Of a DNA stretch of 37,668 nucleotides, positions 1 through 37,668 are shown piece after piece. The DNA comes from a bacterium. GTDB taxonomy: Bacteria; SZUA-182; SZUA-191; JAJRXT01. The stretch is taken from positions 1 through 37,668 of the forward strand of contig JAJRXT010000081.1 in the NCBI GenBank assembly GCA_024276125.1, written 5' to 3'. Made by a program: the position numbers and the translations under genes. The notes under the pieces were generated by a model. That model was not told the origin of the DNA and searched no databases. It was given only the letters and a program-made list of their open reading frames with translations. The first letter of the stretch is position 1; each line of letters starts with the position of its first letter.

Positions 1-2
1 AA

Positions 3-410
3 GAAGGCGCTCTTAAATTAAAGGAAATATCATATATTCATGCCGATGCCTATCCGGCGGGAGAATTAAAGCATGGAAATATTGCCCTTATAACTAAGAA
101 TACGCCGGTTGTGGCCTTGGTTACTCAGGATAAAGTACGTGATAAGATGATAAGTAATATAATGGAGGTAATTTGTCGGGATGCTCCGGTTATTGTGGTG
201 GCTTATGAGGATGACGGAGAAATTGCCAATGTTGTACCGCCCTTTAACAATATATCTTCAAATATTATCCGCATACCGCGTACCATAAGCTGGCTGGCGC
301 CCATATTGGCGGCTATTCCCCTGCAATTGATTGCTTATTATACCGGTTTAAATAGGGGTTGCGATGTTGATCAGCCCAGAAACCTGGCTAAAAGTGTAAC
401 TGTGGAGTAG
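3..410 (+). CDS. glmS: Glutamine-fructose-6-phosphate aminotransferase, C-terminal end (partial)
   Basis: The reading frame is open from the left edge of the window and encodes the last 135 residues of GlmS, which makes glucosamine-6-phosphate from fructose-6-phosphate and glutamine for cell-wall and glycoconjugate synthesis. The visible part opens with [20 protein letters not shown], the conserved stretch of the second SIS isomerase subdomain, followed by [11 protein letters not shown]. It ends in NLAKSVTVE, the usual GlmS C-terminus with the KSVTVE tail. The stop TAG lies 2 nt before the gatA start, so glmS and gatA are probably co-transcribed. The glutaminase domain and the start lie outside the window. 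Confidence 0.95.
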
Positions 411-412
411 GC

Positions 413-1873
413 ATGAGTAAATTTTATGAATATAGTATTTGTGAACTTAATTCTTTGCTTTTAAAAAAAGAGATTAAAGCTGTAGAAATAACCGAATCAT
501 ATTTAAAACGTATTGAAAAATTAGATGGTAAAATTGGCTCTTATTTGACTATAACTGCTGAAGAGGCGCTAAAACAGGCGGCTATTGTTGATAAAAAAAT
601 TGTAAATGGTGAAAAAATATCTGTGCTTGCCGGTATTCCGCTGGCTATAAAAGATAATATGTGTATTAAGGGAATAAAAACAACATGCGCATCTAAAATT
701 TTACATAATTTTATTCCGCCTTACGATGCTACGGTAGTAAAAAAACTTGATAATGAAGATTATGTATTATTGGGTAAGACAAATTTGGATGAGTTTGCAA
801 TGGGCGCTTCTACTGAGAATTCCGGTTTTAAGATTACGCATAATCCGTGGGATTTAAGTTGCGTACCGGGCGGTTCAAGCGGCGGATCGGCTGCGGTGGT
901 GGCAGCGCGCGAGGCGGTTGCGGCGCTTGGTTCCGATACGGGCGGTTCAATTCGTCAGCCGGCTGCTTGCTGCGGAGTGGTAGGTTTAAAGCCGACTTAT
1001 GGTTTGGTTTCCAGATTCGGGCTGGTGGCCTTTGCCTCTTCATTGGATCAAATTGGTCCTATTACGCGGGATGTTAGGGATGCGGCTGTATTGCTTAATA
1101 TTATAAGCGGGCATGATGAGTGCGATTCAACCTCTATAAACAAAGAATTACCAGATTACACGGCGGGTTTGGGCGATGGTGTCAAGGGTTTAAAAATAGG
1201 TTTACCCAAAGAGTATTTTTCCGACTGGGTTGATGCTGAGGTTGCCGTATGTATGGATAGCGCACGGAAAATCTTAGAGAATTTAGGAGCGGAATTTATT
1301 GATATTTCACTGCCGCATACGGAATATGGCGTAGCAACCTATTATATAATTGCAACAGCTGAGGCCAGCGCAAATTTAGCGCGTTATGACGGGGTGAAAT
1401 ACGGTTATCGCAGCCCTGATTATAATAATTTTCTTCAAATGCAGAAAAATACCAGGGAAGAGGGGTTTGGCGCTGAGGTTAAGCGGCGTATTATGCTGGG
1501 TACATATGTATTAAGTTCCGGTTATTATGATGCTTATTACCTAAAAGCTCAAAAGGTTAGAAGCCTTATAAAAAATGATTTTGATCAGGCTTTTTCAGAT
1601 TGTGATTTGATAATGACTCCTACAATTGCAGAGCCTGCTTTTAAATTGGGTGAGAAAACATCAGATCCATTAAAGATGTATCTATCTGATATCTTTACCA
1701 TATCTGCCAATTTAGCCGGTATTCCGGCAATTTCTATTCCGGCCGGATTTGCTAAAGAGGGATTACCTATTGGCTTACAGTTTTTGGGAGGCGCTTTTTC
1801 TGAAGATATGATACTAAAGGCGGCTTATGCTTTTGAGCAGGCAACGGATTATCATCTAAAATGGCCTAAATAA
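413..1873 (+). CDS. gatA: Aspartyl/glutamyl-tRNA(Asn/Gln) amidotransferase subunit A
   Basis: 486 residues, the normal GatA length. GatA is the amidase subunit of GatCAB. It releases ammonia from glutamine and feeds it to GatB, which amidates Glu-tRNA(Gln) or Asp-tRNA(Asn). The amidase-signature triad is visible: Lys80 in PLAIKDNM, the cis-Ser at 155 in PGGSSGGSA and the nucleophile Ser179 in SDTGGSI. The gene is intact. It starts 2 nt after the glmS stop and is followed after 3 nt by a nucleotidyltransferase gene that separates it from gatB. No gatC is visible in the window. Confidence 0.97.
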
Positions 1874-1876
1874 ATC

Positions 1877-2203
1877 ATGCAATCTGATAAACAAATTAAT
1901 CGATTAATTGAGCAGATAAAAGAGACTATTATACAACATGCTCATCCAAAAAAAATTATTTTATTCGGCTCATTTGCTAAAGGAATACCGGGGCCAGATA
2001 GTGATTTGGATTTACTGATAATAAAAGAATCATCTCTTAGAAGAGATGAGCGCGCCAAGCAGATTCACAAACTATTTAAACCTTATCCTTATCCTATGGA
2101 TATTTTGGTATATACGCCGCAAGAAGTATTAAAATATCAAAAGATTAAAAATTCCTTTATTAGTCAGATTATAGATCAGGGAAAAGTTATTTATGAAGGA
2201 TAG
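1877..2203 (+). CDS. MNT-type nucleotidyltransferase, toxin-antitoxin partner of HEPN
   Basis: 108 residues with a minimal nucleotidyltransferase (MNT) fold. The polymerase-beta-like signature is complete: GSFAKGIPGPDSDLDLLI near residues 30-47 holds the GS and the two metal-binding aspartates, with a third acidic position in PMDILVY. Small MNT proteins pair with HEPN proteins; in studied MNT/HEPN systems the MNT enzyme neutralises the HEPN RNase by adding AMP. The HEPN partner follows and its ATG overlaps the end of this gene. The pair sits between gatA and gatB, so it looks like an accessory insertion into the gat operon. This partner is intact, but the HEPN gene is frameshifted. Confidence 0.85.
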   Translation: MQSDKQINRLIEQIKETIIQHAHPKKIILFGSFAKGIPGPDSDLDLLIIKESSLRRDERAKQIHKLFKPYPYPMDILVYTPQEVLKYQKIKNSFISQIIDQGKVIYEG

Positions 2204-2593
2204 TGAATATGTTATCCAACAAGTTAAAGCGTGGAGTCTAAAGGGTGATAATGATCTGATGGCGGCAGAAATTCTTGTAAAAGCAAATGATTTTCCTGCG
2301 GATTCTGTTTGTTTTCATTGCAGCAGGCTGCTGAAAAATATTTAAAGGCATTTTTAGTAAAGCAAGGTTATAGTGTTCCTAAGACTCATAATTTGTATTA
2401 TTTACTCAGCTTGTGCCAGAGGGTAGAGAAAAAATTTGAGCGCTTAGAAGATGATATTGGTTTTTTATCCGAATATGCCGTTGAATCCAGATATCCAGGT
2501 GATCCACCTATAATATATTCAGAATCCGAAGCAAAATTAGCTTTATTAAAGGCCAAGAAAATAGTGAACTTGGTTAAAATAAGTTTAGGTTAG
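2193..2593 (+). pseudogene. HEPN-domain toxin with a single-base frameshift
   Basis: An ATG at 2193 opens a frame that reads MKDSEYVIQQVKAW and reaches DSVCFHC, then runs into a stop. The next frame continues directly with QQAAEKYLKAFLVKQGYSVP, the conserved second helix of HEPN proteins, then KTHNLYYLLSLC and on to a stop at 2593. The join falls at about 2321. Restoring one C there (TGC CAG CAG instead of TGC AGC AGG) gives a continuous HEPN protein of about 133 residues. The homology on both sides is undegraded, so the lesion is either very recent or a consensus error. No separate strong ribosome-binding site is seen for the downstream half. Confidence 0.8.
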
Positions 2594-2601
2594 GAGAAAA
2601 C

Positions 2602-4029
2602 ATGCAATATGAACCAGTAATCGGTTTGGAAATACATGCGCAATTAAAAACTAATACGAAAATATTTTGTAATTGCAGTACGAGTTTTGATCAACAGCCA
2701 AATCTATCCACCTGTCCGGTATGTTTGGGATTACCCGGTGCGCTGCCGGTTTTAAATAAAAAAGTAATTGAATACGGTATTAAAACGGCTCTTTGCCTAA
2801 ATTGTAAAATAGCTGATAAAAATATTTTTGCTAGAAAGAATTATTTTTATCCTGATCTGCCCAAGGGGTATCAAATTTCGCAATTTGAGCTGCCCTTGGG
2901 GCTAGGCGGATTTATAAATATTGGTGAAAAAGACAATCAAAAAAGGATTGGTATAACTAGGCTTCATTTGGAAGAGGATGCCGGTAAATTGCTGCATCGG
3001 GCTGATGGCAGTTTGGTTGATTTTAATCGTACCGGTATTCCGCTTATGGAGATTGTAAGCGAACCAGATTTGCGTACGGCGAAAGATGCCAAGGAGTTTG
3101 TGGTAAAACTTAGAGATATACTGTTATATAACGGTGTGTGCGATTGTAATATGGAACAAGGCAGCCTGCGCTGCGATGCTAATATTTCGGTAAGAAAAGC
3201 TGGAGCCAAGGAGTTTGGCGTAAAAACTGAAGTAAAAAATATGAATTCATTTAGGTTTATGCAGAAGGCCTTGGAATATGAGATTGAGCGTCAGATTGAT
3301 GAGTTGGAGTCCGGCGGCAGAATAATTCAGGAGACCAGATTGTGGGATGAGGCAAAGGGTGTAACAGTTTCCATGCGCAGTAAGGAAGAGGCGCATGATT
3401 ACCGTTACTTTCCAGAGCCGGATTTGGTGCCTGTTATGGTGAGTGTTCAATGGGTGGAAGATATACGAAAAACGATTCCTGAATTACCGGATGAAAAAAA
3501 AGAAAGGTTTGTCAGTCAATACAATATTCCTGAATATGATGCTAAGGTGTTAACTACGTCCAGGGATTTAGCGGATTATTTTGAAGATTGCGCCAAATTA
3601 TATTCAGATGCTAAAATAGTAAGTAACTGGATTATGGGCGAGCTTTTAAGGGAAATAAAAAACGACAATACAGATATTAAAGACTGTTCCATAACTCCTA
3701 AAATGCTTACTGATATGCTGGGCTTGATTAAAAAAGGTGTGATAAGCGGTAAGATTGCCAAGCAAGTGTTTGAAGATATGTATAAAACCGGAGACGCTCC
3801 GCAGGATATAATTGAAAAAAAGGGACTAAAGCAGATAATGGATCCGAATGCAATACGGTCTATTATAAAAGAGATTATGGCCGGTAATCCCAAACAGGTG
3901 AGATTATACCGGCAGGGAAAAACAAAAATAATCGGTTATTTAGTGGGGCAGGTTATGAAACATACCAAAGGCAAGGCAAATCCGCAACTGGTAAACAAAT
4001 TGCTGGCAGAAGAGTTAAAAAGGGATTAA
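2602..4029 (+). CDS. gatB: Aspartyl/glutamyl-tRNA(Asn/Gln) amidotransferase subunit B
   Basis: 475 residues, full length. GatB is the kinase and transamidase subunit of GatCAB: it phosphorylates the misacylated tRNA and uses ammonia from GatA. It opens with [16 protein letters not shown] CxC(x)n CPVCLG zinc-binding region follows (residues 23-41), then the GatB cradle segments [24 protein letters not shown] and [10 protein letters not shown]. The C-terminal YqeY-like helical domain ends in the usual [21 protein letters not shown] ribosome-binding site precedes the ATG. The gene lies downstream of the HEPN pseudogene and probably depends on the glmS-gatA transcript. Confidence 0.97.
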
Positions 4030-4053
4030 ATCTTGACAGGGGTTGTTTGCTTG

Positions 4054-4135
4054 TTATTCTGAATGAAACAAAGCGCCGTGAAGAATCTCCTGCATTCGTA
4101 AGCAAGAAGATTCTTCGCTCTGCTCCAGAATGACA
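4054..4135. repeat. Palindromic core repeat, copy 1
   Basis: A hairpin-forming unit that begins TTATTCTGAATGAAAC, contains GAAGAATCT facing AGATTCTTC, and ends CAGAATGACA. The same core recurs at about ten other places in the window. This copy shows no obvious longer terminal repeats. It lies just after the gatB stop and may act as a weak terminator on either strand. Confidence 0.8.
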
Positions 4136-4192
4136 AAAAATAAGTATTTTTCAGTAGAAGTAAACAGCCCTGAGGATATATCGCGGGAATAA

Positions 4193-4226
4193 TTGACAAG
4201 ATAACTTTTAATGTATATATGTACAT
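4193..4226 (+). promoter_or_regulatory. Putative promoter of the CopG-type antitoxin
   Basis: A perfect -35 TTGACA (4193-4198) is followed after 17 nt by TATATG (4216-4221). A small inverted repeat of TGTA and TACA overlaps the -10 region and could be an operator for a ribbon-helix-helix repressor. It precedes the antitoxin start at 4291. It is judged only from sequence match. Confidence 0.4.
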
Positions 4227-4290
4227 ACAGGCGGTGATAGATAAATTATCCAAGTGCAATAGATTTGATAGGGAAATGGTATACTATCTT

Positions 4291-4612
4291 ATGAAGTATA
4301 CCGAAAAAAAAGAAATTCCTAAATTTGCCTCTGAAGAAGAAGAAGATGAGTTTTGAGTTTTGGACAGAGGCTGATTCTACAGAGTATGTGGACTGGAAAA
4401 TGGCCAAAAGGAGAAGGTTTTCAAATCTTAAGCCTTCGCTTAAAACGATTTCTCTACGCCTGCCTGAATTAATGCTGGATGAATTGAAAAATTTGGCCAA
4501 CAAACGGGGAGTTCCCTATCAATCATTACTTAAGATATTCTTAGCCGAACGCATCAAGCAGGAATCGAGGGTTTTATGTTTGGCTTGTCCTCAAGCCGAA
4601 CATATCGGATAG
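4291..4612 (+). pseudogene. CopG/BrnA-type RHH antitoxin broken by a 7-bp duplication
   Basis: The ATG at 4291 opens MKYTEKKEIPKFASEEEEDEF and meets a TGA at 4354. The rest of the protein (FWTEADSTEYVDWKMAKRR, then NLKPSLKTISLRLPELML, then ANKRGVPYQSLLKIFLAERI) continues in another frame. The sequence GAGTTTT is present twice in tandem (4348-4354 and 4355-4361). Removing one copy gives an uninterrupted protein of about 104 residues of the common family of ribbon-helix-helix antitoxins with an N-terminal acidic EEE-FW motif. No toxin gene (BrnT or other) is recognisable beside it, so it would be an orphan. Slippage between the two 7-bp units could restore the frame. Confidence 0.8.
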
Positions 4613-4613
4613 C

Positions 4614-4700
4614 TGCCATTCTGAGTCCGAAGGCCGAAGAATCTCCCCCTGCAACAGCGAGTAGATTCTTCATTCCACTTCGTTTCGTTTAAGAATGACA
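4614..4700. repeat. Palindromic core repeat, copy 2
   Basis: Same family as the unit at 4054. It begins GCCATTCTGAGTCCGAAGG, contains GAAGAATCT facing AGATTCTTC, and ends CGTTTAAGAATGACA. It starts 2 nt after the antitoxin stop. Confidence 0.8.
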
Positions 4701-4759
4701 AAAGAAGGACGCAGAATAAACCCAGAGACTTACAAAATAATGTACTGATTTTTATTGAC

Positions 4760-5032
4760 TTATCGTTTTGGCGTATAGGTTTGATCTATAATTTTATCTA
4801 TGAGATTATAAAATTCCGGTAAGCCCAGCAACTCAAATTCCCAGCGAATATTTTGTTTTATACGCTTTTTTATATGACGCCTGTCATAGTTTAGCTCTTG
4901 AAATATTTTGGTGCGGCGTTTTATTTCCTCAATATACATGTTGGTAAATTTTTCTTTTTCCTCTTTTGGATTGACATTAATGTTTGGTTTCATGTATGAT
5001 AAGAAAAATGAGTCTTTAGACGATTTTTTCAT
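4760..5032 (-). CDS. Small basic hypothetical protein downstream of the glycosyltransferase
   Basis: About 90 residues if it starts at the ATG at 5032, which follows an AGGA-like site; an in-frame TTG further upstream would add 12 residues. The protein is charged and helical (MKPNINVNPKEEKEKF, then FTNMYIEEIKRRTKIFQELN, then RRHIKKRIKQNIRWEFELL). No membrane segment, metal motif or catalytic motif is visible. It follows the polyprenol-phosphate mannosyltransferase-like gene on the same strand after about 40 nt and is probably co-transcribed with it. I do not recognise a named family. Confidence 0.7.
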   Translation of the reverse strand: MKKSSKDSFFLSYMKPNINVNPKEEKEKFTNMYIEEIKRRTKIFQELNYDRRHIKKRIKQNIRWEFELLGLPEFYNLIDKIIDQTYTPKR

Positions 5033-5070
5033 TTTAAATTTCCTAACCCGAATCATTCGGCTCAACAAGG

Positions 5071-5787
5071 CTATTTTATCAATCCCAGTCGTATCTTTAT
5101 TACCAACCAGAAGGCTTCCACTACTATTTTGTTGGACATTTTAGAATATCCGCCGGAACGCTCATAAAAAGTAATAGGAATTTCTACTATTTTAAATCCC
5201 TTACGATAAGTACGCGCCGTCAGTTCAATCTGAAAGCTGTAACCATCAGAATGAACCTTATCCAAATTAATTGCCTCCAGCACTTCACGTTTAAAACACC
5301 TAAGACCGCTGGTGCTGTCTTCAATAGGAAGAGGGGCTATGAATTGTACATATAAGTTGGCCATTTTGCTGAACAACAGACGCCTGAATGACCAATTATC
5401 CACCCTGACCCCCCGCAAATAGCGGCTGCCTAACACCAAGTCGGCCTCTTGCATTTTTTCAAGCATTACAGGTAAGTATTTGGGGTGATGCGAACCGTCA
5501 GCGTCCATTTCAATGATATAATCGGCATTCTGAGCTAGCGCATATTTAAAGCCGGTTATATAGGCTGTTCCCAAGCCCTCTTTTTTTTCTCTGTGGATAT
5601 AGTGAATTTCAGGATATTCCTCAGATAAACGCTTGGCAATTTCTCCAGTACCATCCGGTGAGTTGTCATCCACAATGGTAATGTAAAATTTTATACCCAA
5701 GTTTTGTATTTCACTTATGGTCTTTTCCAAGGTCTCTTTTTCATTATAAGTGGGCATAATTATCATTGTTTTTGGTATGCTCTTCAT
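5071..5787 (-). CDS. Polyprenol-phosphate mannosyltransferase-like GT2 glycosyltransferase
   Basis: 238 residues, typical of the soluble DPM1-like GT2 enzymes that move a sugar, usually mannose from GDP-mannose, onto a polyprenyl phosphate at the inner membrane face. Visible motifs are IIMPTYNEKETLEKTI at the N-terminus, TIVDDNSPDGTGEIA (first nucleotide-binding aspartates), EMDADGSHHPKYLP (the DxD-like metal site) and GSRYLRGVRVDNWS. There is no C-terminal membrane domain, so it is the short class. An AGAGGT ribosome-binding site precedes the ATG at 5787. Substrate is inferred from the family, not shown. Confidence 0.88.
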   Translation of the reverse strand: MKSIPKTMIIMPTYNEKETLEKTISEIQNLGIKFYITIVDDNSPDGTGEIAKRLSEEYPEIHYIHREKKEGLGTAYITGFKYALAQNADYIIEMDADGSHHPKYLPVMLEKMQEADLVLGSRYLRGVRVDNWSFRRLLFSKMANLYVQFIAPLPIEDSTSGLRCFKREVLEAINLDKVHSDGYSFQIELTARTYRKGFKIVEIPITFYERSGGYSKMSNKIVVEAFWLVIKIRLGLIK

Positions 5788-5940
5788 AAGCCAGAGAACC
5801 TCTTTTTTTTAAATTTAATTTTAAAACAGATTAAGTTGTGTTATAGACAAAGACCCCGCTTCCGCCGGAGGCGGTGAGAGGACAGTTTTTTTGGATAAGC
5901 GTACTTAAAAATAAATTGTATGAACAATGTTTATATTCAT

Positions 5941-6001
5941 ATTGTAGATGGCGGATTTTTAAATCCGCTATATAACCGACCTAAAGGTTGGTATCTACAG
6001 T
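5941..6001. other. Compact three-stem (junction-like) inverted-repeat structure
   Basis: An outer 7-bp stem (TGTAGAT at 5943-5949 with ATCTACA at 5993-5999) encloses two perfect hairpins: GCGGATTT/AAATCCGC (5951-5968) and ACCGACCT/AGGTTGGT (5974-5991). The whole unit could fold as a three-way junction in DNA or RNA. It lies in the 5788-6600 interval, which has no convincing gene. It may be another small mobile repeat or a structured RNA. Confidence 0.45.
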
Positions 6002-6314
6002 CTGTTGTGCGGTGCAATATGTTTAATTTTAAAATAGATATAATCATTATAAGAATTAATAAATTATGGCAGATTAAGCCTAAACTGTCAAGCTGGAGCA
6101 TTATATTTATGTTTTGGAATTTCAAGGTTATTTAAATACATTTACAAAACGGGTACCGCCTTTTTGACCTAAGGCCAACAAAGAAAGTTGCTTTAGAACA
6201 TATCCATGTTTTGAAATAAGGCTGTAAGTATTATAAATGATGGACACTTTTACTTGTTTTTGTTATAATTTCTAATATAAGTATACTGTTGTATACGATG
6301 AGGGGGGAAGTGAT

Positions 6315-6472
6315 CAATGCCGTTGACTTAAGAATATTTTGTGTTTAAAAGACTTTTCTTAGCCGTCATTCTGAGGCTGAAAGCCGAAGAATCTCCCCCC
6401 GCAACAGCGAGTAGATTCTTCACACCACTTCGTTTCGTTCAGAATGACTGTTGCTTTAAGTCAACAACATTG
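6315..6472. mobile_element. MITE-like element with CAATG..GTTGACTTAAG ends around a core repeat
   Basis: The left end CAATGCCGTTGACTTAAG (6315-6332) and the right end TTTAAGTCAACAACATTG (6455-6472) form an 18-bp imperfect terminal inverted repeat. Inside lies a core palindrome (6365-6448). Single ends of the same type occur at 21764-21781 and 24632-24649. There is no coding capacity, so it would be a non-autonomous element of about 158 bp. Confidence 0.7.
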
Positions 6473-6600
6473 GGGGGGAACTAATGAGGTTTGCGAATCT
6501 TTGCGTAAAAGCCTATAATTTCAAAGAAGGTAAACATTGACGCAGATTAACTCCCGAATTCTTCGGGCTAAACATTAAATTAATTTTGAGGATAATAATA

Positions 6601-6792
6601 ATGAGCGAAATAAACAAAGAATGGCTTGAGGAATTACCTAATAAAATTTGGGATGACTTAGCCGGCGTAAGAAGACATTTCCTGCATTCAGAACGGGAAT
6701 TATTGCTTGCGTTGCGAGCCGGTTTTGACTTGGCGCTTGATAAAATAGAAGAACACGAATGTCATGCAGATGAGCAAAAAACCAAAGAGTAG
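6601..6792 (+). CDS. Small acidic hypothetical protein
   Basis: 63 residues from the ATG at 6601, with GAGGATA 5-12 nt upstream as a ribosome-binding site. An in-frame TTG 15 nt earlier is a less likely start. The sequence is helical and amphipathic (EWLEELPNKIWDDLAGVRRH, then ERELLLALRAGFDLALDKIE) and ends in a His/Asp/Glu-rich tail. I do not recognise the family. It stands alone after a MITE and 73 nt before a toxin-antitoxin pair. Confidence 0.55.
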   Translation: MSEINKEWLEELPNKIWDDLAGVRRHFLHSERELLLALRAGFDLALDKIEEHECHADEQKTKE

Positions 6793-6865
6793 ATATTAAG
6801 TAAGGCAAGTTTGTACTCCTGAGTTTTTTATGGCAACAAATTAAGATATCTGCTAAAATAATTTT

Positions 6866-7171
6866 ATGGATATAGGTAAAATAAGAAAAAAGATTCTATC
6901 TGGAGAATATGAATTTCGTCGGCATGCCCTGGAAAGGGCTATTTTGAGAAAGATTAATCCTTTGGATGTAAAGAATGTTATTTTATACGGTGAAATTATT
7001 GAGGAATATCCAGATGATCCACGGGGGTCAAGTTGTCTGATATGGGGAAAGGGACGGGATGGAACTGATCTTCATGTAGTTTGCGGGCTATCCTATAGAA
7101 AAATATGGATAATTACGGTTTATTTCCCAGAGAAAAAGAACTGGATTAATTTTAAAAGCAGGAGGCGATAA
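6866..7171 (+). CDS. DUF4258 protein, probable toxin of a TA pair
   Basis: 101 residues of the DUF4258 type: YEFRRHALERAILRKINPLD near the N-terminus, then YGEIIEEYPDDPRGSSCLIW and an LHVVCGLSYRKIWIITVYFP core. These small proteins share a RelE/BrnT-like look and are often next to YgiT/MqsA-type zinc-finger antitoxins, as here: the next gene starts 3 nt downstream. RNase activity is inferred from the family neighbourhood, not from identified catalytic residues. Confidence 0.8.
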   Translation: MDIGKIRKKILSGEYEFRRHALERAILRKINPLDVKNVILYGEIIEEYPDDPRGSSCLIWGKGRDGTDLHVVCGLSYRKIWIITVYFPEKKNWINFKSRRR

Positions 7172-7174
7172 ATA

Positions 7175-7408
7175 ATGTCATGCTATGAATGCGGCGGCAA
7201 GTTAAAGCATTCGGTTACAACTCTGCACTTACAAAAAGAGGGGAAGCCCGTTTTTATAGAAGAGGTGCCGGTTACCGTGTGCATGCAATGTGGCGAAGAA
7301 TATCTTTCCGGTTCCGTAGCGGAAAAAGTTGGGGAGTTCTTGGATAAAGGACTGCAACCAAAAATTAGTCTTTGTGTGCCCGTGTTTAATTACAAAGTAG
7401 CGGTATAG
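7175..7408 (+). CDS. YgiT-type zinc-finger antitoxin
   Basis: 77 residues. Two CxxC knuckles, CYECGGK (residues 3-9) and CMQCGEEYLS (near 36-45), form the YgiT/MqsA-type zinc-binding domain. The usual C-terminal helix-turn-helix of full MqsA is missing, as in many DUF4258 partners. A GGAGG site precedes the ATG. It is the likely antitoxin and autoregulator of the upstream DUF4258 gene. Confidence 0.85.
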   Translation: MSCYECGGKLKHSVTTLHLQKEGKPVFIEEVPVTVCMQCGEEYLSGSVAEKVGEFLDKGLQPKISLCVPVFNYKVAV

Positions 7409-7421
7409 GGAATAATTGCTA

Positions 7422-7489
7422 AGAAACTGTCACAAAATAACTTGTATATTTTAGCGCTAAAATGTACAAGTTATTTTGTGACAGTTCCT
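7422..7489. repeat. Near-perfect 68-bp palindrome (family C minimal copy)
   Basis: The arms are centred on TTTTAGCGCTAAAA (7449-7462) and extend through ACTTGTA, AAAATA and AACTGTCAC to both ends. I count one mismatch and one T-G wobble over 34 pairs. It lies 13 nt after the YgiT stop. Longer relatives that keep the same ends and the TTAGCGCTAAAA centre motif are at 15620-15806 and 36193-36304, so this looks like a collapsed copy of a small inverted-repeat element. No T-tract follows, so it is not a canonical terminator. Confidence 0.8.
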
Positions 7490-7617
7490 AAGAGTTACTT
7501 AATGGCTAAACTAATCTTTTCCAGCTTGTTTTATAAAAGGGGGTAATAACAAAGGGAGCGTAGGGGGGATTTCCCTGAACTGCCCTGGAGTCGAGCTGCC
7601 TTTGATGAATGGGAATG

Positions 7618-7679
7618 TTGTCTATCCTGAGCGAAACGAAAAGCCTGGGTAGACCCTTTCGTTTCGCGTCAGAATGACA
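7618..7679. repeat. Degenerate palindromic repeat
   Basis: GTCTATCCTGAGCGAAACG faces CGTTTCGCGTCAGAATGACA. It resembles the core repeat family at the ends but has a different middle. It lies in the 7490-7760 interval between a TA pair and the radical SAM gene, where I see nothing else. Confidence 0.55.
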
Positions 7680-7760
7680 ACAATAAATCACATGTACATC
7701 TACTTATAAGCAATCTTGGTGGAAGCGGATTATGTTCTGTTTCACCCGATTTTAAATGTA

Positions 7761-8831
7761 CTAAAATATGCCGCAGTAGTCTTTAATAAAAGAGCCCGGT
7801 TTACTGGTAAAATGATAGGTGTTGAAATTACAACATGACAGGCATTTTTTAGTACAATCGGCAAGTTGTTTTTTAACAGCTTCATCATTAATTTCAAAGC
7901 CGTTGTTTTCCATATTAAAATGCCCCAAATCAGCCGATAATAAAGACAGGCAGTAAAACAGCTTGCCTTCCTCGTTTATACCCAAAGTATATTTACCGGC
8001 CGGACATTTCCAATCGTCCTGACTTCCAGTGCCATTATTCTTAAGCCGTTGTTTTACTATCCTAAAATAATCGGTAGGATTGATAATGGTATATCTTTGT
8101 CTTTTTCTATCAATTATCCAGTCGCAAAGTTTATCCAATTTTTTATAATCTTCTTGTTCGCTAAAATACAGGGAATCCTCTTGAGTCACAAAATTTGGAT
8201 AAGGAATCAGCGGTCTCTCTATTATATGTAATGAGACAGATACATTGTTTTTTTTGCCAATTTCCACCAATTCTTTTACTTCCGACATGTTTTTGGTGGT
8301 AATTACCGTATTTAACTTGATTTTAAAACCGAATTTCTTGCTTTTTTCACGCAGCATTTGGAATTGCTCTTGTATGCACTCCAGCGTTTTATCCAAGCCG
8401 AATGAATTTTTTCTTACGGTATCAACTGCGAGGTCTACCACGCCAACCCCGGCCAACGCCAATTCGTCTATTAAATCTTCAGTCAATAATTTTCCATTAG
8501 TCGGTAAATAGGTATACATATTTTTCTGGGTCGAATAAGCGATAATTTTGACCATTCGTTCGCCAAGTAACAATGGTTCTCCGCCCATGATAGCCACCAC
8601 TCTGCAACCAATAGACCTTAGCCAATTCAAAGATTTTACTGCTGTGTTAAAACTCATACTTACTGCATTGTCTTTTACAAAGCAATAACCGCATTTGTAA
8701 TTACAGCTCTGATTTGTAAAAAAATAGGACCAGATCGGAATATTCTTTCTTGTTAACTTCCCCTTAATATAAGGTAGAAAAAAAGAAGTTATTCCATTAA
8801 CTTTCTTTCTGCCATTCATTTTATTCACCAA
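7761..8831 (-). CDS. Radical SAM protein with SPASM-like C-terminal cysteines
   Basis: 356 residues. The radical SAM cluster motif CNYKCGYC sits near residue 43 (CxxxCxxC), followed by the glycine-rich GGEPLLLGE strand and PTNGKLLTE. The C-terminus has further cysteines: CPAGKYTLGINEEGKLFYC and then CTKKCLSCCNF and a final CGIF, matching an auxiliary-cluster SPASM or twitch-type domain. Such enzymes modify peptides or make cofactors. No precursor peptide or partner gene is visible next to it, so the substrate is unknown. It reads alone on the minus strand and is flanked by repeats. Confidence 0.85.
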   Translation of the reverse strand: MVNKMNGRKKVNGITSFFLPYIKGKLTRKNIPIWSYFFTNQSCNYKCGYCFVKDNAVSMSFNTAVKSLNWLRSIGCRVVAIMGGEPLLLGERMVKIIAYSTQKNMYTYLPTNGKLLTEDLIDELALAGVGVVDLAVDTVRKNSFGLDKTLECIQEQFQMLREKSKKFGFKIKLNTVITTKNMSEVKELVEIGKKNNVSVSLHIIERPLIPYPNFVTQEDSLYFSEQEDYKKLDKLCDWIIDRKRQRYTIINPTDYFRIVKQRLKNNGTGSQDDWKCPAGKYTLGINEEGKLFYCLSLLSADLGHFNMENNGFEINDEAVKKQLADCTKKCLSCCNFNTYHFTSKPGSFIKDYCGIF

Positions 8832-9170
8832 TTATTCACCCAATTAATAAAAATTTATCCTTTTGTTTTGTTAAATTTAAGTAACTCGTAAAAAGAGCGA
8901 AACACATATACTTCTCATTGTTGTACAGAGAGAAGCCCTGTATTTTTAAGTAGTTAAACTCAAGCTACATTTCTGTTTCCGCTTAAAAATGACACCTTTT
9001 TACGAAACACTATTTTATGGCCTAGCTTATTAATTCCCAAATAATTTGAGTTAATTATTTTAAGTATACAATTAATTGTCAATATTACACAAACAAAAAA
9101 CAAAATGCAAGCCTAAATTTTTTCTTTATATAATATTTTATTCAAATACTTTGGATCAGGATAAAATTAC

Positions 9171-9200
9171 TTGACAATTTTCAAGTTGTTAGACTATTAT
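9171..9200 (+). promoter_or_regulatory. Putative sigma70-type promoter of the rhomboid-PHP-regulator run
   Basis: TTGACA at 9171-9176 and TATTAT at 9195-9200 are separated by 18 nt and lie 44 nt before the rhomboid start. The upstream 8832-9170 stretch is AT-rich and shows no gene. Confidence 0.5.
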
Positions 9201-9243
9201 CAGGGTCAAAATGATGCTAACTGATTTTTAGGCAAACAACAAC

Positions 9244-9921
9244 ATGATACCCTTAAAAGATAATATTTATCCCAAACGATTTTCATTGGTTACTGTTTTT
9301 CTTATTTTTATTAATATCCTTGTTTATCTGTATCAATTGACTACAGGCGCTATGCAGCAACATTTTATTTATGCGCTGGGGCTTATTCCTCATGAATTTA
9401 CTAATTTTACCAATATGGCTTCCTATTTGCAAGTACCTTTTCCAATAACGATCTTAAGTTCAATGTTTTTACACGGCGGGGTTTTTCATTTGGGCGGCAA
9501 TATGCTTTATTTATGGATTTTCGGAAATAATGTAGAAGATTCTATGGGGCGGGGGCGGTTTCTTGTTTTTTATCTGCTTTGCGGTGTAATAGCCGCCTTT
9601 ATACACATAGCCTTAAACCCCGACTCCATGATTCCTATGATAGGAGCAAGCGGAGCTATTTCCGGCATTTTAGGCGCATATTTAATACTTTTCCCCAATG
9701 CCAAGGTATCAACATTACTTTTTTTTGGTATTTTTATTAAAATAATAAAAGTACCTGCTACAATAATTATTGGTATTTGGATTATCATACAATTAATAAA
9801 TGGTACAAAGGCTTTTGGGTCATCTTTAAGCTGGGTGGCCTGGTTTGCCCATATCGGCGGTTTCTTAGCCGGTTTAATTTTAGTCCAGCTTTTTTATAGA
9901 AAGTCATCTTATGTTCATTGA
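9244..9921 (+). CDS. Rhomboid family intramembrane serine protease
   Basis: 225 residues with six predicted membrane segments. The catalytic dyad is visible: Ser in GASGAISGILGAYL (near residue 138) and His in FAHIGGFLAGL (near residue 203). The conserved HxxGN-like segment HGGVFHLGGNMLYLWIFG precedes it. Rhomboids cut single-pass membrane proteins within the bilayer. The last 11 nt overlap the following PHP gene, which suggests translational coupling. The start follows the promoter at 9171. Confidence 0.93.
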   Translation: MIPLKDNIYPKRFSLVTVFLIFINILVYLYQLTTGAMQQHFIYALGLIPHEFTNFTNMASYLQVPFPITILSSMFLHGGVFHLGGNMLYLWIFGNNVEDSMGRGRFLVFYLLCGVIAAFIHIALNPDSMIPMIGASGAISGILGAYLILFPNAKVSTLLFFGIFIKIIKVPATIIIGIWIIIQLINGTKAFGSSLSWVAWFAHIGGFLAGLILVQLFYRKSSYVH

Positions 9922-10540
9922 TTTACATATTCATACTAATCGTTATTCAATGTGCAGCCGGCTTAATCCCGAGGACTTGATTTATATTGCAAAGGCTTTT
10001 AATCTTGGCGGAATTGTTATTACCGAGCATAATTGCATTTGGGATAAACAAGAAATAAATGCTTTAAAAGAAAAAACAGATGCCGGTGATTTGGTAATTT
10101 TATGCGGTCAGGAAATCAGAACATATAATGAAGGATTTTTGCAAGGAGACTTGTTGGTTTTCGGTTTTTATGACATAATAAGAGAAGAAATATCTGCATG
10201 CGAGTTAGTACAAAAAGTACATGATGCCGGCGGAGTAATTGCGGCGGCGCATCCCTTTCGCAGTTTTCTGGGGCTGGGTAATTCAATATATGAGCTTGAT
10301 TTAGATGCGGTTGAGGTTTTAAATTCCAATCATAGCGTTAAAGAAGCCCAAGCCGCTAAAGATGCCAGCGCTAAGCTGGGTTTACCTGCAATCGGCGGCA
10401 GTGATGCACATTGTGCGGTAGATGTGGGTAATTACCTGACTTTTTTTGAAAATAGAATAGAAAACGAAGAACAGTTGGTTTGCGAAATAAAAAAGGGGCG
10501 CTGTCGCCCTGTCGCTTTTTCCGATATATACAAAACATAA
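9911..10540 (+). CDS. PHP-domain metal-dependent phosphoesterase
   Basis: 209 residues. The PHP metal-binding motifs appear in order: DLHIHTNRYSMCS at the N-terminus, ITEHNCIW (near residue 38), GQEIRTYNEG (near 65), AAHPFRS (near 109) and GGSDAHCAVDVG (near 160). The family includes nucleotidase and phosphoesterase enzymes (YciV-like) and histidinol phosphatases; the exact substrate cannot be told. It overlaps the rhomboid gene by 11 nt and is 7 nt from the next gene. Confidence 0.88.
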   Translation: MFIDLHIHTNRYSMCSRLNPEDLIYIAKAFNLGGIVITEHNCIWDKQEINALKEKTDAGDLVILCGQEIRTYNEGFLQGDLLVFGFYDIIREEISACELVQKVHDAGGVIAAAHPFRSFLGLGNSIYELDLDAVEVLNSNHSVKEAQAAKDASAKLGLPAIGGSDAHCAVDVGNYLTFFENRIENEEQLVCEIKKGRCRPVAFSDIYKT

Positions 10541-10547
10541 GCAAAAT

Positions 10548-12029
10548 ATGCCTAAATATGATACTGATGTAGTTGTAATAGGAGCCGGTATAGGGGGTCT
10601 TACCATTGGCGCGCTGCTGGCCAATAAGGGTTTTAATGTAATTGTGGTTGAGCAGGCGCCGCAAGCGGGCGGGCTTTGTTCGGCATATAAGTATAAAGAT
10701 TATTCTTTTCAGGTCGGCGGTAATATCTTAAATGGTTTTGAATTGGGCGGGGGACATGAAAGAGTTTTGGCTGAGTTGGGTTTGTTTATAAAAAAGACTC
10801 AGTTAAATATTCCCTTTCAGATTATTATGCCCGAGCATAGGCTTAATATAAGTACCAATCCGGTGGAATTATTTACAGAGTTTGAACGCGAATTTCCCGA
10901 ACAGCTTGCCGATATAAAAGATTTCTGGCAATATATGGAGAACCTTGAAGAAACATTCAATGAGTTGTCGCGTAATAAATCATTTTGTTCACCGCAAAGT
11001 ATAAAAGAAAAATATACCTTTTTTAAACAAATTCAGCAGCCATTAAATAAAAAATTCAGTGATATTGAAAAATCCTGCATACCTATAATGAAAGGCTCTA
11101 TTGCCAAAAGCGAATTTAAGCGTCTATTAGATGTTATTTGTTTCTTTTACACGCGATTGCCTATAGAAGGTTGCAGCCGGCTCTTTTTTTCATATCTATT
11201 GGGCATAATACGACGAGGCGTATTCTATATAAACGGCGGCGCTCAGGAGTTGGCAAATAAATTGGTGGAATATATCGCTAATAACCGAGGGGTGGTAAAA
11301 TACAACCTGCAAGTATCAAATATAATAACAGCCGGCCAAAAGGCAGTAGGAGTGAAATTGGCCAATGGTAAAGAAATTAAAAGTAAATATGTAATAGCCG
11401 ATACCACTATATGGAATTTATACTAAAAATTATTACCCAATACATCCGCTGGTATGAAGAAAATAAAGGCAAAAACCGACCGGATACTACCTCAATGGGC
11501 GCCTTTTAGTCTGTATTTAGGCGTAGATGAGAAGGTCTTACCCAGTGAACTAAAAGAAAACATATTTTTATTAACCGATTATAACAAAATAGGCGGTACA
11601 GGCTTGCTTTATATTTCTGTCAGCCCTTCAGGAGATGATACCAGGGCGCCAACAGGCAGGCGCGCTGTTACGGTTACTTGTTTTATTCCCCGCAAAGAAT
11701 GGAATAAAAGCGCACAAGACGAGTCCGTTAAACAAAACTATACCAAAGCTATATTAAAATCTCTAAGTACATTAATTACCTTTATTGATGAAGGTATTGA
11801 CGTTTGTGAAGCGGCTGCGCCATTAGATTACGAAAAATATACTCTAAGACCAAACGGCATAGTTACCGGACTTGCCGCAACAAACAGCAGTTTGGGCTTC
11901 AAGGGATTATCTAACCATACCAATTATAAAAATTTGTTTTTAATCGGAGATACCTGTTTTCCCGGTTTCGGCGCTAATTTTGTCAGTATCAGCGCGCTTA
12001 ACCTGTCCCGTATAATAGGCGGAAATTAA
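10548..12029 (+). pseudogene. Phytoene-desaturase/CrtISO-type FAD oxidoreductase with one in-frame TAA
   Basis: The first part starts MPKYDTDVVVIGAGIGGLTI, a dinucleotide-binding GxGxxG motif, followed by the VVEQAPQAGGLCSA FAD strand. It resembles carotenoid isomerase/desaturase and retinol saturase-like oxidoreductases. Translation meets a TAA at 11424-11426, after ADTTIWNLY. The same frame continues KLLPNTSAGMKKIKAKTD and ends in the C-terminal FAD contact LIGDTCFPGFGANFVSISAL. Together the two parts make about 493 codons, the usual family length. Nothing else is degraded. No carotenoid genes are nearby, so the substrate is open. A nonsense mutation or a consensus error are equally possible. 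Confidence 0.8.
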
Positions 12030-12038
12030 GGAGTTATC

Positions 12039-13397
12039 TTGAGAAATTATATTCTTATTGTAGATGATGAGGCCAGCATTCGTATTGCACTAAAGGGAGT
12101 GTTGCAAGATGAGGGCTATAATGTGCAAACAGCGCCTGATGGAGCCCATGCTTTAGATATGATCGCAGCAGAGCCGCCGGATTTGGTTTTATTAGATGTC
12201 TGGATGCCGGGTATGGACGGAATAGAAGTATTAAATAAAATAAAAGAGATGAACTCTGATGTAGAAGTAGTAATAATTTCCGGTCACGGTACTATTGAAA
12301 CAGCAGTTAAAGCAACCAAATTGGGCGCTTTCGATTTTTTGGAAAAACCCTTATCCTTAGATAAGACCGTTCTTATAGTTCAGCATGCCTTAAATAAAAA
12401 ACGATTGGTGGAAGAAAACCTGCTCTTACGCTCTGAAGCGGAAAAGAAGCAGCAAATAATCGGTAACAGCCAAATTATAAAAAAACTTATTGAACAAATA
12501 AATAAAGTAGCCCCAACGCGAGGGCGTGTGTTGATTTATGGTGAAAACGGGACGGGTAAGGAACTTATCGCAAAAAGTATACATCGCCTAAGCCAGCGCA
12601 GATTAAGGCCGTTTGTGGCGGTAAATTGCGCTGCAATACCGGAAGAATTAATTGAAAGCGAACTGTTCGGTCATGAAAAAGGGGCTTTTACCGGCGCCGG
12701 CGCTACGCGTTACGGTAAATTTGAGCAGGCGCATCAAGGCACCTTATTTTTAGATGAAATCGGCGATATGAGTATAAAAACTCAATCCAAGGTCTTGCGC
12801 GTAATAGAAGAACAGGTTTTTGAAAGGGTGGGCGGCTGTAAAAAAATAGAGGTTGACGTAAGGCTTATTGCCGCTTCAAATAAAAATTTAGAGGAAGAAA
12901 TAAAACAGGGAAATTTCAGAGAAGATTTGTTTTACAGGTTGAATGTAGTGCCGTTTATAGCTCCTCCTTTGCGTGATCGCCGCGATGATATTCCATTGCT
13001 GGTGGAACATTTTTTGCGTGAATTATGTATTCAAAACGGTAAAAAACCGGTAACTATAACCAAACCGGCGCTTCAGGCGCTGATTGATTATAATTGGCCG
13101 GGTAATGTGCGTGAATTAAAAAACATCTTGGAACGTATGATTATTATGGCATCAGGCCGCGTTATTAATTTTGAACATATACCTCCATTGATAGTAAAGC
13201 CGGCAGTAGGAGATTCTTCTATTAATCTAAAAAGCAATTCATTTAAAAAAGCCAGAGAGGAATTTGAAAAAGGTTTTCTATTACAGAAGCTAAAGGAAAA
13301 TGACGGAAACATTGCCCAAACCGCCAGAGTTCTACAAATAGAGCGCAGCCATCTGCATCGCAAATTAAAGGCATACGGAATAAGCCTGAAAGAATAG
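12039..13397 (+). CDS. NtrC-family sigma54-dependent response regulator
   Basis: 452 residues with a TTG start at 12039 preceded by AAGGAG. The receiver domain (1-120) has the DD pair in LIVDDEASIR, the phospho-acceptor Asp53 in LVLLDVWMPGMDG and the lysine in FLEKPLS. The AAA+ domain (about 145-380) has Walker A GENGTGKE and the sigma54 contact GAFTGA, then LFLDEIGDM and RLNVVPF. A Fis-type helix-turn-helix closes the protein (NDGNIAQTARVLQIERSHLH). This activates sigma54 promoters when phosphorylated. No sensor kinase is in the window, so the signal is unknown. Confidence 0.95.
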   Translation: MRNYILIVDDEASIRIALKGVLQDEGYNVQTAPDGAHALDMIAAEPPDLVLLDVWMPGMDGIEVLNKIKEMNSDVEVVIISGHGTIETAVKATKLGAFDFLEKPLSLDKTVLIVQHALNKKRLVEENLLLRSEAEKKQQIIGNSQIIKKLIEQINKVAPTRGRVLIYGENGTGKELIAKSIHRLSQRRLRPFVAVNCAAIPEELIESELFGHEKGAFTGAGATRYGKFEQAHQGTLFLDEIGDMSIKTQSKVLRVIEEQVFERVGGCKKIEVDVRLIAASNKNLEEEIKQGNFREDLFYRLNVVPFIAPPLRDRRDDIPLLVEHFLRELCIQNGKKPVTITKPALQALIDYNWPGNVRELKNILERMIIMASGRVINFEHIPPLIVKPAVGDSSINLKSNSFKKAREEFEKGFLLQKLKENDGNIAQTARVLQIERSHLHRKLKAYGISLKE

Positions 13398-13400
13398 ATA

Positions 13401-14480
13401 ATGAAACCATATATTCCACACTCATTACCGCTTAAGAAATTAGACTGGGAAAGGTTTATTCCTTTTATTGGTAAAGCAAATGCCGAAGTAGCGCGCTTTG
13501 ACGGTTTTTTACAAAACATGCAAAATTCTGCTGTGCTTCTTTCCCCTCTTTCCACCAAAGAGGCGGTATTATCATCCAAAATAGAGGGTACGCAGGCCAC
13601 GTTAGAAGAAGTCTTGGAATTTGAAGCCAACCCGCATAAACATACTGATAAATATGACGATATTCAAGAGATTATAAATTACCGCAAGGCTATGCAGTAT
13701 GCTGTTGAAAAATTAAGCGAGTTACCGCTTACCTTTAGACTAATCAGAGAAATACAAAAAATATTGCTCTCCGGCGCCAGAGGGCAGACTAAAAATCCGG
13801 GGAATTATAGAGCGGGGGTCGTACATATTGGGAGACCGGGTTTTGGCATAGATATGGCAAGTTTTGTTCCTCCCGAGCCGCAATTGGTTGCTGGTTATTG
13901 CTCCAATTTAGAAAAGTATATACATTATGAGGAAAAGGATGTTTTAGTTCAACTGGCCATAATTCACGCTCAATTTGAGATTATTCACCCATTTTGGGAT
14001 GGAAACGGCAGGACAGGCAGAATCATTATGCCGCTTTTTTTATACTATAAAAAAATCCTAGGCAGTCCAAATCTTTATTTAAGCGAATATTTTGAGAAAA
14101 ATCGGGAGAAATATTATGATAGGCTCAGCGGTATTTCCCAAAAGAATGACTGGGAGGACTGGATTGTCTTTTTCTTGAATGCTGTAATTGAGCAAACACA
14201 AGAGAACATAAAAAAGGCCAGGAATATTGTTTTATTATATAACCAGATGAAACAAGAAATTATAGATATCCCGTCTGCTAAAAATGCTATAAAGGTATTG
14301 GATTTTTTGTTTACCTATCCAATCTTTGATTCTGGAAAATTTATTTTTGAAACAAAAATATCCAAAGCGATGTCTTTTAAAATACTATTGTTTCTTTAGG
14401 AAAAACAAATTATCTCCGATGACGGTAAAGAGCGATATAAAACATATTTTTTTAATAAATTGGTTCTAATTGTGTCTTAG
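13401..14480 (+). pseudogene. Fic family AMPylase-like protein, C-terminal winged helix split by in-frame TAG
   Basis: The Fic core motif HPFWDGNGRTGR is intact (near residue 197), as is the N-terminal inhibitory helix motif SSKIEGT (near residue 54), typical of class II Fic proteins that self-inhibit. Fic enzymes with this motif usually transfer AMP to target proteins. The first frame stops with TAG at 14397-14399 after SFKILLFL. The same frame continues EKQIISDDGKERYKTYFFNK to a stop at 14480, the expected end of the C-terminal winged-helix domain. The catalytic part of a truncated protein would be complete, so it may still work without its DNA-binding-like tail. Confidence 0.75.
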
Positions 14481-14506
14481 TTTTAATTATGAAATTGTAA
14501 GCTTAG

Positions 14507-14656
14507 AGGTTGTGTCGTAATTAGAAAGATTGCTTTTTTTCTGTCATTCCCACGAAGGTTGGAATCCGTAAGTTGTTGAAAAAACTGGACTCCTGCCTTC
14601 GCAGGAATAACAGGTTGAGGACAATTTTTAGGTTATAGGCAATTATGGCACAGCCT
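14507..14656. mobile_element. MITE family B, copy 1, with 5-bp target duplication
   Basis: A 150-bp element with ends AGGTTGTGTCGTAATT and AATTATGGCACAGCCT. It is flanked by the direct repeat CTTAG (14502-14506 and 14657-14661), which fits a 5-bp target-site duplication. The middle has TGTCATTCCCACGAAGG facing CCTTCGCAGGAATAACA. It has no coding capacity. Confidence 0.75.
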
Positions 14657-14690
14657 CTTAGTCTCTAAAGTGAAACCAACTAAATTCTAA

Positions 14691-14716
14691 GTCTCAAAAA
14701 TCGCCAATTTTGAGAC
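14691..14716. repeat. Short hairpin
   Basis: GTCTCAAAA faces TTTTGAGAC around a short loop. It lies in the 14662-14852 stretch, which is AT-rich with several weaker inverted repeats and no gene. Confidence 0.5.
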
Positions 14717-14852
14717 TATAGTTTTTTTAGTTGCGAATTTGGAACTTAGAGTTTTTTGTAGTTTCAAAAAACACCGTTTTTTACACAACATTTTTCTTGG
14801 CATATGACAAAACGACATTGTCCAAAAGCTAGATAACTACCTACAATAAAAA

Positions 14853-15162
14853 AATGGCTGCTAGAGTTCTTTTGCAAAACCAAAGCGGTTTAATTTTATT
14901 AGCTGTCATTGCCAACGAAGAGGCTGTGTCGTAATTGGAAAGATTGCTTTTTTCCTGTCATTCCCACGAAGGTGGGAATCCATAGTTATTGAAAAGACTG
15001 GATTCCTGCCTTCGCAGGAATGACAGATTGAGGACAAATTTCAGCTTATAAGCAATTGCGACACAAGCGCAGTGAAGAATCTACTTGCATATGGGAGCAG
15101 ATTCTACGGCCTTAAGAATGACAGAAGGTAATCTTTTTCGCAAGAGAACTCTAGCAGCCATT
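14853..15162. mobile_element. MITE family A, interrupted by a nested family B element
   Basis: The left end AATGGCTGCTAGAGTTCTTT (14853 on) matches the complement of the right end CTCTAGCAGCCATT (to 15162), with TTGC-AAA/TTT-GCAA just inside. Without the nested insert (14921-15066) the element is about 164 bp, close to the 177-bp copy at 20461. The inner right half keeps the core motif GTGAAGAATCT and AAGAATGACA. Confidence 0.75.
14921..15066. mobile_element. MITE family B, copy 2, nested in a family A element
   Basis: It starts AGGCTGTGTCGTAATTGG and ends AATTGCGACACAAGC, with TGTCATTCCCACGAAGG facing CCTTCGCAGGAATGACA. The flanking host sequence (CAACGAAG on the left, GCGCAGTGAAGAATC on the right) is a split core repeat, which shows that B jumped into an existing A element. 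The right tip appears trimmed by a few bases, so a target duplication is not clear. Confidence 0.75.
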
Positions 15163-15213
15163 ATAAAAAATAAAGATATGTTAACCATTCAGGTAATTTA
15201 AGGAGAGCTGATC

Positions 15214-15552
15214 ATGATAGATTCTTATAGTTTCGGTGAAATTGTAGTTGATGGACATCGTTATAATTCGGATTTAGTTATTTTTCCTGATAAAATTGAG
15301 CATACTTGGTGGCGAAAACAGGGACACAAATTGTCTCCAGAGGATATAAAAGATGCTATATCCGTACATCCTGATACTTTGATTGTGGGCTGCGGCGCTT
15401 CAGGCGTATTACAAATACCGGCAGAAACCAGAGAGTTTATCGCATCTTTAGGTATTGAGCTTATGGCTTTACCAACTGATCTTGCCTGTAAAAACTATAA
15501 TGAATTAGCCAAAGATAAAAAAGTGGTAGCCCTGTTGCATCTGACTTGTTGA
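15214..15552 (+). CDS. Mth938-like (DUF498) domain protein
   Basis: 112 residues of the Mth938/NDUFAF3-like fold: IDSYSFGEIVVDGHRYNSDL at the start, then IVGCGASGVLQIPAETREFI and PTDLACKNYNELAKDKKVVA. Members are small alpha/beta proteins of poorly defined function; a human relative assists complex I assembly. A TAAGGAGAG ribosome-binding site precedes the ATG. It stands alone between two mobile elements and ends in tandem stops TGA TAA. Confidence 0.88.
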   Translation: MIDSYSFGEIVVDGHRYNSDLVIFPDKIEHTWWRKQGHKLSPEDIKDAISVHPDTLIVGCGASGVLQIPAETREFIASLGIELMALPTDLACKNYNELAKDKKVVALLHLTC

Positions 15553-15619
15553 TAAATATTAAAATAGGCTTGCCAGTTATAATACTTATTTGTTATAATT
15601 AACAGGTGGCGCTAATCTA

Positions 15620-15806
15620 AGGGCTGAAGAAAAAATAACTTCTACATTTTCGCATCTAATCTTTGGGCTGTCTTCAAACGATCTTCAAAAAGCAAAATCA
15701 TCGAATTAGCGTTGCTAGTCCTCAAGTTTTGTTTTTATCAGATCGGTTTGAATCTAACCTAAATCTTAGCGCTAAAATGCACAACTTCTTTTTTATTCAG
15801 CCCTAA
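15620..15806. mobile_element. Inverted-repeat element family C, long copy
   Basis: The ends AGGGCTGAAGAAAAAATAAC and TTTTTTATTCAGCCCT form a terminal inverted repeat. Inside are CTACATTTTCGCATCTAATC on the left and AAATCTTAGCGCTAAAATGC on the right, shared with the copy at 36193. It ends 20 nt before the serS start and so forms the serS 5' region. Confidence 0.65.
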
Positions 15807-15826
15807 TAACAATAAAATTATGAATA

Positions 15827-17098
15827 ATGGTTGATATTAATTATATAAGAGAAAACAGGGAATATATCCTGAATAAATATGCGCAACGGGGCGCTAAGGC
15901 GGATATTGACGCTTTCCTGCGGCTTGATGATAAGCGCAGGCAGTTGCTTCAGAAAACCGAGCAACTAAGGTATGAGAAAAATACAGCCTCCCAAAATGTA
16001 GCCGCGATGAAACGTAAGGGAGATCCTGCCGAGCAGGAAATTGTGCGTCTAAAAGATGTTTCGCAATCAATAAAAAAACTGGAAAAAGAATTAAGACAGA
16101 CTCAGCAGGAAATATCCGATCAGTTGTTAGGCTTTCCTAATATTCCGCATGATTCCGTACCGGCAGGGGTTAGTGAAGCGGATAATGCGCTGGTAAGAAG
16201 CTATAAGGAAATCCCTCATTTTGATTTTGAGCCTAAACCGCACCATGAATTGGGACAGGTTCTAGGTATTTTAGACTTTGAAAGAGCGGGCAAGATATCC
16301 GGCTCCAGATTTTGTTTATATATGGGCGCCGGCGCTCTCTTAGAGCGGGCGCTAATAAATTTTATGCTGAATACGCATACCACAAAGCATGGATATACAG
16401 AGGTTTTAACGCCGTATATGGTTAATGCGGACAGTATGCGGGGTACAGGGCAATTACCCAAATTTGAAGAAGATTTATTTAAAATTGAATCAGACGGCTA
16501 TTATTTAATACCTACAGCCGAGGTTCCCGTAACCAATATTTACCGTAATGAAATATTGGCAGAGGCTGATTTGCCTATATATTATGTGTGTTATAGCGCT
16601 TGTTTCAGGCGTGAGGCCGGTTCTTACGGACAGGATACGCAGGGGATTATCCGCCAGCATCAGTTTAACAAGGTGGAACTGGTGAAATTTAGCGCTCCAG
16701 AGGCTTCTTATAATGAGCTGGAGAAATTGTTGTCTAATGCGGAACAAATACTAAAACTATTGGATTTGCCATATCGGGTGGTAAGTTTATGTACTGGGGA
16801 CTTGGGCTTTTCGGCGGCCAAAACATATGATATTGAGGTTTGGCTACCGTCTCAGAATAAGTATAGGGAAATTTCTTCGTGCAGTAATTTTGAGGATTTT
16901 CAGGCCAGACGCGCTAAAATAAGATATCGTCCCAAAGCCGGCGGTAAACCGGTTTTTGTGCATACCTTAAATGGTTCCGGTTTGGCGGTAGGGCGTACGG
17001 TTGTTGCTATTATGGAAAATTATCAGCAGCCTGACGGGAGTATTGTTATACCTGATATATTACGCGCTTATATGGGAGGTATGGAAAAAATAGTTTAA
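15827..17098 (+). CDS. serS: Seryl-tRNA synthetase
   Basis: 423 residues, full length. SerRS charges tRNA(Ser) and supplies substrate for selenocysteine if used. The N-terminal long helical hairpin that grips the tRNA variable arm spans about residues 28-100. The class II motifs follow: motif 2 region [20 protein letters not shown] and motif 3 region [20 protein letters not shown]. Only a weak ribosome-binding site is seen, and the family C element ends just upstream. Its cognate tRNA-Ser(UGA) gene lies 6 nt downstream, so both may share a transcript. Confidence 0.97.
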
Positions 17099-17104
17099 GG
17101 ATAA

Positions 17105-17190
17105 GGAGGGGTGGCCGAGTGGTTTAAGGCGGCGGTCTTGAAAACCGTTGAGCGAAAGTTCCGTAGGTTCGAATCCTATCCCCTCCGCCA
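17105..17190 (+). tRNA. tRNA-Ser (anticodon UGA)
   Basis: The 86-nt gene has a GGAGGGG/CCCCTCC acceptor stem, discriminator G and encoded CCA. The anticodon arm GCGGT-CTTGAAA-ACCGT places TGA as anticodon. A long variable arm (TTGAGCGAAAGTTCCG region) is typical of tRNA(Ser), and the T arm has GGTTCGAATCC. It directly follows serS. Confidence 0.97.
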
Positions 17191-17208
17191 AAGATATACA
17201 TTTATTTT

Positions 17209-17293
17209 GTCATTCTGAATGAAGCGCAGCGCAGTGAAGAATCTGCTCATGTATGCGAGTAGAGATATCTTCGGCATTTAGCCTCAAAATGAC
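17209..17293. repeat. Palindromic core repeat, copy after tRNA-Ser
   Basis: Same family as 4054. It begins TGTCATTCTGAATGAAGCGC, contains GAAGAATCT, and ends CCTCAAAATGAC. It lies 18 nt after the tRNA. Confidence 0.8.
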
Positions 17294-17372
17294 GGCTAAT
17301 GGGTATCCTTTTTAATGAAATGCTCCACTAGCTTAGACCCTTAGAGCGATAATATCGCCAGAAAAATAAAAA

Positions 17373-17401
17373 TTGACATTGTATTAATAATAACGTATTA
17401 A
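17373..17401 (+). promoter_or_regulatory. Putative promoter upstream of the cold-shock gene (distal)
   Basis: TTGACA (17373-17378), 17-nt spacer, TATTAA (17396-17401). It overlaps repeated GTATTAAT units. It would give a leader of about 290 nt for the cold-shock gene. Confidence 0.4.
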
Positions 17402-17496
17402 TATGGTATTAATTTAAGATATCAGTTGGATTGTAAGTTTAAAAATAGCGCTTATTTGCTGTTTTTAACTTGGTTGCGAGCATTTTTTATAATTTG

Positions 17497-17505
17497 TGGT
17501 ATAAT
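17497..17505 (+). promoter_or_regulatory. Extended -10 promoter of the cold-shock gene (proximal)
   Basis: TGGTATAAT is a perfect extended -10 (TGnTATAAT). There is no good -35 at normal spacing. The predicted transcript starts near 17512 and has a leader of about 180 nt before the GTG at 17694. Confidence 0.5.
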
Positions 17506-17571
17506 ATAAAGATAGACAGCAATTTTAGTTGTGTTAATGTTTTCTGGAAAGTTTTTGTTGTAATTAAATAG

Positions 17572-17604
17572 CCGCAAAAACTAAAACCTTTTGCGGTTTT
17601 TTTT
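17572..17604 (+). terminator. Intrinsic terminator within the cold-shock leader
   Basis: CCGCAAAA and TTTTGCGG form a perfect 8-bp stem followed by a run of eight T. It lies between the proximal promoter and the cold-shock start, so it could end a short leader RNA or act as an attenuator. Confidence 0.75.
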
Positions 17605-17693
17605 ATGCCTAAAAATTTCGGATATCAGGCTGGATAAAATCCAGTTAGCCCGGATAAAGGTTTCCGGAGGTAAAAATGAGGAGGTGTTGCTAA

Positions 17694-17894
17694 GTGGCTA
17701 AAGGTACAGTAAAGTGGTTTAATGATACCAAAGGCTTCGGCTTTATTAGTCTTGAAGACGGCGATGATGTTTTTGTACATTTCTCAGCTATTCAAGACGA
17801 AGGCTTTAAGTCTTTAAATGAAGGACAAGCCGTCAGCTTGGATGTAGTTGAGGGACCCAAAGGTTTTCAGGCAGCTAATGTAGTAAAAATATAG
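17694..17894 (+). CDS. Cold-shock domain protein (CspA-type)
   Basis: 66 residues with the full OB-fold cold-shock domain: [15 protein letters not shown] (RNP1 region) and DVFVHFSAI (RNP2), ending [13 protein letters not shown]. It binds single-stranded RNA and DNA and melts RNA structure. The GTG start is preceded by a strong GAGGAGG site 12 nt upstream. The long leader contains a possible hairpin around CTGGATAAAATCCAG as well as the intrinsic terminator at 17572, which suggests leader-level control. Confidence 0.95.
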
Positions 17895-17918
17895 TATTAT
17901 TAAATTTCTAAAAGCCAC

Positions 17919-17954
17919 AAAAAGGCTGGTTGAGGATTCTCTGCCGGCCTTTTT
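17919..17954 (+). terminator. Terminator of the cold-shock gene
   Basis: AAAAAGGCTGG and CCGGCCTTTTT form a stem with a loop of about 14 nt, ending in a T run. It lies 25 nt after the stop codon. Confidence 0.75.
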
Positions 17955-17989
17955 ATCTTTGGGCGGCAGTTGCAAAAAAAAAGGGGGGG

Positions 17990-18334
17990 GTGATTTGTAG
18001 AGCAATTATATTATTGGCAGTAACCTTATTGCAAAACACAATAAGGATAAACTTAAAAAAAGAAAGTAAAAGTTTTTATGAACAAGCAGTAAACAATAAT
18101 AAGGCTGATTTTTTTGGGAAATTAATATTATCAGTAACAGCCTGTATGTTGATTATCGGGGTTTCAAGAGCAGGCGCCCAAACCTGTATCTACGGGGATT
18201 CCATGCTCTCGTCGCGAGCCTATCATGAAGCGGTTTATCTGGATGCAACCAGAATTATGGCTTGTGGCGGAAAAGACGCTGCCAATGCAATAAGGTGGGT
18301 AAAAAACAACATTAGAGCATTTTGTAGTGTGTAA
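17990..18334 (+). CDS. Hypothetical ORF, possibly membrane or exported
   Basis: 114 residues if it starts at the GTG at 17990, which directly follows a run of eight G. Two hydrophobic stretches are seen: RAIILLAVTLLQ at the start and LILSVTACMLIIGVSRAGAQ in the middle; the latter resembles a signal peptide with an AGA-Q cleavage site. The last 50 residues contain two cysteines and no known motif. I do not recognise it. It could be a chance ORF; its position between the cold-shock terminator and the TIR-FGE gene gives no further hint. Confidence 0.3.
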   Translation: MICRAIILLAVTLLQNTIRINLKKESKSFYEQAVNNNKADFFGKLILSVTACMLIIGVSRAGAQTCIYGDSMLSSRAYHEAVYLDATRIMACGGKDAANAIRWVKNNIRAFCSV

Positions 18335-18343
18335 TAGACTGAC

Positions 18344-18377
18344 TGTAACAGGCGGATTTTTAGAGCCGCCTGTTACA
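18344..18377. repeat. Strong 12-bp-stem hairpin
   Basis: TGTAACAGGCGG (18344-18355) pairs with CCGCCTGTTACA (18366-18377) around a 10-nt loop. An A-rich tract follows on the plus strand, so it is not a standard terminator for plus-strand genes. Confidence 0.6.
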
Positions 18378-18503
18378 AAAGAAAAAAAAAGGGATTTTTT
18401 CTAGAATTTTAGTATAAATATTTGGAAAATATCAGGATACTAGTATAATAATAGTAGGGAAAGAAATGTTGTAAAGCTTTATATAAAATCATAGAGGGTT
18501 TAC

Positions 18504-20417
18504 GTGGCTGATACAATTAAAGTTTTTCTTTGCTGTGCCGAAGATGATAAGGAAAAAGCAAAAAAACTATATAGGAAATTACAAGAGAACGGCTTTGATC
18601 CTTGGCTTGATTCCGAAAAACTTTCACCGGGTCCGCAATGGGAATCTGGCGTTAAGCAAGCAATTGAAAATGCTGATTTTTTTGTATCCTGTCTTTCTGA
18701 AACTTTAGTAAAAAGCCGAATATTTAAGCATAAAAAGATTATTCGGGCTTTGGAGCTTTTGGAAGAACAGCCTGAGGGAGAAATATACCTTGTATCTGTT
18801 TGGATTGAAGCTTGTGAACTTCCCCAACGCCTGGGAAATCCTGATCGAATAGATGTATTTACAGAAGAAGGATTTGATAAACTGGTAGACACGCTTAATC
18901 TAAAGCAGACTAAAAAAATTGATGATGATTCAGAAAAACCGGTAAAACAAACAGAAGAAGAATTTAATAGATTACTGTCCGCACTCATGACAGGACAAGA
19001 AGAAGAAAAACCCTCTATTGCCGCTTCAGCTGAAACCGCACTATCAAAAAAACTAGAAGAAGCAAAAAAAGTAGAAAAACCTAAAGAAAACAAAAAAAAG
19101 CTTTTTATTGCCAAAACAAAATTTTTTTTCAAAAAGCTACTAACCAAACTCAAGAAAAAAAAAGATAAAAAAACCCCCGTTTCAACTGAAACTGCCTCAA
19201 AACAAGAAGAACAAGAAGAAGAACAACAACAAGAACAACAAGAAGGTGTCTTTGATAAACTTGCAACTGCAATTAACCTTGAGGAGAGTAATAATAATTA
19301 CCTTCAATATAGCGCCAGGTCCAAGTCAAAACAACCAAGTAAGAAAGAAGCAAAAAAAGATATTACCGCGGTCAAAAGGCTTTTTCCTCTATTAATTGTT
19401 TTAGTCCTTGTTTTTGCCGTTTATATGTTAATAACCTACCGCGATAGCTTTGTTGAATATAAAACCGAACCAACAACAAAAACAAACAACACTAGAAGGG
19501 TAGTTAGACGCAGTAATATTGACATAGAGCCAAATGAGAATACCAGCGCTTATACTGCATCAAGAAGTGAAACGCTAATGGTGATGGATAAATCTACGAA
19601 GAGGAAAAAAACTACTGGAACTAGGGTAAGAAATAAATATAAACCAAGACCAGTAAACAACATTAAAAAAAATACCCAAAATACCCCAAAAGCCCAAAAG
19701 CGAATTGAAATTAATACCAGTTATAATAATTCTTTTTCCAATGTAATTGGAATGAAATTTGTCTACATCCCACAGGGCAGCTTCAAAATGGGAAGTCCTT
19801 TAACTGAAAAAGGTCGCGGTGAAAACGAAGACCTGCATAACGTAATTCTAACAAATGGTTTTTATCTGCAAACAACAGAAGTAACACAAGAACAATGGAA
19901 AAAAATCATGGGAAATAACCCTTCTCGCTTTCAACGCTGCGGTGATAATTGTCCGGTAGAGGGCGTATCTTGGAATGATGCAAAAGAATTTATTAATAAG
20001 CTAAATGAATTAGAAGGAACAAATTCATACCGGCTTCCGACAGAAGCAGAGTGGGAATATGCTTGCCGAGCGGGAAGTGTCGATAGATATTATTTTGGTA
20101 AGGATTCAAGCAGAATTAGAGAATATGCCTGGTATAGGGATAATTCAAATAGGTCAACACAACCGGTAGCTAAACGGATGCCAAACAAATTTGGTTTATA
20201 TGATATGTTAGGTAATGTTTTTGAATGGTGTGAAGATTGGTATGGCGATTATCCTTCTGGAACAGAAAAAAATCCTACAGGCTTGTCCCGCTGAGAATAT
20301 AAGGTGCTTCGCGGCGGCTCCTGGAGACTTACTCAGAATAGCCTTCGCAGCGCTTACCGCTTCGGCGATTATCCACATGTACACTATAATAGCTTTGGGT
20401 TTCGTGTTGCTAAATGA
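18504..20417 (+). pseudogene. TIR - transmembrane - FGE/sulfatase-modifying-factor fusion with one in-frame TGA
   Basis: GTG start with AGAGGG upstream. Residues 1-140 form a TIR-like domain (IKVFLCCAEDDKEKAKKLYR, then FDPWLDSEKLSPGPQWESGV, with the putative catalytic Glu after that Trp). Residues 140-290 are charged and low-complexity (KKK, EEQEEEQQQEQQ). A membrane segment lies near 292-312 (LFPLLIVLVLVFAVYMLITY). Residues 410-637 are an FGE-sulfatase (C-type-lectin fold) domain with GMKFVYIPQGSFKMGSPLTE, TTEVTQEQW, RLPTEAEWEYACRAG and GNVFEWCEDWYGDYP. A TGA at 20292-20294 interrupts NPTGLSR/EYKVLRGGSW, where the family usually has Gly; the same frame goes on to a normal FGFRVAK end at 20417. 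The gene stands alone. Confidence 0.8.
20310..20405 (+). other. Candidate diversity-generating-retroelement variable region
   Basis: This is the C-terminal end of the FGE domain, framed by LRGGSW and GFRV. Between fixed GC-rich codons (CGC GGC GGC TCC TGG at 20310-20324, CTT CGC AGC GCT at 20343-20354) lie codons such as CTT, ACT, AGC, TAC, TTC, GGC, GAT, TAT, CAT, CAC and TAT. Most of these are reachable from AAC or AAT by changing only adenines. This is the pattern expected of adenine-directed mutagenesis of a C-type-lectin target. No reverse transcriptase or template repeat is in the window. Confidence 0.5.
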
Positions 20418-20460
20418 AGATGATATAGACGACTATACTACAAGATTTCATAAAATGTGA

Positions 20461-20637
20461 TTTGTAAAAAAGGCTATTGAGTTAACTCCGAAAAAGATTA
20501 CATTCTGTCATTCTGAGGCCGAAGAATCTCTCAGTCTACGGGGGTAGATTTTTCACTTCACTTCGTTTAAGAATGACAGCTAATAAAATTAAACAGCTTT
20601 GGTTTCGCAAGAGAACTCTAGTAGCTATTTTTGTAAA
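20461..20637. mobile_element. MITE family A, copy 2
   Basis: The left end (TTTGTAAAAAAGGCTATTGA, then GTTAACTCCG) and the complement of the right end (CTCTAGTAGCTATTTTTGTA) form imperfect terminal repeats. A core palindrome lies at 20505-20580. It starts about 44 nt after the end of the TIR-FGE reading frame. The inner right part shares AAACAGCTTTGGTTTCGCAA with the left part of the 14853 copy in complement. Confidence 0.65.
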
Positions 20638-20648
20638 TGTATATTTAG

Positions 20649-20705
20649 AGGTTTCTCACCTCTAAACACCTGCGCCAAAGCAATTAGTTTAGGGGTGAGA
20701 CGTTC
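20649..20705. repeat. Inverted repeat between two MITEs
   Basis: GGTTTCTCACCTCTAAAC pairs imperfectly with GTTTAGGGGTGAGACGTT around a loop of about 20 nt. Confidence 0.5.
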
Positions 20706-20720
20706 AGAAACATAAATTTA

Positions 20721-20880
20721 GTGTCGAACAGTTTATAACCTAAAAAATGCTCTTTAACCTGTCATTCCTGCGGAGGCAGGAATTTATTTTTCAACTTGGA
20801 GTCACGTTCTCCGTTTTCATGAGGACAAACTTTACGGGAATGACAGGAAAAAAGCAAGTTTTCTGATTATGATACAGTTT
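20721..20880. mobile_element. MITE family B, copy 3 (inverted, degenerate)
   Basis: The left end GTGTCGAACAGTTTATAACC and the inner CCTGTCATTCCTGCGGAGG match the complement of the right half of the 14921 copy. The right end GACAGGAAAAAAGCAAG, then TTTCTGATTATGATACAG, matches the complement of its left half. The region 20881-21143 that follows has no recognisable gene. Confidence 0.65.
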
Positions 20881-21143
20881 TATAGCCATGAACCGTGTAA
20901 TAACACAAGAAGTAATATCTAATGGTTTTGGAATTCTTAAGCATTCAAGATAGCAACAGCGCTAGTTAAACAGGAATAAATTATTAACTCAATATGATAT
21001 ATATCCAGCCAGAAACAACTAGTCAACAATTATTATAATCGCATTGATTTTTGTAAAACGCAAATGATTTACTACAATACCGTGATTTTGATTTGAAATA
21101 AAATATGCTCCAAATAGCTTTTTATTACAGAAAGTTATAAATA

Positions 21144-21413
21144 CTAAACAGCTTGACTCAGCGCTTTTCCTGGTTTAAATTTAACTACATTTTTCGCCGC
21201 TATTTCAATTTCTTCGCCTGTTTGTGGATTCCGGCCTTTTCTGGCAGCGCGCTCTACCACGGAAAATGTGCCAAAACCAATTAAGGTAATCGTTTCACCC
21301 TCTTTTAAGGCATTGCTTATGCCCTCTACAACAGAATTTAAAGCCTGTTCTGCTATGGCTTTGGTTAATTCATTGTCTTTAGATATCTTTTGGATTAAAT
21401 CCGCTTTGTTCAT
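21144..21413 (-). CDS. HU family DNA-binding protein
   Basis: 89 residues, the HU length. It has the N-terminal dimerisation helices (MNKADLIQKISKDNELTKAI), the LIGFGTFSVVERAARKGRNP beta arm with the conserved RNPQTG arm tip, and the VKFKPGKAL ending. It bends and compacts DNA. A ribosome-binding site (AGGAGA) lies just before the ATG. It is a single gene on the minus strand. Confidence 0.96.
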   Translation of the reverse strand: MNKADLIQKISKDNELTKAIAEQALNSVVEGISNALKEGETITLIGFGTFSVVERAARKGRNPQTGEEIEIAAKNVVKFKPGKALSQAV

Positions 21414-21637
21414 TTTAATTCTCCTATCTTTTATAATTATAAAAAAGATACTACTTTATTGACACTAATATGTCAATATATAAATTATGCTTTGGATTGT
21501 AATTGTTAATTAAATCTTTAGGAGCTTCAAAATTATTTCTAAACTATTTACAGGGTAGTCCCCGTTTTTGAATGTAAAGCCAAAAACAGACTAAATTAAC
21601 ATGAGTTCAACATAAAAATTGTTGAATTTATTAAACT

Positions 21638-21711
21638 GTAGGGGCGGCGGCGTGGGTCAGTGACCCTGTCCTAAGCCCGTAATTTGGGAGGGGATGCGCC
21701 TCTCCCCTACA
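21638..21711. repeat. GC-rich palindromic repeat with TGTAGGGG ends
   Basis: TGTAGGGG at 21638-21645 and CCCCTACA at 21704-21711 bound a GC-rich unit, in clear contrast with the AT-rich surroundings. Confidence 0.6.
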
Positions 21712-21763
21712 AACATTTGGTATCTATTGATTTTGTATAAGACGGCATTTATACCGGTATTAG

Positions 21764-21834
21764 CTTAAGTCAACAACATTGGGGGTTTATCCCCGCCCGT
21801 ATCATCGGGAGGGGGACAAGCCCCCTCCCCTACA
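21764..21834. repeat. GC-rich repeat with a CTTAAGTCAACAACATTG end
   Basis: The left edge is one end of the element type seen at 6315-6472. It is followed by GGGGGTTTATCCCCGCC, GGGAGGGGGACAAGCCCCC and CCCCTACA. It lies 39 nt downstream of the acsB stop and could form hairpins in its 3' end. Confidence 0.55.
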
Positions 21835-21872
21835 GCAAATTTATATCGGTTAAATCTTACAAAATCATTGAA

Positions 21873-24146
21873 TTAAAACATTGGCTCCATTTCAAGCGCT
21901 GGATGATTTACCTGCTGCATAAACTCCATTACCTCGTCCTCTATCGTAGCATTGCTCTCATCAGCTACTAAATCCAAAAAGTTCTCCACATTGTACTCTT
22001 TTAACACTTGTTTTAATTTTTCATCTGTTTGGCCTAGTTTTTCTATTAACGCTCTAAGCTCATCTTTTAATATTTTAGGCATCCATGTTATACGCAAGAG
22101 TCCCCCTTCAGCGCTGATATATTTCCGGCTGCCAATATAATGCTTGCTATGCCCTATAAAGCCAGGTGTCTGCAAACCGCCGCCGACTGAACCCGCCATT
22201 GTGGAAAATTTCATCCCAGCAGGCGTCATCTCAGGAAATTCCCGGTTTACAATCATAACCCCGTTGGTCATCGGCAAAATAGCGCTGATACACTCAAAAC
22301 AGCCGCATGAAGTCATAGGGTCTTCCATCATGCTGTAGGCATTAAAAGCAGTAATATTACCCCGTGAAGCCTGAGCAATAAATTCATTGATACCCTTCCA
22401 TTGTCCTTTAACCGCATCTATCGGCTCACCCTTTATAAGAGGCTGATTAGGACCGGTAGGCTCAATCTGATGAGCAGCCTTACCATCCAGCCAGCTGTAA
22501 GCTCCGCATAATCCGCTGCGTTCAGGAGTGATTACACACACGTGATTAGGGGCAAATGACTGACACAGGGTACAGGAATAAAAGGTCTCCACAGATTCAT
22601 CTGTCATGGAACCCAACCGTTCATCACGAAAATGATATACTTTTCTGGCATCCTCGCGCAGACGCTCCACATCCTCTTTTTTCGTATATATTGTCACCTG
22701 TACTTTATCTAAAATCTTACCGTATTCACCATGGAATTTAGCATGAATAATCTGCCCTAAGTGCTTAAAATTAAAGCCTGCTTTTTTAGCGTCTTTACTG
22801 ATACGCACCCAGTTGATATCCCTTTGTCCCATATGGAATACGCCTTGTGCCGCATTGAACATCCGGTGAATCTGCCGCTCTAATATCGGTTCAAAATCAG
22901 CCTGCATTTTACGTCCGGCTACCTCAATCCACACTGCCATGGGCAGCGCCTTACCTTCTGTTACCTCGTCAATTTCAGGACCTATAACTTCAACTTTACC
23001 GTCTTCAATATCAGCTAATTCCCGCGAAGTAACAAACTCAAAAGCAGCTGAACGGTTACCGCCCATCTCGCAGTACATATCGTCTTTCCTGATACGCTCG
23101 CCCTCAAATGCCGGACCAAAGGATACCGGTATCGGTACTTTGCTGATCTGTACTTTTAATCCGCGCACTTCAATCGCTTTACCTACAATCTTATCATGGG
23201 CTATACCCGTACCGCCTGATACTACGTGTTCATACGTACATACGCCTGTAGGCAGAATCTCAGGAATACCGATATCGGCAATAGTGGGGAATCCAAAATT
23301 GATGGCGCATGCCGCTTGAGCATATTTCTCATCATCTAAAAGCGCATCTGGCGCTGCATCCTTATCCTCTCCCAGAGCCAATACAAAAGCAAAGATGCGG
23401 TTTTTATTATATAACAGCGCTCGTCTGAAATCACCGGCCTGTACTCCGCAAAAATACAAAGCCGCCCGCGTGGCAAAGCCTAATGCAAATACTGTAGCGC
23501 TAATATCCTTACCAAAAGGTACAAGCCGCGTCTCCCAGCCCAATTGCACGCCTTCAGATCGTAATTGTTCGGCAAAACTTACTCCTTCGGTTTCAGAAGA
23601 CATAAATACATACAGATTTTTCTCCTGTAATTCTCTGGCAATTTTTACCGCGGTTTTACTATCCGGAGCCGCGCCTACAATGGCTGCAAATCCGGGAGCG
23701 GAACCATCCACAAACTCAATGCCGCGCTTACGCATAATTACATCATCAGCCGCCCCCAGCCAAAAATCACCCTCTTCAGGACAATTCTCCATTACTGCAT
23801 AAGGCACGGGGTCTTGTAAGTATTTAATAATCTCAATAATTTCATCAGCAAACAAGGTCGCCATACCGGCATCTAAGGTATGCCCCAGATAAGGCGCCCA
23901 AACATGCTCCGCCGGCACAGGGGGAAGCAGTCCCTTGGTTTTTTCTAATACTGGTCTCAGATCGGATAATGTGCGTACTTCCATACCGGTCATACCGTAA
24001 ATTACCGGCAGGAAATAACCCGTATTGGGGAAGTCCACCACTTTATCAGCGCCATATTGTTTAATGGCGTCATTTAGACTGTTCTCAGCCCTGGTTACTA
24101 TTTTGTGGGCGCCTCTTATAGCCGCCGATGCGATTATTTTTGACAT
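21873..24146 (-). CDS. acsB: Acetyl-CoA synthase catalytic subunit of CODH/ACS
   Basis: 757 residues, full length and intact. AcsB joins CO, a methyl group from the corrinoid protein and CoA to make acetyl-CoA at the nickel-containing A cluster. The cluster ligands are visible in YSCTLCQSFAPNHVCVITPE and, further on, TSCGCFECISA. The N-terminal CODH-contacting domain and the ferredoxin-interaction region are present (HVWAPYLGHTLDAGMATLFA is in the N-terminal part). The AAGGAG site sits 8 nt before the ATG. It is the last gene of the minus-strand Wood-Ljungdahl region; about 830 nt of repeats and an MNT relic separate it from cooS. Confidence 0.97.
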   Translation of the reverse strand: MSKIIASAAIRGAHKIVTRAENSLNDAIKQYGADKVVDFPNTGYFLPVIYGMTGMEVRTLSDLRPVLEKTKGLLPPVPAEHVWAPYLGHTLDAGMATLFADEIIEIIKYLQDPVPYAVMENCPEEGDFWLGAADDVIMRKRGIEFVDGSAPGFAAIVGAAPDSKTAVKIARELQEKNLYVFMSSETEGVSFAEQLRSEGVQLGWETRLVPFGKDISATVFALGFATRAALYFCGVQAGDFRRALLYNKNRIFAFVLALGEDKDAAPDALLDDEKYAQAACAINFGFPTIADIGIPEILPTGVCTYEHVVSGGTGIAHDKIVGKAIEVRGLKVQISKVPIPVSFGPAFEGERIRKDDMYCEMGGNRSAAFEFVTSRELADIEDGKVEVIGPEIDEVTEGKALPMAVWIEVAGRKMQADFEPILERQIHRMFNAAQGVFHMGQRDINWVRISKDAKKAGFNFKHLGQIIHAKFHGEYGKILDKVQVTIYTKKEDVERLREDARKVYHFRDERLGSMTDESVETFYSCTLCQSFAPNHVCVITPERSGLCGAYSWLDGKAAHQIEPTGPNQPLIKGEPIDAVKGQWKGINEFIAQASRGNITAFNAYSMMEDPMTSCGCFECISAILPMTNGVMIVNREFPEMTPAGMKFSTMAGSVGGGLQTPGFIGHSKHYIGSRKYISAEGGLLRITWMPKILKDELRALIEKLGQTDEKLKQVLKEYNVENFLDLVADESNATIEDEVMEFMQQVNHPALEMEPMF

Positions 24147-24276
24147 ATATTTGCTCCTTTTATGCTAAATATATCGGATAGTAGTATTTATGTGTAGGGT
24201 TAGCTATTGTAAATAAAGATATTCTCGCATAGTGTAATAAAACATATAAATTCGGTAAGTTAGTTTGCTTTAATTT

Positions 24277-24300
24277 AATAACTCATGTTACGCAAAAAAG
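24277..24300. repeat. Short dispersed repeat, copy 1
   Basis: AATAACTCATGTTACGCAAA with the following AAAG recurs inverted at 30167-30189, upstream of acsC and downstream of acsD. The two copies flank the cooS-acsC segment in opposite orientation. Confidence 0.55.
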
Positions 24301-24311
24301 AATAATCTCAC

Positions 24312-24503
24312 CGTAGGGTGGATTAAAAAAAAGGGGTGTTATATAACAGGTGTTCTACATGTTAAGGTAGCGCCGAATAATCGGTAAGTTACCCCGAATC
24401 CACCACGCTTACTAAGTTTGGTGGATTCGCAACCATCAGAAAATGCAGGTCTTAGCATATACTTTTAGGCTCTTTCCCAATATGGGCTTGATCCACCCTA
24501 CAT
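24312..24503. repeat. Inverted-repeat element with CGTAGGGTGGATT ends
   Basis: CGTAGGGTGGATT (24312-24324) faces ATCCACCCTACAT (24491-24503). An inner hairpin GAATCCACC/GGTGGATTC lies near 24399-24430. No coding capacity. Part of the acsB-cooS spacer. Confidence 0.65.
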
Positions 24504-24514
24504 TGAAAAGGCAG

Positions 24515-24649
24515 CTGTCATTCTGAATGAAGCGTAAGCGAAATGAAGAATCTGCCTCCATATGCGAGCAGATTCTTCGGCCTACGGCCTCAGAATGACA
24601 GCGAAAAAGTACCCTTTTCACACAGAATGTTCTTAAGTCAACAGCATTG
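24515..24649. repeat. Core palindrome plus CTTAAGTCAACAGCATTG end
   Basis: The core (24515-24602) ends CCTCAGAATGACA and runs through CACAGAATGTTCTTAAG to an end like that of the 6315 element. Its left half lacks the matching end, so it may be a truncated copy. Confidence 0.65.
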
Positions 24650-24654
24650 CACCC

Positions 24655-24933
24655 CTAACATCCCTCTTGGTCAAAAAATTCCCCCGCCTCAATTCTGGTT
24701 AAGGCATTATTCAACTTCTTTAGCGTTTCTTTATTGGATAAAACATCTTCAATTCAATAAACTTTAAGAGGTCAGGCAGTTCTTTAAACTCAACCAGGAT
24801 GTCTAAGTAGCTTTTCTTTTTTTGCTCGCCGCGAGCATAAGGGCCGAAGACTCCCATCTTTTACTTCATATTTTTTATCTAATTCATCCTTATACTCTTT
24901 AAGCAGCCTGACAATCTCATTAAATGACAGCAT
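24655..24933 (-). pseudogene. MNT nucleotidyltransferase relic with two frameshifts
   Basis: The ATG at 24933 opens MLSFNEIVRLLKEYKDELDK and KYEVK. A shift in an A-run leads to MGVFGPYARGEQKKKSYLDI and LVEFKELPDLLKFIEL. A second shift leads to EDVLSNKETLKKLNNALTRI and EAGEFFDQEGC before the stop. The family motif would be GSxxxGxxxxxSDLDI; here the serine is replaced by Pro and the first aspartate by Tyr. This copy is therefore truly inactive. No HEPN partner is found. It ends 5 nt from a mobile-element end. Confidence 0.75.
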
Positions 24934-24980
24934 GGTTATCGTTCCTTATACAATACCGAACTCCCGCAAGTTCTGCGTAT

Positions 24981-26918
24981 TTATCCACACTTTAGATCGC
25001 GGCGCATGGCCATATCATATAATACGCGTTCTTTTTGTTTTTCTATCCCTAGCGCTGTGCGTCTTACTACAATCTCATCAATGATAATCTGTGCCATTTT
25101 ATTAGGATTTGGTTCAAAAGCCCAGAAACCGCCGGTGATTTCTTTAAATCCTTTGGTTAAAAGATCGTTTACGCACTTACTGTTAGCAACCGGAGATTTA
25201 GAACCAAATACCACCGGAGCGCCGGAGCCTACAAAATACTGACCAATAGCAATAGCCTTCTCACTCATCCATTCAGGAGCGCATCCCGCCACCGGCAGAT
25301 CAGCCAAATCATTACCCAAACCGCCTTCATGCACCATAGCAGCACAGGCAATAAGAATACGGGAATTATCCACGCACGAACCGCAATGCAGTACCGGAGG
25401 AATACCTACTGTTTCGCAGACCTCCGCCAAACCCGAACCGGCATATTTAACAGCGGCCTCAGGAATAAGATAATCCTCATTAGCGCAGGCATAAGAGGCA
25501 CAACCCGTCTGTAATACAAGCACATTGTTGGCAATTAATTCCTTAACCACCGTGCTGGTAATACCTTTACCCTCATCTTTCGGCAGGGAACAACCAACCA
25601 CGCCGACTACCCCCAAGATACGTCCGTTTATAATATTATCATTTAACGGGCGGTATGATGAGCGAAAAGTTCCGCCCAGCATATAGCTTATAGTTTCATG
25701 CGAAAAACCGGCTATTAAATCCGCCGTCTTCTCATCTGGAATATGTACTTTTCGCCGATTCGGAAAATTATCAACCGCTAGTTTAATAATCTCTTTAGCC
25801 TGCTCATAGGCATTTTCCTCATCAAACGGTATATGAGCGGCGCCCGGTATTTTTGCTTTGTCTGAAGTAGTAATAATCTTGGTGTGATAACACTTGGCAA
25901 TTGCTGGAAGCGACTGCATAATACACTGAATATCCACTGCCATAAGCTCTACGGCGCCGGTAATTAAAGCTAATTCCTGCTGAGAAAAACTACCCACCAT
26001 TGACAGTCCATGACGCAAAAGCACCTCATTTGCCGTACAACATATACCTACGATATTAATGCCGGAAGCTCCTTTAGCGCGAGCCGCCGCCTGCAAGCTT
26101 TCGTCTTTAACCGCCTCCACAATCATCTCAGCTAGCAATGGATCATGCCCGTGTACAATAATGTTTACCTGATCTTCTTCCAATACGCCCAAATTAGCCT
26201 TGCCTTTTAAGGGCGACGGCGTTCCCAGCATAATATCCTGTAATTCAGTAGGAATCATAGAGCCGCCCCAGCCATTAGATAATGCCGTACGCGTGCCGGC
26301 CATAAGCAGGCTCATCACATCCTGATCATTACCCACAATAGTGCGGTGCATCATCTCCACAATTTCCATATCAATACCGCGGGGAGAAAGACCTTTATCC
26401 TTCCATAATTGCCGGCGCTTTTTAGGAGCGCGGCCGATCATCTTAAGCTCGCCTTCCTGCTGTCCGAATTCAGCCGTAATCTTATCGCCCAATTCAATAG
26501 CAATATCTTGTTTATCGCGTCCATCAGTGTCTATCCCGTACACCTTGGCAATCATATGTAACTTTACTTCATCCTTTATTTCATAATGCTTAAGTTCGCC
26601 CTTAGCAGCGCCGCGGAATACCTTTACGATTTCCCTGGCATGGTCAACATGACCGGCATTACCTGCGGCAATCATACGCGCAAAATTACGAGCGGCTACC
26701 GTATCCTGAGTAGCTCCGCAAACGCCGCGCTTTTCCTCGCCGGATTTACTTACCAGCCGACAGGGTCCCATAAAGCAATTCTTACAACAAGCGCTAGTTG
26801 CCCCGATAGGGCAGGGTTTCATACTGGCGCTACGCGCATGAGCCGTTTGAATGTTTTCAACTTTAGCTATATCTAACAGTTCTGTCACTGCTTTGCCTTT
26901 ATTTTTTTCATCACTCAT
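24981..26918 (-). CDS. cooS: Carbon monoxide dehydrogenase catalytic subunit (CooS/AcsA)
   Basis: 645 residues, full length. It reduces CO2 to CO, or oxidises CO, at the Ni-Fe-S C cluster. The N-terminal cysteines for the B and D clusters are seen in CPIGATSACCKNCFMGPCRL and CGATQDTVAARNFAR; the nearby AGNAGHVDHAREI holds the conserved histidines. Later cluster regions include GICCTANEVLLRHG, GCSLPKDEGK and LQTGCASYACANE, with HCGSCVDNSR. An AGAGGG site precedes the ATG. A mobile element sits 41 nt upstream. AcsB lies downstream on the same strand; together they would form the CODH/ACS complex. Confidence 0.97.
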   Translation of the reverse strand: MSDEKNKGKAVTELLDIAKVENIQTAHARSASMKPCPIGATSACCKNCFMGPCRLVSKSGEEKRGVCGATQDTVAARNFARMIAAGNAGHVDHAREIVKVFRGAAKGELKHYEIKDEVKLHMIAKVYGIDTDGRDKQDIAIELGDKITAEFGQQEGELKMIGRAPKKRRQLWKDKGLSPRGIDMEIVEMMHRTIVGNDQDVMSLLMAGTRTALSNGWGGSMIPTELQDIMLGTPSPLKGKANLGVLEEDQVNIIVHGHDPLLAEMIVEAVKDESLQAAARAKGASGINIVGICCTANEVLLRHGLSMVGSFSQQELALITGAVELMAVDIQCIMQSLPAIAKCYHTKIITTSDKAKIPGAAHIPFDEENAYEQAKEIIKLAVDNFPNRRKVHIPDEKTADLIAGFSHETISYMLGGTFRSSYRPLNDNIINGRILGVVGVVGCSLPKDEGKGITSTVVKELIANNVLVLQTGCASYACANEDYLIPEAAVKYAGSGLAEVCETVGIPPVLHCGSCVDNSRILIACAAMVHEGGLGNDLADLPVAGCAPEWMSEKAIAIGQYFVGSGAPVVFGSKSPVANSKCVNDLLTKGFKEITGGFWAFEPNPNKMAQIIIDEIVVRRTALGIEKQKERVLYDMAMRRDLKCG

Positions 26919-26959
26919 GATAAATTTTCCCTCTGTTGGAATTATTGTATGCTTATTTT

Positions 26960-27149
26960 TATAGCTAACCCAAGTTGCTACCTATGCTGAAGTTATCCAT
27001 TTTTTGTCATTCTTCAGCTTTCAGCCGAAGAATCTGCTTGCATACGGGAGCAGATTCTTCACTCCGTTTCGCTGCGTTTTAAATGACAGGTATGTAAAAC
27101 CAAATATTTCTAAAAATAAACCTATAGGTAGCAACTTGGGTTAGCTATA
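26960..27149. mobile_element. MITE family D with 26-bp perfect terminal repeats
   Basis: The left end TATAGCTAACCCAAGTTGCT (26960 on, through 26985) is exactly repeated in inverted form at 27124-27149. The 190-bp element contains a core palindrome (27007-27089). It lies in the 5' region of cooS, between cooS and vapC. The TA at both tips could be part of a TA target duplication. Confidence 0.85.
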
Positions 27150-27218
27150 TTAACTGATTGTTACCTTTGTCGCAAAACAAATGGTAAACCACTATTTTAC
27201 AAGCTAATACGGTACGAA

Positions 27219-27593
27219 CTATGGTTTTTGGATATATTTAACTCCCTTAATCCCTTTAAAATCATTGTCTTGTGTCCATAACGCCGCTTTATTTGCAATA
27301 GCTGTTGCTAAAATAATACTGTCAGCAAGCGGCAGTTTAAAATCAATGCTAATCCTGGCGGCATTTAAGGCTATCGTAATATCCAAATCCACAATCTTTC
27401 CTTCTTGCATTATAGCAATTGACAAAAGGGCAGAATCCTCGCCCCGTTGTTGTAATACACGTTTAAAAACTTCTAAAACACATATAGAAGGAACAATAAG
27501 ATTATTTGTATCTTCAATAGAAGAAGCAAAAAAATTGGCATTCGGCCCATCGGCAAAATACTCAAGCCAGCCACAGGAATCAACTAGATTCAT
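27219..27593 (-). CDS. vapC: VapC-type PIN-domain ribonuclease toxin
   Basis: 124 residues of the PIN fold. The acidic metal-binding residues are in place: Asp in MNLVDSCGWLEYF, Glu in SICVLEVFK, Asp in LPLADSIILATA and Asp in LWTQDNDFKGI. PIN toxins cut tRNA or rRNA. The start codon overlaps the stop of the upstream antitoxin by 4 nt, a typical coupled TA pair. Confidence 0.92.
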   Translation of the reverse strand: MNLVDSCGWLEYFADGPNANFFASSIEDTNNLIVPSICVLEVFKRVLQQRGEDSALLSIAIMQEGKIVDLDITIALNAARISIDFKLPLADSIILATAIANKAALWTQDNDFKGIKGVKYIQKP

Positions 27594-27796
27594 ATTCTAT
27601 CACTATCCCGTTTTATCGTGGTATTGATTCCTTTTAAGAAGCCCCGCATTTCCTTAACGCTTTTTACAGGAATTAACTCTATGCGATTTTTATATTGTAT
27701 CACCTTGATTTTTTTACCTGGTTTTATGTTTAATGATTCCCGTATACTGCGAGGAATTAGCACCTGAAATTCAGGAGAAACTGTTACTACTTTCAT
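27590..27796 (-). CDS. vapB: AbrB/SpoVT-type antitoxin of VapC
   Basis: 68 residues. It begins MKVVTVSPEFQVLIPRSIRE followed by LNIKPGKKIKVIQY, the swapped-hairpin AbrB DNA-binding fold, then a C-terminal toxin-binding tail. It would neutralise the PIN toxin and repress the pair. Downstream vapC overlaps it by 4 nt. The interval 27797-28104 upstream has no gene. Confidence 0.88.
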   Translation of the reverse strand: MKVVTVSPEFQVLIPRSIRESLNIKPGKKIKVIQYKNRIELIPVKSVKEMRGFLKGINTTIKRDSDRI

Positions 27797-28104
27797 GATA
27801 AAACTCCATTCGGAATTGACTAATAGCGTGAAAATATATTATCCCCACATTTTTTGAATTTTGACTAGGCAATTTTTTTAGATTTCTAACCCGAATAATT
27901 CGGGAATTAATTTTAACCAAAAGCTTACCCTGTTGAAATTATAGACATTTATACTTCCAGTTTTAAAACATGAAGTTTCAAACCATGCCTACGGGGAGTT
28001 GGCCTGTCACGTTATTTTACAAGCTGTTTTCGCAACCAACCGCTCTAATTATGAAATCTGCGGATTAAGGTGTCAAGTGGGGCGACTTTAGAATACTCAA
28101 GATT

Positions 28105-28554
28105 CTACAACGCCCCGCTGGGTGGAAGTAATCTTCCGATTAATTCCTTAAGGAAATTCAATTCATCCTTCTGGGTTTCAAGAGCGGTTTCCACGTGTGT
28201 CTGCCGCTGATTCATCTGCCACTGCATACGTAAGACAAACCCCAAAGTCAGCATAGCAATGCTTACAAAAAGCCCGATCATCCAAGTAAGCATATCAAAA
28301 CGGTTGTTCATCTCAGAACGCAGATCAATAAAACGTCCATTCATTTCCGAACGCAAATCAGCAAAACGACCGTTTATCTCAGAACGCAAATTATCTAACC
28401 GCTTGTTTATGGAAGCCTGTCCTTGCTCTAAACGTGTTAGCCGTTCAACAACCTCTCTGTCTGAGATACGCTGAGCGATCTCTACAGAATAAACAGTCTC
28501 TTGCCCTAACAGCAGAAAAAATAAGATAAATAAAATTATTTTAAAGGCTCTCAT
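28105..28554 (-). CDS. Small membrane-anchored coiled-coil protein with 11-residue repeats
   Basis: 149 residues from the ATG at 28554, which follows a GGGGGGAAA site; an in-frame ATG 15 nt upstream is less likely. An N-terminal signal peptide or anchor (FKIILFILFFLLLG) is followed by a coiled coil with three tandem 11-residue units, LRSEINGRFAD, LRSEMNGRFID and LRSEMNNRFDM. A second membrane segment (MIGLFVSIAMLTLGFVL) and a Gln-rich helix end the protein. The layout resembles small hypothetical proteins with DUF-type hydrophobic anchors. Function is unknown. It lies inside the Wood-Ljungdahl region, between acsC and vapBC. Confidence 0.75.
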   Translation of the reverse strand: MRAFKIILFILFFLLLGQETVYSVEIAQRISDREVVERLTRLEQGQASINKRLDNLRSEINGRFADLRSEMNGRFIDLRSEMNNRFDMLTWMIGLFVSIAMLTLGFVLRMQWQMNQRQTHVETALETQKDELNFLKELIGRLLPPSGAL

Positions 28555-28614
28555 GATATTTCCCCCCACCTACATTATACCAAACTCTGCTAAGCAGAAA
28601 AAACAATCTATTAT

Positions 28615-29964
28615 CTAGGCCGCCTGAGCCTTTAAAAAAGCGGGTAGATTACTGGCCTCCCTGGGGCCTACCATAATATTCCAATCCGGCAGCAATTCGG
28701 CCACTTCGCCGGATAAGACAGCCACAGCGCCGGGAAGTATAAGGTTGCGATTTTTGGTCTGTCCTGTAATTCCGCAGGTTTTTACCACCTTGGCAATTTT
28801 ATCGGCATTAAATTTATCAGCCGCCCAAGCGGTAAGCACGCTCATACCCTCGGCATCGGCAATCATTAACCAACTGGCTATTTTACTGTTTTCAATCTCG
28901 CCGGCTACAATAAAGTAGGTTAATGAAAAATTAGTGGTAATCATAATTGGCGAGTCGGCATCCGGTTAGCCTATCTTATAAACATTCTCCTCTACTTGTA
29001 ACGGCTTTTGCGGATCAGTATAAATATTTTGCGTTAAAGTAAGCAATGGCAACAACTGCCAGTCTTCGGCTGCCTTAAGTACAATAATAGAGGCATATCG
29101 CATTACATATACCCCCGCGCAAAGGGCTTCCTGTATCGGATCATCTGTATCTGCTGCCGCACATACCATAACCGGATAGCCTAAGCCTTTAGCGGATTTT
29201 TTTAGAGCGGCTCGTCTTATTTGCGTCAGTTGCGACAAACCGGCGCCCAAAGAGGCAGCCACAGGCTCTAATACTATGTCTTTTACTCCTAAACCAGCTA
29301 CCTTTTCGGCCAATTCTGCTAATTTTTCCAGTACCTCTGCGCTGGATACCGCCAGCGGACATTGATATTTTTTAGCCAGAGTCGCCATAGCTTCATAATT
29401 ATCAGCCGCAGCGGCATGTATAAGAGGTCTTTCTTTAGATAATATTTCTAAGCCAGCCTCTAGGTTAGCAGCATTTTTACCGGCTAAAATAAGCGGTAGG
29501 TCCGAATTAGCCTTTACCGTATTTATAGCTTGGATAAATTTGTCCTTATCAGCGGAGCTGTTTTTAACCATAATAAGACCGGCTCTAAGATTCTGTCCCA
29601 CGCGTTCAAAACAAACAGCCTGCACCTGTTTTATTTTTTCGGCCAGTTTATCGGCGCCTAAGGTATCTTCAACCTGCAAGGTAATTGCCGGTGGATGTAC
29701 AAAGGTTTTTTCATGGCGGAAAAGTACGGTTTCCTCGCCAATGGTTACTTTTTTATCGCTAGTACCGATAATAACCTTACGTATTGGCGGAGCCGATTCT
29801 TCAGCCAAGACCGCCTTAGCGTCATCGGATATATGCGGGCATTTATCCACCGGCGCCTGTTTTTGCGCAAGTTTCATGGCAAATGCCAGACAGGTAGGGA
29901 ACCCGCAGTCCTTGCAATTGGTTCTGGGTAGATGTTTATAAATTTGTATACCGGTAAGCGCCAT
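28615..29964 (-). pseudogene. acsC: Corrinoid iron-sulfur protein large subunit, interrupted by in-frame TAA
   Basis: The first frame (332 residues) begins with the iron-sulfur domain: HLPRTNCKDCGFPTCLAFAM, with a further Cys in VDKCPHIS. The TIM-barrel middle follows. It stops at 28966-28968 after LQVEENVYKIG. The same frame goes on PDADSPIMITTNFSLTYFIV for the C-terminal corrinoid-binding domain to 28615. The total of about 449 residues is the usual AcsC length. AcsC carries the methyl group on cobalt from AcsE to AcsB. The stop falls at the boundary between barrel and corrinoid domains, and an ATG lies 8 codons on. No good ribosome-binding site precedes that ATG. Nonsense mutation, gene fission or a consensus error are all possible. 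AAGGAG precedes the main start. Confidence 0.88.
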
Positions 29965-30166
29965 AATGGTTTACTCCTTATTTGGTTAACTTTTGTTTCG
30001 TTTTAAAATTTTTAATTGCTTCTTTGGATCGTTTGGAATTCATTGCCAAAACCAATTTTTAAAAAGAGGTTTTTATATACGGTTTTACCGTCTTAATAAA
30101 TAATTTAGCAGAGTCAATAATCACCGAACCATAAAGATAGCTGCCTTTAAAATCTCCGAATTTATT

Positions 30167-30189
30167 TTTTTTGCGTAACATGAGTTATT
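30167..30189. repeat. Short dispersed repeat, copy 2
   Basis: Inverted copy of the motif at 24277. It lies in the 220-nt acsD-acsC spacer. A 40-codon frame running from it on the minus strand shows no family resemblance and is not called. Confidence 0.55.
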
Positions 30190-30208
30190 TAACATGATTT
30201 TGTATCCA

Positions 30209-31144
30209 TTAGGCCGCCATAAGTCCTGCCACGGTTTTGCGTACTTGTGCTACAGCCTGCGGGTGGCGCATAATAAGTGCATCGGAGCCGGACATAAGCA
30301 GTCCTATAGCGCTGGTTGCTTCCCAGAGTATCCCGCGGGATTTGGTATCCCCCCAAGCCTCATTATCCGTTTTGGCTTCTTTTGCCTTCCAGGCCTCAAT
30401 TCCAACGTCTGATATAATCGGCATCTGCACCATTTTATCATTTTGTTTTAAGGCCGCTTGACGCACACGCTCCATAACCGAATAAGAGTATTCCAAACCA
30501 TAACCCAATGAAGACGACATAGTATCCATTACAATCTGCTCTTGTTTTACGCCCATTTGCGTAAGCAGGATATTTAATTGCTTGGCTAAATTTATATCAA
30601 GATTGGATAAGGCCAGCACATAATGCCCATAGGCCATGGCCGCTGCGCCTATTGTCTTATAATTTTTCTCCTGCGCCTTACCTAAGAGGCAGTTATAGCC
30701 TGATGCTGCTTCAGCGCAAGCCTTTAATACCTCGGCATCCTTTTCCAGATGATTAGCGCCCAAAATGATTAAAGGAACTTTAATCGCCGCTAATACCTTT
30801 TTAACCAACTCACCGGCATCCGAAGCCGAAGAATCCCCCTGATCAGGATGAGTGGAATACAGGCGCAAGGCGACCATATCCGCCTTATACTTATCCTGAC
30901 ATAAAAGCGCCCAAGCCACAGGATCGGCATATACATCGCCGTATATTTCATTTAAGGCCGGAGCCCAATCACTCGGTGCGGTATCCCATATTTCAAAAGC
31001 AACAGGAATACCCGCCTGCACGCCCCCTTCAAACCCCAAAAACGGGTAAGAGCCGGCTCCTCCCAAGGTTACTGTATTATCTTTACCGATGGTTACGGTG
31101 TTTATTTTACCATTATATCTTTCTTTAGGTATAGCAAATGGCAT
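30209..31144 (-). CDS. acsD: Corrinoid iron-sulfur protein small subunit
   Basis: 311 residues, full length and intact. AcsD is a TIM-barrel protein that pairs with AcsC to hold the cobamide that shuttles the methyl group. It opens with VTIGKDNTVTLGGAGSYPFL, followed by FEGGVQAGIPVAFEIWDT, both typical of the family, and has MDTMSSSLGYGLEYSYSVME near residue 215. The AGGAGG site is strong. It follows the TumE-like gene after only 28 nt and precedes acsC on the same strand. Confidence 0.96.
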   Translation of the reverse strand: MPFAIPKERYNGKINTVTIGKDNTVTLGGAGSYPFLGFEGGVQAGIPVAFEIWDTAPSDWAPALNEIYGDVYADPVAWALLCQDKYKADMVALRLYSTHPDQGDSSASDAGELVKKVLAAIKVPLIILGANHLEKDAEVLKACAEAASGYNCLLGKAQEKNYKTIGAAAMAYGHYVLALSNLDINLAKQLNILLTQMGVKQEQIVMDTMSSSLGYGLEYSYSVMERVRQAALKQNDKMVQMPIISDVGIEAWKAKEAKTDNEAWGDTKSRGILWEATSAIGLLMSGSDALIMRHPQAVAQVRKTVAGLMAA

Positions 31145-31172
31145 TATAATTATCCTCCTTATATTTCAAATA

Positions 31173-31556
31173 TTATTTTAATCCTAACATTAATTTTCTG
31201 ACAGTAGAGAAGAATTCCCTTGCTGCATCTTCCGGTTTATCTGGTAGATTACTCTCTAAAACATTTCCTTGAGACTCCCAGTGACAATGCTTGGGAAATG
31301 TCTTTACATAACCCCATTTTTGATGAGGCGCATTATCACATCTATAAATCCAGCTGCTAACAGGATATTTGCTCCAATGATAGGCATAATCACTGTCTTG
31401 CGAATACCATATATCTACAAGACTTTCATCAATCAGGAATACCCTTAATTTTCTGGCTCTGCCTGTATAACTATAAATAATTTTAGTATCATATACAATA
31501 TCGGAAAAATCCGAACGGACTATTTCTTCAAGCCTTCTGTAAAGACTTAAGATCAT
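31173..31556 (-). CDS. TumE/DUF6516-like probable toxin
   Basis: 127 residues. The central beta-rich part LRVFLIDESLVDIWYSQDSD, then YAYHWSKYPVSSWIYRCDNA, PHQKWGYVKTFPKHCHWESQ, looks like the TumE-type family: strand with IDESLVDI, an aromatic YHW, and a CDNAPHQ plus FPKHCH pair. These proteins are predicted toxins. The start overlaps the previous gene by 29 nt, a typical TA arrangement. It is the last gene before acsD. The family is my recognition by motif and was not checked. Confidence 0.6.
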   Translation of the reverse strand: MILSLYRRLEEIVRSDFSDIVYDTKIIYSYTGRARKLRVFLIDESLVDIWYSQDSDYAYHWSKYPVSSWIYRCDNAPHQKWGYVKTFPKHCHWESQGNVLESNLPDKPEDAAREFFSTVRKLMLGLK

Positions 31557-31821
31557 TTTCTATTTCCGCAAGTTCCTGTTCTAAGTTTTTGATTTCTATT
31601 AAATCCTCCCAACCGGGATGTTCTATTATTTTTCCTGTTTCTATTTTATCCCGCATATCTTTAATAGAGTTTACCTTATACCGCCGCAGAATTTCTAATC
31701 GTTCCAGGAGATATCCCCGCTTACGTTCTTTGAGCGTAAGCCGCATTGCTTCTATTTTAAGCTCTTCTTTGGAGATGGAATATTTTTTTGAAATTTTTTC
31801 AACTAGGCCGATGGGTTTCAT
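31528..31821 (-). CDS. Probable partner (antitoxin-like) of the TumE-like gene
   Basis: 97 residues, highly charged and helical (EELKIEAMRLTLKERKRGYL, then EIKNLEQELAEIENDLKSLQ at the end, a short coiled coil). No DNA-binding motif is certain. It overlaps the HEPN gene before it by 4 nt and the TumE-like gene after it. Antitoxin function is inferred only from this arrangement. Confidence 0.55.
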   Translation of the reverse strand: MKPIGLVEKISKKYSISKEELKIEAMRLTLKERKRGYLLERLEILRRYKVNSIKDMRDKIETGKIIEHPGWEDLIEIKNLEQELAEIENDLKSLQKA

Positions 31822-32216
31822 ATCATTAAATTGCTTATGGTATTTTCAATTTTATCTACAAATAATCTGGCGTTTTCCAATTGTTTTTGGGCAAGTTCTT
31901 TTGAGACTACGAAAAAATCATCATAATCCCCGCCTTCTCTTAAATCTTTGGCTTCTTTTAATAATCTTCCCACTTCTTTTTCCACTTTCTTTGCCTTAAC
32001 AACATACCGGTTAAACAAGGAAATAACACCGGAGTGTTTCTTGCTTTCCAAAGAAGCTAACGCTAAGACTGCCCTGGCAGCAGAAAACATGGCATAATAT
32101 GATCGAGAGACTGAATCATTATACTGACCATTTTCAAACAAAATCTCCGCCGATTTCAATTTATCCCTGGCGGCGTTAAGCCTGTAACGGACATATTCTT
32201 CTTTGTCATAGCTCAT
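31818..32216 (-). CDS. HEPN-domain protein, probable RNase toxin
   Basis: 132 residues of the HEPN fold: YVRYRLNAARDKLKSAEILF at the start, VSRSYYAMFSAARAVLAL in the middle with the RxxxxH-like RSYYAM region, and SKELAQKQLENARLFVDKIE at the end. HEPN toxins cut RNA and pair with MNT proteins. The ATG overlaps the stop of the MNT pseudogene. Here the HEPN gene is intact while the MNT is broken, the reverse of the pair at 1877-2593. Confidence 0.82.
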   Translation of the reverse strand: MSYDKEEYVRYRLNAARDKLKSAEILFENGQYNDSVSRSYYAMFSAARAVLALASLESKKHSGVISLFNRYVVKAKKVEKEVGRLLKEAKDLREGGDYDDFFVVSKELAQKQLENARLFVDKIENTISNLMI

Positions 32217-32550
32217 AAGGAAATGGCTTCTTTCTCAATATTACGGTAGAAGAAGGTGCGGTAATTTCTCATCATATCAAGCTCAGCCAGACTAAGAATT
32301 TTAAAGGACGTTCTAACATCATATTCCAGATCAATATCTTGATCTATTTCATAAATTTTGTCTATAATTTCTACGGTTTTTTCTTTAACAATTAGTAAAA
32401 TGTCAATATCCGATTCGGAATTAAAATCCCCTCTGGCTTTTGAACCGAAAGTTGTATCCGCACCAAGTCATCCTTAAGATGCGCCCTAAGTCTGGCAGTT
32501 AATAAACCAATAGCTTTTCTTTCCTTGTTGGTTAAATAAGCAGCCTTCAC
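32213..32550 (-). pseudogene. MNT nucleotidyltransferase with one-base frameshift
   Basis: A GTG at 32550 opens VKAAYLTNKERKAIGLLTAR then LRAHLKDDL. The next frame continues GADTTFGSKARGDFNSESDI DILLIVKEK, with the full GS and SDIDI signature, to a TGA that overlaps the HEPN ATG. One base is missing near the LKDDL/GADTT join (about 32460). Both halves are otherwise undamaged, so this is recent or an error. Confidence 0.75.
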
Positions 32551-32766
32551 AATGCTTTTTCCTTATACAAAATCCCCGCTAAAATTACACGGATTAGCTA
32601 AACCGGCGCCTTTTCCAACCCACATTATTCATAAATTTGGGCAAATTTAAGCTAGCCCTATTACAAAACAAGGAGATAGTCCAACGTCCTAAAAAAACTT
32701 AATTTGCCAAAAGACAATCAATTGGAAGCTGATAAGATATTGATTTTAATCTTGGCACACAATGGC

Positions 32767-33014
32767 TCATATTAACTCCCGAATTATTCTGGCTAAAGAG
32801 AAAACCGGCGCTTTTTGATATCTTTCCGGTTTGCTGTGGGATTTGATTAACTCATCTATAGTCTGAGAAACTTTGCCTTCCAGATATATTGCGCCGCATG
32901 AGAGCAAACCAAAGCCGGCGCCCCTTCAAAAAGATAAAATTCCTTATCCCCCCAAAGCTGGTCGTAGGTTATAATCTTTTTTTCAAATTCTCCGCCGCAT
33001 TCAGCGCATTGCAT
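32767..33014 (-). pseudogene. YgiT-type zinc-finger protein with one-base deletion
   Basis: The ATG at 33014 opens MQCAECGGEFEKKIITYDQL and continues WGDKEFYLFEGAPALVCSH. The next frame continues CGAIYLEGKVSQTIDELIKS and HSKPERYQKAPVFSLARII. Restoring one T (CAT TGC GGC) at about 32897 gives a YgiT-type antitoxin with two CxxC pairs. Just upstream, 33031-33083 encodes the last codons of a lost gene (LLNDHPESITPAEKE then stop), cut by the mobile element at 33084. That fragment is likely the partner gene. Confidence 0.75.
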
Positions 33015-33083
33015 ATCTATTTTCTCAAGTTTATTCTTTCTCAGCAGGCGTAATAGATTCGGGATGATCGTTTAATAACTTAT

Positions 33084-33276
33084 AATGGCTATTTAAGTTA
33101 ACTCAGAATAGTTTATATTTGGGGTTAACATAAGCCAAAATTGTTTAACTTATTTTAGCGGTCATTCTGAACGAAACGAAGTGGAGTGAAGAATCTACCC
33201 GCAATAGCGAGTAAGATTCTTCGGCTTTCAGCCTCAGAATGACAGAATATAATCTTTTTCGCAAGTTAACTTATTG
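33084..33276. mobile_element. MITE family A, copy 3
   Basis: The left end AATGGCTATTTAAGTTAACT and the complement of the right end GACAATAAGTTAACTTGCG form imperfect terminal repeats around a core palindrome (33161-33244). It cuts the 3' remnant of the gene upstream of the YgiT relic. Confidence 0.65.
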
Positions 33277-33279
33277 TCT

Positions 33280-33685
33280 TTATCTTAAGAGATAAGTTTT
33301 TAAACTCTTTTTTCCTTCTAAAGCTAGCCGGATTGCCCTATGGCTCCCATCTCTTATATGTGCTTTATCATTTTCTAGTTTTGAAATAAGCACATCCTTC
33401 CATATCAGGCAATATGAATTCCGAAAGAGGTAATTCTTCCAAATACCAATTGTCTTTATGACATTGACAGAAAATTTCCTCGAAACCAGTTCGTCTATAA
33501 GAATCTCCAATTAATGCTTTTGCCAACTTGCGGGTTTCCTGTATATGGCCTGGAGCACACAGAAAATTTCCCAATAGATTATTAAACTGGCTAAAAAAAG
33601 TAGCGTCTCCACCCTCAAACAATCTAGCCAATTCTGCCTTAATATAAGTTACTAGCACTTCTTGTTCGTCTACTTTGGAATCCAA
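33280..33685 (-). pseudogene. Hypothetical protein with a frameshift near its middle
   Basis: The first frame (from 33685) reads MDSKVDEQEVLVTYIKAELA to LPLSEFILPD and then runs off. The next frame continues WKDVLISKLENDKAHIRDGS and HRAIRLALEGKKSLKTYLLR. The second half resembles ParB/Srx-like cores with the D-G-xHR motif, which in other proteins binds nucleotide. The join is near 33390 and involves one or two bases. I do not recognise the full-length family, so the reading as one broken gene is inferred from good coding character on both sides. Confidence 0.55.
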
Positions 33686-33778
33686 GTTTTAAACCCTTCT
33701 TTATGATTAACAGATTTACATCCTTCTAATATTCCTAAAACAAAGCAGTAGATTGAGTTTAAAAACCCAACAAATTCT

Positions 33779-34090
33779 CTAAAGATTTAATGCAAAATCT
33801 ATGGCCTTACCAATTTTATACATTTTTTCATCAGATAAAGTTGTAATAAGAGAGCCGATTTTTGATTTAGAGACTGTCTGAATGTGATCGCAATTAACTA
33901 CACAGTCATTATATAAACCATCGTGTTTTGACAAAAAGACCTCGCTTGGTATATCTCTGATGGTTGAGGTTATTGGTGCGATCGTGACCTCATACAGATA
34001 TTCCAATATAGAGTCCCTGGTTAAAATAACTATAGGACGCCTTTTGTCGGGAGCGCTGAACTTATACCACCTCACTTCGCCCTTTTTCAT
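33779..34090 (-). CDS. mazF: MazF/PemK-type endoribonuclease toxin
   Basis: 103 residues. MKKGEVRWYKFSAPDKRRPI is the usual MazF start with the arginine-proline pair that begins the catalytic barrel; VTIAPITSTIRDIPSEVFLS then GLYNDCVVNCDHIQTVSKSK follow, with the T and N of the active surface. MazF cuts mRNA at short motifs. The start overlaps the stop of the RHH antitoxin by one base. The pair is intact. Confidence 0.92.
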   Translation of the reverse strand: MKKGEVRWYKFSAPDKRRPIVILTRDSILEYLYEVTIAPITSTIRDIPSEVFLSKHDGLYNDCVVNCDHIQTVSKSKIGSLITTLSDEKMYKIGKAIDFALNL

Positions 34091-34320
34091 TAATCACCCC
34101 ATTCTTGTTCCGACTCCCAAACACCAAATTCCGTTTTGCCAACCGGATAACGCTTATACCCTTGGCGATGCTTTTTTTCCAGCTGATCAATATTTAATTG
34201 TTTAATCGCATCCCTTAACGCCTTACGGGCAAAAGCAGAGCGGTTCGTGTTTAATTTTTTTACCGCATCATCAACTGCTGCCACCAGTTCGTCATCCAAA
34301 GTCATCTGAATCGTTTTCAT
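34090..34320 (-). CDS. Ribbon-helix-helix antitoxin of MazF
   Basis: 76 residues from the ATG at 34320, preceded by GAGGGTC; the frame is open further upstream, but that part is a neighbour's relic. MKTIQMTLDDELVAAVDDAV then KKLNTNRSAFARKALRDAIK is a clear RHH DNA-binding domain. The acidic tail EFGVWESEQEWGD would cover MazF. Confidence 0.9.
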   Translation of the reverse strand: MKTIQMTLDDELVAAVDDAVKKLNTNRSAFARKALRDAIKQLNIDQLEKKHRQGYKRYPVGKTEFGVWESEQEWGD

Positions 34321-34348
34321 AAAAAGACCCTCAAATAATTCTGGGTAC

Positions 34349-34459
34349 TTATAGATGCAATAATCCACATTGCATCTGATACCAATCATGTCTTGCTCCG
34401 TGTCTGATAAGTTCACAACCCATTTTATTTAACCGCCTTATCAAATCCTTTCTTTTCAT
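34349..34459 (-). pseudogene. hicA: HicA-type toxin, C-terminally truncated
   Basis: The ATG at 34459 overlaps the hicB stop. It encodes MKRKDLIRRLNKMGCELIRH GARHDWYQ, the first half of a HicA protein including the catalytic-type histidine, then switches to unrelated residues and stops after 36 residues. The normal length is about 60. The remaining part is lost, and the next gene (RHH antitoxin) starts about 28 nt on. Confidence 0.75.
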
Positions 34460-34647
34460 GCAACTTCCAGTTCAGCTACTTTATGAACACAGGCAATCGC
34501 GCCGCTGGTTAGTTCTTTATATAAATCCTTCAGGTTTTCTTTGAGTTCATCTAAAGTTTCACCTTGGGTTATATAGTCTGGGTATTCTTCCAGATGTCCA
34601 AGCCACATATTATCATCTTGCCAATATACAAATTTTCTGGTTTGCAT
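34456..34647 (-). CDS. hicB: HicB-like antitoxin (orphaned by a truncated HicA)
   Basis: 63 residues. FVYWQDDNMWLGHLEEYPDY and TQGETLDELKENLKDLYKEL match the HicB partial RNase H fold. The gene precedes the truncated HicA with overlapping stop and start. It lacks the C-terminal DNA-binding part, as many short HicB proteins do. Confidence 0.85.
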   Translation of the reverse strand: MQTRKFVYWQDDNMWLGHLEEYPDYITQGETLDELKENLKDLYKELTSGAIACVHKVAELEVA

Positions 34648-34732
34648 GATTTTTTTCTCTCTAGCTTAGCTATCTTCAAATCTCATTCGGTTTTTATGTT
34701 TCGGGAAGGATTCCAGAAATAAATAGGTATAC

Positions 34733-34939
34733 CTACAAGTCCGATTTTTCTAACCCTACAATTTTCATTATAGCGGTCAACATACCTCTTTTTAAATCTT
34801 TGTTAGCATGAACCGGAATACTTATTCTTTCTATTCTCCCGTCTTTCATGTAAACATAGTGGCTTCCATGCACCTTCTTTAACTGCCAGCCGGCTCTTTC
34901 TAAAATCCTACAGAGATGTTTTCCTGATATGCTTTTCAT
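34733..34939 (-). CDS. hicA: HicA toxin
   Basis: 68 residues of the YcfA/HicA family, a dsRNA-binding-like fold that cuts m[23 protein letters not shown] then [20 protein letters not shown] carries the conserved GSHY histidine, and [20 protein letters not shown] completes it. It overlaps hicB by 4 nt and is intact. Confidence 0.93.
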
Positions 34940-35139
34940 ACGGCAATTTCCAGAATGCGATCCTCTGAAGTTAGATTTACCTTGTCTACATCAATAGAAA
35001 GACATGCCTCAACGGCCTCATAAACATTTACTAATAAGTCTTCCCAAGTTTCACCTTGGGTATAACAACCGGGAATTGATGGAACCTCCGCCCAAAATCC
35101 ACCCTCTTTTGCCTTATGAATAACTATTTTCAGTTTCAT
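34936..35139 (-). CDS. hicB: HicB antitoxin
   Basis: 67 residues from the ATG at 35139. An upstream in-frame start would add 25 residues that overlap the acsE end, but [20 protein letters not shown] followed by [20 protein letters not shown] is the true HicB start. GGGGGAT lies just upstream. It is 50 nt after the acsE stop, so the acsE transcript probably reads through it. Confidence 0.9.
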
Positions 35140-35189
35140 GCCAAATCCCCCTCTATGGGCAGACAAATTCCTGCTACCTTTCTTACTCT

Positions 35190-36035
35190 TCAAGTCTCCA
35201 GATAAGAGTGGCAATACAGGATATTACCCTTAAAGACCTCTACGGTTTTAAGCTCATCATCATTTAATATATCTTCTAATACGATATTATCGCCCATAGC
35301 TTCGGCCTTACGCATAATATCCATCATACGCGTATCCATAGGGTCCATAATAGCAGAATAAAGCCCGCGCTGCATAGCCATAGCCAGATAAACGCGATTT
35401 AGGATGCTGCGGTTTTCTTCAGGGCAGGTATTAGAGATATTGCTTAGGCCTACTGTGGTTTTCATGGGGGGATCGTTTAGTCCGCAGAACATCTCAATGC
35501 TCTCTAAAATGGGAATTGCATGCTCCTGCATACCATTAACCGTAAGCACAATAGGGTCTAAGAAGATATTTTCAGGCGCCACTCCGAATTCAGCAGCGCC
35601 GGCCATAACTTCCATAGCCAACATACAGCGCTCATCCGTATCTTTAGGCATTCCCCGCCCGCCGAGGGCTAACCCTATGATATCGGCATTATATTTAGCC
35701 GCCAGCGGAAACATCTTTTCAATTCGGCTGCGGGCGGCGGAAGTGGAATTGATAATAGCCTTGCCGCGGTGTACTTTGAGTCCGGCTTCAATAGCTTCGT
35801 GATTGGTGGTATCTAAGCTTAAAGGCACATTTACCACCTCTTGAATGTTCTGAACTAGCCATGGCATTACTTCTGTCCCGTTTTTTCTGGCCGGACCGAT
35901 ATTTACATCTAAAATATCAGCGCCTGCATCAACTTGCTCTTAAGCTATTTGCTGAATTGGTTTAGCATCTTTTTCCTGAATTGCTTTAGCGATAAATTTG
36001 GTAATAATATTTATTTTTTCACCGATTACTAACAT
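35190..36035 (-). pseudogene. acsE: Methyltetrahydrofolate:corrinoid protein methyltransferase, interrupted by in-frame TAA
   Basis: AcsE moves the methyl group from methyl-THF to the corrinoid protein. The true start is the ATG at 36035 behind a strong AGGAGG (36046-36051), giving MLVIGEKINIITKFIAKAIQ and then PIQQIA. A TAA at 35940-35942 interrupts the frame. It continues EQVDAGADILDVNIGPARKN and through MPWLVQNIQEVVNVPLSLDT to YCHSYLET at 35190. Homologs keep QEQVDAGAD here, so CAA to TAA explains it. Total length is about 281 residues. A restart at the internal ATG (35867) would lose the first barrel strands, so it is unlikely to give an active enzyme. Confidence 0.88.
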
Positions 36036-36192
36036 TATTATATATACCTCCTGATGTTATATTTAGTTTAATTTAAATGAAAAAAAATTCGTTTTTGATT
36101 AAAGAATACATTAGAACATATTTTTGTTTTAATCTTAAGCCGAATATCCTGTTAAGTGTAGGATAAAGCCCGAAGATTTGGACCAAATAGTA

Positions 36193-36304
36193 TTAAGGAA
36201 CTATTACAAAAGAACTTGTACATTTTAGCATCTAATCTTTTGCTCATTTTTCAAGCTAAATCTTAGCGCTAAAATGCACAACTTATTTTGTGACAGTTCC
36301 TAAA
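36193..36304. mobile_element. Inverted-repeat element family C, copy in the acsE leader
   Basis: The ends TTAAGGAACTATTACAAAAG and TTATTTTGTGACAGTTCCTA are inverted repeats. The internal AATCTTAGCGCTAAAATGC is shared with the 15620 copy. It lies between the promoter at 36375-36403 and the acsE start. Confidence 0.7.
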
Positions 36305-36374
36305 TGCTTGGGGGAGGAAGGGGACTATGAAAATAAAACGCCGTTATAAAAACTAAAACAACGTATAAAACCAT

Positions 36375-36403
36375 TTATTACAACATAATTGATTAATTGT
36401 CAA
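36375..36403 (-). promoter_or_regulatory. Putative promoter of the acsE-led Wood-Ljungdahl region
   Basis: On the minus strand: TTGACA (36403-36398), a 17-nt spacer, TAATAA (36380-36375). It reads towards acsE, about 340 nt upstream of the start. Confidence 0.5.
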
Positions 36404-36603
36404 GTTTTTTATTGATACTGCCTTGCTATCCGTAATTTTCGGGCGCCCCTATTTTAAGCGTTTAAGCGTTTTGCGCTTTCAATCAAAAAGTTTAAAAATC
36501 CAGATTGTACTTTTAAGGATATTGGCTTATCATGAAAGTATTAAAAGCCATTGTTTTTTACGTAAGCTCATAAAATCTACGGGTTAGAAGCTGTCATTGA
36601 CTC

Positions 36604-36728
36604 TGTCATTCTGAACGAAACGGAGTGAAGTGAAGAATCTCCCTGCAATAGCGGGCAGATTCTTCGGTCTACGGCCCTAAGAACGACAGAATATAATTTT
36701 TTTCGCAAGTTAACTAAAGCAGCCATTA
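36604..36728. repeat. Core palindrome with one family A end
   Basis: The core (36604-36690) is followed by ATATAATTTTTTTCGCAAG and TTAACTAAAGCAGCCATTA, the right end of a family A element. I find no clear left end. It stops 17 nt before rsmG. Confidence 0.65.
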
Positions 36729-36745
36729 AATAATTTTAAATAAAC

Positions 36746-37444
36746 ATGAACAATTATAAATATAAAAAAAATAATCTATCAAACTCTAAATTCAGAGATT
36801 TAATGGTTGACGGCGCTATGCGCTTGGGTATAAAATTAACCACAAGTCAGATTTGTCAATTTAAAATTTATTCCGATGAGCTTTTGAAGTGGAATAAAAA
36901 GATAAATCTAACCCGAATCACCAACGCCAAACAAATAATCATAAAACATTTTCTGGATTCATTAATCTATTTAAAAGGCATTGAAAAGCCGAGCGAATGT
37001 AAGCTTTTAGATATAGGCTCAGGCGCCGGTTTTCCGGGAGTACCGATTAAAATAGCCATACCGGATATAAAACTTAGTCTAATGGATGCCCAATTTAAAA
37101 GGATTGCTTTTTTAACCAGACTCTGCTCTCTGCTTAATATAAGGAATATAAACTATATACATGACAGAGCGGAAGCAAAAAATACAGCAGATTTAAATAA
37201 ATACAATATAGTAACAGTAAGGGCGCTTTCTGCGCTAAAAAAGGTAATTCCGCTTGCTTTTATTTATCTAAGGCCGGGGGGACGTTTGATTGTAAGTTAC
37301 GGGCTTCAGCTTAAGCAACAAATAGGCTCTATTGAGGATGTATTAGATGAGTACAACGGCGCTTTGCAAAATATAATAAAAGTAAAATTACCTTATAATA
37401 ATGAGCTAAGAAATGTAATTATAATAAGAAAGAGTTTCACGTGA
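36746..37444 (+). CDS. rsmG: 16S rRNA (guanine-N7) methyltransferase RsmG
   Basis: 232 residues, full length. RsmG methylates G527 of 16S rRNA. The SAM-binding motif LLDIGSGAGFPGVPIKIAIP sits near residue 90, with KIAFLTRLCSLLNI and NIVTVRALSALKKVIPLAF after it. NKKINLTRITNAKQIIIKHF is the usual RsmG N-terminal segment. It is next to parA, as in many bacteria near the origin of replication. The stop codon lies within the parS site. Confidence 0.96.
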   Translation: MNNYKYKKNNLSNSKFRDLMVDGAMRLGIKLTTSQICQFKIYSDELLKWNKKINLTRITNAKQIIIKHFLDSLIYLKGIEKPSECKLLDIGSGAGFPGVPIKIAIPDIKLSLMDAQFKRIAFLTRLCSLLNIRNINYIHDRAEAKNTADLNKYNIVTVRALSALKKVIPLAFIYLRPGGRLIVSYGLQLKQQIGSIEDVLDEYNGALQNIIKVKLPYNNELRNVIIIRKSFT

Positions 37445-37448
37445 AACA
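37433..37448. promoter_or_regulatory. parS-like ParB binding site
   Basis: AGTTTCACGTGAAACA matches the widely conserved parS 16-mer (TGTTTCACGTGAAACA) at 15 of 16 positions and is palindromic. It overlaps the rsmG stop codon and precedes parA. ParB nucleation at this site would organise origin segregation. Confidence 0.85.
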
Positions 37449-37592
37449 TCTTTTTATAATAAGAGTATAGAGTCCATCCAATATTCGTAATTACCCTCCC
37501 GTATTTTATTGCCTTATTTAACCCAAAAACAACAGGACATTATGTCATGTATGTAATTTACGCAGGTGTTCGTTTAATATTATGAGTTATAA

Positions 37593-37668
37593 GTGAGCCG
37601 TATAATTACAATAGTTAATCAAAAAGGCGGCGTGGGTAAAACAACCACTGCCATTAATCTTGCAGCCT
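37593..37668 (+). CDS. parA: ParA/Soj chromosome-partitioning ATPase, N-terminal end (partial)
   Basis: The frame from the GTG at 37593 encodes SRIITIVNQKGGVGKTTTAI and NLAA up to the window edge. KGGVGKTT is the deviant Walker A of ParA ATPases. The rsmG-parS-parA arrangement supports ParA/Soj rather than a plasmid or MinD protein. The GTG start is likely, but no strong ribosome-binding site is seen. The 148-nt gap after rsmG has no other gene. Confidence 0.93.
   Translation, partial: MSRIITIVNQKGGVGKTTTAINLAA

Follow-up and report, generated by a model that had tools for sequence, protein, structure and literature searches.

Introduction

Is a bacterial gene that joins a TIR domain to an FGE-sulfatase (FGE) domain across a membrane helix a working receptor, or what is left of one? 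The question is raised by a gene in the middle of the window, by which we mean the whole 37,668-nucleotide stretch analyzed here (contig JAJRXT010000081.1), from a bacterium of the SZUA-182 lineage. A sequence-only reading had suggested a surface-sensing or defense receptor, in which the TIR domain could be a NAD+-cleaving effector and the membrane-anchored FGE domain, which has the C-type lectin fold, a sensor. We accordingly considered the integrity of both domains, their relatives in other genomes and the genes that surround them.

Architecture and reading frame of the fusion

The domain content proposed earlier is borne out by profile searches: the TIR_2 match (E=2e-20, 73.8 bits against a Pfam cut-off of 28) and the FGE-sulfatase match (E=2e-38, 132.8 bits against 23.3) are both well above threshold, and lie together with the linker and the membrane helix in a single plus-strand frame (Table 1). 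This frame opens with a GTG preceded by GAGG, a plausible Shine-Dalgarno sequence, has a promoter-like site farther upstream, and continues for 596 codons without a further break up to an in-frame TGA. The sequence-only reading had carried the protein on to 20417, but translation would stop earlier, at the TGA, with the rest of the frame lying beyond it. The translated product hence does not include a complete FGE domain: positions 4-195 of the 255 in the profile are covered before the TGA and 214-255 after it, and the 39 residues past the TGA match the end of the profile by themselves (Pfam E=3e-5). A 217-aa minus-strand ORF over 18500-19153 was set aside as a mirror of the coding strand.

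The TIR domain and the membrane helix are separated by about 165 residues of charged linker. There are six Lys/Arg in the 15 residues before the helix and three after it, and given this excess of positive charge on the N-terminal side the TIR domain is probably cytosolic and the FGE domain outside. Together with the domain order, this supports a receptor-like topology with a single membrane pass.

Table 1. Positions in the window of the fusion gene, its parts and other features discussed in the text
Feature	Coordinates	Strand	Basis or remark
Radical SAM protein	7761..8831		profile search
Fic/DOC protein, 332 aa	13401..14399		immediately 3' of the sigma-54 response regulator gene
Promoter-like site	18422..18449		consensus match only
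Fusion ORF of 596 aa (TIR, charged linker, membrane helix, FGE domain cut short)	18504..20294	+	GTG start, TGA stop
TIR_2 domain (PF13676), aa 7-128	18522..18887	+	Pfam match; fold intact by model
Lys78 (AAG) at the catalytic Glu column of 55 aligned relatives	18735..18737	+	alignment
Low-complexity Lys/Glu/Gln-rich linker, probably cytosolic	18888..19379	+	sequence
Single hydrophobic helix, aa 293-311, N-in by charge	19380..19436	+	Kyte-Doolittle mean 2.86
FGE-sulfatase domain (PF03781), matched part ahead of the stop, aa 418-582	19755..20249	+	Pfam match
In-frame TGA; Gly in relatives at the same column	20292..20294	+	alignment
FGE remainder past the TGA, GGSW...GFR segment (variable repeat in DGR relatives), then next stop	20295..20417	+	same frame
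Partly inverted repeat 3' of the fusion gene	20507..20580		
In-frame TAA in acsC	28966..28968		Glu in 5/5 relatives compared
Short frames between acsD and acsE (about 3.7 kb)	31500..35200		
In-frame stop in acsE	35940..35942		

The TIR domain: a conserved fold with an altered active site

Relatives from Gloeothece, Chlorohelix and Acidovorax plasmids served for a first alignment of the TIR domain, and a second one used 55 TIRs of our genome collection. The NADase glutamate, for which a check had been suggested, proved to be replaced: all 55 of the other aligned TIRs have Glu at the catalytic column, and this protein has Lys78. The Glu of the same column is required for the toxicity of AbTIR and TcpO-TIR (PMC10022894). 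The surrounding active-site motif is also eroded, with only one of its seven conserved columns kept as against 35 of 54 elsewhere in the domain (Fisher p=0.016), even if one of the six changed columns is merely Tyr to Phe. An AlphaFold model (mean pLDDT 74) matches the solved TIRs of Hydra TRR-2, SPARTA and SARM1 (Z 12-14), and by alignment and model the domain is thus a true TIR fold that lacks the NADase residue. The catalytic Glu in the alpha-C helix region, which marks NAD+-cleaving TIRs, is absent, and with most of the active-site motif gone as well the domain can very likely no longer cleave NAD+. The earlier view of it as a NAD+-cleaving effector therefore does not hold up. Lys78 and its neighbors are independent of whether the downstream TGA is real.

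In the TIR tree no other terminal branch comes close to that of this domain, with 1.68 changes per column (median 0.14), which makes its placement among the TIRs unsure. The fusion is the only TIR_2 protein in its own assembly, and just one relative of the TIR was found at E<=1e-6 in the rest of the phylum, a short remnant riddled with stops in one genome (G002). The viral contigs that we searched yielded no relative of the TIR.

TIR-FGE fusions in other bacteria

A search for the same architecture elsewhere was rewarded, with 16 of the 79 loci that have relatives of the TIR also encoding FGE in frame with it. These belong to Chloroflexota (Anaerolineales, Oscillochloris) and several Cyanobacteriota, and as in the window gene, the TIR_2 domain is N-terminal and the FGE domain C-terminal, e.g. 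in Oscillochloris (L052), an anaerolinean (L065), Symploca (L067) and Microcystis (L068). They keep the catalytic Glu, whereas the window gene combines a mutated TIR with an interrupted FGE domain, and most of them have a short linker and no membrane helix. The Oscillochloris protein is the sole one of the 16 with a helix, and shares the order TIR, membrane helix, FGE. The fused TIRs fall into two main groups in the TIR tree, as do their FGE domains in the FGE tree, which suggests that the two domains were probably joined more than once. Two of the fusion loci (L090 and L088) have reverse-transcriptase-like frames; a template repeat was not found in the stretches fetched for them.

FGE/CLec sensors diversified by diversity-generating retroelements (DGRs) are known to be joined to, or to adjoin, TIR, STAND and peptidase domains (PMC10907252, PMC7159879, PMC8195603). 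Our protein resembles the DGR-diversified CLec/FGE antigen sensors of multicellular bacteria (PMC10907252) in its C-terminal FGE domain as presumed sensor and in the linkage to a conflict domain, TIR being among those found in such proteins. It differs from them in lacking an NTPase domain, in having a membrane helix and a long charged linker, and in that its own assembly contains neither a DGR reverse transcriptase nor a template repeat.

The FGE domain and its relationship to diversity-generating retroelements

Catalytic formylglycine-generating enzymes carry their active-site cysteines towards the C-terminal end (GFRCA). Here the corresponding segment reads GFRVA and there is no Cys past the TGA, so that the catalytic cysteines are missing. 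Profile searches recovered 13 FGE matches in 12 genes of the same genome, and in a tree the FGE domain of the fusion is not close to any of the others. Its nearest neighbor is instead an FGE domain from a genome of the same family (G001 C42; 56% identity, support 99/89), and the well-supported larger group around it also includes G008 C86, a verified DGR target to which it is 58% identical, and G006 C213. In G008 C86 a reverse transcriptase is encoded 3' of the FGE gene, and over the length of the repeat the template and variable copies differ only at template adenines; G006 C213 has the same pattern. Both loci (L152 and L153, respectively), from relatives in the same class, are clear diversity-generating retroelements with FGE targets. 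One of the targets in G006 is a long protein that resembles a STAND/NTPase region in its N-terminal part.

The segment past the TGA aligns without gaps with the G008 variable repeat. With the end of the FGE gene as query, template repeats were found neither in the window nor in the remaining assembly, which is 94% complete and may lack the relevant contig; a comparable scan does detect the template repeats of G008 and G006. DGR-type reverse transcriptases were likewise not found in the assembly. Its single RVT_1 match is a UG13b reverse transcriptase of the DRT defense type (G000 C138, L015 1057-2373, 487 bits). We also tried the codon signature of DGR mutagenesis (NNY at template-Asn positions), which does not separate DGR from non-DGR FGE genes; as this test does not discriminate, it is the tree that argues for a DGR ancestry of the FGE domain.

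Lone in-frame stops in the fusion and in other genes

Single stops are not confined to the fusion. On the same contig acsC and acsE each have one in-frame stop (Table 1), past which the frame is intact in both. In the genome as a whole one stop each is found in two of the about 23 strong ABC-transporter domains (none in G001 or G002) and in two of the 12 FGE genes, and among the radical SAM domains listed there is one stop in this genome (G000), four in G001 and none in G002. Beyond the window, the interrupted ABC-transporter, radical SAM and FGE genes of G000 lie at C88:5080-5529, C92:4315-4761, C5:22004-22429 and C43:107687-108394, and the frames that were inspected are intact past the stop. 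Wherever relatives or the family consensus reveal the ancestral codon (Gly for the TGA of the fusion, Glu for the acsC TAA and Glu for the TAA of the ABC transporter on C92), it is one G-to-T change away from the stop. The lone stops may reflect a mutator, decay (perhaps family-wide) or a sequencing artefact, and since they also affect acsC, acsE and other conserved genes, decay and sequence error are inseparable at the TGA of the fusion.

Recoding of the TGA was considered and rejected. For selenocysteine, the downstream structure is not unusually stable (z 0.48), and an Rfam match near the stop is below the gathering score and was attributed to chance. As for a sense reading, TGA terminates other genes in the window, and genes are interrupted by TAA too.

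Genomic neighborhood

The TIR-FGE gene stands alone. Upstream of it are gatA, gatB and genes for a rhomboid protein, a sigma-54 response regulator and a Fic protein, followed by serS and tRNA-Ser; downstream is an HU gene and then the genes for CO dehydrogenase/acetyl-CoA synthase. No defense system or partner gene was recognized in the flanking genes. PADLOC and NCBIfam matches to Thoeris, SAVED-TIR, TIR-APAZ/SPARTA and retron-TIR span only the TIR domain, with the NCBIfam scores far below cut-off and without nearby partners.

Several other features of the window were recorded. Just 3' of the fusion gene lies GTCATTCTGAGGCCGAAGAATCT, followed by the partly inverted AAGAATGACAG; it has the look of a small mobile repeat, and this exact half occurs in one copy in the window. 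The radical SAM protein upstream matches best with viperin profiles (70-78 bits against an NCBIfam cut-off of 180), and probably belongs to a non-viperin radical SAM family. By eye, several of the short frames between acsD and acsE resemble toxin-antitoxin or nucleotidyltransferase/HEPN genes.

Receptor, scaffold or decaying gene

On balance we lean towards the reading that this was a membrane receptor of the known TIR-FGE type whose gene is now in decay, or which at most retains a non-enzymatic TIR scaffold. Its ancestor would have bound a ligand through an outside FGE domain of the C-type lectin fold, linked by one membrane helix to a cytosolic TIR that responded. NAD+ cleavage would then have been lost through the change of Glu to Lys and the erosion of the active-site motif, and the nonsense codon would cut the FGE domain just ahead of the part that serves DGR targets as ligand-binding surface, leaving a product, if one is made, with an anchored TIR fold and an incomplete sensor. 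Decay is consistent with the remainder of the FGE domain being still readable past the TGA, and with an FGE domain that groups with DGR relatives, yet comes from an assembly in which the DGR parts were not found. The long TIR branch, the stop-ridden remnant in G002 and the single stops in other conserved genes of the genome point the same way. Against decay, the unbroken 596-codon frame and the preserved structural core of the TIR suggest that the protein works or did so until recently, the TGA may stem from an assembly error, and the long TIR branch could reflect a new function instead.

A possible, if rather doubtful, alternative is one in which the TGA is a sequence error or is read through, the FGE domain is complete, and the TIR of a working receptor acts as a non-enzymatic assembly or adaptor module, comparable to animal TLR adaptors. 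The selective loss of the active site with retention of the fold residues, the otherwise open frame with its promoter-like and ribosome-binding sequences, and the lone stops in acsC and acsE, which may have a common origin unrelated to any decay of the fusion, would all fit it. However, neither a nearby partner gene nor a second TIR_2 protein in the assembly is available for recruitment, and the very long TIR branch also counts against it. Animal Toll-like receptors have a sensor outside the cell, cross the membrane once and end in a cytosolic TIR that is non-enzymatic; their likeness to the window protein is one of layout only, the sensor domain being unrelated and the terminal order opposite. 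That the window protein is a bacterial counterpart under selection, with an outside FGE sensor of DGR descent and a TIR signaling by assembly, appears decidedly unlikely. We also regard as unlikely that the TGA is a mere assembly or sequencing error in an ordinary TIR-FGE receptor with a TIR working in an unknown way. The G-to-T pattern of the stops is one that oxidized DNA or a consensus of low depth might produce, but this leaves Lys78 (G to A, if derived from GAG) and its altered neighbors unexplained, and radical SAM genes likewise contain lone stops in the same-family genome G001, though not in G002. Finally, the active NADase defense receptor originally envisaged is largely refuted and highly improbable. 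It can draw on the significant profile matches to both domains, on the presence of a membrane helix and on Glu-bearing homologs elsewhere such as the Oscillochloris TIR-TM-FGE protein, but is opposed by the Glu-to-Lys change, the truncated sensor and the lack of defense genes nearby. What endures of the receptor proposal is the layout, which fits by domain order and charge, and the recurrence of the fusion; the TGA that cuts the sensor and the flanks devoid of recognized defense genes weigh against it.

Implications

The TIR-FGE fusion itself is of a known kind, proteins in biological conflicts that combine TIR, FGE and DGRs having already been published. The present gene adds a little-sampled phylum to the known spread of such sensor proteins. 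Under the decay reading that we favor, it may also offer a picture of the end of such a system, with a lost active site, a truncated sensor and the diversification machinery absent. Should the TIR domain, on the other hand, still work in the absence of the glutamate, it would represent a rare case of bacterial TIR signaling by assembly alone.

Follow-up and report, generated by a model that had tools for sequence, protein, structure and literature searches.

A nonsense-truncated TIR-FGE gene whose C-terminal tail may once have been the target of a diversity-generating retroelement

The DNA analysed here, referred to throughout as the window, is a whole contig of 37,668 bases (C21) from a bacterial genome of 2.98 Mb that is assembled in 159 contigs and 94.16% complete. 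It contains a gene that joins a TIR domain, through a long, charged, low-complexity linker and a hydrophobic segment, to a domain of the FGE (formylglycine-generating enzyme) family; in its product, Pfam matches TIR_2 at residues 7-128 (E 2e-20) and FGE-sulfatase at residues 418-582. The features of the gene and of its surroundings are collected in Table 1. The intergenic region that follows carries, at 20505-20580, the element TGTCATTCTGAGGCCGAAGAATCTC with a roughly inverted partner, AAGAATGACAG, which resembles a dispersed repeat and is present as one copy in the window; farther downstream, the minus strand of 21873-31144 is occupied by a CO dehydrogenase / acetyl-CoA synthase gene cluster (Wood-Ljungdahl pathway).

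Table 1. Features of the TIR-FGE gene and its downstream region, in window coordinates.
Feature	Position	Strand	Remarks
TIR - charged/low-complexity linker - hydrophobic segment - FGE gene	18504..20294	+	596 codons, closes at in-frame TGA
TIR_2 domain	18522..18887	+	the sole TIR_2 in the genome
AAG (Lys78)	18735..18737	+	aligns with the catalytic Glu position of four TIR homologs
Hydrophobic stretch LFPLLIVLVLVFAVYMLITY, putative membrane span, ends approximate	19377..19442	+	read from the translation by eye
FGE domain, TvpA-type, C-type-lectin fold	19755..20414	+	full length only with TGA read-through
In-frame TGA stop	20292..20294	+	same codon as the start of the variable repeat in relative G008
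In-frame FGE remainder (EYKVLRGGSW...LRSAYR...GFRVAK, stop)	20295..20417	+	equivalent of the relatives' DGR variable repeat
NNY-rich, GC3-rich codons amid FGE anchors	20310..20405	+	from codon statistics
Intergenic, possible place for an accessory gene, template or reverse transcriptase	20418..21150		none found

Beyond the TGA the frame continues, without a frameshift, for 40 further sense codons (EYKVLRGGSWRLTQNSLRSAYRFGDYPHVHYNSFGFRVAK) that complete the FGE domain: the match to the Pfam FGE-sulfatase profile stops at position 195 of 255 when translation ends at the TGA, and runs to 255 with read-through. In a predicted structure of the read-through domain, a model of medium quality (pLDDT 68) used only to assign the fold and to place the strands relative to the TGA, the last two strands would lie beyond the stop. 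Because the TGA precedes it in frame, the segment 20310-20405 lies outside the translated TIR-FGE frame as assembled. The first-pass annotation, which envisaged a TIR receptor diversified by a diversity-generating retroelement (DGR), overlooked this stop; the gene no longer encodes the tail on which that proposal turned. TGA also closes other genes in the window and elsewhere in the genome, and a scan for tRNA-Sec returns none at or above the family cut-off; the codon is therefore read as genuine termination, or as a variant in the consensus, and not as recoding, though an error in sequencing or consensus calling could still have produced it. A second FGE gene of the genome (L027, at C43:107687-108394) likewise has one in-frame TGA, within a loop.

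At the opposite end of the gene, the alignment of the TIR domain shows HKK where four homologs have QKE, QRE or HKE; the glutamate of the (Q/H)(K/R)E motif is thus absent, with lysine in its place. In TIR chemistry the catalytic glutamate is linked to NADase activity, and its replacement makes such activity unlikely in this protein. With the TGA at one end and the Glu-to-Lys change at the other, both ends of the gene point to decay.

The FGE domain has its closest solved structure in TvpA of Treponema denticola (PDB 2y3c), which phmmer matches at E 3.4e-35 (formylglycine-generating enzymes reach about 8e-18); a fold search also returns TvpA among the best two proteins. The paralog L025 in the same genome differs from it in that FGE enzymes are its closest match. 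An FGE enzyme requires a C-terminal pair of catalytic cysteines, and EYKVLRGGSWRLTQNSLRSAYRFGDYPHVHYNSFGFRVAK contains no cysteine; judged by this and by the weaker match to the enzymes than to TvpA, the domain is not an FGE enzyme. In a phylogenetic tree it is sister to an FGE from the sister genome (G001:C42; support 98/97), and a clade of 19 rows (97/98) holds the window FGE together with every DGR-target FGE in the tree. The remaining FGEs of the genome are not in this clade, and most of them pair with their own orthologs. The closest GTDB relatives, L048 and L049 (57% and 54%), have tails nearly identical to each other and no template within the nearby DNA examined; the clade therefore includes non-diversified members as well.

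Genuine DGRs occur in relatives of the same class. The complete one at G008:C86 (L089) consists of an FGE target, an avd-like accessory ORF and a reverse transcriptase (RT) with the motif IGNLTSQ; its repeats lie at 5930-6053 and 7932-8055, the variable repeat has 124 bases, and the mismatches between template and variable repeat fall on A in 21 of 21 cases. After that of G001, its FGE is the closest to the window's (53-54% identity), and its translated template, RGGSWNNNARNCRSANRNNNNPDNRNNNIGFR, can be aligned gap-free with RGGSWRLTQNSLRSAYRFGDYPHVHYNSFGFR of the window, the homology running from about the window's TGA codon onwards. G006 has two further loci with FGE targets (C213 and C15), whose mismatches to the template are confined, or nearly so, to A; at C213 (L090) two FGE targets share a single template, and one of the two is a protein of 1116 residues with a NACHT N-terminal helical domain, an inactive REase, a NACHT domain and the FGE. 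IGNLTSQ is present in the RTs of all five loci in class relatives with a template and a variable repeat; the DGRs of G005:C113 (L105) and G007:C46 (L106) have non-FGE C-terminal targets (MSS.YWSST...YYVRAVR), and in a Saprospiraceae contig an nSTAND1-FGE protein is the target. The window tail lies where G008 and G006 have their variable repeats and TvpA its C-terminus, though behind a stop codon; in naming the FGE C-terminus as a site of DGR action, the first-pass annotation thus had both domain and position right, as the real DGRs of G008 and G006 show. These class DGRs, including the NACHT-FGE target, are the better material for studying diversified bacterial sensors.

Three tails of G006 (C108/C112; L130, L131) have a common GC-rich scaffold. 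In the pair that was compared, identity is 81% upstream and 1 of 12 at the variable positions; the G006 assembly holds no template for them, and they are likely to be variable repeats of a DGR lost from that assembly. L054 (from a Kuenenia MAG), L041 (G006) and L038 (G004), which are tree neighbours, show strong joint NNY and GC3 anomalies; the DNA examined for each contains no template, and their tails are candidate targets of remote DGRs.

The anchors RGGSW, LRSA and GFRV stand in the window tail where they had been placed from the sequence; RGGSW, RSA and GFR are the conserved end of the entire FGE family. Of the codons between 20310 and 20405, which were claimed to be mostly reachable from AAC or AAT by changes at A, 26 of 32 end in C or T, but AGA at 20325 and GTA at 20379, both at DGR-variable positions, are incompatible with such an origin. 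This is the most NNY-rich stretch of 32 codons in the gene (mean 15.1). Over 37 codons, 29 are NNY against 21.8 expected when synonymous codons for the same amino acids are drawn from the rest of the gene (P=0.0013), and GC3 is 17 against 10.6 expected from the same resampling (P=0.011); these tests and the divergence test described below were picked after the data had been seen, and their P values are modest and to be taken as moderate evidence. As a control serve 37 FGE tails from four genomes devoid of a DGR RT (G000-G003): 3 of them are as NNY-rich as the window, 2 show as large a GC step, and no tail has as large a GC3 step. The NNY count by itself was dismissed as proof of a DGR, since those 3 DGR-free tails match it. 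In verified DGR variable repeats, NNY or GC3, though not invariably both, deviates to the same extent as in the window; at the variable positions, NNY codons number 10 of 12 in the window and 11-12 of 12 in DGR variable repeats and templates, with DGR-free tails sometimes reaching 10-11. The codon pattern of 20310-20405 moderately exceeds chance.

Divergence from the sister genome adds to this picture. The window and G001 are identical at 3 of 12 variable positions, compared with 62% of the domain upstream (ratio 0.41, P=0.015). When other FGEs of the genome are paired with their G001 or G002 orthologs, the ratio is 0.61-1.41 over eight such pairs; in DGR-like pairs it is 0-0.61. The anchors agree at 12 of 20 positions, no better than the rest of the domain, compared with 13-17 of 20 in DGR pairs. 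The tail of the G001 sister has the strongest NNY excess among the 37 DGR-free tails.

A search of the window's own genome for the RT and template, which the first-pass annotation had itself set as the test, goes most of the way towards refuting a diversified tail: it yields one RT, of another class, and no template with the A pattern. The only RVT_1 protein (G000:C138; L001 / L107) is identified by PADLOC as RT_UG13b (E=1.1e-146) and lacks the motif (I/V/L)GxxxSQ, a mark of DGR RTs (PMC3521204); being UG13b, it was rejected as a DGR RT. Beside this candidate defence RT lie two small ORFs that appear, by eye, to encode an MqsA-type zinc-finger antitoxin and its toxin partner. A template has to equal the stretch at every position where the template is not A: IUPAC patterns built on this rule for 20325-20374 and 20360-20405 find, with up to 3 mismatches, only their own site and one low-complexity chance match. 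Across the same genome, neither blastn with the window DNA nor a query with the template peptide of a relative brings up anything but FGE paralogs and short chance matches; the window DNA has just short matches in eight genomes of the class, and none of the relatives' templates examined fits it. The template scan recovers the template for 7 of 7 known DGR variable repeats, phage BPP-1 included. In the present assembly there is no working DGR variable region at 20310-20405, and a variable-looking FGE tail unaccompanied by template and RT cannot be called a DGR target. What remains of the earlier proposal is partial in both respects: the observation is partly confirmed, and its interpretation partly supported, in that the same FGE segment is diversified in class relatives, but with neither template nor DGR RT here.

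These results leave about an even chance that the tail is that of an orphaned, decaying former DGR target; the codon, divergence and phylogenetic evidence make a former variable region plausible. The gene would once have encoded a sensor in which a TIR domain at the N-terminus and a membrane span were followed by a TvpA-type FGE domain at the C-terminus; the last 40 residues of that domain would have formed the variable face that binds the ligand, the part rewritten by DGRs in relatives. The ancestral FGE was probably a DGR target: cDNA copied from the template, randomised where the template has A, would have overwritten its segment, and the NNC/NNT codons, the GC3 step and a divergence limited to the variable positions would be what this left behind. 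The genome would later have lost the DGR cassette; drift would have followed, the TIR domain would have lost its catalytic glutamate, and the TGA now stops translation right before the variable segment. Past DGR action, loss of the DGR and loss of function in the gene are what we infer. Several observations stand against this reading: neither a template nor a DGR RT is left as proof of descent; 2 of the 12 variable positions have codons other than NNY, and the anchors show no extra conservation relative to G001; G001 itself has no RT, and the closest GTDB relatives have near-identical tails and no template in the nearby DNA examined.

That the gene was never a DGR target in its lineage falls somewhat short of an even chance, and descent from a former target is slightly more likely. 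The tail would then be the ligand-facing C-terminus of a TvpA-type FGE diverging under ordinary selection or relaxed constraint, its codon pattern a by-product of conserved Arg, Gly, Ser and aromatic residues plus chance, and the gene now truncated by a nonsense codon. The equal NNY counts in 3 of 37 tails from genomes lacking a DGR RT, the conserved tails of L048 and L049 with no template nearby, and the lack of any RT in G001 (the sister genome), G002 and G003 all accord with this; however, amino acids fail to account for the excess among synonymous codons, none of the DGR-free tails equals the GC3 excess, and the divergence at variable positions is unlike that of the genome's other FGE ortholog pairs.

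It is improbable that the gene encodes a TIR receptor held in the membrane, with an outward FGE domain that a remote DGR outside the assembly hypermutates or did until recently; if true, the arrangement would be Toll-like, with a sensor that diversifies rapidly. RT and template would reside in unassembled DNA, and the TGA would be a consensus variant or an error. The assembly is indeed fragmented (159 contigs, 94% complete), templates do go missing, as for the G006 scaffold of three tails, and remote DGR targets are known (PMC8867640); but this requires both RT and template to be missing and a false or very recent stop besides, the template scan works on 7 of 7 DGRs, and AGA and GTA sit at variable positions. 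Hardly credible at all, and set aside here, is a TGA recoded as Sec, Trp or Gly to give a full-length protein: the frame is open and conserved for 40 codons past it, and the second FGE gene also has its TGA, but TGA is an ordinary stop elsewhere, no tRNA-Sec reaches the cut-off, and the position corresponds to a variable loop in paralogs and not to a conserved Cys or Trp site.

Compared with known systems, the window gene has the FGE/C-type-lectin fold of TvpA, and the finding concerns the C-terminal segment that is variable in DGR proteins; unlike TvpA-type DGR proteins, it has no template or DGR RT in its genome and its segment lies behind a stop codon, and unlike TvpA it carries a TIR domain and a putative membrane span ahead of the FGE domain. 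With FGE/SUMF1 it shares the Pfam family FGE-sulfatase, but its match to these is weaker than to TvpA and its tail has no Cys. It shares with G008:C86 and G006:C213 / C15 a homologous FGE, the same segment and the anchors RGGSW, RSA and GFR, whereas those loci have their own IGNLTSQ RT and template, and no TIR is seen in the targets examined in G008 and G006 (NACHT-FGE in G006). DGR targets with FGE/CLec sensors are of an already known kind: in multicellular bacteria, DGR-diversified putative antigen sensors join FGE/CLec to conflict-system domains, some of them TIR (PMC10907252; PMC7159879). The coupling of an FGE/CLec sensor to a conflict-type domain, TIR in some systems, is common to these and to the window gene, which differs in being a single gene with no DGR, putatively membrane-anchored, truncated and bereft of its TIR glutamate; it may be a traceable case of a DGR target that has survived its retroelement.
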